Source: Streptomyces sp. XD-27 (GTDB taxonomy: Bacteria > Actinomycetota > Actinomycetes > Streptomycetales > Streptomycetaceae). From it: DNA of 64,000 bases. The notes beneath the pieces are model-generated. The model was not told where the DNA came from and did no database searches. It saw only the letters and a list, made by a program, of their open reading frames with translations. Position numbers and translations under genes: made by a program. The stretch lies in contig NZ_CP130713.1 in NCBI RefSeq assembly GCF_030553055.1, positions 1-64,000 of the forward strand, given 5' to 3'. This document shows positions 1 through 64,000 of the stretch, piece after piece. How positions within the stretch are numbered: the stretch's first letter is position 1; each line of letters begins with the position of its first letter.

Positions 1-755
1 TTGCTCCGCAACGCCAAGACTGGAGATGATCCGGGGTGGTGACTCTTCGTGGTGAAGGAGTCCGGCCGGTTGGTGGAGCGTGCTACGGGCTCTCTGGCGC
101 CGGCTTCCGGTTCGTCTCGCTCTGATATGGTGTTTTCGCTGGTCAGAGCCTTGTGTTGTTGTTTTCCGGTGGGCCCGCGGCGCCCTCCGGGCTTCGTGGG
201 CCCGGCCTCTCGGTGGTTACAATATGGCAGCTACGAGAGGTAGGTGGCAACGGGGCGCCGCTGCTGTCTTTCTGATGTCCCATCATATGAACTTGGTACG
301 TGTCTTGGCAAGTGGTCTACACCTCTTGCTCTCCATTTTCGTATTCTAGCTGCCCGAAAGTGGCTCCGGAAGCCCTGGGGTTGGAAATCCTGACGGCCTC
401 TCACAATGGCACGTGTGACCGGCGTTTCAATTGTACGTGTCGTCATGGAATGACCCGTAACAGATGGATGTTGAATTTCGCCACCGGACCCGTAATTTTT
501 CGCTGCCGGGTCTTGTGATGGAGCGTTACGGGTTTGCGTGATCGCGCGAATTCAAAAGGAATTATGTGTTGCCTGTTGTACGGCGCTCTTCGGGCGGCCC
601 CCGGCGGGCCGCAGGTCTTCGGTTGGCAGCTGGCTGCGCACGGCCGGCTCGTCCCGCCCGTCGCTCCACCGCGGAGGCGCAGCGGCGTGTCCTGGTAGGG
701 GTTCGGCTCGTTGGAGGGGTTGGGGTGGCGTGTGCTCGCTTGGGGGCCAGCTTGT
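1..755. other. no gene recognised
   Basis: This stretch lies downstream of the leftward operon. The short open frames on both strands lack ribosome-binding sites, recognisable motifs and consistent third-position GC bias. It is less GC-rich between about 260 and 580 than its surroundings. I saw no run of the short GCA-loop palindromes that marks archetypal Streptomyces telomeres. A hairpin at 594-612 is listed separately. Confidence 0.5.
594..612 (-). terminator. possible hairpin terminator of the leftward operon
   Basis: A perfect 7-bp stem (GCGGCCC / GGGCCGC) encloses a 5-nt loop. It lies about 145 nt downstream of the last gene of the leftward operon. No T-run follows, which is usual for actinomycete terminators. 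Such GC palindromes also arise by chance in this composition, so the role is tentative. Confidence 0.3.
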
Positions 756-998
756 TCAGAGCTGCTTGTGCATCCAGGTCGGGAAGCGGTGGGTGCAGCT
801 GGGGCAGTACAGGCGGTGCTGGATGGTCTGCCAGCCGAACGCGGTGGCCTTGACGTAGTGGGTCTCGGAGGCGTCGCAGGAGGCGCACACGGGCTGTTGC
901 ACGGTGGGTTCCCTCTGCTGGGCGGGCTCGGGGTGTGCCGGTCGGCGGGTCGGATACGGCAGGCGACGGGCCGGGCGGCGCACCGCGCGGCCCGGCAT
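756..998 (-). CDS. small zinc-ribbon-like protein, unknown function
   Basis: This predicted 80-residue protein starts 8 nt after the stop of the Tpg-like gene, so it probably forms the last gene of that operon. The N-terminal 35 residues are Arg/Pro-rich and low in information; the true start may be an internal GTG. The C-terminal half carries two CxxC knuckles (CASC and CPSC) separated by about 24 residues with aromatic residues between them. This is the pattern of a zinc ribbon of the kind seen in small DNA- or RNA-associated proteins. I do not recognise a specific family. The position next to replication-like genes suggests an accessory role, but that is inference. Confidence 0.5.
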   Translation of the reverse strand: MPGRAVRRPARRLPYPTRRPAHPEPAQQREPTVQQPVCASCDASETHYVKATAFGWQTIQHRLYCPSCTHRFPTWMHKQL

Positions 999-1006
999 CG
1001 CAGGGT

Positions 1007-1645
1007 TCAGGCTCCGAGGCCGACGTAGGAGACGTAGGTGTAGGCGCCCCAGTCGCTGTCGAGGTCGCTGATGACGTCGTCCCAGATCTCCTCGAGCTTG
1101 TCGGCGTCGCCGGCGGCCATGGCGTCGACGGCGTCGTCCCAGATGTAGCGGACGGCGGGAAGGGCGCGGATGCCCTGGTCACCCATGAGGTTGCGGCGGC
1201 GAGCGTGGTCGTCGACGAGGTCCTGGTTGATGGGGTGGATCTCGACGGGGGTGCCGCGGCCGCGGTTGTTCAGGTGCTGCTTGAAGGCGCCGAGGTTGCG
1301 CAGCACGTTGTGGGCGCGGAGGTTCCAGTAGGCGGTGTCGATGAGGTCGAGGTTGGCTGGGCGGGGGTGTTGGGTGCCGGCGAACCAGTTGTTCATGGCG
1401 CGGTCCCGCACGGTGACGCCGGCCGTGCGGAGGGCCTGGCGGCCGGCGTCGCTGTTGAGGTAGTTCAGGCGGGCGCGCAGGCCTCGGTTGGTGGTGACGG
1501 CGGAGCGGATGCCGCCTTCGCGGATCTGGCGGGAGAGGGCTTCCTCCATGGCCTGGCCGAGGGCGCGGCCGCCGCGGATGTTCTCCGGTGAGCGGCCGGC
1601 GCCGAAGGCGCCGAAGTTGCGCCAGCCGCTGTCGTCGTACGGCAT
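1007..1645 (-). CDS. Tpg-like HTH protein (candidate telomere terminal protein)
   Basis: The protein has 212 residues. Its ATG lies 3 nt after the TAA of the large upstream gene and is preceded by a G-rich ribosome-binding stretch, so the two are co-transcribed. Residues about 45-100 have the layout of the Streptomyces terminal protein Tpg: an R-L-x-YL stretch, a helix-turn-helix around 'AGVTVRDR', then a WxxGxxxHPRPA segment. The C-terminal third is acidic (DDAVDAMAAGDADK). In Streptomyces, Tpg is covalently attached to DNA ends and primes end patching; tpg lies directly downstream of tap. The same order here, after a Tap-like C-terminus, supports the assignment. The similarity is judged by eye and is distant. 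A plasmid-type HTH regulator is the alternative. Confidence 0.45.
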   Translation of the reverse strand: MPYDDSGWRNFGAFGAGRSPENIRGGRALGQAMEEALSRQIREGGIRSAVTTNRGLRARLNYLNSDAGRQALRTAGVTVRDRAMNNWFAGTQHPRPANLDLIDTAYWNLRAHNVLRNLGAFKQHLNNRGRGTPVEIHPINQDLVDDHARRRNLMGDQGIRALPAVRYIWDDAVDAMAAGDADKLEEIWDDVISDLDSDWGAYTYVSYVGLGA

Positions 1646-1648
1646 CGG

Positions 1649-4600
1649 TTATTTCCCCCCGAGGGTGTACAGGCGCTTTTCCTTCATTTCGGCTGGCATG
1701 CGGCCTTCCTTGAAGACCTGTCGCCAGTCGCCTCCGGCGACATGGAGCTCGTCAACACCGGATACCTGGACCAGGATAAGGCCATTCTGATGGGCCTTCC
1801 ATGCTTTCAGCCAGAGGCTTGCGTTTGCCTGGGAGCGGATGGTGTGGACCCACTCGGGTCGGCGGATCTCGCTGTTCTTTGCTGAGTGGCCGATAGTCGA
1901 GGTGAACTTCGAATACATGGCCTTGACGTATTCGATCGTGGCCGTGTCGTCGTTCTCGATCGCGGTCTGGCGGGCTTGCTGGAGGACCCGGCGGAACTTC
2001 TCCAGCATCGCCTCGGAGGCGCCGGAGGTCCAGGACTCCAGGATCCGCGGGGCCTCGCACAGGTCCAGGTCGTGGCAGCGGATGAGGAGGCGCAGCGTGG
2101 CGTCGTCGAGGTAGTACGGGCCTGGCTCGATGCGGTTGCCGAGGGGGCTGGGCAGGTGGGGGTGGGTCCATTCGAAGTGGTCAACGCGGTGGATGCCGGC
2201 GCGGCGGCGGTCGAAGCCGCCGGTGGAGTCGTGCTGGAGTGTGCCGATGGGCAGGTGGGTCTTGAAGGCCGAGAGGTAGGCCGCGTTCGTGTCCAGAGCT
2301 GTCACGTCCACGGGGTCGTGCGTGCCCTTTTTGATTGCGGAGGCGAGGGGTTCGTTGCGCCATTTATGGCGGGCTTCCCATACCTCGTCGGGTTCGCCCT
2401 GGGAGGGCTTGGCCAGGAAATCGAGGGAGCGGGGGTAGGCGGTGTGGACGTAATTCCCGCCGACCCGGGTCAGTTTGAACAGGGCCATCGAGTCCGGCAC
2501 GGCTTTTCGGACCAGGGCCTTGGTCGCGGCTTCCACGTCCCCGTCGTGCTCTTGGAGGGCCTGGTCCACCGCGTCGGTGATCTTGTTCAGGAAGAAGGTG
2601 TAGACCCGCGCGCTCGTTCGGCTCGCCGGGACGTCCGCGTCCGGCGGCGCGGTCGTGTCTTGGAACACCGCCGACGGCAGTTCCTCGGGCGCCTCCGGCG
2701 CCTCCAGGGGTCGGTCGGCCTGCTCGCCGGGCGCAGCAGGCGCGGCGGCGGGGGCTGCGGGGCGGGCTCGGTGACGCTCAGCGCCGCGACGGCCGCCGCG
2801 GGTGCGGGCGGGAGGGCGTCGGGGGCGATGCCGGCCGCGGCCGCGGCGGCGGCGTAGGCGTCCAGTGCGGCGCGCAGGCGGGCGGCGTCGGGGGTCTTGG
2901 GCAGGCGCAGGCGCCGGGTGGCGAGCTCGGCGGCCCGGGCCCGGGCCGCGGGCAGAGCGCCAGTGTTCTCGGGCTGCTGCGCGGCCCGGAGCGTGTGGAG
3001 CACGTTCGTCGCGGCCGCGGACAGCTTCTCCGGTCCGCTCGTGAACACCGCTGCCGCGTCCAGGAGCTCGGTCTCGACGGCCGCCAGCCCCGCGTCCGGC
3101 CCCGGAGCGGCCGGGGCGTCGACGGGCTGTGCGTCGGCGGGCTGCGGGAAGCGCATGGGCCAGGTCCCGGCCCACCGCGGAGCCGCGGCCGAGGGACCCG
3201 GGGCGGGCGCCGTGGACGCGGGCGCAGCAGGGGCGGAGTACGCGGTGGCGTAAGCCGCGAGCGCGGCCTGAAGACGGGCGCCTTCAGGGGTGTCGGGCAT
3301 GCGCGGGGTACGGGCGGCAAGGTCGGCCATCGTCCGGCGCAGCCCCGCCAGCACGGCGGCCTGCTCCGGCTCCGGGCGCGCACCGGCCGCCACCGCCCCC
3401 TCGCGCTCGCCAACGGCGGCGGTGGGGGCGGCGGAGGTGGTGGTGGCAGTGCGGGCGTCGCGGAGAGCGGCCATCGTGCCCGTCAGCCGCGCCGACAAAC
3501 CGCCCTGGGCCCCGGCGAGGAAGGGGAACGCCGCCTCCAGGAGCTCCACCTCGGCCGCCTCCAGGCGCTCCCCGGCGACCGGCGTGGGGGCGGGGGCGGT
3601 TGTCGAGGAGCCGGGCCCGGTGTGTGCGACGGCCGGGCCGGTGGGCGGCGCGGCCACGGCACCCCCGGCCGGGGCGGCGGGCTCGGTGTCCGCGGGGCCG
3701 GCGGGGGCCTGCGGCGCAGTGGCGGCGGTCAGGCCGGGGGCAGCGGGCTCGCCCGGGTGGGCGGGGGCGGAAGTGGCGGGGCTGTGCGGGCCGGTGACGG
3801 CCTGTCCGGTCACCGGCCCGCACGAGGGCCCAGCAGCGGGCTCAACGGGCGCGTACGGGGCGGGGAGAGTCGTTGAGGCGGGTCCGGGGCCGTGCGCGGC
3901 GGGGCGGTCGGTGGTGCTGGGGCGCTGGGTGCCGTCCGGGTGCCCGGCGTCGTCGGGGCGGTAGCCCTGGGCGGCGGCGTACTCAAGGAAGGCGGTGAGC
4001 GCGGCCGCCAGGCGGCGGCCGTTGGCGGTGTCGGGCAGGTGCGGGCCGTGGGCGGCGGCCTCGGTCACCGCCCGCTGGGACGAGGAGAGCTCGAGGTCCT
4101 GGGCGTCGAAGCGGCGGACCAGAACGGGCAGGACCCCGCGCAGGTCTTCGGGGAGCTCGCCGAGGGCGCCGGGCTCCGTGTAGGGGCGTGCCGCGGTGAC
4201 GACGTCGGCGGTGACCGCCTCGCCCTGCTGGCCGGCGAACGCGCGCATGGCGTCGAAGCGCGGGACGGGCTCGGTGAACCGGGCGCGGGCGAGGTCGGCG
4301 GTCAGCGGGAAGGCGGCCAGGTGGCCGAAGTCGCGTTCTGCGACGGTCAGCTCGGCGTGCTGACGGCCGCGGGGGAACGTCAGGGTCAGGGTGAGGCCGG
4401 GCGCGAGCGCGGCGATGGCGTCGGGGTCGTCGGTGTCCAGCGCGGCCAGGACGGGGACGTGGTGGGTGCGGGCGAGGTGGGCCAGCGCCCGGGCGGCGGC
4501 CGGGAGCGCAGGGCCGGACAGCGGAATGGCGGGGTCGTGGGCGTGCTGGAGCCGGTCCACGACCACCAGCGCCAAGCCCTGAACGTCCGGCACGGTCTGC

Positions 4601-7336
4601 GCGATCGCGTCGGCGGTCAGACCCGTGCCGTCATCGATGAGCAGCGGCGCACCGGCCAGCTGCGCACGCACCCCGGCGGCGGCCTCGAGCTCGGCGGCCG
4701 TCAGGGCACCGGTGCGCAGGCGGCGGTAGTCCACCGGTGTGTGTGCGGCGACGATCCGCGCGGCCACGTCGTTACGGGTCAGGCCCGAAGCGGCGTAGAG
4801 GACGGGGAGGTTGTGGGTCAGGGCGGTGTGACGGGCGGCCGCGGCGGCAAGGAGGCTTCCCCCGGCGCCGGGCGCAGCGGCGATCAGGGTCAGGCGGCCG
4901 GGGGTCAGGGTGGCGAGCGCGTGGTCCAGGGCGGGCAGACCGAACACGACGGGGCCATCCGCGCGGGGGGTGGTGGTGGCCGGGGTGGCGGGGTCGAGGA
5001 GTTCGTCCAGCACGGTTGCGAGGCCCTGGAGGCGACGAGGACGCGACACCACGGCCGTGGCCTCGGGCACGGGGGTGGGGGTGGGGGTGGTGTCGCCGGG
5101 CCCGGGTGAATTGTCGGGCGCAGCAACAGCGGTGGTGTCCGGGGTGGGGGCGACCCCGGGCGCGGCCGGCTTGCTGACGACGTTGCGGGTGGGAGGCGGG
5201 GCGCTGTCAGTGGAGGGCTCGTCGGCTGGCGTTGTCAGGGAAGTCGCTGCAGTGGTCGGCGGTGTCGGGGCGGCGGGCTCGGCGGCGGCCGGAGCCGGGA
5301 ACGCGGGCGCGGGCGGGACGGCCGTGTCGGGGGTGCCGGGCGCGGCCGGGGGCGTCGTTGCCACGGCACCGGGAACGGGAGCGTCCAGGGCAACGTCGGC
5401 GGGGAGCAGCGTGGCGGCGGGGGCGGCACCATCATCGTCGGCGACCGGTGGCGGCGTCTCGGCGGCTTCGGGAGCGTCGTCCTCGGGTGCCGTCGGCGCA
5501 GCGGCCCGGGCGGCACCGCGCGCAGCGGCGGGGGCGGGGCGGGGGAAGGTGCGGCCGGGGCGCCCGACGGCGCATCAGTCCCCTCTCCCCCGCCGGTTAC
5601 GGAGGCGGGCTCCACCGGAACGGGCAGGCCTTTGCCGGGCGCAGCCGGCCGGGTCGGCCCGGTGTCGGCAGGGACGGCGTCGGGGCCGGCCAGTGGGCTC
5701 ACGGGACGCGAGGGCGCCGGGTCCGGGGCTGGTGGTACGGGCGCCGGGGGCGTGGTCGGCGCCACGGACGCGGGCGCGGGCGGGTGCGCGGGCCCAGCCG
5801 GGGCAGCGTCGGCGGGGGCGGCTGCGTCGGTGGGGGCGGCGGACGCCACGTCACCAGCGGTCACGGGGGTGGCCGGGGCGCCGGGGGCGGTGGCCGGGGG
5901 CGTGCTCGCCTCCGGCGCCCTGCCGGACGCGACGGGCGCGGAGGCGCCGGACCCTGCCGGGGCGGCCGGGGCGGCGGCGCCGTCCGTGGGCAGCGGGGTC
6001 CCGGCGGAAGCGGATACCGCCGGGGCACCAGGACCGCCGGGGCCGCCGGGGCCGCCGGGGCCGCCGGGGCCGCCGGGGCCGCCGGGGCCGCCGGGGCCGC
6101 CGGGGCCGCCGGGCACAGTGATAGGGCCGCCGTCGGCAGGGAGCAGCGCGGCATCGAGGAGGACCGCGACCGGCGTCGTCCGGTCCATGAGCACCTGCGG
6201 GACTCCTGGGGCCTGGGGGGTGCCGGCCGCGGCGGCGACGAGGTCACCGAGCTTCGGGCGGGCCTTCGTCCGCGGCCACGACGGCCACGACCCCACACGC
6301 GCACGCGAGTCCGCGTCCAGACGCCCCAGCGGGACCAGCGCCGCGGTCAGCTTGCCCTTCCAGATCAGCGTCACCCGCCCCTCATCGCTGGCGGCGTCCA
6401 CCAGTTGATACAGGCGGGGACGAGCCGCGGACACCAGCAACGACACCGGCTCATCGCCGGAAGACGCCGCAGCGCCGGGCGCGGTCGCCAGCACCCCCAC
6501 CCCCTCAACGCCCCCAGCAGCAGCGGGAACGGGAGCGGGAGCGGCAGGAGCAGCGGACGCCGAGGAGTCCGTACCCGGCACGGCAGGCGCGGCAGCGGCG
6601 GGAGAGATGGCCGGCGGACGGCCGGACGCGGCCGGGTCCGATGCGGCAGCGCGGCCGGGGGCGGCCAGGGTGTCGGGGGCGGCCAGGGTGTCGGGGGCGG
6701 CGGTCTCCGGGCCGGGCACGGTGGCGGGCAGCGGTTCCCGCGACGTGGCGGTCAAGCGGTGGCGGATGAGCACATGTGATTCCAGGTTGGCCAGAGCGGG
6801 ACGCTGAAGGATGTCCTCGAGGCGGTCGTCACCGGCCAGGACCAGGGGAAGCGGTCCGGTACCCCGTGCGCCCACAGTCCGTAGAGCAGCTCCAGGGCGG
6901 TGGTGCGCAGTTGGTGGGCGTCGGGCACGATCACCAGACGTGCGCTCCGCCGGAGCTCCGCAGCGATCAGTTCCTCGGCGTCGGCCAGGACCCTCGGCCG
7001 GGAGCGGTGCCGGTCAAGCCCCAGCGCGGTGTACAGGGCGCGGACCATGGCGGAGCGGTCCCGGGGTGCGTCCGGGCGCACCCACACCACCGTCGGGCCC
7101 GGGGCCGTCACCGGGTGTGCCGCGAGAGCGGCCCTCACCACAGTGCCCGGGGTGGAGCCAGGGCCGGTCACACAGCCGATCGCCCGGTTTGTGATGACTT
7201 CCCGGAGATCCTCTGCCAGAGGAAGAACCGGAAGCGCCGCAGCGGCGGAGGCGGCATCCAGACCAGAAGCCGGGGTGGGGACGGGAGACGCGGGCGCAGC
7301 AGCGGCGGGGTCCTGCGGCGACGACGCGGGAGACAT
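1649..7336 (-). CDS. giant Tap-like replication protein: TniB-like + DnaB/RecA-like + Tap/polymerase-like domains (three frameshifts)
   Basis: Three open frames join into one 1,896-residue protein if one base is restored in each of three G-runs: 6845-6848, about 5530-5545, and 2750-2754. The start ATG (7336) has GGAG 6 nt upstream. Residues 1-215 resemble a TniB/TnsC ATPase, with a Walker-A-like GPGSTPGT lacking Lys, Walker B LVIVPDA, then LVLAGDDRLEDIL. A long Pro/Ala linker with GPG repeats follows. Residues about 790-1010 resemble the DnaB/RecA ATPase core; here too the P-loop (APGAGGSLL) lacks Lys, and Walker B reads LALVVVDRLQ. More linker follows. Residues about 1575-1896 resemble Streptomyces Tap and protein-primed polymerase motifs: LDTNAAYLSA (motif A-like), KAMYSKFTSTIG (B-like) and SGVDELHV (C-like). 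It is followed by a Tpg-like gene, as tap is by tpg. A telomere/replication role is inferred. Catalysis is doubtful given the degenerate P-loops. Confidence 0.55.
6034..6113 (-). repeat. 9-bp tandem repeat encoding Gly-Pro-Gly
   Basis: About nine copies of a 9-bp unit (GCCGCCGGG on the plus strand) encode a collagen-like GGP tract inside the linker of the giant Tap-like protein. Units are nearly identical, which suggests recent slippage expansion. The tract separates the TniB-like and DnaB-like domains. Confidence 0.85.
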
Positions 7337-7703
7337 CAACAACTCCAAAGAGATGACACGAGGAACAAGAGACGCGGGCAGAGAACACGGGCAGGAGACC
7401 GGGATAACAAGAGGCGTGGCCAGGGCCCGGAACGGCCAGCGGGAAACGGTAGGCAGGCGGGGTTCAGAACGGCGCCACCCTCGCCGGGGCGCGGAGCGCG
7501 TCCTTGCGCACTGCGGGGAAGAGGTGCACGGCCGGCCGGAGAGTTCTCTGGCGAGGTCCTCAGCCCTGGCCGGCAACCGCCCGCACGCCCTCTCCCAACG
7601 CTGGCCGGAGACGGTACGTGCCTGGTGGTCCCCATCCGGCCGGCGGGCACGCGTACGGCCCGCGGCCACACGGCGGCAGCGCCCGGCGCGGCTAGCGACG
7701 GCA

Positions 7704-8204
7704 TCAGCAACAGCTCCAGCAGCGAAAGGTCAGAGGGTCAACGAGAGGGGCAGAACGCGGTGGCGGGAGGTGGGGTCTGGAGCAGCGGGACGTCAAGGGG
7801 GAGCTCTCTTCACCCCGGGCAGTGACGTCGGCCCTGGCGTCGGCCGCGTGCAGCTGCGCGGCGCGTGCTTCGAGCAACGCGTCCAGGCTCGCGTAGAGCC
7901 GGGGCCAGCCCGGCCGTGGGGCAAGAGCCTGGCCTGGCAGAGAGTCGAACACGATCGCCAGCCGCACAGCCAGATGGTGCGCGCCGACCACGGCGAGCCA
8001 GCCACCACACCAGCGGAAGGCGTGTGCGGTGTCCGGCTGGTCCAGATGGCACGCGACGACCGGTGCATCCAGCGGCGCTTCCGCGCCCGGCCGCCCGTCC
8101 GCCCGCCGCAGCATCGCGATGTCCTCTTCGAAGAACGCGGTCAGGTCAGCATCCGTGCGCCACGGGCACCGCGCACACGGAAACTCCCGGAACTCACGCT
8201 CCAC
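7704..8204 (-). CDS. DUF6283 family protein
   Basis: The predicted protein has 166 residues. The GTG start at 8204 is preferred over longer in-frame options because the coding signal (EREFREFPCARCPWR) begins there and a GAGG ribosome-binding site lies about 5 nt upstream. Diagnostic stretches are FPCARCPWR near the N-terminus, CHLDQPDTAHAFRWCGGWL in the middle and a PRPGWPRLYASLDALL segment. Paired cysteines and His suggest a metal-binding fold. Proteins of this type are common on Streptomyces plasmids and chromosome arms, and no biochemical function is known to me. The last 20 residues look less conserved. It lies upstream of the giant Tap-like gene in the same direction. Confidence 0.6.
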   Translation of the reverse strand: MEREFREFPCARCPWRTDADLTAFFEEDIAMLRRADGRPGAEAPLDAPVVACHLDQPDTAHAFRWCGGWLAVVGAHHLAVRLAIVFDSLPGQALAPRPGWPRLYASLDALLEARAAQLHAADARADVTARGEESSPLTSRCSRPHLPPPRSAPLVDPLTFRCWSCC

Positions 8205-8620
8205 ACCAGCCTCGAGCCTGCAGACCTGCACCTGCCGAGACACCGACCACAACCACGCAACGCATGACGGCACAACCGGCGAGCACAGACCACAACAACA
8301 ACGCCCCGGCACGGGAGTTGAGTCACCCCCACCCAGACACGTAACACCCTACCCTACCCGACCCGTAACAGACGGCGCCAGCGACACAGACGGGGACGTA
8401 ACAAATCGAACGAGGGGGCGGGGGCGGGACCGGCAGGGACAGGCCGAAGGCCCGCAGGCCCGGACCGGAGGTCGGCCGGCAAGACATGACCAACGCAGGG
8501 CAGAAGCCCGGGACTCGGCCGGCAGACCATGAACCCGGGCAAAGCACGGGAGAGCCGCTACAAACCGTCGGGGGCCGGAACACCCAGCCAGCAGACACAG
8601 AACAACCGGCTTGGAAGGCC
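8205..8620. other. noncoding stretch after the ATPase homology ends
   Basis: From 8620 down to the DUF6283 start, no frame gives a recognisable protein. The open frame continues by chance to 8323. The stretch presumably holds the promoter of the leftward DUF6283/Tap-like genes, but I could not pick a convincing -35/-10 pair. Confidence 0.4.
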
Positions 8621-9543
8621 TCGAGCAGGGCGCGGTCGGCGGCGTCCGTGCGGTTCGTCAACGCCGTGGCGGGCAGACCGAACGCGGTCAGCAGCTGCGG
8701 CAGGGCCGGTTTCACCGCCACCAGCGCTTGGTGCACCGGGATCCGGCGCGGCAGCAGCCGCAGCGCCTGATGCACCGCGACGGTCTTGCCGTGCCCAGGG
8801 TCCCCGTACACGCACACGATCCCGTGGGCGGCGAAGGTGTGCGCGAGTGCCTCGGTGACAGCGCCGAGCTGCCGCGTGGAGACGACGTGCGCGCCCGGTA
8901 CGTACAGACGCGTCCCCTCGGCCAGTGGCGAAGCAGGGACACGGCCGGCGTCCTCGTGGGTCTCGGCCGGCACGGCGACGGCGGGCGGGGCCTGGCCCGT
9001 CTCGTCGATCGTGCCCAGCAGTGCCAGCTCGGCCAACGCCCGGTCATAGGCGGCCGGATCGACCCAGGCATAGCCGGGACGAGAAAGGTCAAGGACACGG
9101 CCCGCACGCCGTTGTCGGTGCACCGCCTCATGCAGCGTCGTCAGCGACGGCAACCGGTCCCGGCCCGCAGCGGGAAGCACCTCATCGACGTGCTCGGTCA
9201 TCCAGCGATGCAAGGCCTTCACGTTCCCGCCCAGCTCCCCAGCCGGGCCCACAACGCGTCCGTCAGCGTGAACGCGGAACGCCGCCGGGCAGGTTCCAGT
9301 GGCCCGCCGTTCTCCGCCACTGCTAGCCAACGCCACACCGTCCGCACCTGCCGACTGCGCAGCAATCCGGACATGCACCGTCTGCAGCGTTCCGGCCTCG
9401 TCCAACGCGAGAAGACGCCGCACCACCACAGACCGCAGCAGCGCCCGGTTCCGCGCCCTGGTGACGTCAGCCGGCCTTTCGCTCCCCGCCACAAGCGTCG
9501 ACACCGGCATCGGCGATGGTGAGGAAGACGGATCAGCTGTCAT
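8323..9543 (-). pseudogene. damaged TniA-HTH/TniB-like ATPase gene, truncated before Walker B
   Basis: The frame opens with ATG at 9543. Between about 9370 and 9235 the protein-like signal moves to another frame, which carries a TniA-type helix-turn-helix (VRTVWRWLA) and then FTLTDALWARLGSWAG. It returns to the first frame at NVKALHRWM and PSLTTLHEAVHR. Two missing bases near 9360 and one in the CCC run near 9232 would restore a single frame. An AAA+ ATPase start follows with an intact P-loop (YGDPGHGKT). Homology stops at DRALLEAF (about 8620), before Walker B; the remaining 100 codons are low-complexity and look noncoding. Such proteins normally help select target DNA in Tn7/Tn5053-like transposition. 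This copy looks decayed. Confidence 0.5.
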
Positions 9544-10048
9544 ACCGGCCAGCCCACACCCCGGTCCTGATCAAGAACACAGGAATACTCATCCCCGTGA
9601 CAGCCAGAGATGGGGTGTACTAGCCGGAACTCTCAATCCATAGCAGCTAATTGGTCATCCCATGACAGCCAAGATCCAGCACACTCCGCCGACCAAGGTG
9701 CTGGTAAACAGGCCATCCACCACATCAGAACCCGCTGCCGATCAACCCACCGTCACAACACCGAGCATTCACACCGCAGACGCCACCAGGCCGTCGCCCG
9801 CGCCTGTCACTACCGCAGACGTATCCCTGCCTGGTACGACTTCCTCGAACCAGCCCGTCCTCATAGCGGCTTGAGCTGCTGGTCGGCAGCGCCGAGGCCA
9901 GGGCGGCATGGGCGGCGAAGACGTCGATCTGGCAGTTCTCAGCCCGCCCTGGCTGTACCGGAGTACTGCCGCTGTACTCCAACGCCCTGCGACGAAGTCC
10001 GCCATCATGTTGGTGACGGGCCCCACACAGAGAAACAGGTTAAGGACC
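9544..10048. other. intergenic boundary between replication-like region and cluster
   Basis: This gap separates the leftward damaged ATPase gene from the rightward ferredoxin gene. GC content falls relative to both flanks. Short frames on both strands lack motifs. Divergent promoters are expected here, but no clear element is visible. Confidence 0.4.
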
Positions 10049-10051
10049 ATG

Positions 10052-10252
10052 ATGCGCGTTAAGGTCGACGTTCCCAGCTGTGTTGCCTCGGGCCAGTGCG
10101 TGATGCTCGCCCCCGACGTCTTCGACCAGCGGGACGAGGACGGCACGGTCGAACTCCTCGATGACACTCCGCCCTCCGAACTCCACGACGCTATACGCGA
10201 GTCGGCCACCATGTGCCCTGGGGCAGCGATCCAGGTCGGGGAGTCGTCGTAA
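10052..10252 (+). CDS. [3Fe-4S] single-cluster ferredoxin
   Basis: This 66-residue ferredoxin is of the type that passes electrons to actinomycete cytochrome P450s. Cluster ligands are Cys10 and Cys16 (C-x5-C in PSCVASGQC) and Cys55 in MCPGAAI; the spacing indicates a 3Fe-4S cluster with the second Cys of the 4Fe motif missing. Acidic surface residues (FDQRDEDG) fit P450 docking. Of two adjacent ATGs (10049 and 10052), the second has better spacing from AAGGA at 10042-10046. It is the only plus-strand gene in this part of the window. The window also encodes four P450s, for which it is a plausible, unproven redox partner. No ferredoxin reductase is visible. Confidence 0.85.
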   Translation: MRVKVDVPSCVASGQCVMLAPDVFDQRDEDGTVELLDDTPPSELHDAIRESATMCPGAAIQVGESS

Positions 10253-10490
10253 CCGCCGCACCCGATCGAGTCGTCATCGTCCGTACCCTGGCTCGTCAGC
10301 GATGAGTGTGATGGTGCCGGTGTGGCGGACCGCTGCCACCTCGGCTTGCCTCGGGCTGCCGCTCCTGGGCGCGCGCCAGGCGCTCAACGCGTCGGCCGCC
10401 GCGGCGAACTCCCCCTCGCTGTGGCCGCGGCGGCGCTGACCACCGCCTTGCCGCAAGCGATGTGACTGGTCAAGGCCCCTCGGGGCGCGT

Positions 10491-10505
10491 CGCGACGACG
10501 TCGCG
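10491..10505. terminator. possible bidirectional hairpin between convergent ferredoxin and femX
   Basis: A 6-bp perfect stem (CGCGAC / GTCGCG) with a 3-nt loop lies 17 nt downstream of the femX stop and 238 nt after the ferredoxin stop. The two genes converge, so a shared terminator is expected here. Confidence 0.3.
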
Positions 10506-10521
10506 GCCGCGGGTGAGCGGT

Positions 10522-11661
10522 TCAGCGGCCGCGCCGCCTCATATAGAGGTCGAAGGCCCGGTAGACCATCCGCCGCAGCGGCAGGTCCCACTCACCGACG
10601 TACCGCGTCGCCTGACCGCCGGTGCCGACTTTGAACTGAACAAGGCCGACGTGCGGGTCGTCGGCGTCGAGGGTGGGGGTGATGCCACGCAGGTCGTAGA
10701 CGTCGCAGCCGGCCGCGAGCGAGTCACGGATCATCGCCCACTGGCAGGCGTTGGAGGCACGCACCTCGCGCTTCGCGGTGGAGGAGGCGCCATAGGCGTA
10801 CACAGCGTGGGCGCCGACTCGGACCAGGACCGTGGCGGCGGCCAAGTCGCCCTGGTGGCGGGCCAGGTAGAGCTTGATCCGCTCGGGGTCCTCGGCACTC
10901 AGCGCCGCGAACATGGTCTCGAAGTAGCGCAGCGGCCGGGGTGTGAAGTGGTCGCGCTCGGCGGTGTGGACGTAGAGGTCGTGGAACGCCTTGAGGTCCT
11001 CCGGGCCCCCGTGGCCGACCGTGACCTCGACTCCCTCCTTGGCCGACTTCTTGATGTTGCGGCGCCACTGCTGGTTCATGCCCCTGAGCAGTTCGTCCTC
11101 GGTCCTGCCTACCAGCGGGACCTCGTACTTGAACTGTGGGTGCCCGACCCCGAACCCGTCCTCCGGGCTCTGCGGCAGCCAGCCGGCGCCCCGGAGCCTG
11201 CTGGCCACGCGGGCACCGACCGGGTCGGTCCAGTGGCCGGTGATGTCGGTGAGCCGTTTGCGGCCCGGGTCGGCGATGCCCTCCTTGACCTGGGCGGCGC
11301 TCCAGGTGTGCGTGCGCACCGGCGGGCCGAGCCGGATCGCGAACGCGCCGTGGGCCTTGAGGTAGGCCGCCAGCGGATCGAGCCAAGCACCGATGTCGCC
11401 GCTCCAGTCGATGACCGGGCCCTCGGGTAGATACGCCAGCGTGAAGCGGTCGAGCCTTGGCACTGGGCGGTGCAGTACGAGCCCAGCACCAACCAGGTGT
11501 CGCCCCTCGAACCAGCCGAGGGACTCGCTGCGCCACTCGGTCTTGACGCCGCCCCATGCCGGGGTCTGCAGAAAGCTGACCGACCGCTGGGCCCGTACGA
11601 ACGCCATGTGCTCGGCGGCGGTGATCGGCATGACCACCGGTTTCACGGCTGTGGATCGCAT
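10522..11661 (-). CDS. femX: FemABX-family peptidoglycan bridge aminoacyltransferase (FemX/VanK-like)
   Basis: The protein has 379 residues, typical of FemX/FemAB enzymes, which add an amino acid from aminoacyl-tRNA to the stem-peptide lysine/diaminopimelate of lipid II at the inner membrane face. It has two GNAT-like halves with FLQTPAWGGVKTEW near the N-terminus, NQQWRRNIKKSAKEGVEV in the middle and the C-terminal stretch YDLRGITPTLDADDPHVG followed by FKVGTGG; these are family hallmarks. In Streptomyces coelicolor the FemX-like VanK is needed for glycopeptide resistance because it accepts D-Ala-D-Lac precursors. Its position at the edge of a glycopeptide cluster suggests a role in self-protection, but vanHAX is not next to it. 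A housekeeping FemX copy is the alternative. Confidence 0.85.
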   Translation of the reverse strand: MRSTAVKPVVMPITAAEHMAFVRAQRSVSFLQTPAWGGVKTEWRSESLGWFEGRHLVGAGLVLHRPVPRLDRFTLAYLPEGPVIDWSGDIGAWLDPLAAYLKAHGAFAIRLGPPVRTHTWSAAQVKEGIADPGRKRLTDITGHWTDPVGARVASRLRGAGWLPQSPEDGFGVGHPQFKYEVPLVGRTEDELLRGMNQQWRRNIKKSAKEGVEVTVGHGGPEDLKAFHDLYVHTAERDHFTPRPLRYFETMFAALSAEDPERIKLYLARHQGDLAAATVLVRVGAHAVYAYGASSTAKREVRASNACQWAMIRDSLAAGCDVYDLRGITPTLDADDPHVGLVQFKVGTGGQATRYVGEWDLPLRRMVYRAFDLYMRRRGR

Positions 11662-11894
11662 TGCTTCGCTGGGGGGTTGAAGGACATGTCATCAGTCAAT
11701 GTAGTGGGGTGTTGCCGGGGTGTATGCGATTCTCGATATGCCGACGATATGTCACCCTCGGCGGCTCAGGAGCTGGTTCCGGCCACCACCGGCCGGTGGC
11801 TCCAGGGCGGGGAGCGGAATTCGGCCGCTCCGCGCCACTTCGGCGGCCGGCCGCAGCCGCCCCCGGCCACGTGTCTGCGGCGGGTACGCGCACA
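11662..11894. other. short intergenic region, presumed femX promoter
   Basis: This 233-nt gap lies between femX and the antiporter, which run in the same direction. No frame shows motifs. It probably contains the antiporter terminator and the femX promoter; neither is clear enough to place. Confidence 0.4.
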
Positions 11895-13226
11895 TCAGTG
11901 CATGTCGGTGGTCGTCAGGGGGCGTGGTGCCGGTGCCGGAGGGGGCGCTTCGCTGCCCAGGGACAGCTCCAGGTGGTGCGGGAGCGCCCGGCGGTACAGT
12001 GGCAGGACCGCAGCGCTCGTGATGACGGCGACCATGACGAGAACAGAGAACACCGGCTTGGTGATCAGGCCCTGTGCCAAGCCGATGTTGATGAAGACGA
12101 TGATCATCAGGCCGCGGGCGTTCATCAGCCCTCCCACCGCGAAGGCCTCGCGCCAGCTGAAGCGGAGTGTCTTCATGGCCAGGGCGCTGCCGAAGTACTT
12201 GCCCGCGAATCCCGCCAGGAGCGCGGCGACGCCGAACAGCAGGGTGTGGGCCGAGAGGCTCCGCAGGTCGGTGGTGAGGCCGGACAGGGCGAAGAAGACG
12301 GGCAGCAGCAGCGTGGAGACGGTGTCCATCATCCGGCTGTGCAGCGCTTGGCGGAACTGCGGGTCACGGGGCATGGCCAGGCCGGCGATGAAGCCGCCGA
12401 AGACCGAGTAGATCCCGATCAGATCGGTGACGTATCCGCAGACGATCGGGACGATGACGACGACGTACATCGCGCCGGGACTCAGCGTGCCCTGTCGGCC
12501 CACGTGCCGTGCCAGCGGCCGCAGCAGCCGGGACACTCCGAGCAGCATCACGACGGTGAACAGGACGCTGTAGCCGATCATGGGCAGAGCGTCGGCGGCC
12601 CCGGAGCCGGTGTGCACGGCCGTCAGCATGGCCAGGAAGCACCAGGCCGCCGCGTCGTCGATCGAGGCGGCGACCAGGGACAGCCGCCCCAGGCGGGAGT
12701 TCTGCAGGCCCCGCTCGTACAGCATGCGGGCCAGCATGGGGAGCGCTGTGAGGGACAGCGCACCGCCTACGAAGAGGGCGAACTCCCACCGGCTGACGTC
12801 CTCGCGCGAGACGTCGTCCCACATCAGCAGGCCGACGAGACCGCCGAGGACGAGGGAGGGCACGAACCCCGAAGCGGCGAGGACCGCCGGGTGGTGCTTG
12901 CGATCGGACTCCTGACGGCTGTGGTCGAGGCCGGCGCCGACGAGGAACATGTAGAGCGTCAGGCCGATGGTGCTCAGGACGTACAGCACCGACCGTGCCT
13001 CCGCCGGGAAGACGTCCGCCTGGAGATCGGGTGCCAGCCAGCCGAAGAGGGTCGGGCCCAGCAGGATGCCGGCGATGATTTCGCCGAGCACCCGTGGCTG
13101 TCCGAGCATGACCGCGAGCCTGCCGATCACGGCCGCCGCGAGCAAGATGACCGCCAGTGCGGGAAGCACGTCGAGCGCCAGTTCGAGGTTGCTGTCGCGC
13201 ACGGCCAAGGACATATGGTCCTGCAT
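11895..13226 (-). CDS. CPA2-type monovalent cation/H+ antiporter
   Basis: The membrane protein has 443 residues and about 12-13 hydrophobic segments; it belongs to the Kef/NapA-type cation:proton antiporter group. Early residues show the typical helix with LGQPRVLGEIIAGILLGP, followed by FLVGAGLD and later VYVVVIVPIVCGYVTDLIGIYSV-type helices and NARGLMIIVF. Unlike KefB/KefC it has no large C-terminal nucleotide-binding domain. Homologous antiporter genes sit in the balhimycin, chloroeremomycin and A40926 clusters, where a role in export or ion balance is assumed rather than shown. It lies downstream of dpgC in the same direction, with about 215 nt and a hairpin between them. Confidence 0.85.
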   Translation of the reverse strand: MQDHMSLAVRDSNLELALDVLPALAVILLAAAVIGRLAVMLGQPRVLGEIIAGILLGPTLFGWLAPDLQADVFPAEARSVLYVLSTIGLTLYMFLVGAGLDHSRQESDRKHHPAVLAASGFVPSLVLGGLVGLLMWDDVSREDVSRWEFALFVGGALSLTALPMLARMLYERGLQNSRLGRLSLVAASIDDAAAWCFLAMLTAVHTGSGAADALPMIGYSVLFTVVMLLGVSRLLRPLARHVGRQGTLSPGAMYVVVIVPIVCGYVTDLIGIYSVFGGFIAGLAMPRDPQFRQALHSRMMDTVSTLLLPVFFALSGLTTDLRSLSAHTLLFGVAALLAGFAGKYFGSALAMKTLRFSWREAFAVGGLMNARGLMIIVFINIGLAQGLITKPVFSVLVMVAVITSAAVLPLYRRALPHHLELSLGSEAPPPAPAPRPLTTTDMH

Positions 13227-13399
13227 GGGAATGGGGTCCCTTTGAGTCGGGTGCCAAAGGCTGTCGTCAGTGAGCCCGCTCGCCCGGCCCCGGTCGGCAC
13301 CGCGAGCCGCACGTGCGGGTCGGCCTCGGCGTTGCTCCAGGCCTCGCCGAGGCCGACGTGCGCGGGCCGGTGGGGGGCGGTCAGCCCCTCGGGCCGGTC

Positions 13400-13418
13400 A
13401 AGGGGTGACATGCCCCTT
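13400..13418 (-). terminator. hairpin downstream of dpgC
   Basis: A 6-bp stem (AAGGGG / CCCCTT) with a 7-nt loop lies 25 nt past the dpgC stop codon. It probably ends or weakens the dpg transcript before the antiporter gene. Confidence 0.45.
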
Positions 13419-13442
13419 CTTGACGTACGTACTGGATGCGGG

Positions 13443-15404
<1,962 letters not shown>

Positions 15405-15408
<4 letters not shown>

Positions 15409-16505
15409 CACTGGATCAGCGCCGTCTCGATCGAGGATCCGGGCCCCATGGTCATCAGCACGCCGTAGTCGCCTGGCCGGGCGACGTCCTCTTCGGCCAG
15501 TCGCTCGTAGGAGAAGATGAAGGAGCCGCTGGAGAGGTTGCCGTAGTCGCGGAGCACGCCGGTGGTGTGCCGAGCGTCGTGCCGGCTCAGGCCGAGGTTG
15601 ACCACGACGGCGTCGATCACCTTCTTGCCGCCGGAGTGCACCAGCCACTGGCTGATGTCGCTGCGGCGCAGCCCCGTTCCGGACAGCAGGCGGTCGACGA
15701 CGATCTCGGCGTGCGCGCCGACCACGTAGGGGATCTGCGGGTCGAGGAAGAAGCTGAACCGGTCCAGTTGCCGGTCCCATTCGTAGCGCATCGCGTCGAT
15801 CGCGTCGGTGATGATGTAGCTCGCGAACTTCAGCACGCGCGGGCCGGGCGCCCTGCCGTCACCGGAGGTGACGGCGAGGGCGGCGGCTCCTTCGCCGAAC
15901 AGACTGTTGACCACCGCGGTCCGCATCGTGCCGTCCAGGGCATACGCGGCGGAGCACGCCTCGGTGCACAGGACGACACCGAGTTCGCCCGGGTGCGCCG
16001 CGGACCAGCCCGCGACCACGTTGAGCGCGTTCAGACCCGCGTTGCATCCCATGCCCACGATGTCCGAACGGCTGCAATGCGGATCTATCCCGAGTTCCCG
16101 GATGATCAGCGCGCTCAGGCCGGGAGTCAGGAAGCCGGTCGAGGTGACGCAGCACAGGTGACGCAGGTCCTCAAGACTCGACCCCGCCGACTTCAGGCAG
16201 GCCTCGAGCGCACGGCACCCCATGTCGACGGCGATCTTCTTGTGTTTGTCCAGCAGATCGCCCTGGGGTTCGGGTACGCGCACTCCGCCGGGGCCCTCCG
16301 GCGGAAGCGTGAGAAAGCGCCGGTCGATCGCGCTGTTAAGGAAGACCGAGCGGATCTTGGGGTCCTCGATGTCGAGGATGTCGAGCAGCTCGGATTGCGA
16401 GTACGAGGTGTCGGACACCGCGGTCCCGACCCCTGCGAACCTGGTGATCTCGGTGAGTCCGGTGAGAACGGAAAGATCCGCCGCCGGAGCGATACTGGTA
16501 GTCAT
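15405..16505 (-). CDS. dpgA: type III polyketide synthase DpgA
   Basis: The protein has 366 residues. DpgA condenses four malonyl-CoA units to a cyclised C8 product, the precursor of 3,5-dihydroxyphenylacetyl-CoA, committing carbon to Dpg. It has the chalcone-synthase-type Cys-His-Asn triad: Cys about 154 in VGMGCNAGLNAL, His in WLVHSGGKKVIDAV and Asn in VLRDYGNLSSGS. The C-terminal MTMGPGSSIE loop is also typical. The ATG at 16505 overlaps the stop codon of an upstream 22-codon small ORF and has only a weak ribosome-binding site of its own. dpgB follows with a 4-nt overlap. The Dpg specificity of module 7 fits. Confidence 0.95.
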
Positions 16506-16570
16506 CGATACATCCAGCCCCATGTCCTGAGCTTGCTACGGCGTACTGGCTTTATCTGTGACGCGGTCAT
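16502..16570 (-). CDS. 22-residue small ORF coupled to dpgA
   Basis: A strong ribosome-binding site (AAAGGAG, 6-7 nt upstream) precedes ATG at 16570. The frame encodes 22 residues: a basic middle (PVRRSKLR) and an aromatic end (TWGWMYR). Its TGA overlaps the ATG of dpgA (ATGA). Because dpgA has little ribosome-binding sequence of its own, ribosomes ending this small ORF probably re-initiate at dpgA. It could be a leader peptide sensing aromatic aminoacyl-tRNA supply, a coupling device only, or a functional small peptide. I do not know of a named homologue. The signals are seen directly; the role is inferred. Confidence 0.6.
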   Translation of the reverse strand: MTASQIKPVRRSKLRTWGWMYR

Positions 16571-16689
16571 CAATCTCTCCTTTCGCAGATATGGATGGGC
16601 ACGGTGAACGCGGCTCGGCCGCCTCGTGCTGGCGAGGGCGGGCATTCCCGAGGTATCGAACGCCGGACGCCGGCGCCTCTCGCGGAGCA

Positions 16690-18869
<2,180 letters not shown>

Positions 18870-18914
18870 TCACAGCATGACCGCGAGTCACATTCGCATC
18901 AACGGTGTCAATTT

Positions 18915-18937
18915 GACGTCTGCCGGGCACAGACGTC
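18915..18937. promoter_or_regulatory. perfect inverted repeat between oxyD-type P450 and hmaS
   Basis: GACGTCTG and CAGACGTC form perfect 8-bp arms around a 7-nt spacer. The element is 91 nt upstream of the hmaS start and 78 nt downstream of the P450 stop, both on the minus strand. It could be an operator for a dimeric regulator of the Hpg/Dpg operon or a terminator for the preceding gene. It does not match the StrR/Bbr consensus that I know. Confidence 0.5.
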
Positions 18938-19014
18938 ATGGATACCGGTTGGACAAGTCCCGGTTATGCCCCGGAAATACCCGCCACACCCGCCCCGGCG
19001 CACCGGCTCCCGGG

Positions 19015-20214
19015 TCAACGCCCCGTGAACCGCACCGGGAGTTCCCGGTACCCCTGCACGGCGATCGCGCGCAACCAGGTGGGCTCCCGCACCAGTTCCA
19101 CCCGTGACACCCGCTGGGCCAGCACGCGCAACACGACCGACAGCTCGATCCGGGCGAGTGCGGAACCGAGGCAGTGGTGCACCCCGTGGCCGAACGTGAT
19201 GTGCCGATTGGGCTTTCGCCCGGGGCGGAACGCGTCGGGGTCGTCGAACACGGCGGGATCCCTGTTCGCGGCGGGCAGCCACGCGACCACCGGCGTGCCG
19301 GGCGGCAGGTGACGGCCGTTGACCGTGACCTCGTCGGTCGTCACCCGGAGCACGTGCATCGCCGGCGAGGTCCAGCGCAGCACCTCCTCCACGACGGTGT
19401 CGACGTCCGCGCTCCCGTCGCGCAGGTCACTCAGCAGGCCGGGCACCGTGGCGAGCGCGTGCACCGCACCGGTGATCGCGTGCCGGGTGGTCTCGTTGCC
19501 CCCGATCAGTACGTTGTCGCAGTTGAGCAGTACGTCGTCGAGGGTGAGGCCGTCGTCGGCCACCAGCGTGCTGACGAGGTCGGCGCCGGGGCGCTCGCGG
19601 CGCCCGGCGATCAACTCGTGGAAGTAGACGAGGATCTCGGTGTGGGCCTGACGCGGCGTCATCCCGTCGAACCATTCGTCCGCACCACCGAACGCGTGAT
19701 TGGTCAGCTCGATGAGCAGGTCCTGGTCCTCGGCCGGTACGCCGAGGATGTCGCACACGACCGCGGCCGGGACGCGTGAGCCGATCGCCGGGGCCACGTC
19801 GCACACCCCGCCGTCGAGCGCCTGGTCGAGCACGCCGTCCACCTCGGTCCGCACTCGCTCCACAAGCGCCTGCGCGGCCGCTCTGGAGAGCAGCGGTCCG
19901 ACCAGCTTGCGCAGCCTGCGGTGCTGCTGCCGTTCGGAGACCACCATCATCCGGCCGCCCGAGGTGTCCGGATGGTCGCGGTCGAAGCCGATCATCATTC
20001 CGTACTCGGAGGTGAACGGCGCGGTGGGCGCGAGGACCGCGGCACACGCCCGGTGTGAGAACACGGACCAGAACCCGTTGGGCGAACTGCCCGGTTCGCT
20101 CCACACCATCGCGTCGTCCGCCGCGAGCGCGCGCCAGCGGGTGTGCCGGTCGAGCGTCGTGTACAGATCGGGGTCGCCGAGATCGACCTCTTCGACGGTT
20201 TTCGTCATCCGCAT
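19015..20214 (-). CDS. oxyD: cytochrome P450, OxyD-type Tyr-S-PCP beta-hydroxylase
   Basis: The P450 has 399 residues and, by analogy with balhimycin OxyD and NovI, hydroxylates the beta-carbon of tyrosine bound to the adjacent A-PCP protein, giving beta-hydroxytyrosyl-S-PCP. Seen are the I-helix (VLIGGNETTRHA), the EEVLRW ExxR motif and the haem loop FGHGVHHCLG. The ATG at 20214 follows GGAG by 7 nt and lies 14 nt after the A-PCP stop. The order bhp - A-PCP - P450 is the conserved Bht cassette. The other three P450s in the window are the Oxy ring-closing type, so this one is distinct. Confidence 0.92.
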   Translation of the reverse strand: MRMTKTVEEVDLGDPDLYTTLDRHTRWRALAADDAMVWSEPGSSPNGFWSVFSHRACAAVLAPTAPFTSEYGMMIGFDRDHPDTSGGRMMVVSERQQHRRLRKLVGPLLSRAAAQALVERVRTEVDGVLDQALDGGVCDVAPAIGSRVPAAVVCDILGVPAEDQDLLIELTNHAFGGADEWFDGMTPRQAHTEILVYFHELIAGRRERPGADLVSTLVADDGLTLDDVLLNCDNVLIGGNETTRHAITGAVHALATVPGLLSDLRDGSADVDTVVEEVLRWTSPAMHVLRVTTDEVTVNGRHLPPGTPVVAWLPAANRDPAVFDDPDAFRPGRKPNRHITFGHGVHHCLGSALARIELSVVLRVLAQRVSRVELVREPTWLRAIAVQGYRELPVRFTGR

Positions 20215-20228
20215 GGAGGGTCTCCAGG

Positions 20229-21964
20229 TCACGTCGGTGTGCCGTCGAGCACCTTGGCGAGTTGTGCCACGGTCGGCGCGTTGAAGAAGGCCTGCACCCG
20301 CAGCCGCACGTTCAAGGTCTCGCGGATGCGGGCCACCAGCCGGGTCGCGAGCAGCGAGTGGCCGCCGACCTCGAAGAAGCTGTCCTCGACGCCGACGCTG
20401 CTGACGCCGAGCACTTCGGCGAACAACGTGGCCAGGAGGGCCTCCGTGGGCGTGTTCGGCGCTCGCCCCGCGCTCGCGCGTGGGGCGCTCGCGGGCTCGG
20501 GCAGGGCGGCTCGGTCGACCTTGCCGTTCGGCGACGTCGGCAGCCGCGGCAGGTCGACGACCACGTCGGGTACCAGGTAGGAGGGCAACCGCCGGCGCAG
20601 CCGCGCCAGGAGGTGCTCGACGGCCACCGGCGCGCCCGCCGTGCCGACCACATACGCGACCAGCCTGTTCTCGTGCTCGATCACCACCGCCTGGGCCACC
20701 CCGTCCACGTCGAACAGGGCGGCCTCGACCTCGCCCGGCTCGATCCGGTGGCCACGGACCTTCAGCTGGTCGTCGGCGCGGCCGACGAAGACGAGCTGGC
20801 CGTCCGATCGCGCCCGCACCCGGTCGCCGGTGCGGTACATGCGGTCGCCCGGGCCGCCGAACGGGTCCGGCAGGAACCGCTGCGCGGTGGCCGCCGGCCG
20901 GTGCAGGTATCCGCGGGCGAGGCCGGGGCCGGTCATGTACAGCTCGCCCACGTCCCCGTCCGGGACGGCCTTCATCCGGTCGTCCAGAACGTACGTACGG
21001 ACGCCGGTGATCGGCCTGCCGATCGGCGGTGTTCCCTCGCCGGTCAGCGGCTCGCTCGCGGTCACCGCGACGGTGGCCTCGGTCGGGCCGTACGCGTTGA
21101 TCATCACGCGGTCGGTGGCCCAGCGTTTCGCGACCGGTGCCGGGCACGCCTCCCCGCGACCAGGAGGGTAAGGCCCGCGGGTAAGCCACCGGCTTCCTCC
21201 AGCGGTGCAAGGGCGGTCGGCGGCAAGGTGATGTGGGTGATGCCCTGGTCACGCACCAGCCGGGCGAGCGGCTCGCCCGGGACCAGGTCCTCGGCGGGAG
21301 CAAGGACCAGACAGCCGCCGGCCAGCCAGATCGGCCAGAACTCGGCGACGGAGGCGTCGAAGCTGGGGGACGCGAACGCCAGCAACCTGCTGTCCGGTTG
21401 CTGTTGCTGGCGGCGCACGTAATCGGCGGCCAGGTTCGGGATCCCGCGGTGCGTGACCAGCACGCCCTTCGGTCGTCCGGTCGAGCCCGAGGTGTAGATG
21501 ACGTACGCGGGGTGGTCGGGAAGCAAGGGGCTGAGCCGGTCGTGGTCGTCCAGGTTCGGCTCGGACCGGGACGGCTCCCGTTCCACGCGCAGGACCGCGG
21601 GAGCGCCGGCCACGTCCTGCCCCGGCAGGGACAACACGCAGTGCGCTGACGCGTCGTCCAGCATCTGCCGCCTGCGTTCCTCCGGATAGTCGGGGTTGAC
21701 GGGCACGTACGCGGCACCGGCCTTGAGCACGGCCAGGACCGCGATGACGAACTCGATCGACCGTGGCATCACCGTGGCCACCAGGCGTTCCGGGCCGACG
21801 CCGTGCTCGACAAGCCGACGCGCGAACCGGTTGGCCTCCCCGTTCAGCTCGGCGTAGGTCAGTGTGGTGTCACCCATCGCCGCCGCCGGCCGGTCCGGCA
21901 TCGCCGCGGCGGTCGCCTCGAACAGCGCGGGCGCCGTGGACGGCAGCAGGTTCACGTCGGTCAT
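20229..21964 (-). CDS. bpsD: didomain NRPS A-PCP for tyrosine (BpsD-type; single-base frameshift)
   Basis: This stand-alone adenylation-carrier protein loads L-Tyr for beta-hydroxylation. The frame from ATG 21964 carries A3 YTSGSTGRPKG and runs to LLVAG. The rest (ACPAPVAKRW, then [10 protein letters not shown]) is one frame over. The cause is visible: the plus-strand C-run at 21152-21155 has four Cs where five would keep the frame and give the expected AGEACP sequence. Restored, the protein has 578 residues, with [17 protein letters not shown] and a carrier motif EVGGHSLLATR (Ser about residue 530). It lies 88 nt downstream of bhp and just before the P450. I read it as intact in the organism. 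Confidence 0.85.
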
Positions 21965-22052
21965 GCTCGCCTCTCCGCGGCTCCACGGGCATCCGCGACC
22001 GTGTCGGCGGGGTGCCCGGCACGACCCGGGTGGCGGGCTGACTCATGGGGTG

Positions 22053-22883
22053 TCATGCGGTCTTCTCCAATCGCGCGCGGGACTCGGTGCGCAGGAGCCG
22101 GATCAGCTCGCGGTTCACCGCTTCCGGGTTCTCCAGGTAGCCGAAGTGCCCGCACCCGGGAATCGTGCGGTGCGTCGCGCCGGGAATCGCGGCGGCCAGC
22201 TCTCGTCCGGCCGCCGGCGGTGCTACGAGGTCGTACTCGAACGAGACGACGTGGCAGGGCACTTTGATCCCGCGGTAGGCCTGGAGACGGTCGGGCAACG
22301 CGCTCAGCAGCAGCTGCGCGCGGACTCCCGGCCCTTCCATGCCTGACGCCTCGAGCAGGTCGAGCCAGTCGGCGGTGAGGTCGTCGTCGGTGAGGGTCGC
22401 GGGCCCCAGGTTGAGGAGGGCGCGAACGGCGGCGAGGTACCCCCGCGGCAGCTCGGCAGCTCGTTCGATCAGCTCCGCCTCGGCCTCCGCGAGCACCCGC
22501 TGGACGAGACTGCTCCTGCCACAGGCCGCCATCAGCACGACCGTGTCCAGCAGTTCGGGGCGGGCGAGTGCCAGCTCCTGTGCGATGTAGGAGCCCATCG
22601 AGGTGCCGACCACGCGGCACGGCGCCGCGCCGAGGTGCTCGATCAGGGCGGCCGTGTCCGCGACGAGGTCGTCGATGGTGAACCCGTCCGCGCCGGTGTC
22701 GCTGGGCGGAATCCCGCGGTTGTCCATGGTGATCACGCGGAACCCGGCGGCGCGGAACGCGGGCACCTGGTGCAGGTCCCACACCGAACTCGGCGCCCCG
22801 GTGCCGGTCAGGAACAGGACGGGCGAAGTGTCGCCGTGGTCGTGGTAGGACAGCCGGATCCCGTTCTCCGTTGTCATCAACAT
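22053..22883 (-). CDS. bhp: alpha/beta-hydrolase Bhp, releases beta-hydroxytyrosine
   Basis: The hydrolase has 276 residues. In the balhimycin pathway Bhp frees beta-hydroxytyrosine from the BpsD carrier protein so that it can be used by the main NRPS. Seen are the nucleophile elbow GTSMGS (catalytic Ser), the oxyanion strand LTGTGAPSSVW and the catalytic His in GCGHFGYLENPE. The ATG at 22883 has GGAGG about 7 nt upstream. It is the first gene of the leftward bhp - bpsD - oxyD unit and is divergent from hpgT, with a shared 247-nt promoter region. Confidence 0.92.
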   Translation of the reverse strand: MLMTTENGIRLSYHDHGDTSPVLFLTGTGAPSSVWDLHQVPAFRAAGFRVITMDNRGIPPSDTGADGFTIDDLVADTAALIEHLGAAPCRVVGTSMGSYIAQELALARPELLDTVVLMAACGRSSLVQRVLAEAEAELIERAAELPRGYLAAVRALLNLGPATLTDDDLTADWLDLLEASGMEGPGVRAQLLLSALPDRLQAYRGIKVPCHVVSFEYDLVAPPAAGRELAAAIPGATHRTIPGCGHFGYLENPEAVNRELIRLLRTESRARLEKTA

Positions 22884-23130
22884 GCCGGTCCTCCCCCGCT
22901 CGCCGCACGTCCACTGCGCGACGGAGTTCTCGTTTTCCGCAACGGTTGTGTGCTCCCCAGGTGCTGTGGCATGCGTGTGACCGTACCTTCGGATATCGAG
23001 CATCTGGAAGAGCGGACATAGACGTCCACGATTTCCGACACGCTCGGCGCATATCAGCGAGAATCGCCATCAATTTGCGTCCACGGCCGCTGCTTGACAT
23101 CTCGACCGGGTATGGAAAACCCTAGCATTC
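22884..23130. promoter_or_regulatory. divergent promoter region bhp / hpgT
   Basis: This 247-nt region separates two genes that start away from each other, so it must contain both promoters. A consensus-like TTGACA occurs at 23094-23099 facing hpgT, but no good -10 hexamer lies 16-19 nt after it. Composition is AT-richer than the flanks. No StrR/Bbr-type palindrome was found. Confidence 0.5.
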
Positions 23131-24417
23131 ATGGATTCATACGGTCTTTCCTCGCGCTTGAGCATGGAAACTCTGCACAGCTCGCTCGCCGATCCTGCTA
23201 TCTCGTCGATGAACCTGCTCAATGAGCTGATCGGCGAATATCCTGCGGCCATTTCCATGGCGGCGGGCCGCCCGTACGAAGAGTTTTTCGACGTCCGCCT
23301 CATCCACGAGTACATCGACGCCTACTGCGACCACCTTCGGAGCGACCGGGAGCTGGACGAGGCGGAGGTCACCCGCACGCTCTTCCAGTACGGCACCACG
23401 AAGGGCGTCATCACCGATCTCATCGCCCGCCACCTCGCCAAGGACGAGGGCATCGAGGCCGCTCCCGAGTCCGTGGTCGTCACCGTGGGCGCGCAGGAGG
23501 CCATGTTCCTGCTCTTCCGCACGCTACGGGCCGACGAGCGGGACGTGCTGCTCGCCCCCGCCCCCACCTACGTCGGCCTGACCGGGGCCGCGCTGCTGAC
23601 CGACACCCCGGTCTGGCCGGTCCGGTCCACCGAGAACGGCATCGACCCCCAGGACCTCGTCCGCCAGCTGAAGCTGGCCGAAGAGCAGGGCAAGCGAGTC
23701 CGGGCCTGCTACGTGACGCCCGACTTCGCCAACCCCACCGGCACCAGCATGGACGTGGCCGCCCGCCGCCGGCTCCTTGAGGTCGCCGAGGCGAGCGGCA
23801 TCCTGCTCCTGGAGGACAACGCGTACGGGGTCTACGGATCCGAGCGCTTGCCCACGCTGAAGGCGCTCGACCGGTCGGGGGCCGTGGTCTACATCGGCTC
23901 CTTCGCCAAGACCGGCATGCCCGGCGCCCGGGTCGGCTACGTCGTGGCGGACCAGCACGTGGCCGGGGGCGGTCTGCTCGCCGATCAGCTCTCGAAGCTC
24001 AAGGGCATGCTCACGGTGAACACCTCGCCCATCGCGCAAGCGGTGATCGCCGGGAAGCTCCTGCTCAACGACTTCAGTCTGCTCAAGGCCAACGCCAGGG
24101 AAATCGCCATCTACCACCGCAACCTCCAGCACACGCTGGGCCAGCTCTCCCGCAGGCTCGGCGGCTGCCCGGGGGTCAGCTGGAACTCGCCGAAGGGCGG
24201 GTTCTTCATCACCGTCACCGTGCCCTTCGTCGTCGACGACGAGCTGCTGAAGCACGCCGCCGGCGACTACGGCGTCCTGTTCACCCCGATGCATCACTTC
24301 TACGGCGGCAAGGGCGGGTTCCACCAACTCCGGCTCTCGATCAGCCTGCTGACGCCGGAACTGATCGAGGAGGCCGTCTCCCGGCTCGCCGCGTTGATCA
24401 CCGCGCGGCTCTCCTGA
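23131..24417 (+). CDS. hpgT: hydroxyphenylglycine aminotransferase HpgT
   Basis: The enzyme has 428 residues and is a fold-type I PLP aminotransferase that aminates 4-hydroxyphenylglyoxylate to Hpg and 3,5-dihydroxyphenylglyoxylate to Dpg, with L-Tyr as donor in characterised systems. The PLP lysine is Lys260 in GSFAKTGMPGARVGY. NPTGTSMD and LLEDNAYG are the other family motifs. It is one of only two plus-strand genes in the window and converges with the methyltransferase gene 15 nt away. No strong ribosome-binding site precedes the ATG; a downstream ATG (codon 12) has none either, so the start is uncertain by about ten residues. Confidence 0.93.
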   Translation: MDSYGLSSRLSMETLHSSLADPAISSMNLLNELIGEYPAAISMAAGRPYEEFFDVRLIHEYIDAYCDHLRSDRELDEAEVTRTLFQYGTTKGVITDLIARHLAKDEGIEAAPESVVVTVGAQEAMFLLFRTLRADERDVLLAPAPTYVGLTGAALLTDTPVWPVRSTENGIDPQDLVRQLKLAEEQGKRVRACYVTPDFANPTGTSMDVAARRRLLEVAEASGILLLEDNAYGVYGSERLPTLKALDRSGAVVYIGSFAKTGMPGARVGYVVADQHVAGGGLLADQLSKLKGMLTVNTSPIAQAVIAGKLLLNDFSLLKANAREIAIYHRNLQHTLGQLSRRLGGCPGVSWNSPKGGFFITVTVPFVVDDELLKHAAGDYGVLFTPMHHFYGGKGGFHQLRLSISLLTPELIEEAVSRLAALITARLS

Positions 24418-24428
24418 GCCAGGCTCAG
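24414..24428. terminator. 15-bp palindrome between convergent hpgT and methyltransferase
   Basis: CTGAGCC and GGCTCAG form a perfect 7-bp inverted repeat around a single base. It overlaps the hpgT stop codon and ends 4 nt before the stop of the methyltransferase gene. Its position between converging genes suggests a bidirectional terminator, though the one-base centre would shorten the usable stem. Confidence 0.45.
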
Positions 24429-24432
24429 CGGG

Positions 24433-25254
24433 TCATGCGGAATCGCTCCGCAGTGACGCCTCCAGCAGCAGCGCGCCAGGGCCGCCACGCTCCTCGTCGG
24501 ACCTGAACGAAGTCGGCGCCACCACGTCGAATCCGGCCTCTTCGAGTTCCTGTACCACCTGATCCGCGTCGAGGAGCCTCAAGCGGCTCGTGCAGATGAC
24601 GAAGGGGTCCAACGTGTCATCGGCAGGGTAGATCGTGATGTCCTGGATCTTCTCCGCCGGTGACCGCCGTGCGTGCAGCACATACCGTCGGCCGCTTCGG
24701 CCCGACAGCTCTTGCTGGCGCTCCTGCGACTTCCACATGCCGTTGTCGGCCATGCTGACCAGGAATTTCCCTCCGGGCTCCAGGTGCGCACGAACCGACG
24801 CGTACAAGCCAGGCCTGTGGGTGTCGTCCAGGAGGCTGATCGAGCCGTAGCTGATGACCACGGCACCGAAGCGCTTGCCCAGCGCGAAGGCGCCCATGTC
24901 TCCCTGCACCACAGTGCACCGGTCCCGAAGGTCCGCCGGCGCGGATGCCAACTCCTTCCGGAGGGTGTCGATCATCGTGGTCGACAGCTCAAGTGCGGTG
25001 ACCTCGAAGCCGAGCTTCAGGAAAGGGAACGTCAGCCGACCCGTTCCGGCAGCGAGTTCCAGCACCGACCCGGACCCAGGAGGAATGCGGGCGGCCATCT
25101 CCCGTACTTCCGAGGCGCCGTCCGCCTCCAGCATCAGGTCGACTCCGAGATCCTCGTCGTAGAAACTGCGCAGCACGCCTCGCTCCCCCACAGAGGCCAG
25201 CAAAGCGTCCGCGCGCGCGGTCCGGACCGGTCCATGCTCCAGCTGATTACTCAT
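24433..25254 (-). CDS. mtfA: SAM-dependent N-methyltransferase (MtfA/Bmt-type)
   Basis: The enzyme has 273 residues and is a class I methyltransferase close to the enzymes that N-methylate the N-terminal residue of chloroeremomycin and balhimycin. SAM-binding motif I is VLELAAGTGRL (residues about 64-74). TALELSTTMID (acidic ribose ligand) and VVQGDMGAFAL follow. The ATG at 25254 is chosen over one 9 codons upstream because AGGAGG lies 8 nt before it and homologues begin MSNQLE-like. It ends the long leftward run of tailoring genes. N-methylation of residue 1 of the peptide is the likely reaction; the identity of residue 1 is not known here. Confidence 0.9.
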   Translation of the reverse strand: MSNQLEHGPVRTARADALLASVGERGVLRSFYDEDLGVDLMLEADGASEVREMAARIPPGSGSVLELAAGTGRLTFPFLKLGFEVTALELSTTMIDTLRKELASAPADLRDRCTVVQGDMGAFALGKRFGAVVISYGSISLLDDTHRPGLYASVRAHLEPGGKFLVSMADNGMWKSQERQQELSGRSGRRYVLHARRSPAEKIQDITIYPADDTLDPFVICTSRLRLLDADQVVQELEEAGFDVVAPTSFRSDEERGGPGALLLEASLRSDSA

Positions 25255-25367
25255 ACGGCTGACCTCCTGGTAGGCATCCATCTCAGGGACGAGTGGGTTG
25301 TTGACGACGTCGCGGTCACCGCGGCCGGGCAGCCCGGTGCGGCAGTGGAACCATCACTTCGTGCAGT

Positions 25368-26441
25368 TCAGCGGTCGATCATTTCTCGGACGAGGCGGCG
25401 CGAATGCGGCTGCTGTGCCAGCTGGTCGAAGTCGGCCAGCCGGTCCGCCGGCGTCCACGCGCGCAGCATGTCCAGATACTGCTTCTCCACCACAGGCGCC
25501 GCGTAGTGCGTGTCGGCGTAGCGGGCAAGTTCTGGAGCACGCTCGCGCGCGGTGTCGGCAAGGGCTCGGAATTCCTCGCGCGAGAGACTCTCGAAGTCAG
25601 GCACGAGGACAAGACCAGGGAAGATGTCGTTCGTCGCGCACTCGGCTCGTCGAGCCAGCGTCGGCACGCCGAGTCCGACGGCTTCCGAAAGCATGCGCCC
25701 CCACGAGTCGCTGACCGAGTTCACCAGCATGACGTCGACTGCCCGATAGAAGGAGCACATCCACTCCCACTGGCGATACGCGCCCATGTGCACATGAATC
25801 CGGTGGGACGAGTCCACCCCTGCCGCCTGTTCCCAGCGGCGGCGGACGGATTCCTCCGTCACACCGGGCTCGTCCGGTATGACACAACACAGGAGATGGG
25901 TTTTCGGATCCTGGATGTTGCGGAGGAACCACACAGCGATCTCGTCGATGCCCTTGGCCGGATGCAGCATTCCTCCGGCACCCAGCAGCGTGTCGCCTGC
26001 ATCAAGGTTCAAGTCGGCTCGCAGGGCTTCGGGCGAGGCACCTTCGACGGGTACTTTCTGGGCTATCGGGACGATGCCGAAATCCAGCTCGCGAAGCATG
26101 GGAATGTCCTGGTGAAGCAGCTCCCGATTCCGTTGCGTGAACGTGTACGGATGCACCAGGTGTCCGAGGTTCAGCAGCTCCTTGGTATACGTTGCCGGGT
26201 GCGCGTCGGGGGACATCGGGATCCGATCGAACGGGGTGCTGTCCCCCCAGTGCTCCAGCTTCCACAGGATCAACTGCCCAGGCGGCAGGTGCCGCAGCAC
26301 CGACAGGTGGCGCTGGAAGAGGTTCGAGATCCTCAGCCAGAGCGGGGCTTGCTGGGCAATACCTTCCGCGATTTCTTCGTCAGGCCGGAGGTCCCGCCCG
26401 AGCTGATCGAACTCAAGGGCCAGAATCTTCCAATTGCCCAT
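25368..26441 (-). CDS. GT-B (GT4-like) glycosyltransferase
   Basis: The protein has 357 residues. The C-terminal half is a typical GT4 nucleotide-sugar domain: GAGGMLHPAKGIDE, HVHMGAYRQWEW and a modified EX7E stretch, SWGRMLSEAVGLGVPTLA, in which the first Glu is replaced. The N-terminal half is not familiar to me. It occupies the place between halogenase and methyltransferase where vancomycin-type clusters carry the GT1 enzymes GtfA/B/C, to which it is not similar. It is not the membrane mannosyltransferase of teicoplanin clusters either, since it has no membrane helices. It probably glycosylates the aglycone; sugar donor and site are unknown. The start codon has a weak ribosome-binding site. 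Confidence 0.75.
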   Translation of the reverse strand: MGNWKILALEFDQLGRDLRPDEEIAEGIAQQAPLWLRISNLFQRHLSVLRHLPPGQLILWKLEHWGDSTPFDRIPMSPDAHPATYTKELLNLGHLVHPYTFTQRNRELLHQDIPMLRELDFGIVPIAQKVPVEGASPEALRADLNLDAGDTLLGAGGMLHPAKGIDEIAVWFLRNIQDPKTHLLCCVIPDEPGVTEESVRRRWEQAAGVDSSHRIHVHMGAYRQWEWMCSFYRAVDVMLVNSVSDSWGRMLSEAVGLGVPTLARRAECATNDIFPGLVLVPDFESLSREEFRALADTARERAPELARYADTHYAAPVVEKQYLDMLRAWTPADRLADFDQLAQQPHSRRLVREMIDR

Positions 26442-26546
26442 CGTGAACCCACTCTCTCACGTAACGACGAATACCGATCGGATCAGCTCTGCTCAACGCG
26501 CGATCGACGAACGCCACGGTCGGCGAATCGAGGAAGCGCGGAGCCC

Positions 26547-28025
26547 TCACGCCTGCTGGTAGGGCTGCCATTTCATGCCGTCGGGTGAGGACACGAGGCC
26601 GCCGGGGAAGAGCGGCAGCTCGGGCTCGGCATCCTCGCCGAGCAGCGCCTTCATCTGCACCTGGCCGGCCTCCTGCATCGCCTGCCTGACCACCTGTGAC
26701 TTGAACATCGGCACCATGTTTTCCTGGTCGCCGCCTGCCATCTGATCCACGGCCGCGGCGAACTCGGCGCTGCGCTCGGCTATCCTGTCCGCCGCCGTCA
26801 GCGCCGTCTCGCCGGACGACACCCCGCCGATCAGCTCCACGAACGACTCACTGTCGGTGGCGCTCCGGTTGTTCGTGACCTTCTTGGCCTGCCAGAAGTA
26901 CGAGTCCTCGTTCACGTTCATCTGGTAGAACGACATGAGGAACTCGTAGAACACCTGGTACTCGCGGCGATACCGCGCCTCGAACTCGGTCAGTACCGTC
27001 TTCTCGTCCAGCTCGCCCGCGAGGACGCTGTTGATCGACCGGGCAGCGAGCAGCGCGCTGTAGGTCGCCAGATGCACCCCGGAAGAGAACACCGGGTCCA
27101 CGAAGCAGGCGGCGTCGCCGACCAGGACCATCCCGGTCCGCCAGAAGTTCGTCTGCTGGTAGGAGTAGTCCTTGCGGATCCGCAGTTCCCCGTATTTTCC
27201 GGTCGTTACCCGGGTGGCGTCCGACAGATAGTCCGAAATCATCGGGCACTCGGCGATCAAGGCATTGAGGGCCTTCTCCCGATCTCCCTGGACCTTCTCG
27301 GCGTCCTCCCTGCGCACGACCGCTCCGACGCTGGTCAACGTGTCGCTCAGCGGGATGTACCAGAACCAGCCGCTGTCGAAGGCCACGCTCAGGATGTTGC
27401 CCGAGGCCGGCTCGGGCAGCCGCTTACCGCCCTCGAAGTATCCGAACAGCGCCAGGCTGCGGAAGAACTCCGAATAGTTCCGCGTGCCGCCGACGTTGCC
27501 GTACAGCCGGCTCTTGTTGCCCGAGGCGTCCACCACGAAGCGCGCCGACACCGCACGCTCACTGCCCTCGGGGTCGGTGTAGCGCACACCGGTGACACGG
27601 TCGCCGTCTTCCACCACGTCGGTGACCGCGCACCCCTCCCGCACGACGACACCCTTGCGTTTGGCGTTGTTCAACAGGATCTCGTCGAATCGCGCCCGCT
27701 CAACCTGGTAGGCGTACGACGTCGATCCGGCCATCCGGGCGGAGATGCCGAAGTGGAACGTCCACGGCTCCGGGCGGGCGCCCCAGCGGAACGTGCCACC
27801 GCGCTTCATCGGGAACCCGGCACCGGCCAGTTCGTCCGTGACGCCGAGCAGCCGGCACACGCCGTGCACCGTGGCAGGCAACAACGACTCGCCGATCTGG
27901 TACCGGGGGAAGTTCTCCTTCTCAAGGAGCAGCACCCGATGGCCCTGCATGGCCACGAGTGTGGCCACGGTCGAACCGCCCGGCCCTCCACCAGCCACCA
28001 CTACATCGAATTCTTCGACCGACAT
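26547..28025 (-). CDS. bhaA: FAD-dependent halogenase (BhaA/VhaA-type)
   Basis: The halogenase has 492 residues and needs reduced flavin; in balhimycin and vancomycin the counterpart chlorinates beta-hydroxytyrosine/tyrosine residues on the NRPS-bound peptide. The FAD-binding GGGPGGST lies at residues about 11-18, and the halogenase signature WFWYIP at about 219-224. GDAACFVDPVFSSGVHLA is conserved in this group. The C-terminal extension (GEDAEPELPLFPGGL) matches glycopeptide halogenases specifically. The ATG at 28025 (MSVEEFDVV) aligns with homologues and is preferred to one ten codons upstream. It lies 96 nt after oxyC. A chlorinated product is expected. Confidence 0.95.
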   Translation of the reverse strand: MSVEEFDVVVAGGGPGGSTVATLVAMQGHRVLLLEKENFPRYQIGESLLPATVHGVCRLLGVTDELAGAGFPMKRGGTFRWGARPEPWTFHFGISARMAGSTSYAYQVERARFDEILLNNAKRKGVVVREGCAVTDVVEDGDRVTGVRYTDPEGSERAVSARFVVDASGNKSRLYGNVGGTRNYSEFFRSLALFGYFEGGKRLPEPASGNILSVAFDSGWFWYIPLSDTLTSVGAVVRREDAEKVQGDREKALNALIAECPMISDYLSDATRVTTGKYGELRIRKDYSYQQTNFWRTGMVLVGDAACFVDPVFSSGVHLATYSALLAARSINSVLAGELDEKTVLTEFEARYRREYQVFYEFLMSFYQMNVNEDSYFWQAKKVTNNRSATDSESFVELIGGVSSGETALTAADRIAERSAEFAAAVDQMAGGDQENMVPMFKSQVVRQAMQEAGQVQMKALLGEDAEPELPLFPGGLVSSPDGMKWQPYQQA

Positions 28026-28121
28026 GTCGCCACCATTCCCTCTGTTGCGGGCCAATTCATTACGGCTAGTTCTATGAGCGTGCGCCGCTCGATCGCCATC
28101 CTCGCTCGCTGCCCTCGACCG

Positions 28122-29342
28122 CTACCAAGTCACGGGCACCTGATCCGGGCAGTCGACGAAAGCGTTTCGATACTTCACTTCCCCGATGGGCACTGCGAGG
28201 CGCAGCTCCGGGAACCGTCGCCAGAGGCTCTGATAGGAAATGCGCAGCATCGCCCTTGCCAACGCCGCGCCTACGCAGTAATGGATGCCGTGCCCGAATC
28301 CGACGTCCGAGACCGGTTCACGGCCTGCGTCGACGACGTTGGGATTCGGCGTCAGCGCCTCATCCCGGTTGGCCATGAGGACCGAACACAGCACATAGTC
28401 CCCGGCCTTGATCAACTGCCCGTCGATGACCACGTCCTTGAGGGCCAGGCGGGGATTCGGTCCCTGCACGGGCGACAGATATCGCACCAGTTCGGTGACC
28501 AGGCGATCGGCCTTCTCACGGCCCGCGAAAAGCAACGGTATTTGGCCGGGGTTGTCCAGGAGCGCGACGACCCCGAAGCCGATCATTCCCGCGACGGTCT
28601 CGACACCACCGAGGATCAGCGCCATGCACAGGCCCTTCAACTCCTCGTCCGTGATGTTGTCCCCGTGCTCTTGCACGACCATGCCGAGGAGCCCGTCGCC
28701 GGGTTCCTTCCGCTGCCGGGTGATCAGGTTGTCCAGGTACCGGTTGAACGCCGCGCTGTCGGCGGCCCTCGCCTTGAGCCCGCGGCTCAGATCGACGTTC
28801 CGCCTGAGCCGCCGGACGAACTCGCGCCGGTCGTCGCGCGGGATGCCGAGCAGCTCGCACAGAACGCCCGCGCCGATCGGATCGGCGAAGTCCCGCTGGA
28901 CGTCCGCGGGTGCTCCCGCGGCTTCCATCATGTCGAGCCGATCGTCGATGAGGCCTTGTATGTTGGGCTCCATCTTGCGGATGCGCCGGACCGTGAACTC
29001 CGGTGTCAGCATCTTCCGCAGGCGCGTGTGCTCGGGCGGATCGTACGTCGATATCTGTCCGACGAACTGGGGCTCTATGCGTTCCGCTGTCTCGCCCTGG
29101 ATGAACCGGGGCCGGGTCGTGAAATTCTCGTGATCGCCCAGTATCCTGCGCACGACGTCGTAACCGAAGGCCTGCCAAACATATTCTCTGCCCAACTGCT
29201 CGGACGCCTCACCGGCAATACGGAAAAGCGGGCCATGCGCTCTGAGGTCGAAGTTGTCTGCATGCGGATCGCAATGCGTTCGCATCTTGAAGTTCGCGGG
29301 CTCCCGTAAGAGTGGCGCGACCTCATCGGTATCTGGACTCAT
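28122..29342 (-). CDS. oxyC: cytochrome P450 OxyC (AB ring closure)
   Basis: This 406-residue P450 matches OxyC, which forms the biaryl C-C bond between residues 5 (Hpg) and 7 (Dpg) on the peptide held by the last carrier domain. The haem loop is FGHGIHYCVG. The I-helix (ILGGVETVAGMIG), PEFTVRRIRKMEP and the C-terminal CPDQVPVTW are characteristic of OxyC. I chose ATG 29342 (MSPDTDEVAPLLREP) over an ATG seven codons upstream because homologues begin there. The gene order halogenase - oxyC - oxyB - oxyA equals that of balhimycin and vancomycin clusters. Recruitment by the X domain of NRPS3 is established for the family. Confidence 0.95.
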   Translation of the reverse strand: MSPDTDEVAPLLREPANFKMRTHCDPHADNFDLRAHGPLFRIAGEASEQLGREYVWQAFGYDVVRRILGDHENFTTRPRFIQGETAERIEPQFVGQISTYDPPEHTRLRKMLTPEFTVRRIRKMEPNIQGLIDDRLDMMEAAGAPADVQRDFADPIGAGVLCELLGIPRDDRREFVRRLRRNVDLSRGLKARAADSAAFNRYLDNLITRQRKEPGDGLLGMVVQEHGDNITDEELKGLCMALILGGVETVAGMIGFGVVALLDNPGQIPLLFAGREKADRLVTELVRYLSPVQGPNPRLALKDVVIDGQLIKAGDYVLCSVLMANRDEALTPNPNVVDAGREPVSDVGFGHGIHYCVGAALARAMLRISYQSLWRRFPELRLAVPIGEVKYRNAFVDCPDQVPVTW

Positions 29343-29474
29343 GCCGAGTGGAATCTCCTTCACTGACCGGGATTCCCGGTGAGTTCACCTCGCCCACGCT
29401 GCCGCCTCAGTTTCATCTGTCATCGGGCGGGACGTCCAGCGCCGGACGTGGACAAATGCGGCTGCCGCGGACGG

Positions 29475-30671
29475 TCACCAGGCGACCATCAGCTCCGTCA
29501 GTCCATAGGCGGGGGTGGTCAAGCGGAACATGTTCTCCTGGGCGGGATCCGCGAGCCGCAGCCCGGGAAATCGCCGCCACAGAGCGGTATAGACCGTCTG
29601 CAATTCGAGGCGGGCCAGAGCAGCTCCCAGGCAATGGTGGACGCCGTGCCCGAACGCGACGTGCGGGGCGGGCTCGCGCGTGACGTCGAGACGGTTCGGA
29701 TCCGGTGTCAGGGCGGGGTCGCGGTTGGCCGCAGGAAGCGAGCAGATGACGCTCTCCCCCTTCTTGATCACCTGGTCCCCGATGGTGACGTCCTCCATGG
29801 CGATGCGGGGCGTCGGGGAGTAAGTGACCGTCAGGTAGCGGATCAGCTCGTCGACCGCCCGTCGCGCCGACCGTTCGTCGCCTTGGAACGCGGCGATCTG
29901 CTCGGGGTGGCGCAGCAGCGCAAGGACGCCAAGGCCGATCATTCCGGAGATGTTGTCGTCGCCGGCCAGCATCACCTGGACGCAGAAGCCCCTCAGCTCC
30001 TCGTCCGTGGCCGCGTCGCCGTGTTCGGCGACGACGGCTCCGATCAGCCCCTCGCCCGGGTCCTTCCGTTCCCTGGCGATCATCGCCAACAGGTAGCGGG
30101 AGAACGCCTCGCCGGCCGCCGCCCGCCTCTTCTGGCTTCGCGAGGCGTCGAGATGAGCGTGACACAGCCGCAGGAACATCACCCGGTCGTCCTTGGGCAC
30201 GCCGATCAGCTCGCACAGCACGGCCCCGGGCACCTCCTCGGCGACGAACTCGATCAGATCCGCGGGGGATCCCGCCTGCTCCATGGCATCGAGGCGCTCG
30301 GTCACGATCTGTTCGATGGAGGGCTGGAGACGCTGCATCTTGCGCAGCGTGAAGCCGGGAGTCAGCTTCTGCCGCATCCGGGTGTGCTCCGGCGGGTCGT
30401 AGTCCATCAGGTTGCCGACCAGCTCGCGCGGCCGGAAGATGCCCTCCCCGCCGACCTCGTCCCGCCGGTCCCAGCGGCGCCGTGTGCTGAACCTCTTGTG
30501 ATCGCCCATCACCTGTCGGACGACCGCGTGCGTGGTCGCCATCCAGCGGGTCTCGGCGTCCGCTCCGGATCCCGAGGTGACCCTCGTCAGCGGTCCCGCG
30601 GCGAGCAGTTCGTCCGCCGGATCGAGGCCCTGTCTGCGAATGTGGACGGGGCGCTCGTCGTCAGCAGTCAA
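29475..30671 (-). CDS. oxyB: cytochrome P450 OxyB (C-O-D ring closure)
   Basis: This 398-residue P450 is closely similar to vancomycin OxyB, which makes the first cross-link, an aryl ether between residues 4 and 6. Family-specific stretches are VHIRRQGLDPADELLA at the N-terminus, GNLMDYDPPEHTRMRQKL, the I-helix VMLAGDDNISGMIG, the haem loop FGHGVHHCLG and the C-terminus LTTPAYGLTELMVAW. The best start is TTG at 30671: AAGGAG lies 8 nt upstream and the length then equals that of known OxyB proteins. No ATG or GTG is suitably placed. The gene follows oxyA by 46 nt. Confidence 0.95.
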   Translation of the reverse strand: MTADDERPVHIRRQGLDPADELLAAGPLTRVTSGSGADAETRWMATTHAVVRQVMGDHKRFSTRRRWDRRDEVGGEGIFRPRELVGNLMDYDPPEHTRMRQKLTPGFTLRKMQRLQPSIEQIVTERLDAMEQAGSPADLIEFVAEEVPGAVLCELIGVPKDDRVMFLRLCHAHLDASRSQKRRAAAGEAFSRYLLAMIARERKDPGEGLIGAVVAEHGDAATDEELRGFCVQVMLAGDDNISGMIGLGVLALLRHPEQIAAFQGDERSARRAVDELIRYLTVTYSPTPRIAMEDVTIGDQVIKKGESVICSLPAANRDPALTPDPNRLDVTREPAPHVAFGHGVHHCLGAALARLELQTVYTALWRRFPGLRLADPAQENMFRLTTPAYGLTELMVAW

Positions 30672-30717
30672 CGGGAAGCTCCTTCCCTGCCATCGGTTCT
30701 CCTCCTGCGATCCGGCG

Positions 30718-31923
30718 CTACCAGTCGAGCCACAGGGCTTCCACGTTGAGCGGCGGCTGCCCCAACTTGATCTCGCGGTCCGGTTCGGCGAGCCGCAGCG
30801 TCGGAAAGCGGCGTGCCAGAGCCGGAATCGCCACCCGGAACACCATCTCGGCCAGCGACCGGCCGAGGCAGTGGTGGATGCCGTGCCCGAACGCGACATG
30901 CGCGGGCTTCTCCCTGGTGATGTCGAACCGGTCGTCCGGGCCTGGGAAGTTCCGGCGGTTCGCGGCAAGGAACGAGGGCGTGACGGTGTCACCTGCCTTG
31001 ATGGGACACCCACTGATGCGCACGTCCTCCAACGCGATGCGCGGAGTGGTCTTCTCGTCGCTGGTGATGTAGCGGACCACCTCGTCCAGCCAGTCCGGCA
31101 CGGTCTCCGGCCTGTCCCGCAGCACGGCGAACTGCTCGGGCTCCTCGACCATCAGCCACGCGGCCGCCGCGAGGAAGCGCGCCACCTGGTCCCCGCCCGC
31201 GCCCATGACGAACGCGGCCACTCCGATCAGCTCCGCGTCGGTGATCTCGTCGCCGTGCTCGCGCACCACGACGCCGAACAGGTCGTCACCGGGATCGCGG
31301 CGGGTACGCGTCACGACCTGGTTCATGTACGCCCAGAACTTGTTTCCCGCCGCCAGGCGCCGCTTACCCGACCGTTCGGCCCGGCTGGCGTGCAGGGCAC
31401 GGGAAAGCTCCGCCTGATCATCACGTGAAATGCCGACGAAGTCGCAGGTCACCGTCGTCGCGATGGGCCACCCGAAACGCGGGACGAAGTCCACGGGGCC
31501 ACCGGTGGACTCGATGTCGTCGAGGGTGGCCTCGACGATCTTCTCGACCTGCGGCTGGAACCCCTGTATCCGCCGGATGGCGAAGGGGCCCGTCACCATC
31601 CGGCGCAGACGCGTGTGCTCCGGTGGATCGTACTGAGTGAGGAAGCCGGGGAAGATGAAACCGGCCGCGGTGCCCCGGTAGAGCAGCTTGGAGCTGAACT
31701 TGTCCGAGCCGAGAACCTGCCGGATCTCGTCGTACCCGGCGGCAAGCCACGCGGTCCGCCCTTCGGGGGCGTCCTCGACGCCCAGTACGGCCATGGGGCC
31801 CTCGGCCATCAAGGCGCGTAACTCCGGCACCGGATCGAACCGGTCCCGCCGGTGTATGTCCAAGCCCACGTGAACGTTGATGTCTTCGAAGGTGCCCCGG
31901 ACAACCTCGTTCTCATCGAGCAC
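30718..31923 (-). CDS. oxyA: cytochrome P450 OxyA (D-O-E ring closure)
   Basis: The P450 has 401 residues. OxyA forms the aryl ether between residues 2 and 4 after OxyB has acted. The N-terminus (VVRGTFEDINVHVGLDIHRR) is characteristic of OxyA. The I-helix reads GAGGDQVARF, without the usual acid-alcohol pair, which is normal for OxyA. The haem loop is FGHGIHHCLG. The ATG at 31923 has AAAGGA 8 nt upstream. With OxyA, B and C but no OxyE-type gene, a tricyclic vancomycin-like scaffold is expected rather than the tetracyclic teicoplanin type. Confidence 0.95.
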   Translation of the reverse strand: MLDENEVVRGTFEDINVHVGLDIHRRDRFDPVPELRALMAEGPMAVLGVEDAPEGRTAWLAAGYDEIRQVLGSDKFSSKLLYRGTAAGFIFPGFLTQYDPPEHTRLRRMVTGPFAIRRIQGFQPQVEKIVEATLDDIESTGGPVDFVPRFGWPIATTVTCDFVGISRDDQAELSRALHASRAERSGKRRLAAGNKFWAYMNQVVTRTRRDPGDDLFGVVVREHGDEITDAELIGVAAFVMGAGGDQVARFLAAAAWLMVEEPEQFAVLRDRPETVPDWLDEVVRYITSDEKTTPRIALEDVRISGCPIKAGDTVTPSFLAANRRNFPGPDDRFDITREKPAHVAFGHGIHHCLGRSLAEMVFRVAIPALARRFPTLRLAEPDREIKLGQPPLNVEALWLDW

Positions 31924-32039
31924 TGCACAGGTCCTTTCGCCTCGTCCCGCCCTCGGATGCGGAAGTGGTGGTCACGAGCCGGTTGGACGGGCGTGGAGCC
32001 CGTCCAACCGTCCGCATTGAGCGGCTGGACACCTTCGTC

Positions 32040-32249
32040 TCAGGCGCCGACTTCCTGGATGAGGCTCTTCGGCCGGAGGTCCTTCCAGTTCTCCTCGACG
32101 TAGTCGAGGCACTCCTGACGGGTGGCCTCACCGTGGACACGGGTCCAGCCGGCGGGCACTTCCGCGAAGGCCGGCCAGAGGGAGTGCTGGCCCTCGTGGT
32201 TGACCAGCACGAAGAAGGAGCCCTCGTCGTCGTCGAACGGGTTGCTCAT
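32040..32249 (-). CDS. mbtH: MbtH-like NRPS activator protein
   Basis: This 69-residue MbtH-like protein binds NRPS adenylation domains and is often required for their solubility and activity, notably the Tyr/Bht-activating domains of glycopeptide synthetases. Signature residues are seen: [19 protein letters not shown], the SLWP motif, PAGW and the C-terminal [15 protein letters not shown]. The ATG at 32249 overlaps the stop of NRPS3 (ATGA), so the two are translationally coupled. oxyA follows after 116 nt. This position right after the TE-containing NRPS gene is conserved in vancomycin-type clusters. Confidence 0.97.
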
Positions 32250-35200
32250 CGTTGTGTCCTTTCGCTTTTCTGTCGGGAACGGAGCTTCTCGGAGACGATG
32301 GCTCCAATCTGGGCCAGCGCCGCGGGTTGCACCAAGTCGTAGTGGTTGGACGGGATCTCGTGGGCCTCGATGGTTCCGGTGGTGAAGTCCTTCCAGCTGG
32401 CTATGGCCTCCGGTACGGGCAGATGCGCCGGCCGCTCCTTCGAGGCGACGAAGAGCAGGATGTCGCCGGTGAAGGGCGAGGCGGTGTGCCGCGGCCCGAC
32501 CTCCCACAGGTTGCGCATCACCGCTTCGAGGCGCTCCTTGACGCCGGGCCCCTGGACCAGTCCACCGGCGAGTTCCAGGTACTGCTCCTTGCGCTTTTGC
32601 ACGGCCTCCTCGTCGCGCATGGCTTCTTCGCTGACCGTGCCGGTCGCGTTGCGCCCCATGTAGACGGGATAGGCGTCGAGCAGGGCCAGCAGTCCGACCT
32701 CCTCCCCTTCCGCCTCGATCAGCGCGGCCATCGCCTGCGCGATCCGCCCGCCGAGGGACCAGCCGAGGAGGTGGTACGGCCCGGTCGGCTGCACGGCCCG
32801 GATGTGCTCCAGGTAGTCGTCCGCCATCTCCTCGACGCTTTCGGGGAGGGGTTCGGTACGGGCCAAGCCGCGCGCCTGCACTCCGTACACCGGCTGGTTC
32901 ACCGGAAGGTGCCGCAGCAACGGCTGGTAGTTCCAGCTCAGGCCGCCGCTCGCGTGGAGGCAGAACAGGGGCGGGCGGTCACCGGCGGCTTGCAGCGGCA
33001 GCAGGACCTCGTAGTCACCCGTCTTCACCGAACGGGTCGAGCGCCGCCGCTCACCCAGGACGACCAGGGTCTTGGAGGAGGTCTTCCGGGCGAGCAGGCC
33101 CGTGCGCAGCATCTGATGGCCCGGAGTTCCGAACGGGCAGGGCAGGGTGGACCGACCGTCCTTGCCCGCGTCCACCGCCGGCCCGGTGACGTACAGGTCG
33201 CCCACGGCCCCCGGCGCGACCGGGCTCAGCTGGTCGTCGAGCAGGAGCGCGCCGAGCGGGCCGTCATCGGCCAGGCCGGCGAGCGCCTGGGGCACGGCCC
33301 CCGACCACCGCGCCGGTGCGATGACCGGGCGGCTGCGTTCGACGTCGTCCAGGCAGATGTCCAGGTCGCTGATCCGCCGCCGGGGGTCCTCCGCCACCTG
33401 TTCCAGGACGCGGACCAGGCGCCGGGCGACCGACTCGGCCGTGTCCCGCTCGAACAGGTCGGTGGCGTAGCGGAGGAGGCCTTCGATGCACTCCTCGTCG
33501 TCGAGGCGCTCGGTGAGCTTGAACGCGAGATCCAGCTCCATGGCCTCGGCCCCGCCGGGTTCGACATCGGTGCGCAGGCCCGGCAGTTCCCTCGCGTCCC
33601 AGGTGCCGAGCCCTTCCTCCAGCACCTCGAGGCCCACCTGGAACACGGGGTGGCGGGAGAGCGAGGCGGGCAGGCCGAGGAGTTCGGCGAGCCGCTCGAA
33701 GGGCACGTCCAGGTGCTCCTGCGCGGCCCGGAGCGCTTCCTGTACGCGGGCGACGACTTCCAGGAAGGTCGGGTCGCCCGAGACTTCCGTCCGCAGGGCG
33801 ACCGGCCGGGCGAACGGCCCGATCATCGGCTCCAGGTCGATGAGGTCCTCGTCCCGGGGCAGCGTCGTGCCGATCACCAGGTCGTGGCCCGCGCCCAGTT
33901 TCGTCAGCAGCATGGCGAGCGCGGCGTGCACCACCTGGAAGGCATCCGCGCCGGCCGGCTCCGCCGCGTCCATCAACCGGGCGTACGGGTCCGCGTCCAG
34001 CCGCAGTTCGACCGTCCCGGTCCGGCGCGACGGGACGGCCGGCCGCGGGCGGTCGAACGGCAGCACCGTCTCCCCGTCGATGCCGGCCAGGTTGTCCCGC
34101 CAGAAGGCGACCTGCTCGTGGGGCAGGCTGCCCGGCTCGTTCTCGTCCGCGAGCAGTCGCTGCTCCCACATCGCGTAGTCGGCGAACTGCACGGCCAGGG
34201 GCGCGCGCTCCGGGGCCCGGCCCTCGCGCCGCGCGCCGTAGGCGGCCGCCAGGTCGCGGAAGAACACGTCCAGCGAGTCGTCGTCGGCGAGAATCCGGTG
34301 CACCTGTAGGTGCAGCACGTGTTCCTTCTCCGCGAGTGCGAACAGCTCACATCGCCACGGCACGTCCTTGGTGAGGTCGAACGCCGACTCGCGCCGCTCG
34401 GCGAGCAGCCCGGGAAGATCTTCCTCGGTGGCCGGGACGGGGGTCAGCTCGACCGTGAGGCCGTCTTGGATGTGCTGGTGGACGCTCTGTGCGTCGCCGG
34501 GGAAGGTCGTACGGAAGATCTCGTGCCGGGCCGCGACGTCGCCGAGCGCCGCCGCGAGGGCGGGCACGTCCAGTCGGCCGCGCAGGCGCAGGGCGACCGA
34601 CGTGTGCAGGCCGGCCGTGTCCTTCCCGGGGTCGGCAAGGAGCCAGGCGCGCAGCTGTCGGGTGGTGAGCGGCACCCGGTCCGGCCGCTGGGCTGCTTCC
34701 AGCGCGGGGCGTGACTTCGCGGCGAGCATCCTCGCCAGGCCCGCGGGTGTCGGCGAGGAGAACAGCTGCCGGATGGGCAGATCCGCACCGAGTTCCTCAC
34801 GGATCCGCGCGATGAGCCGCATGGCGAGCGCCGAACTCCCGCCGAGGTCGTGGAAGGTGTCGTCGCCGCCCACGTGGTCGACGCCGAGGATCTCGGAGAA
34901 CAGGGCGCACAGCACCTTCTCGGTCTCGCTCTCCGGCGCCTTCTGCGAGGCGTGTCCCGCGAGGTCCGGGACGGGCAGGGCCCGGCGGTCCACCTTGCCG
35001 TGGGCGGTGACCGGCAGGCCGGGCAGGGCGACGACCGCCATCGGCACCATGTACGCGGGCAGGACCTGGGCCATGTGCCGCCGGATCTGTGCCGCCCCCG
35101 CGTCGCTGCCGTCGGAGACGAAGTAGCCCACCAGGCGCTTCTCGCCCGGCCTGTCCTCTCGTGCCACGACGACGGCCTCGACCACCCCGGGCTGGACCGC

Positions 35201-37834
35201 GAGGACGGCCTCCACCTCGCCCAGCTCCACCCGGTAGCCGCGGATCTTCACTTGGTCGTCGGCGCGGCCGATGAACACCACCTCGCCATCCTTGTTCCAG
35301 CGCGCCAGGTCGCCGGTGCGGTACATCGGTTCCCCGGCGAGGAAGGGGCACGCCACGAACCGCTCGGCGGTCAGGCCCGGGCTTGTGAGGTATCCGCGGG
35401 CAAGGCCGGTGCCGGCGATGTACAGCTCGCCGGTCACTCCCGGCGCGACCGGGCGCAGGAAGGCGTCGAGGATGTAGATCTTGCGGTTGGTCATGGGGCG
35501 GCCGACCGGCAGCTCCGGCCCGAGTTCCTCGCCGGGCTCGATCGGCTTCCACGTCGCGCACAGGGTGGTCTCGGTCGGCCCGTAGGTGTTCCGCACCCGC
35601 AGGGCGGGCTGGGCCCGCCGCAGGTTCTGCACCGACTGGGCGGGGACCACGTCGCCGCCGGTGCCGATCTCGACCAGACCGGCGAAGCACTCCGGGGACG
35701 TCTCCGCCAGGGCGCGGAAGCTGCCGGCGGTGAGGTGGACGGCGGTCGCGCCGCGTGCGACGGCCTGGCGTACCCCGGCCGCGTCCAGCACGCCCGGCTC
35801 GGTGAGCAGGACGCGGCCGCCCATGGCGAGCGGCACCCACATCGCGTAGAGCGAGGGGTCGAAGACGTGCGTCGCGTGCATCAGCACGCCGTCGCCCGGG
35901 CCGATCCGCCAACCGGCGTCTCCGGCCAGGCCGGCCACGGCCCCGTGGGGGATGCCTACGCCCTTGGGCAGGCCGGTGGATCCGGAGGTGTACATCACGT
36001 ACGCCAGGTCGTCGGCGCTCGGCCGGGTCTCCGGCGCCGTGGCGGCACAGCCGTCGACGGCTGCCCGGGTCTCGGGCGCGTCGAGGACGATCGCGCCGTC
36101 CGGTGCGACTCCGCTGGTCGCCTCTGTGCACAGGACGGTGGAGGCGGCGGAGTCGTCGAGAATGAACGCGATCCGCTCGGCCGGGTACTCGATGTCCACC
36201 GGGACGTACGCCGCGCCTGTCTTCCAGATCGCCAGGAACGCGATCAGCAGGTCCGGCGACCTGTCCATGGCCACGCCGATCCGGTCGCCGCGGCCGATGC
36301 CACGACCGGCGAGGTAGTGGGCAAGCCGGTTCGAGGCCCGGTCGACCTCGGCGTAGCTCAGGTCCGCGCCGCCCGCGTCGGTGAGCGCCACCGCGTCCGG
36401 GGCCGCGGCCACCCGCCGCGTGAACATCTCGACCACGGATTCTCCGGGCACCGGGCCCGCGGTCGCGTTCCATTCGTCCACCACGAGGGCGCGCTCGGCC
36501 TCGCTCAGCAGCGTCAGGCGGCCGACGAGCACATCGGGCTCGGCGGCCAGCCGCTCCAGCACGCGGGCCAGCGCGCCCACGACCGATTCGGCGACCGCGC
36601 GGTCGAACAGGCCCCGGTCGTAGTCCAGGATGAGCGGCATCTGCTCGCCGGGTCCTGTGATCAGGGTGAACGGGTAGTGCGAGGAGTTGCGCCCCCGCTT
36701 CAGCGGGCGCAGGGTCAGGCCCTCGTCGGGCGCCTGGCCGAGTCCCTTGCGAGGGAAGTTCTCGTAGATGATGAGCGTGTCGAAGACCGCTCCGGGTCCG
36801 GCGACGGCCAGCACGTCCTGCAGGCCGAGGTGGTGGTGGGCCATGAGTGCCGACTGGTCGCGCTGAAGCTCGGCGAACAGCTCGACGGCCCGCCGCCCGC
36901 CGTCGAGCCGGACCCGTACCGGCAGGGTGTTAAGCAGCTGGCCGACCATCGACTCCACACCGGCGAGGTCGCCAGGGCGCCCGGAGGCGGTGGCGCCGAA
37001 CACCACGTCGGTACGGCCGGCCAGTTGCGCCAGGACGACGGCCCACGCGCCTTGCACGATGCTGTTCAGGGTGAGGCCGTGCCCGCGGGCCAGCCCGGCC
37101 AGCTCTTCTGTCAGCTGCGGGGACAGCTCGATCATCGCCGTGTCGATGTCCGGCACGCGGGTGAGGTCGGCCGGGGCGACCGTGGTGGGCGTGTCGAGGC
37201 CCGCGAACTCCTTCCGCCAGGCCGCCTTGGCCGCCTCCATGTCCTGCCGGCCCAGCCAGGCGAGGTAGTCCCGGTAGGGCACGGTGGGCGGGAGTGCGGA
37301 CGCGTCCCCGTTCGCCGCGTAGATCGCGGCCAGTTCGCGGTGGATGACGGGCATCGACCAGCCGTCCACCAGCACGTGGTGAAGGGTGTGCACGAGCCGG
37401 TGACGCTCCGGGCCGAGCCGGATCAGGTGCAGTTTCATCAGCGGCGCCGTCTCGATGTGCAGCCGCTGGGCCACCTCGTCGGCGGCCAGGCGGTCCACCT
37501 CGCTGTCGGCCACGTCGTGCGGCAGCCCGGAAAGATCCGTCTCGCGCCAGGGGATCTCGGCGTCCCGTGCGATGACCTGCACCATCTGTGCGCCGCTGAC
37601 ATAGCGGAAACAGGCTCGCAGCGCGGCGTGCCGGTCCACGACGGCCTGCCACGACGCCCTCAGCCGGGCGGCGTCCAGCGGGCCGTCGATGCCGTACACG
37701 GTCTGCACGGTGTAGGTGTCGGGACCGTCGTGGTCAAGTGCGGTGTGATACAGCATCCCTTCTTGCAGCGGCGAAAGGGGCCAGACGTCCTCCACGCTGG
37801 AACGGGGCTTCGGGCGAGTGCCGTCAACGGTCAC
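32246..37834 (-). CDS. bpsC: NRPS3: module 7 (C-A-T-X-TE), Dpg
   Basis: The protein has 1,862 residues. C7 (HHVLVDG about 153) is followed by A7 with code DPYHGGTLCK, typical for 3,5-dihydroxyphenylglycine, then T7 (LGGSS, Ser about 1000). The X domain follows (about 1050-1510); its catalytic motif is the degenerate HRILADDDS (about 1182), as in glycopeptide X domains that recruit the Oxy P450s. Between X and the thioesterase lies a stretch resembling part of an A domain. The TE has GWSLGG (Ser about 1691) and releases the heptapeptide. The start is GTG at 37834: AAGGAG lies 7 nt upstream and overlaps the NRPS2 stop; ATGs further upstream would lie inside NRPS2. Equivalent to balhimycin BpsC. 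Confidence 0.95.
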
Positions 37835-37845
37835 AATCTTGCTCC

Positions 37846-40800
37846 TTACAGCGCTTGTTCGCCGGCCAGTCCGGCCTCGAGTTGATCCATCTGGTCGGAT
37901 GAGAGAGCGACGAGGGGGCCCGCCGACGACTCCGGCGCCGCGGTGGCATCGCCGTCGGCGGGGAGTTCCGTGACAAGCAACGCCAGTCGTTCCGGCGTCC
38001 TTTCCTCGAACACCTGCCACGGGGTCAGTTCCAGCCCTTGCCTGCGGGCGCGGGCCGAGAGCTGCATCGAGATGATCGAGTCGCCGCCGAGTTCGAAGAA
38101 GCTGTCGTCGGGACCGACCCGCTCAAGGCCGAGTACCTCCGCGAACAGTGCGCACAGCCTCGCCTCCATCGCCGTGCGCGGGTCCCGCTTCGATGACATG
38201 CCCACGAAGTCGAGGGTCTGGAGCGCCCGGTGGTCGAGTTTGCCGTTCGGGGTGAGTGGCATGTGCTCCAGCGACACGAACGCCGCGGGCATCATGTACT
38301 CCGGCAGGCGTTCGGCCGCCAGCTCGCGCAGCGCGGAGGTCAGCGTGCCGTTCTGCCCGGAGGCGTCGGCCGACGGCACGACGTACGCCACGAGTTGCTT
38401 GTCGCCGGGGCCGTCCCTGCGGACCGCGATCGCCACCTGGCCAACGCCTGGATGCTCCGCGAGCACGGCCTCGATCTCCGCCGGCTCGACCCGGTATCCG
38501 CGCACCTTGACCTGCGCGTCGACCCGGCCCGCGAAGAGCAGCTGGCCCTCCGGGGACCAGCGGAACAGGTCGCCGGAGCGGTACATCCGCTCACCGGGGG
38601 CGAACGGACTCGCAACGAACCGCTCCGCGGTCAGGCCGGGGCGTCCGAGGTATCCACGCGCCAGTCCGACACCCGTGATGTACAGCTCGCCGACCACCCC
38701 CGGCGGTACCGGCTGAAGGAAGGCGTCGAGCACGTAGTGCCGCACGTTGTGGATCGGGCCGCCGAGCGGGACCACATCGTGTCCTGGAGCCAGCGGGGCG
38801 CTCATCGTCGAGCAGATGGTCGTCTCGGTCGGCCCGTATGCCTGGATCACCCGACGGCCGGGCGACCAGCGGTCCACCAGCGCGGCCGGTAGTGCCTCGC
38901 CGCCCGTCAGCACTGTCTGGAGGGTGTCCGGCAGGTCGTCCTCGCTCGCCAGCACGCTCGGCGACACGGTCAGGTGAGTGATGCCCGCCTTGCGGATCGC
39001 GTCGCCCAGTGTCACCCGGGGCGGCATGTTCGCCGCGTCCGGCAGGACCAAGGTCGCACCGGCCAGCAGAGTCATGTAGAGCTCGGAGACGATGGCGTCG
39101 AACCCGATCGCGGACAGCTGCAGGACCCGCGAGGACGATGTCACGGCCATCCGCTCGATGTGCGCGTACCCCAGGTTGACGAGCCCGGAGTGGGCGACCA
39201 GGACGCCCTTGGGCACCCCTGTCGACCCCGATGTATAGATCACGTACGCCGCGTCGTCCGATGCCACGCGCGGCAGCTCCACACCCGGATCGGCGGCGGG
39301 CAGTTCTTCCAGCACCAGCACCGTGCCCGCGAACTCCGCAGGCACGACCGCTCGCGTCGTCTTCGTGCACACCAGCACGTCGGGCGCCGAATGCGCCAGC
39401 ATGAACTCGACGCGCTCACGGGGATAGTCCGGATCGACCGGCACGAACGCCCCGCCGGCGAACGACACCCCCATCAGGGTCACCGCCAGCTCGGCCGAGC
39501 GCTCGACCAGTACTCCCACCCGGGCCTCACGCCGTACGCCCAGGCCCACGAGGAGCCGCGCCAGCGCTTCGACCTCGCCGAGCAGCTGGCTGTACGACAG
39601 GCTCCGCGCCGCGTCCTGCACTGCCGGCGCGTCCGGCGTCCGCTCGACCTGCCGGCGGAACACCACCGGCAGTGTCTCCGCCGCAAGCGGCTTGTCGGTC
39701 CTGTTCCACTCGTCCACCACCAGGCGGCGCTGTTCAGGTCCGATCAGGCCGACCCGTCCCACCGGCGTTCGCGGATCGGCCACGACCTGCTCGAGAGCCC
39801 GCAGGAGCGACGCGAGAAGCTCCTCGACCTGGGTCCGCTCGAACGCGTCCGGGCGGAAGATGACTTCGCCATGGACGGGACCCGATACGGACGCGCGCAT
39901 GGACAGTGGATAGTGCCCGGTGTCGTTCGGAATGCCCGCAGGACGCATGATGAGGGCGTCGGGTTCTTCGGACACGGGCGGCGGGGGCGGGTAGTTCTCG
40001 AACACCACGATCGTGTCGAATGCCGCGCCGGGCCCGGCGTGCTGATTGATCTCGGTCAGCCCGACGTGCTGATGCGGTATCAACGCGACCTGCCGTTGTT
40101 GCAGGTCCGCCAGCATGTCGAGGAATGGTTCAGCGCCTGCCAGGTGGGCCCGGACGGGCAGCATGTTCATGAACAGGCCGACCGCAGACTCGACACCGGG
40201 GATCTCGGGCGGACGACCGGCCACCGCGGCGCCGAAGACCACGTCGTCGCGACCGGTCAGCCGGGCCAGCAGCAGTGCCCAGACCCCTTGGAAGAGCGTG
40301 TTCGCCGTCACACCGTGATGGCGGGTGAACTCCCTCAGGCGCCGACTCAGATCGTCGTCGAGTTCGAACCCGATCCGGTCGGGCTCGACGGGCGTGATGA
40401 TCGATTCCGGGGGCACGACGTGGGTCGCCTCGTCGAGCCCCGCGAGTTCGGCCCGCCACGCCTCCCGGGCAGCTGTCTTGTCCTGCTGAACGGCCCAGGC
40501 GAGGTAGTCGCGGTACGACGTCGGGATCGGCAACGCCCGGCCCGTCCCGCCGGCGTAGTACGCCGCCAGCACCTCACCGGTGATGAGCGGCAGGGACCAT
40601 CCGTCCGCCGCGATGTGATGCGACGTGAAGACGAGCCGGTGCCGGCGGTCACCAAGACGCAGCAGGTGCAGACGCAGCTGCGGTGCCCGGGCCAGGTCGA
40701 ACCGCTCGGCATGCAGCTCCGCCGCGAGACGGTCGACTTCCGCCAGCGCCTCGTCCTCGGGCAGATGGGACAGATCGGTCTCCTGCCAGGGCAGCGCCAC

Positions 40801-43800
40801 CTCGCCGGCGACCGCCTGCACCGTCGCACTGGACCCGAGCTGATGAAAACTCGCCCGCAGGGCGGGGTGCCGGTCCAGCAGCACCTGCCACGACCTGCGG
40901 AAGCGGGCAACGTCCAGCGGTCCCTCGATGACGAGGGTACGCATACTCGCGTACACGTCCGGGCCGCGCTCGTCGGCGGCGTGGAACAGCAGGCCCTCCT
41001 GGAGCGGAGACAGCGGCCAGATGTCGACCAGGCCTGGTACGGCGGCCTCGATCTCCGCCACGTCCCGCTGCGTCAGCACGGTGAGCGGGAAGTCGGACGG
41101 CGTGTGCCCCCCGGCGTCGCCGGCGTCGACGTGGGCGGCGAGGCCGGTCAGCATGTCCAGCCAACCCTGTCCGAGCGCCTCCGCCTCGGCTTCGCCGAGC
41201 AGACGCCCGGCCCAGGTCAGGGACAGCTCCAGCGCGGGCCCGTCGGGGGCGTCCAGGACGACCGCGTCGATCTCCAGGACGTGCCGCAATGCCGCGTCCT
41301 GGTCCGTCGTACCGCCGATGGTCCCCACCATCTGCCAGGGCTCCGCGGCACCGTCGGGCCGGGAGGAGAAGCGGCCGAGGTAGTTGAACCCGATGTCCGG
41401 CTTCGGCAGCGCCGCCAGGGCCGGGCCGGTCTCGGCGTTGAGGTACCGCAGCATGCTGTAGCCGAGCCCGCCGTCGGGCACGCCTCGCACGTTCTCCTTG
41501 ACGCTCTTCAGGAGCACACCTGCCGCGTCGCCGCCCGAGACGGCTTCGGCCGTGTCGATCCCGGCCACGTCAAGGCGGAGCGGGTGTATGTCGGTGAACC
41601 AGCCGACCGTCCGGGACAGGTCCAGGTCACCGAGGGGCTGGCGGCCGTGGCCCTCGACGTCGACCACGACGGCCGTGTCGCCGCGCCATCGGGCCACCGC
41701 GCCCGCCAGGGTGGCCAGCAGCACCTCGTGAACACCGCAGTGGAAGGCCGAGGTCGCCTTCGCCACGAGCACGCCGGCCTTGTCCTGCGGCACCCTCCAA
41801 GTCCTGCGTCCTGCGGTCGACATGGTGTCGCGCGTGGGGTCGAACTCGCCTGACAGCGACTGCGCTCCGTCGAGGATCGCCGTCCACGTCTCCAGTTCCG
41901 CGGTCCGGGTCGCCGCCTGCTCGACGAGTGTGCGCGCCCAGCGCCGGTACGAGACGTCGACCGGGTCGAGTGCCGGTTCCCGGCCCGCGGCCACGGCCGC
42001 GCAGGCCGTTTGCAGGTCCGGCAGCAGGACGCGCCAGGACACGACGTCGGCCAGGAGGTGGTGCGCCACCACCACGAGCCGTCCGAGGCGGCCGGGTCCC
42101 GCGTCCACCCACACCGCCCTGATCATCACGCCGGCGGCGGGATCAAGGCGGGCGGCCGTCTCCTCGGCGCAGCGCTCCGCGATCTCGTCCAGGTCACCGG
42201 CACCGGCCTCGACCCGCTCGACCAGCGTCGCCGCGGCCACCGCTGCGCGGTCGGCCACGACAAGCCGGGGCTGCTCCCCGTCGGTCTCGACGATCCGGCT
42301 GCGCAGCATGTCGTGGGTGCCGATCACCGCGGCCAGTCCGGCCGCCAGCACCTCCACGGAGAGGTCGTCGGGCGCGCCCACGGTCACCCACTGCGCGGGC
42401 GCGCGTCGGGTCATCGCACGGGCATCGCGTTCCAGCAGTGCCCGTGCCACCGGCGTCCACGGGACCTCGCCGACGCCGTCGACGACGTCGGCCCGCGCAG
42501 GGCCACCACGCTCGGCGACCGCCGCGATCCCCGCGGGCGTCTTCTGCTCGAAGACCTGCTTCGCCCCGAAGACGAAACCCTCGCGACGTGCGCGGGCGGC
42601 CAGTCGCATCGACAGGATCGAGTCGCCGCCCAGCTCGAAGAAGCCGTCGTCGGCGCCGACCCGGTCGAGGCGGAGTATCTCGGCGAACAGGTCGCACAAC
42701 ACGCGCTCGGCGTCGGTACGCGGCTCGCGTCCTGCCGCCCTCGCGGTGTACTCCGGGGCCGGCAGGGCCGCACGGTCGATCTTTCCGTTGAGCGTCAGCG
42801 GGAAGCCGTCCAGCACCACCACCGCGGGCACCATGAACTCCGGCAGCCGCGCCGCGAGGTGCTCGCGGACCGTGTCGGAATCCGGTCCCGGATCCCCTTC
42901 CGTGGTCACGTACGCGATCAGCCGCTTCTCGCCAGGCTGGTCCTCCCGCACCACCACGATCGCCTGCGCGACCCGCGGAACCTCGGCCAGGGCCGCCTCG
43001 ATCTCCCCGGGCTCCACGCGGTAGCCCCGGATCTTCACCTGGGAGTCGGCCCGTCCGACGAACAGCAGCTCACCCTGGTCCGTCCAGCGCGCCAGGTCGC
43101 CAGTGCGGTACATCCGCCCGTCCGTCGCCTCGGAGGTGCTTCGCGCCGCCGTGTCGCCGGGGGCGAACGGATCAGCGACGAACCGTTCCGAGGTCGGCCC
43201 GCTCGCGCCCAGATAGCCGTGCGCGAGGCCGGCGCCGGCGAGGTACAGCTCGCCGGTCACGTTGGGCGCCACCGGCTGGAGGAACGCGTCGAGCACGTAA
43301 GCCCGCCGTCCGGCCAGCGGTCGGCCGATCGGCAAGGTGTCGCCCGTCTCGTCCCCTGGTTCGAGGAGGTGCCACGTGGCGCAGAGGGTGGCCTCGGTGG
43401 GGCCGTAGAGCTGCCGGACCCGAACCTCCGGGCACGCCCGGCGCACCCGCGCGACGGACGCAAGGGGTACCGAGTCACCGCCGGTCAGGATCTCGCGCAG
43501 CCCGCGGAAGGACTCCGGCGACTCCTCGGCCACCACTCGGAAGCTTCCAGCCGTCAGATGGGCGGTGGTGACGCCGTGTTCGATCGTCTCGCGCAGCCGC
43601 TGCGCGTCGACCGCGCCCGGTTCCGCGACCCGCACGCGGGCCCCGCTGACCAGGGGCACCCAGGTCTCCACCAAGGACGCGTCGAACGCATGGGGTGCGT
43701 GCAGCAGCACGCAGTCCTCCAGGCCCTGCGACCAGCCTGGGTCGCTCGCCAGCGCCGCCACGCTTCCGTGCGGCACCGCGACGCCCTTCGGGACCCCGGT

Positions 43801-46800
43801 CGATCCCGAGGTGTACATCACGTAGGCCACGTCGTGCGCCCCCACCGTGAGGGGCGGCGCCTCGTGCGGCACTTCCGCGATCGCCGGGGCGTCCATGACC
43901 ATCGGCTCGACCCCGTCCGGCACCGCGTCGCGGGTCGCTCCCACGCAGACCGCCACCCGCGCGCCGGCATCGGCCAGCATCCTGTCGATCCGTTCCGCGG
44001 GGTAGTCCACGTTCACCGGCACCTGCGCGGCCCCCGCCTTCCAGACCGCGAGCAGGGCGACGAACAGGTCCGCGCCGCGTTCCATCACCACGCCGACACG
44101 GTCACCGCGCCGCACGCCCATCCCGGCGAGGTGCCCTGCCAACCCGTCCGATCGCCGGTCGAGGTCGGCGTACGACAGGGTGCGTCCGCCGTCCATGACC
44201 GCCACGGCGTCCGGGGTCCTTTCGGCCTGCTCGCGGAACAGCTCAAGGACCGACCGCCTGTCGGCCGCTTCGCCGGTCGAGGTCCCGCGCTCCACCAGCG
44301 CCGCACGCGTCGATTCGTCCGTCACGGCCAGGCGGCCCACCGGAAGCGAGGGCTGCGCCACCATCCGTTCGATGACCCGTACGACCTGCCTGGTGACCTC
44401 GGTGGCCGTTTCCCGGTCGACCCGATCGGGGCGGTAGGCCACGTCGATCCGCAAGCGGTTCCCGGGAGAGACGCTCATCGTCAGCGGGTAGCTGGTACCG
44501 GTCCGGGTGCGGATGGAGTTGATGGCGAAACCACCGTCGCCCTCAGGACCAGGGGCGTCGTCGGGGTAGTTCACGACCATCACGAGGGTGTCGAAGATCG
44601 CGCCCGTTCCCGCGAGGCGCTGGATTTCCGACAGCCCCAGGTACTGGTGCTCCGTCAACGCCGCTTGGCGGCTCTGCAAGTCATGCAGCATGTCGAGTAC
44701 GGGCCGGCTGCCTTCGAGCCGCACACGTACCGGGACGGTGTTGATGAACATCCCCACCATCCGCTCGACGTCCGGGACGTCCGCGGGGCGCCCCGACACC
44801 ACGGACCCGAACACCACGTCCGTCCGGCCCGCGAGGCGTGCCAGCACCAGCGCCCACGCGCCCTGCACGATCGTGCTCAACGTCAGTCCGTGGCCACGTG
44901 CGAAGCCGGTGAGCGCCCGCGTCGCCTCTTCGGGCAGCCATTCGGCATGCCCGTCCGGCATGACCATCGACTTGTCCGCGTCGGCGTCCATCCTGGTCGG
45001 TTCGTCCGACCCGGCCAGTTCGGACTGCCACGCCGCTCGTGACGCCTGCTCGTCCTGGCGGCGGAGCCACGCCAGGTAGTCCCGGTAGGACGGTGGCGTC
45101 GACGAGCCCTGTCCGTCCGCGTAGCCCGTCGACATCTCGCCCAGGACGATCGGTGTGGACCAGCCGTCCAGGACGACATGATGCGACGTCACGACGAGCC
45201 GGTGCGTGCTCTGGCCGAGACGGATCAGCGACAGCCGGAGCAGCGGTGCCTTGGTCACGTCGAACCGCTCTGCCTGGTCCTGCCTGAGCAGGCGGTCGAC
45301 CTCCGCCGCCGCGGCGGCCCCGTCGAGGTGCGACAGATCGGCCTCACGCCATGGGACCTCGACCTCGCCCTCCACGACCTGCACCGTCTCGCCGGATCCG
45401 AGCTGGTGGAAGCTCGTCCGGAGCGACTCGTGCCGGGCGACGAGGCGTTGCCACGCCGCACGCAGCCGTTGTGCGTCGACCGGTCCGTCGAGGTCGAGGA
45501 TGCGCTGGCTCTGGTAGACGTCGACGCCGTCCTCGTCGACGGCCCGCTCGAAGAGCATGCCTTCCTGGAGCGGTGACAGGGGCCAGACGTCCGTCAGCCC
45601 TGGTGCCGCGGCCTCCAGCTCCGCCACGTCCTGCCGCGTCAGCTCGACGAGATCGAAGTCGGACGGGGTGTGCCCGCCGGCGTCGGGTTCCTCGGCCAGC
45701 GCCGCGAAGCCGGTCAGCATCTCCAGCCATGCCTCGCCGAGCCGCTCCACCGTGGCGGGGTCGAGGTCCCTGCCCTGGACGGCCAGCCTCAGCCGGGGTC
45801 CGGCGGGGGTGTCCTGAACGTCCGCGGAGACCTCCACCGGGTGGGCAGCGAACATTTCAGGACCGCCGCCGAGCGACTCTTCGCACCCCTGCCACGGGGT
45901 GTCCTCGGCGGCGAGGCTGGACCGGCCGAAGTAATTGAAGCCGATCTGCGGGGACGGCAACGCGGCCAGCACGGCCCCGGTATCGGGGTTGAGATGGCGC
46001 AACAGCCCGTAGCCGATGCCGTCGCCGGGGACGGCGCGGACCTGTTCCTTCACAGTCTTCAGCAGCTGCCCGGCCGCGGCGGAAAGGTCGACATCGGAGA
46101 TGTCGAGCCGGACGGGGTGGACGCTGGTGAACCAGCCCACGGTCCGCAACAGGTCCTCACCGTCGGCGGCATGGCGGCCATGGCCTTCCACGTCCACGAG
46201 GATCCCGGCGCCGGCGCCGCTCCGGCGCGCCATCGCACCCCCGAGGCCCGCCAGCAGGACTTCGTGGATCCCGCAGTGGAAAGCCTGCGGCAGCCGGGCC
46301 ACGAGACTGCGCGCCGTGGCTCCGGACAGTGTCGATGACCACGAGTGCGACTGCCCGGGCTGCGTTTCGAGGGGCGAATCCGCACCGTCCAGTACGGCGG
46401 ACGCATCCGCACCATCCAGTACAGCGGACGACTCTGCACCGTCCAGTACGGCGGACGCATCCGCACCATCCAGTACGGCGACCCAGTAATCGACTTCAGC
46501 GATCGTGCTCTCGCTCGACGCCTGCTCGGTCAGCCGCCGCGCCCAGTGCCGGTACGAGGTCGTCGCGGGTTCGAGGGCAGGAAGCTCGCCGGAGGTCACC
46601 GCGTCGTACGCCGACCGCAGATCCGGCAGCAGGATTCCCCACGAGACCGCGTCGACCGACAGGTGATGCACCACCAGAGCCAACCGGCCCGGCCGGTCGC
46701 TTCCGGCGTCGACCCACACCGCCCGCACCATGATCCCCGCCGACGGGTCCAGCGTGCCGGCCGCCGTCCTGGCCTGGTGCTCGGCCAGCTCATCGAGGTC

Positions 46801-49800
46801 CGCGGTCCCGGCCGGTACCCGCGTGACCAGGCCGGCCGCGTCCACCGCGCCGCGCTCGGCCACGTACAGCCGTCCGTCAGGTGTCACCCGTGCCCGCAGC
46901 AGATCGTGCACGTCCAGCACCGCTTGCAGGGCACTCACCAGGGCATCCGGACTCAGGTCCGCCGGGGTGACGACGACTTTCGCCTGCACGAAGTCAGGGC
47001 GCGCCGCAGCATCCCCGAGGGCGCGCATCACCGGCGTCCAGGGGATCTCTCCCACGCCTGTGACCGCCTCGGAGCGGTCCCGTACGCGGGTCGCCAGGGC
47101 CTCTTGTGTCAGTGCCGCGAGTCGCTCGGGGGTCCGGTGCTCGAATATCTGCCGCGGGGTGAGGAAGATCCCCTCGCGTCGCGCACGGGCGGCCACCTGC
47201 ATGGACGAGATCGAGTCCCCGCCCAGCTCGAAGAAGCTGCCCTCGACCCCGACCCGTTCCAGGCCGAGGACTTCGGCGAACACTCCGCACAGGATGCGCT
47301 CGGCCTCCGTCTCCGGCTCCCGGCTGACCGCCTTCGCGGCGAAGTCCGGGTCGGGCAGGGCCTGCCGGTCCACCTTTCCGTTGACTGTCAACGGCAGTTG
47401 GTCCAGCACCAGGACCGCGGCCGGAACCATGAATTCGGGCAGCGTCTCCGCGAGTTGCTCGCGCAGCCGCACCGGGTCGACGTCGTGCCCCGCTTCGGCG
47501 ACCGCGTAACCGATCAGGTGCTCGTCGCGTACGGACACGACGGCCTGGGCGACGCCGGGCAGGCCGGCGAGGGCCACCTCGATCTCGCCGGGCTCCACTC
47601 GATATCCGCGGATCTTGACCTGGTCATCGGCACGTCCGGCGAACGCCAGCGCGCCCTGGTCCGTCCAGTACGCCAGGTCCCCGGTCCGGTACATGCGCTC
47701 GCCTGCCACCCGGCCGCCGCCCCCCGCGGAGGCGTCGCGGGGAGCGAACGGATCAGCGACGAACCGCTCCGCCGTCAAGGCCGCACGACCGAGATAGCCC
47801 TGCGCCACACCGGCTCCAGCGACGTACAGCTCGCCCACCACGCCCGGAGGCACCGGTCGCAGGAACGCGTCGAGGACGTAGGTTCGCCGTCCCGAAAGCG
47901 GTCGTCCGATCGGCAGCACTGATCCCGTCGCTTCGCCGGGTTCGAGCAGCCACCACGTGGCACAGAGCGTGGTCTCCGTCGGGCCGTAGAGATGCCGCAC
48001 CCGTACGTCAGGGCTGCCGCGCCGCACCCGCTCCACCGCCGCGGGCGGCACGGCGTCCCCGCCGGTCAGCACCTCGCGCAGACCGGTGAGTGACTCCGGT
48101 GACTCCTCGGCCACCACCCGGAAGGTCCCCGCGGTCAGATGGGCGACCGTGACACCACCGGCCACATATCCGGCCAGAGCCTCGCCATCCACCGCGCCCG
48201 GTCCGGCCAGCACCACCCTGGCGCCCGACAGCAGGGGCACCCACAGCTCGAACAGGGAGATGTCGAAGGCGTGCGAGGCGTGCATCAGCACGGCGTCATC
48301 AGGGCCGATCGCCCATCCCGGGTTCCCGGCCAGCGCCGCGACGTTGCCGTGCGACACGGCGACGCCCTTCGGTGTGCCCGTCGACCCCGACGTGTACATC
48401 ACGTAGGCGAGGTCGTCAGCGTCCACGCCGACGGACAGACGGGTGCTCTCCGCGACCGCCTGCCGCGTCCGGACGTCGTCCAGGACGATCGGGTCGAGCC
48501 CTCCGTCAAGGACGACACCTCGGTACGCTTCCGCGCACACCACTGCCGCCGGCTCCGCGTCCGCGAGCATGAACTTCAAGCGTTCCGCCGGGTAGGCGGG
48601 GTCCACGGGGACGTACGCCGCTCCTGCCTTCCACACCGCGAGCAGTGTCGCGATCAGCTCGGGTGACCGGTCCATCACCGCGGCCACCCGGTCCCCGCGC
48701 TGGACTCCCCTGCTGCGCAGATAGCCGGCGAGACGCTCCGCGTGCTCGGCCAGTTCCTCGTACGACATCTCCCGATCACCGTCGACGAGCGCTGCCTTGT
48801 CGCGGCGGCGCTCCACCTGGCGGTCGAACAGCTCCGGGGCCGGCCGGCCCGGCATCGTGGCGGCTGCCGTACCCCATTCGTCGACCACCACATCGCGCTC
48901 GGCCGCGCTGGTCACATCGACTTCGGCCACCGTCAGGTCGCCCGCATCCGTCAGCTGACGCAGGACCTCCTTCAATCGCTCGACGATGGTGAATGCTGTG
49001 GCCCGGTCGAAGATTTCCGTCAGATAGTCGAGTTTGAAGAGCATCGACGCGCCGGGGACGCAGACAAGCGTCAGCGGATAGTGGGCGGCTACCCGGCCTT
49101 GATGTATTCGGATGCCAAAATTTCCCTCGGAGTCCGATTCGGCGGGCTTGTTGGGGAACTTTTCGAAGACGATCAAGGTGTCGAAGACCGCGCCGGGACC
49201 GGCCGCCTGCTGGATGTCCACCAGCCCCACGAACTGGTCAGGTATGAGCGCCGACTGCCGCCTCTGCAATTCCGCAAGCAGCTCCATGACCGGCGTGGAG
49301 CCGCGCAGTTGCACGCGTACCGGAACGGTGTTGAGGAACAGTCCCGCCATCTCCTCGACGCCGGGCAGGTCCGGCGGGCGCGCCGACACCGCCGCCCCGA
49401 AGACCACGTCCGTCCGGCCCGCAAGGCGTGACAGGACCATCGCCCACGCGCCTTGCACCACGGTGTTCAGCGTCAGCCCATGGCCCCGGGCCAGTTCGTC
49501 CAGCGAGCGCGTGAGGGCCTCGGACAGCTCGACCTCGACGCTGTCCGGCACGCCGGGGGCTCGCCCCGGGTCGGCGGGCGCCACCAGCGTCGGCTCCTCG
49601 GCACCGCGCAGCCGCGCCACCCAGGCCGCCAGTGCCCTCTCCTTGTCCTGCCTGCTCAGCCACGCGAGGTAGTCCCGGTACGAGGTCACCGCGGGCAGGG
49701 CCAGCGGGTCGCCGCCGGCCGGGTACAGCTTGGACAGCTCGTTGACCACGACCGGCAACGACCAGCCGTCCATGATCGTGTGGTGGCAGGTCATCACCAG

Positions 49801-50208
49801 TCGGTGCGTACGGTCGTCGAGGCGGATCAAGGTCAGCCGCAGCAACGGCGCCTGTGCGAGGTCGAATCGTTTCGTCCGATCCTCCTCGGCCAGCTCCCGC
49901 ACGGCCTCGGTGGGGTCGTCGAGGTGGGAGAGGTCGACCTCCCGCCACGGCAGTTCCACCTCCTTGACGATGATCTGCACCGTCTCACCCGATTTGCGCT
50001 GCCGGAAGCAGGCCCGAAGCGGAGCGTGCCGGGTCAGCAGCGCCTCCCATGCCGCGCGCAGCCTGGCCGCGTCCACCGGCCCGTCCAGTTCCAGGATCCA
50101 ATGGCCTATGTAGACGTCGGGCCCTTCTCCGTCGTACACCGCGTGGAAGAGCAACCCAGCCTGTAGTGGCGACAGCGGCCAAATGTCTTCGATCCGCGAC
50201 TGGGCCAT
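37846..50208 (-). CDS. bpsB: NRPS2: modules 4-6 (C-A-T-E, C-A-T-E, C-A-T), Hpg-Hpg-Tyr/Bht
   Basis: The protein has 4,120 residues. Module 4: C (HHTIMDG about 144), A (code DIFHLGLLCK, Hpg), T (Ser about 997), E (HHLSVDA about 1183). Module 5: C (HHVVLDG about 1680), A (DAVHLGLLCK, Hpg-like), T (about 2528), E (HHLLADV about 2718). Module 6: C (HHIAADG about 3198), A (DASTLGAICK, Tyr/Bht), T (about 4042). The domain order equals that of BpsB/CepB. Residues 4 and 5 should be D and residue 6 L. The E domain of module 4 contains four 9-residue tandem repeats. In both E domains the Gly of HHxxxDG is replaced (by Ala and Val). The ATG at 50208 follows GGGAG. NRPS3 starts 11 nt downstream of the stop. 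No frameshift was seen over 12.3 kb. Confidence 0.96.
46379..46484 (-). repeat. 27-bp tandem repeat (four copies) in the module 4 epimerase domain
   Basis: Four nearly identical 27-bp units keep the reading frame and encode repeats of [18 protein letters not shown] in the E domain of module 4 (residues about 1241-1276 of NRPS2). The unit comes from the conserved 'AVLDGA' helix end, which normally occurs once, for example as AILDGAQ in module 5. Alternate units share the same variants, pointing to stepwise duplication. Confidence 0.9.
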
Positions 50209-50640
50209 CAATGTCTCCCTTAATCAGCTATGGGCTTGACGTTGGTCGTCGAACTAAACCGTGAATTCCTCAAACTCGCCCTGAACCAGGTCGAGGAGGT
50301 CGACGTCGAATGCGGAACGTGCCGCACGGAAGAATCATCCGCCTGACGGGCAATCCCAGACAACATGTCCAGTCACACCGGAGACGGTCGCTCGATCGCC
50401 GTCGCTCAATACACGTGCGCCAGGCGGCGCCTGGCCTTCATACTCCACGCCGAAGAGGCCACCGGCAACGTGACTATGTCCCGCCGGTACTTCGGGAGCA
50501 TTCGGCAGGCGTACGACGGCTTGTACCGCCGCTACCAGGGCCGAGGGCGTCGAGACCCTGCGGACCCGCTCAACGGACCCTGAACCGGCGGAACACGGGC
50601 CGCCTGCGGGGCGAGCCGCACAGCGGGCCGCGGCCGGCGC
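50209..50640. promoter_or_regulatory. intergenic region upstream of NRPS2
   Basis: This 432-nt gap between pdh and NRPS2 probably carries the promoter for NRPS2 and everything downstream to the methyltransferase gene. A relatively AT-rich part lies within 60 nt of the NRPS2 start. Short frames on the plus strand (about 50310-50711) have no motifs and are not called. I could not define a StrR/Bbr-type palindrome. Confidence 0.4.
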
Positions 50641-51738
50641 TCAGCGCTCGTGCCAGCCGTCGGCCCGCAGGGCTTCCCGCAGCGGTGCCGACATGCCGGG
50701 AGCGACGCTGACATGGACCAGGCCTGCCTGCCGGCCGGTGGCGTGCTCGATGCGGATGTCCTCGATGTTGACGTCGGCGCGGCCCGCGTCCGTCAGCAGA
50801 CGTGCCAGTTCGCCCTGCTGGTCGCCGATCATCACGGTCACCGATTCGAACCGCTCAGGCTGCGGCCCGTGCTTACCGGAGATGCGGCTGCGGCCCGACA
50901 CCCCCCTGCGCAGCATGGTCCCGACCGTCTTCATGCCGCTGCTGCGCTTGGCCTCGTCCGTCGCCGCCATGGCGCGCAGCCCGGCGACCATCTCGCTCAG
51001 GTCGGCGCCCAGTTCGTCCAGGAGGTCCGCCACGACCGCGGCGTTGCCGCCCAGGATGTCCAGCCAGAGCTGGGGGTCGGCTTCCGCGATCCGGGTCAGG
51101 TCCCGCAGCCCCGGACCCGCCAGGCTCACCTCACGTTCCTCGGCGCCTTCCAGGCGCATGGCGACCAGGCTCGCCACCACGTGGGGCGCGTGGGACACCA
51201 GCGCCACCGCGCGGTCGTGTGCCGCCGCCTCCATCAGGACGGGAACAGCGCCGCACAGCGTCACCAGCTCCAGTGCCGTGTTGAGCGTCTCGGTATCGGT
51301 GTCCGCCGTCGGCGTCAGCGCCCAGGTGCGGCCCTCGAAGAGGTCGCCCCGAGCCTTCAGCGGGCCGCTGCGCGACGCACCTGCCATGGGGTGCCCGCCC
51401 ACGTAGCACGAGGTGTCGCAGTTGAGGGCGATGACGTCGTGCTGCATCTCCGCCTTCACGCTCGCCACGTCCGTGTAGTGCCGCGCCAGGCGCGCGCCCT
51501 GCGCGTCCGCAAGGACCTTGCCGACGAGCGGCGGCGGCACCGCGACGATCGCCAGGTCGACGGTCTCCGTGGGCGGCTGCACCGTACCGGCGCCCAGCGA
51601 CGCGGCCGTCCGGGCAGCCGCCGAGTCGACGTCCCTGAGGTACACGGTCAGGCCGCGCGCCCGCAGCGCCAGCGCCACCGACGTACCCATCAGACCTGTG
51701 CCGATCACCAGTGCGGAGTGCATCACGGCCACATCCAT
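50641..51738 (-). CDS. pdh: prephenate dehydrogenase with C-terminal ACT domain
   Basis: The protein has 365 residues. Prephenate dehydrogenase oxidatively decarboxylates prephenate to 4-hydroxyphenylpyruvate, the precursor of both Tyr and Hpg; a cluster copy raises supply. The NAD-binding motif is IGTGLMGTSVALALRARG. The catalytic region has GGHPMAGASRSGP, and the C-terminal 70 residues (VMIGDQQGELARLLTDAG, then NIEDIRIEH) form an ACT-like domain. GAAGGA directly abuts the first ATG (51738); the GTG at 51732 or the ATG at 51723 may be the real start. It lies between NRPS1 and NRPS2, and a strong hairpin separates it from NRPS1, so it may have its own promoter. Confidence 0.92.
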   Translation of the reverse strand: MDVAVMHSALVIGTGLMGTSVALALRARGLTVYLRDVDSAAARTAASLGAGTVQPPTETVDLAIVAVPPPLVGKVLADAQGARLARHYTDVASVKAEMQHDVIALNCDTSCYVGGHPMAGASRSGPLKARGDLFEGRTWALTPTADTDTETLNTALELVTLCGAVPVLMEAAAHDRAVALVSHAPHVVASLVAMRLEGAEEREVSLAGPGLRDLTRIAEADPQLWLDILGGNAAVVADLLDELGADLSEMVAGLRAMAATDEAKRSSGMKTVGTMLRRGVSGRSRISGKHGPQPERFESVTVMIGDQQGELARLLTDAGRADVNIEDIRIEHATGRQAGLVHVSVAPGMSAPLREALRADGWHER

Positions 51739-51900
51739 TCCTTCGGTTGATCAGTATGAGCAGGGGCCCGGGACCGGGCGCCCGTCGATCGGGGCCCTGG
51801 ACGGTGGGCGGCAACACGCGCAAGGCCGGACGGTGGCCGAGGCCCCGCAGGGATCGGACCTCCGCCGAAGCGGAGTGGTAGCGCCCGCCGGGCGCGGCCG

Positions 51901-51920
51901 CTCACCCATACGTGGGTGAG
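51901..51920 (-). terminator. perfect hairpin downstream of NRPS1
   Basis: CTCACCCA and TGGGTGAG form a perfect 8-bp stem with a 4-nt loop (TACG). It lies 40 nt after the NRPS1 stop and 163 nt before the pdh start. This is the clearest terminator-like structure in the window and should end or reduce the ABC transporter-NRPS1 transcript. Confidence 0.65.
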
Positions 51921-51959
51921 AGCCGCGCACAGCGTGTCGTCAGAGGAGCAGGGCAGGTC

Positions 51960-54900
51960 TCACTGGTGGTTGAACTCGGCCTCGAATGCGTCGATCTCCT
52001 CCTGGTCCAGGTCGAGGAGGTCGACGCCGGACGGGATCTCCGCGCCCGCACCAGGGTCATCCGTGCCCAGCTGCACGATCGTCGCGATGCCCGCCGGCGT
52101 CCGGTGCTCGAACACCTCCCGCGGGCCGAAGACCATGCCGTCACGGTGGGCCCGCGCCGCCAGCTGCATCGAGAGAAGCGAATCCCCGCCCAGCTCGAAG
52201 AAGCTGTCGTCCGCACCGACCCGCGGCAGCCCGAGCACCTCGGCGAACAGATCGCACAGCATCCGTTCGACCTCGGTGACCGGCTCCCTGTCGGAGACGC
52301 GTCCGCTGAAGTCGGGCTCCGGCAGCGCCTTGCGGTCGACCTTCCCGTTCGCTGTCACGGGCAGCGCGTCGAGCACCACCACCGCCGCCGGCACCATGTA
52401 CTCCGGCAACCGGGCCGCCACGCCCTCGCGCACCGCCACGGCGTCCACCGCGGCCTCCCCGGCAGGGGTCACGTACCCCACCAGCCGTTCGCCGGCATGA
52501 CTGGCGCGGACCACCGCCACCGCCTGCCCCACCGACTCCTGCGCCAGGAGCGCCGCCTCGACCTCACCCGGCTCGATGCGGAAGCCGCGCACCTTCACCT
52601 GGTCGTCGACACGACCGACGAAGACCAGCTCCCCTTCCGGGTTCCACCAGACCAGGTCCCCGGTCCGATACATCCGCTCACCCGAGCCGAACGGATCGGC
52701 TACGAATCGAGCCGCGGTCAACCCCGCTCGGCCCAGATACCCCCGCGCCACACCCACACCGGCTATGTACAACTCGCCCACCGCACCCGGTGGCACCATC
52801 CGCATCCACGCATCCAGGACGAGCGCCCGGGTGTTCGCGGTCGGATACCCGATCGGCGGAATCTCATCACCGTCCGGAATGTCCCGGCCGATCGTCATGG
52901 CGATCGTGGCCTCGGTCGGCCCATAGGTGTTGATCATCCGGCGCCCGGGCGTCCACCGGTGCACGAGTTCAGGAGGACACGCCGCCACGCCCAGTACCAG
53001 GCACGGCAGTACCCAGTCGGGTGATGCGGGAACGGTGGCCAGCACGGGGGCGGGATCAGCGCATGGCTGATCTCCCGGCTCGCCAGCACCTCGGCCAGCT
53101 CTCCACCGGCCACCACACCCTCGGGCGGAACCACCAGTGCCGCACCGCCACCGACGGCCATGAGCAGTTCCAGCACCGAGACGTCGAAACTCGGCGACGC
53201 CAAGGCCAGAACCCGGCTCCGGGTGGTCAGATCAAGGCGCTCGGCCAGGCTGTTGGCCAGACTGGCCAAGCCGGTGTGGGTGAGCACGACGCCCTTGGGT
53301 TTTCCGGTGGAGCCGGAGGTGTAGATGAGGTAGGCCGCATTTTCGGGCACTGCCCGCGACCGCACCGGATCGGTGGGGTATCCGCTGACCGCACGCACCA
53401 CCGACTCGTCCACCACGACCGCCGGTCGCGCGTCGGCGAGGATGTAGTCGATGCGCGCCTGGGGGTAGTTCGCGTCGATGGGCAGCCAGGCGGCGCCGGC
53501 TTTGGTGACACCGAGGACGGTGACCACCAGTTCCAGGCAGCGGGGCAGCATGATCGCGACCCGGTCCTCGGTTCCGACGCCGTGGTCGATGAGCCAGTGG
53601 GCGAACTGGTTGGCGCGGGTGTCGAGCTGGGCGTAGGTCAGCGACTGGTTCTCGAAGACCGCCGCGGTCGCCTCAGGGGTGGCGGCGACCCGCGCGGCGA
53701 ACATCTCCGGCAGCGTCTGGGCCGGCACCTCCACCGCGGTGTCATTGAACGCCCGCAGCTGTCGCCGCTCGGCATCGGTCAGGATCGGCACCACGGACAG
53801 CGGCACCCGCGGAGCGGCGACGAGGGCTTCGAGCACCTGCGTGAACCGATCCAGTACGGCATCGGCCTGCGCGGCGGTGACCAGCTCGGGCTGGCGTTCG
53901 AGGCGCAGTTGCAGGCCGTCGCCCGGGATGGCCGTCAGTGCCAGGGGATAGTGGGTGGAGTCGGCGTCCGTCACGCCCTGCACACGCAGCCGATCCGGTT
54001 CCGCGCCGGCGGCCGCGTCATCGGGCGCGGCGGGCTTGGGGTAGTTCTCGTAGACGAAGAGGGTGTCGAAGAGCTGCCCGAGCCCGACGGCCTGCTGGAT
54101 GTCGGCGAGCCCGAGGTGGTGATGGGTCAGCAGCGCTGTCTGCTCGCTCTGCAAGCGCCGCGTCAGTTCGGTGAAGGTGTGCTGCGGCTCCATCCGTACC
54201 CGGACCGGGACGGTGTTGATGAAGAGTCCGACCATGGTGTCGATCCCGGGAAGCTCGGCCGAGCGCCCGGACACCACCGAGCCGAACACCACGTCGTCGC
54301 GACCGGTCATCGCCCCGAGGACCACTCCCCACACCGCCTGTAGCAGTGTGCTGACCGTGACGCCGAACTCGCGGGCCCTCGCCGCCACAGCCTCGAAGGA
54401 CGTCTCGTCCAGCGCGCCCCATATCTGTTCGGACATCTGGACCGGCACCAGCCGGTCCGCCGCGACCAGAGTCGGCTCGGGCAAGCCGGCCAGGGCCTCG
54501 CGCCACGCGGTGCTCGCAGCGTCCCGATCGGTTCTGCTCAACCAGGCCAGGTACTGCCCGTACGGTGTCACCGGCGCCAGCGCGAGCGGATCCGCTCCGT
54601 TGTCGTACAGCTGGAACAGTTCATCCAGCAGCAGGTGTATCGACCAGCCGTCGAGCAGGATGTGGTGAGAGGTCAGTACCAGCTGGTACTGGTCCGGCCC
54701 CACCACGATCACCATGAACCGCAGCAGCGGGGGCCGGGCGAGTTCGAACGGCTTCGCCCGTTCTGCCGCGGCCACCACCTCCGCTTCGGCCTGCGGGTCT
54801 GCCGATTCCGTCACGTCCACCTGGGTCAGCGGCACCTCCACGGTGCCGGCGATCACCTGGTAGGGGACCCCGGCGGCGCTGTGCCGGAAGCCGGCACGGA

Positions 54901-57900
54901 GATTGGCGTGCCGGTCCAGCAGCCCGCGCACCGACTTCCGCAGCAGCGGCATGTCCAGCGGGCCGGTCAGGTCCAGCACCGCCTGTCCGGTGTAGACGTC
55001 GACTCCGTCGCCCACGAAGCCGGCGTGGAAGGCCAGGCCGTGCTGCAACGGGGACAGCGGCAGCACCTCGGCCAAGCCACCGGCACCCGAGTGTTCGGCC
55101 TCAAGGGCCTCGATCTCGTGCTGCTCCAGGTCGACGAGGGCGAAGTCGGACGCGGTGTGTCCGCCTGCGGCAGAGTCAGCCGCCTGGCGGGCCAGCCCGG
55201 ACAGCATGTCCAGCCATTGCTGGCCCAGTCGTTCGATCTCGGCCTCGTCGAGCAGACCGTCGGGCCATTCCAGCGTGAGCGTCAGCTGCGGGCCGTCCGG
55301 CAGGTCCTGGACGATCGCGTTGGCGTCCACCGCGTGCGGCAGTTCCGTGCTCGCGTCCATCGAACTGCCGATGTCCCCGGCCAGCTGCCACGCCCGCCCG
55401 TCGTTCTGGTCCCCCGCAGCGAACCGGCCCAGGTAGTTGAACCCGATCTGGGGCGAGGGCAATGCCGCGAGAACCGGTCCGGTCTCACCGTTGAGATAGC
55501 GCAGCAACCCGTAGCCGAGCCCATCGCCGGGCACCGCCCGCGACTGTTCCTTGACCGCCTTCAGCAGGCGTCCGGCCGCCGAACCACCGGTGAGCGCATC
55601 GGCGAGGTCGATCCCCGCCACATCAAGCCGCACCGGGTGCACGCTGGTGAACCAGCCCACTGTCCTGGACAAATCCATCCCGTCGACGGGATGACGGCCA
55701 TGGCTTTCCACGTCCACCAACAGCGCGTCCACGCCGTGCCACCGGGCCACCGCGCCGGCCAGCCCGGCCAGCAGGACCTCATGCGCCCCGCAGTGGAACA
55801 CTCCCGGTGCCCGTCCCACCAGCACGGACGTGTCCGCCTTCGGCGCGACCCAGGACCGCGAGCGCACCACACCGTCCGTGTCCCGGCCTGTGGTCAGCTC
55901 GGGCGCGGCGACCGGTTGGTCCTCCTGGCCGACGATGGCCTTCCACGCCGGCAACTCGCCGACCCGCTCCTCGGAGACCGCCCACTCCTCCAGCAGGCCT
56001 GCCCACCGCCTGAACGACACCCCTGCGGGTTCCACCACCGGGTCCCGCCCGGCGGCCACCGCCTCGCAGGCGGCCTGGAGGTCCGGCAGCAGGACCCGCC
56101 ACGACACTCCGTCGACCGCCAGGTGATGCACCACCAGCACCACCCGGCCCAGCCGGTCCGGGCCCCTGTCCACCCATACCGCCTGCACCATCACACCCGC
56201 AGCGGGGTCGAGCCGCGCCACCGCCTCCCGTGCGGCGTCCTCCACGGCCTCATCCAGCGGACGTCCTGCGGCCTCCACGCGGGTGACCAACCCGGCCGGG
56301 TCCACCGACCCGGGCTCGCCCACCACCAGCCGCCCCGGCTCCGTCCGCAGACGCAACATGTCGTGGGAATCCACCAGCGCCGCGAGGCCGGCCGCCAGCA
56401 CGTCTTCCGTCAAGTCCTGCGGCGCGCCCACCGCCGCCCACTGGGCGAACCCCGCGCCCACGACCCCGTCCCCCAGCATCCGCATGACCGGCGTCCACGC
56501 GACGCCACCTACACCGTCGGCCGCGGGGGCATGATCACTGTGCGGCAGCGCCGATCGGGCCGTCAGCTGCGCGAGCCGCTCCGGTGTCCTGCACTCGAAG
56601 ACGTCCCGCGAGGTGAACGTCAAACCGGTATGCCGCGCCCGCGACGCCAGCTGCATCGAGAGGATCGAGTCGCCGCCCAGTTCGAAGAAGCTGTCGTCCG
56701 CACCGACCCGGTCGATGCCGAGGACCTCGGCGAAGAGGCCGCACAACACCCGCTCGGTCTCCGTGACCGGCTCCCGTCCCGCGGTCGCGGCGGCGAAGTC
56801 GGGGTCCGGCAGCGCGCCCCGGTCGATCTTCCCGTTCGCCGTCACCGGCAGGGCGTCCAGCGCCATCACCGCCGTGGGCACCATGTGCTGTGGCAGCCGG
56901 GAGGCGAGCCCCTCGCGCACCGCGTGCGGATCGATGTCGCTGGGTGAGACGTAGGCCAGCAGTCGGTCCGCGCGGACGGTCACCGCGGCTTGGGAGACCC
57001 CTGGGTGGTCGGCCAGAGCGGACTCGATCTCGCCGGGTTCGATCCGGAACCCCCGGACCTTGACCTGGTCGTCGGCCCGTCCGGCGAACACAAGGTCGCC
57101 CTGGCTCGTCCAGTACGCCAGATCCCCTGTCCGGTACATCCGTTCGCCAGGGGCGAGCGGATCAGCCACGAACCGTTCCGCCGTCAGCCCCGCGCGGCCC
57201 AGGTAGCCGCGGGCCAACCCGATTCCGGCCACGTACAGCTCACCGACGATCCCCGGCGGCAAGGGCAGCAGGAACGCGTCGAGCACATAGCAGCGGCCCC
57301 CCGCGATCGGCGTCCCGATCGGGACCACGTCCCGGCCCGCCGTCAACGGCGTACTCATCGCCGCGCACACCGTGGCCTCGGCCGGGCCGTAGGCGTCGAT
57401 CAGCCGCAGCCCCTCCGACCAGCGGTCCACCAGGCTCGGCGGACAGGCCTCCCCCGCCACCACCACCGTCTGCAACTCGTCCGGCAAGACGTCGACCGTG
57501 CCCAGCACCGACGGCGGAACCGTCACGTGCGTGACCTGCCACCGTTCCAGCGCCTCGGTCAGCGACACCTGCGGCGGCAGATCCCGCGCCGGCGCCATGA
57601 CCAGCGTCGCCCCGGACAGCAACGCCATCAGCACCTCGGACACCATGGCGTCGAAGCCCAGCGCCGCGAACTGCAGGACCCGTGAGGACGGCGTCACGCC
57701 GAAGCGGTCGATCTGCGCCGCCGCGAGGTTGCCGAGCCCCGTGTGGGAGACGACGACCCCCTTCGGAGCGCCCGTCGACCCCGACGTGTACATCACGTAC
57801 GCCGCGTCACCCGGGCCCGCCTGCGGCAATTCCGCGTCCGAGCCCTCCGCCGGATCGGTCTCGCCGATCACCACCAGGCGATCCGCGAACTCCTCGGGCA

Positions 57901-60900
57901 CGGCCGGCCGGGTGGTTCCGACGCATACCACCGACACCGGATCGGCATCGTCCAGAATCCACTTGACGCGTTCGGCGGGATAGGCCGGGTCCACCGGAAC
58001 GAACGCGCCGCCCGCCAAGGACACGCCCAGTATCCCGACCAGCCACCACGATGACCGGTCCACCACCACGCCCACCCGGTGCTCCGGCCCGACCCCGCGG
58101 TTCCGCAGCACAGCGGCCAATTCCACCGCCCGGTCCCACAGCTGCCCGAACGACAGCTCACCTTCGGCGTCCACCACCGCCACGTTATGCGGGCGCTCCC
58201 TCACCACCCGCCTCACCAGGGCCGGCAAGGTCTCCCCCGCCGCCAACGCCGGGGCCGGCTCATGCGCGTGGCCCTCGGCCATGCCGATCCGCCCCACCGA
58301 TCCGGACGGGTCGGCGACCAGCGTGGCGAGCGCGTCGACGAACCACTGGAGCGCCGACTCCGCGACGCTCTCCCGGATCTGCCCGCGCCAGTAGCTGAGC
58401 TGGATCCGGAAGTGATCTCCCGGGATGATGCCGAGGGTCAGCGGATAGTGGGTCCCCTCGACCGTGCCCAGATACGTGAACTGGCCCGCGAACTCGCGCG
58501 GATAGTTCTCGAACACCAGCAACGTGTCGAAGGTCGCGCCGGCGCCGGCCGCCTTCTGGATCTCCGGCAGCCCCAGGTGCTGGTGCGGGATCAGGGCCGC
58601 CTGCCGGCGCTGCACCTCGGTGAGCATGTCGATGACTGATTGGCCGCCGTCCAGGGGCACCCGGACCGGCACCGTGTTCATCATGAGGCCCGGCATCGAC
58701 TCCACACCCGGGAGCTGCGCGGGACGGCAGGCGACCGTGGCGCCGAAGACCACGTCGGTCCGGCGCAGAAGCCGCGCCAGAACCATCGCCCAGGCGCCCT
58801 GTACCACCGTGTTCAGCGTCAGGCCGTGGTCGCGGGCCAGCCGCGTCAGCCGGGTGTGGAGATCCGTGGGCAGGTGGACGACGTGGTGGTCGTAGTCCGC
58901 CACGGGGGCCGCTGTCGCGACCAGCGCCGGCTCGCCCAGACCGGACAGCTCCGCCCGCCAGGCCGCGCGTGCCGCGTCCTTGTCCTGCCGGTCGAGCCAG
59001 GCCAGGTAGTCCCGGTAGGAGGCTGAGCCCGCCCGTTCCGGGAGCTGCCCGCCTGCCGCGTACGCCTCGGCCGCCTCGTTGAGGATGACCGCCACCGACC
59101 AGCCGTCGATGAGCGTGTGGTGAATGACGACCAGCAGGCGGTGCCGGTCCTCGGCGACGCGCATCAGCACCAGCCGGGCCAGGGGGGGCTCGGCGAGATC
59201 GAACCGGTTCTTCTGTTCCCGTACGACCAGGGCGTCGACGGCCGCGTCGACATCGTCGGCACCCGTCAGATCCACCTCCTGCCACGGCAAGGTGACGTGC
59301 CGGTGGACGACCTGCACCGCCTTGCCCGACGGGAGCCGATGGAAGCTGGGCCGAAGCTGGGGGTGCCGAGCGAAAATCGCTTCCCACGTGGCCCGCAGCC
59401 GGGGGACGTCCAGCGGTCCGCTCAGCTCCACGAGCCAGTGCACCTGGTAGATGTCGCGGCCCTGGTCACCGGGGCCCTGATCGTCGAGGGTCGACTGGAA
59501 GAGCAACCCCTCCTGGAGCGGTGCCAGCGGCCAGATCTCCTCCGCCTCCGCGTGGGCGGTCGCCAGGTCCGCCTCGTCCTGCGCGGTCAGGGCGATCAGC
59601 GGCTGGTCGGCGGGGCGATCAGCGGGTACGGCACGCGCGACGGCCGCCAGGCGTGCGGGCGTCTGCTCCTCCAGGATCTGGGCGGGTGTCAGCAGCAGGC
59701 CCGCCTTGACCGCGCGTGCCGCCATGCGCATCGCGATGATCGAGTCTCCGCCCAACTGGATCAAGCCGTCGTCGACCCCGACTCGCTCCAGGCCGAGCAG
59801 CTCGGCGAAGAGATCGCACAGCACACGCTCCGGCTCGGTCACCGGTTCGCGGCCGGTTGCGTTCGCCGCGAACTCGGGCGCGGGCAGAGCCGCTCGGTCC
59901 ACCTTGCCGTTGGCGGTCAGGGGGAGTGCGTCCAGCACGATGACAGCGGCCGGAATCATGTACTCCGGCAGTTCGGCCCCGAGACGCTCGCGGATGAGAT
60001 CGGGATCCGCGTCCCTGTCCGCCACCACGTAACCGATCGGGCGCCCGTCGATCGCCACCAGTACGGCGTCGTCGATGCCCGGCTGGGCCGTCAGCGCGGC
60101 CTCGATCTCGCCGGGCTCGATCCGGTACCCGCGGATCTTCACCTGGTGGTCGACCCGGCCCGCGAACAGCAGCTCACCGTCCGCGGTCCACTGGGCGAGG
60201 TCCCCGGTCCGGTACATCCGTCCGCCCGTCACCTGACCGCCACCGCCCTCGGAGGCGCTATCGGGTGCGAACGGATCCGCCACGAACCGCTCCGCGGTCA
60301 GACCCGGCCGGTTCAGATAGCCGTCCGCCAGACCGGCACCGGAGAGGTACAGCTCACCGACCACACCCGGGCCCACGGGCCGCAGCGACTCGTCGAGCAC
60401 ATGAGCCCGGCGGCCCGGCAGGGACCGCCCGATCGGCAGCGTCGGGCCCATCTCGTCACCTGGCTCGAGCACGTGCCACGTCGCCCACACGGTCGCTTCG
60501 GTCGGGCCGTACAGGTGCCGGATCCGCGCTCGGGGGCAGGCCTCCCGCACCCTGCGCACCGCGTGCGCGGGCACCAGGTCACCACCGGTCTGCACCTCAT
60601 GGAGCCCCGCGAAGGACTCCGGCGACTCCTCCGCCACAGCGCGGAAGTTCCCGGCGGTCAGATACGCCCGCGTCAACCCGGCCGCGACCAACTCCCGCAG
60701 GCGCTGGGCGTCCACCGGCCCCGGCTCCGCGATCATCACGCGGGCGCCCCACGCCAGCGGCACCCAGATCTCGAACATGGACGCGTCGAACGCGTAGGGC
60801 GCGTGCATGAGGACCGCGTCGCCGGGCTCCATCGCCCAGCCGGGGCTCTCCACCAGCTCCACCAGGCTCCGGTGCGGGATGGCCACCCCCTTCGGGGCGC

Positions 60901-61381
60901 CCGTCGAGCCGGAGGTGTACATCACGTAGGCCAGATCGCCCGGGTGCACCGTGACGGCCGCCGCGTCGCACGCGTCTTCGTCCGTGGCGGCGTCCACCTC
61001 GATCGACTCGACCCCGTCCGGTACGCCGCCGCGCGCCGCGGCCGAACACACCATCAGGGACACTTCGGCGTCCGCCACCATGAACGCCACTCGCCTCGCT
61101 GGGTAGGCGGCGTCCACCGGGACGTACACGGCCCCCGCCTTCCATACGGCGAGCGTCGCCACGAGCAGGTCGGGCGAGCGGTCCATCATGACCGCGACGC
61201 GGTCGCCGCGGCGGATGCCCCCATTGATCAGGCGCCCGGCCAGCCGGCCCGCCCGCTCATCGAGTTGCCGATACGTCAGAACCTGATCACCGGCTACGAC
61301 GGCCACCGCGTCGGGCGTCCGGTCGACATGCGAGGCGAACAGCTCCAACACCGTCGGTGTGGCTTGCGCTGTGGAATTCAT
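51960..61381 (-). CDS. bpsA: NRPS1: modules 1-3 (A-T, C-A-T-E, C-A-T; single-base frameshift)
   Basis: The restored length is 3,140 residues. Module 1: A (code DAFYQGLVWK, unassigned) and T (Ser about 544), with no C and no E domain. Module 2: C (HHTLIDG about 755), A (DASTVAAVCK, Tyr/Bht), T (about 1571), E (HHLAVDG about 1750). Module 3: C (HHILLDG about 2242), A (DVLLVGTIAK, unassigned), T (about 3065). The frame breaks in A3 at the plus-strand G-run 53046-53050; one added base turns SHALIPP into a continuous A-domain ([11 protein letters not shown], then NTYGPTEAT). The ATG at 61381 overlaps the ABC transporter stop (ATGA). Architecture equals BpsA/CepA, but the codes for residues 1 and 3 match neither vancomycin (Leu, Asn) nor teicoplanin (Hpg, Dpg). 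I regard the shift as a sequencing error. Confidence 0.93.
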
Positions 61382-63342
61382 CGTTCTCCTTCACGGACCA
61401 CCTGATGCACCGACCGGAGTGCCATGTCCGGCCCGAGCCCGGTGCCGATGTCGGCGGGCTCGGTGCCGTTGTCTCCCGGCTTGACGAACTGCGTGTGATA
61501 AAGCTCGGCGTAGAGGCCGCCCTCGGCCAGCAACTCCTCGTGCGTCCCGCGCTCGCGGACCTGTCCGCCGTCGATCACGAGAATCTGGTCGGCCTCGCGG
61601 ATCGTGGACAGCCGGTGGGCGATCACCAGCGAGGTACGGCTGCGCAGGGCGGTCTTGAGTGCCCGCTGGACGGCAGCCTCCGACTCGGAGTCCAGATGCG
61701 CGGTGGCTTCGTCGAGGACGACGACCGAGGGCGCCTTCAGCAGCAGCCGGGCGATGGCCAGTCGTTGCTTCTCCCCGCCCGACATGCGGTAGCCGCGGTC
61801 GCCCGAGACGGTGTCGAGCCCACTGGGGAGGGACTCGATCAGATCCCAGATCTGGGCCCCTTTGCACGCCTCGATCAGCTCGTCCTCGGTGGCGTCCGGG
61901 CGAGCGTAGAGAAGGTTCTCCCGGATCGTGTCGTGGAAGAGGTAGGTGTCCTGGCTGACCACCCCTACCGTTTCGCGGAGCGAGTCGAAGGTGAGGTCCC
62001 GCAGGTCGTGTCCGCCGACGCGGACCGTCCCCGAGTTCGCGTCGTACAGCCGGGACACCAGGTGGGTGATGGTGCTCTTCCCCGCGCCGGACGGGCCGAC
62101 GAGCGCGGTGAGGGTGCCGGCCCGCACGTGGAAGCTCACGTCGCGCAGGACGTCCGGCGTCACCTTCCCACGTTCGCGATCGGACCGCAGATGCTCCAGA
62201 GACGCCAGTGAGACCTCGTCCGCGGTGGGATAGCGGAACGACACGTTCTCGAACTCGACGTCCGGCGCCACGTTCGTCGCGAGCGCGACCGCGTCGGGGC
62301 GTTCCTGGATCAGCGGCTTCAGATCGAGCAGTTCGAAGACCCGGGAGAAGCTCACCACGACGGTCTGCGCGACCTGCTGCATCCCGGACAGCTGGGTGAT
62401 CGGCCCGAACAGCCGCTGGAGCAGGGTGGCGATGGCGATCAGCGTGCCGAGCTGGAAGGCCCCGTCGAGTACGAGTCCGCCACCGATCCCGTAGACGATC
62501 GCCGTGGCGAGCGAGGCCATCAGCGTCATCATCACGAAGGCCATCCGGCCCCAGACGGACAGTTTCACACCGATCTTGCGGATCCTGTCGGCACGATCCG
62601 TGAGTTCGGCCATCTCCTCGTCCGGACGGCCGAAGAGCTTGGAGAGCATCGCCCCCTGCACGTTGAACCGCTCCTGGAGCCGTCCGCCGAGGCCGGTGTT
62701 CTCGTCCATCTGCTGTCCGGTGCGCCGCTGGATCACCCGCCCCACGTGGACCCAGGGCACGATGAATATCGGAACCAGCGCCAGCGTGATGAGCCCGACG
62801 AGCCACGACAGGTAGAACAGCTCGGCCAGCACCACCACGACCATGACCGCACTGGTGGCCGCCATCAGCAGGCCGCTGAACTGCTGCTGAGCCATGATCA
62901 GTTCGGTGTGCAGCCGACCGACCAGCACCCCCGTCTGGGTGCGCGTGAAGAACGCGAGCGGCAGCCGCCGGACGTGGTCGAGCGCCTCGACCCGGAGGTC
63001 ATAGGTGATCACCTGTCCGATCCGCCCGGAGATGTAGGCGGACACCAGCGACAGCCCCGCGCCGAGCACGGCGAGGCCGGCGGCGAGGCACGCCATCGAG
63101 ATCACGACCCCGCGGTCGTTCTTGACGATGCCGTTGTCGACCAGCTCCCTCAGCAGCAAGGGAGTTGCGGCGACGGTAAGCGCCTCCATCGTGGCGACCA
63201 CACCGAAGAGCGCCACGGTGCGGATGTGCGGGCGGAAGTAGGCGAGCACGCGGCGCACCGTCCCCGGGTGGATCGTGGTCTGCCAGGGATCGGGATCGTC
63301 ATCGCTCTTCCTCACCCCCTGGTAGCGCAACACCATTTCCAC
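61378..63342 (-). CDS. tba: ABC exporter (half-transporter, Tba-type)
   Basis: The protein has 654 residues and fuses a six-helix membrane domain (residues about 30-330) with an ATPase domain (about 380-620); it would work as a homodimer. Seen are Walker [11 protein letters not shown]-loop VSQDTYLF, signature MSGGEKQR, Walker [13 protein letters not shown] and the switch His in IAHRLST. Homologues (Tba in balhimycin) export the finished or nearly finished glycopeptide. The start is GTG at 63342 with GAGGGG 8 nt upstream; an ATG two codons later is an alternative. The stop overlaps the NRPS1 start, so exporter and first NRPS are co-expressed. It is the most upstream gene of the assembly operon in the window. 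Confidence 0.93.
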
Positions 63343-64000
63343 GCAGGTGCCCCTCTCACACGACTCACGAAGCCAGCGGAGCCCAATCGTGCTGAATCAC
63401 GTCGATGTCCACGAGTGAGTCCAACTGAACACTTCTGGCACTTGGACGCATCTGCCGGTGTCTGTGCCGCGCGGCTGCCGCGGCACGGCTGACCACCACG
63501 GTCACCCTCCCGACCTGGGCCTCGTCGGCTTGCCGCCGCATGGCGCAGGGGGAAAGGAGCAGCCCCGGAATTCTTGCTCGATCGTCTCTGGGGGCGCGGG
63601 CGGCGCGAGGTACACCGGAATCCGGGCGGGAAGGTCCACATCCGGATGGGAAGGGCCCGCGGGCACTCGCCTTCGGCTCACCGAGCCGTTTCAGCCGGGC
63701 GCCGCGCGTCTACGACCCGCCCAGGTGAGGGTGGGCCTTGGCCGAGCGATCGTCAAGAGCGTCACCGGGCACGCGACGGAACTCTCGCCCTCAGCCCGGG
63801 GGGCTGTGGGCGGGCTCTACGTCATGCGGCGACTGCCTGCCGCCCGGTACGCGGCGACTGCTCGCTGCTCGGTGATCGTGATCGCACGCGTCGGCGACGG
63901 CCGTGACGCGGTGACGGGATGGGTTCACGCCGAAGCCGCGGGCTGGACTGAGCATGTGGTCCAGGCCGCGGACGGCGGAGAAGGCGGTGGTCTGCGTCGA
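63343..64000. other. region upstream of the exporter; no gene recognised
   Basis: No frame on either strand shows motifs or a good ribosome-binding site. The part next to 63342 should hold the promoter of the exporter-NRPS1 operon. In related clusters a StrR-type regulator and van genes lie further upstream; nothing of them is visible here before the window ends. Confidence 0.45.

Follow-up and report, generated by a model that had tools for sequence, protein, structure and literature searches.

A two-gene unit with a Tap-like polymerase domain as a predicted telomere end-patching system of linear Streptomyces replicons

What task could a large modular gene and its small downstream partner perform at the very end of a Streptomyces contig? 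The window, by which we mean the whole stretch of 64,000 nucleotides analysed here, consists of bases 1–64,000 of the single 7,549,390 bp contig of Streptomyces sp. XD-27. The locus thus sits at one end of a contig the size of a chromosome, as the preliminary description had anticipated when it placed the antibiotic cluster possibly near a replicon end. We think it likely that the operon patches the telomeres of linear streptomycete replicons in the manner of Tap and Tpg while belonging to a separate family, an assessment that extends to the whole mechanism outlined below; the two-gene unit probably finishes the copying of chromosome tips. This reading is supported by homology of the C-terminus to Tap, a predicted phi29-polymerase fold with conserved motifs, the recurrence of the two genes as an operon, an excess of copies near replicon ends, the co-occurrence of a subfamily with one class of telomeres, and the lack in this genome of archetypal Tap or Tpg over the curated cut-offs.

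The C-terminal domain of the large gene (1652..2584, minus strand), in which polymerase-like motifs as in Tap had been noticed at the outset, is homologous to Tap at the level of sequence profiles, with an E-value of 1.6e-7 and a probability of 93.9 over 238 columns. The link is weaker with other alignments (E 3.5e-5, probability 72%, 114 columns), and the distant A6 group aligned to Tap with E 0.0043 and a probability of 8%. A structure search with the predicted domain model revealed a palm/fingers fold with ties to protein-primed polymerases, so that the earlier reading withstood its own refutation test, a structural search that showed no relation to Tap, Tpg or protein-primed polymerases. 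The model aligned to phi29 polymerase from residues 122–179 to residues 493–503. Motif A, LDTNAAYL (2273..2296, minus strand), which contains Asp98 of the cropped domain, is aligned with FDVNSLYP of phi29 polymerase; motif B, YVKAMYSKF (1904..1930, minus strand), with LNSLYGKF; and motif C, SGVDELHV (1739..1762, minus strand), which contains Asp278, with DTDSIHL. Residues D98, K221, Y224, and D278 are invariant in 75/75 sequences, in register with the phi29-type motifs.

Sequence comparison with known polymerases was less telling. Profile comparison (hhalign) of the domain with protein-primed polymerases was not significant (E 0.18, 0.11, 0.052, and 0.024), and archetypal Tap compared with the same polymerases gave E 0.48 with the motifs unaligned. 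PF03175 found no match in the pieces of the large gene or in the strain’s own genome, and likewise none over the cut-off in the control genomes. Pfam and NCBIfam returned nothing significant for the C-terminal piece, a PDB sequence search gave one insignificant chain, and a PDB profile search retrieved HTH proteins and unrelated chains alone. A phage origin was considered and rejected: no match of the domain was found in a phage collection, and no relative of P0307 or archetypal Tap in IMG/VR. Among viral structure matches at E<=0.001, 8 of 30 were not named polymerase. Taken as modelled, the domain is a candidate exonuclease-less phi29-like family-B polymerase. It differs from a phi29-type enzyme in its size of ~310 aa, in an insignificant sequence score, in a motif C that reads GVDE instead of DTDS and so offers one Asp rather than two, and, by the phi29 domain boundaries that we assume, in having no exonuclease domain and an uncovered thumb.

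The partner gene (1007..1645, minus strand) is an open frame of 212 aa for a predicted terminal protein (alignment A8), and it has no significant family match of its own in Pfam or NCBIfam. The Tpg layout proposed for it was upheld, with a weak likeness in sequence: compared with six archetypal Tpgs, the HTH part aligned at E 1e-4 and a probability of 57% over 72 columns, and the C-terminal part was not alignable. Its structural model (pLDDT 88.2) found no match among PDB folds, and the best E-value of 2.2 does not show a new fold. Ser197 is invariant in 26/26 sequences and lies mostly beside an acidic residue, as does the priming serine of the phi29 terminal protein in the relevant passages of PMC3572947; by this analogy, Ser197 is the predicted primer.

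The pairing of the two genes is recurrent. The C-terminal domain was matched in 144 plasmid records (133 Streptomyces, 6 Kitasatospora, 2 Streptantibioticus, 2 Embleya, and 1 [Kitasatospora]) and the Tpg-like protein in 152. The 11 plasmid records retrieved for the domain all carry the label linear, and a gene of 190–212 aa, a homologue of the 1007–1645 gene, directly follows the domain gene in every one of them. Genome contigs yielded 289 stretches with a relative, of which the best 80 were kept and 52 inspected; the Tpg-like homologue was the longest frame right after the polymerase gene in 44 of these 52 loci, another frame was longer in seven, and none was present in L092.

The large gene itself is spread over three frames. 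Similarity to single-frame relatives (tblastn of L032, L003, L007, L041, and L059) spans 7228 to 1652 on the minus strand, in segments at about 7228–6842 (frame -3), 6989–6114 (-2), 5058–2842 (-1), and 2728–1652 (-3), and the GC content by codon phase switches near 2700. The preliminary description had joined the three frames into one protein of 1,896 residues. Here, the frames were left unjoined and the pieces were searched apart, so that one continuous protein stands as a proposal for this strain. In the window, the gene may have decayed to a pseudogene, or its sequence may contain errors. Were it a decayed pseudogene, the family would patch telomeres elsewhere and this strain would use something else, a reading we consider rather unlikely. 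The three frames speak for it, as does rpoB of the same genome, which is in one open frame, and therefore the assembly is not broken everywhere; yet neither the polymerase domain nor the Tpg-like frame is interrupted, the motif residues are kept, and a genome completeness of 96.92% leaves room for sequencing errors. Moreover, the genome has one copy of the family, and neither Tap nor Tpg over cut-off: the Tap model NF047542 reached 27.5 and 17.7 of the required 600 bits, both outside the window, and the Tpg model NF047541 (cut-off 90 bits) had no match at E<=0.01, whereas 3/3 control genomes exceeded it. Under the end-patching reading, the window copy may function at present or have done so recently.

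Production of the parts as separate polypeptides, with a stand-alone polymerase of ~340 aa made from an internal start and separate upstream proteins, is improbable. Database proteins of 339 aa (P0001, own genome) and 342 aa (P0002, P0003) do begin inside the gene, but relatives with single frames of 1,010–2,060 aa cover all parts, and P0003 is named S. stelliscabiei, a species of which another contig (L040) carries a single 1,419-aa frame. Measured from the earliest possible start, such frames are 1,674 aa long in L032, 1,419 in L040, 1,241 in L041, 1,010 in L048, and 2,060 in L059. Programmed readthrough was considered for a single TAG in five matches and rejected: in the two of these five that were inspected (L116, L118), the TAG is the stop codon of the polymerase gene, directly before the Tpg-like gene.

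Upstream of the polymerase domain, the large gene is a mosaic of modules. The N-terminal part, described earlier as TniB-like, contains an AAA_22-like ATPase domain (6881..7186, minus strand) that scored 21 bits against a Pfam cut-off of 27, with E-values of 1.1e-8 and 1.2e-16 in the relatives L003 and L059; similarity thus holds at the AAA_22 level, and the TniB family was not listed in the scan. The DnaB-like middle (DnaB_C; 4444..4944, minus strand) was borne out with 69.7 bits over a Pfam cut-off of 27 and includes the stretch LVVVDRLQ; it stays under the cut-off of the NCBIfam DnaB models. As reported, both P-loops lack the catalytic lysine, the N-terminal one reading GPGSTPGT and the DnaB-like one LTLIAAAPGAGGSL. 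A Phd/YefM-like module between them (6327..6434, minus strand), which at 22.1 bits falls below the Pfam cut-off of 29.8 and at 22.4 bits exceeds the 20.8 required by NCBIfam TIGR01552, had been overlooked.

The modules vary among relatives. Phd precedes AAA_22 in L032, several AAA_22-like stretches occur in L003 and L059, and many shorter relatives have an HTH head. Among 18 scanned proteins, a Walker A pattern was found in L009 alone, and eight, the window’s included, showed a P-loop-like stretch without the lysine. L009 carries a complete DnaB with the Walker A lysine (TIGR00665 424.5 bits, cut-off 385.25; NF005852 508.7 bits, cut-off 780) fused to the same C-terminus, and in L137 an archetypal-like Tap (39.5% identity) is likewise fused to a protein with a DnaB-like annotation. 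DnaB-containing forms make up 28 of the 52 sequences in a domain tree whose topology was taken without support values, five of the 28 labels having been set beforehand. Most fall in one clade, which includes the DnaB-less L002, L057, and L060; L012, L081, and L010/L011 have a DnaB domain outside it. On this sequence pattern, head modules were probably exchanged more than once. The new architecture first proposed is thus not supported as it stood, since the fusion is no isolated case: DnaB forms are widespread, and pRL2 offers a precedent in the pertinent passages of PMC8743542.

The AAA_22-like part could also suggest an operon for transposition or conjugation that merely tends toward replicon ends, and a TniB-family protein and a Mu-type transposase do lie ~5–7 kb away in one plasmid (L004). 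We give this very little credence: polymerase domain and Tpg-like partner keep appearing side by side, while the presence of AAA_22, Phd, and DnaB-like modules changes from one relative to the next, and the C-terminus is homologous to Tap.

The end-patching reading directs attention to the position of the family. In 60 of the 144 plasmid records, sampled down the ranking, the domain lay <=5 kb from an end in 17 (expected 5.1); the relative position in these 60 was end-skewed (KS p 6e-8), yet the median distance to the record end was 32 kb. Among the highest-scoring matches, single-contig genomes carry the family 1.7–14 kb from an end, at both ends in G129, G049, and G068 and at one in G080 and G000; in Streptomyces cyaneochromogenes MK-45, each end of the chromosome bears a copy (L048, L050). 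In a phylum scan of 296 genomes (198 genera), all five matches were in the strain’s genus. Within 295 genomes of that genus, Tap was present in 226 at E<=1e-20 (197 over the NF047542 cut-off) and this polymerase family in 121 at E<=1e-6, divided into 161 with Tap only, 56 with the family only, 65 with both, and 13 with neither (Fisher p 8e-15). A stricter Tap set of 203 of the 226 genomes, picked from the listed E-values (best E below ~1e-100), gave 159, 77, 44, and 15, respectively (p 2e-24); as the genomes are related, both p-values serve as a guide only.

The contig end itself was also compared. Its first 11 bases, TTGCTCCGCAA, form a hairpin TTGC-TCC-GCAA with a TCC loop (1..11, no strand assigned), identical to the centre of the hairpin that occupies 45–61 at the terminus of a linear plasmid from Streptomyces sp. 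NBC_00280 (L002), the best plasmid match of the C-terminal domain. From this identity, the 11 bases are probably a truncated last telomere hairpin. No hairpin with a stem >=5 is present in the window’s first 150 bp; by the same count, four to six occur in 5 of 16 replicon ends (L113, L116, L004, L009, L130), two in 2/16, one in 2/16, and none in 7/16, the window end among the latter, and mononucleotide shuffles of the ends averaged 0.0–0.8. Terminal inverted repeats, which the preliminary description had suggested looking for, were not found when the outermost 20 kb at either end of the contig were compared, and the linearity of the contig is therefore inferred from relatives and gene content.

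A more specific connection emerged with Sg2247-type telomeres. The sections of PMC8743542 on this class list pSGZL among the replicons with such telomeres and call the end-patching proteins elusive. We found that pSGZL carries an HTH-type member of the family (E 1.1e-127). Its first 250 bases match 35 plasmid records, the best place in each being ~<=27 bp from the record end, and the pSGZL record is marked circular in PLSDB. Among the 28 records nearest the pSGZL member (>=71% identity), 23 have an Sg2247-type end, as against 0 of the next 32 (59–62%). This comparison covers the best 60 of 143 plasmid matches, and 12 of the 35 Sg2247-ended records lie outside them and so cannot be counted as negative. 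One of these 12, NZ_CP108282.1, has a fragmented match to the domain. The subfamily thus co-occurs with one telomere class, and with related plasmids, telomere and gene may be co-inherited, so that the association is not independent evidence throughout. In a species-level comparison, S. rimosus, S. albidoflavus, and S. cattleya, reported with Sg2247-type telomeres in the same sections of PMC8743542, carry family members. Hairpins with TCC and TAC loops lie at 7–21 and 30–46 in L113 (an end of G129) and at 8–22 and 30–46 in pSGZL, and this match suggests that the two clades may have related telomeres.

Given the homology to Tap, the operon should perform nucleotide addition to a terminal protein for its own telomere class. 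In the proposed mechanism, bidirectional replication would leave a 3' overhang at the replicon end, and the head of the large protein, Phd-like here and HTH in the shorter relatives, would probably bind and recognise the folded telomere. The DnaB-like domain, lysine-less at Walker A in its clade, would probably serve as scaffold or loader, possibly as an inactive ring. The phi29-like C-terminal domain would then start the new strand by attaching its first nucleotides to a hydroxyl group on the Tpg-like partner, extend it briefly, and leave the remaining gap to host polymerases. With somewhat better than even confidence, we extend this to Tap-type proteins in general, archetypal or not: they would form a cellular lineage within the protein-primed family-B polymerases, in which the exonuclease and probably also the thumb were lost and interchangeable heads for telomere recognition were gained, with one branch built on a DnaB-like ring devoid of ATPase activity; the family would then be the missing machinery of Sg2247-type and related telomeres.

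As far as our searches of the open-licence PMC literature show, three things are new: the assignment to the phi29 type, the modular heads with AAA_22-, Phd-, and DnaB-like parts, and the connection with Sg2247-type telomeres; no earlier report there was found to link Tap to phi29 or family B or to describe DnaB-like terminal proteins. The operon could explain the upkeep of one class of bacterial telomeres. With a predicted phi29 palm and two specific aspartates to target, the catalytic mechanism becomes accessible to direct tests, and the family is a concrete candidate for the proteins that patch Sg2247-type ends and for the novel Tpg/Tap pair of S. albus J1074, yet to be identified according to the part of PMC3937824 on that strain. 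Fusion of a protein-primed polymerase to a helicase-like scaffold, which in the relative L009 seems to be an intact DnaB, would represent a novel design of telomere replication machine.

Compared with known systems, the window protein shares DnaB_C with the replicative helicase DnaB and lacks the Walker A lysine and a full-length model match. Helicase-like Tap proteins have a precedent in pRL2, for which a Tap- and helicase-like protein and a Tpg-like protein are described (Zhang et al. 2006, as cited in the passages of PMC8743542 on pRL2); likened by description alone, these candidates have the helicase-like plus Tap-like composition seen here. Also by description alone, the non-archetypal pairs Tac/Tpc of SCP1 and GtpB/GtpA of S. 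griseus have the same proposed task in the portions of PMC4513846 and PMC7205883 that treat them. Those portions of PMC4513846 report that the pairs Tap/Tpg and Tac/Tpc carry out nucleotide addition to their terminal proteins in vitro, class Tap and Tac as DNA polymerases devoid of polymerase motifs, and describe Streptomyces as without a family-B polymerase. From archetypal Tap/Tpg (NF047542, NF047541), the window pair differs in missing the curated cut-offs and in its head, where Phd-, AAA_22-, and DnaB-like modules stand in place of the N-terminal HTH of Tap; shared are the two-gene operon, the homologous C-terminal half of Tap, a weakly similar HTH part in Tpg, and a frequent location near replicon ends.

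The large Tap-like protein contains, in the linker between its modules (window ~6030–6113), a GPGGPGGPGG-type repeat run, and this stretch is low-complexity and collagen-like. Relatives are frequently named acyltransferase or dihydrolipoamide S-succinyltransferase in the databases; such names are probably misannotations caused by the Pro/Ala-rich linker.

A small frame (window 756–998, minus strand), located in the interval that separates the Tpg-like gene from the contig end, encodes two Cys-x-x-Cys pairs, and its product may be a zinc-ribbon protein. Upstream of the large Tap-like gene, an ATPase-like frame (window 8323–9543, minus strand) carries a P-loop, GDPGHGKT, that looks intact. The frame matches AAA_16 and AAA_22 in Pfam, both only below the cut-off, its final third is non-coding in appearance, and it is possibly broken too. 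Farther upstream (window 10522–18869, minus strand), several frames resemble, on inspection by eye, parts of a hydroxyphenylglycine/dihydroxyphenylglycine pathway and a FemABX-like protein, a combination typical of glycopeptide-type antibiotic clusters.

The same Tap-like polymerase domain has a distant group of many metagenome proteins (P0307–P0344; about 270–370 residues; profile E 5.7e-26), whose motif A, DRNGSYPSA, is nearer to that of family-B polymerases. Several of these proteins are carried on contigs of 13–19 kb, and the group perhaps stems from small linear elements.

At L009, a relative's locus (4279–7050, NZ_CP109057.1), a Tap-like polymerase domain is fused to a complete DnaB helicase that retains the Walker A lysine, and the fusion gene lies ~1.8 kb from one end of a linear plasmid. 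At L137, another locus (2771–5776, NZ_CP108436.1), a protein resembling archetypal Tap is fused to a DnaB-like protein, and it represents a second lineage that carries this type of fusion.
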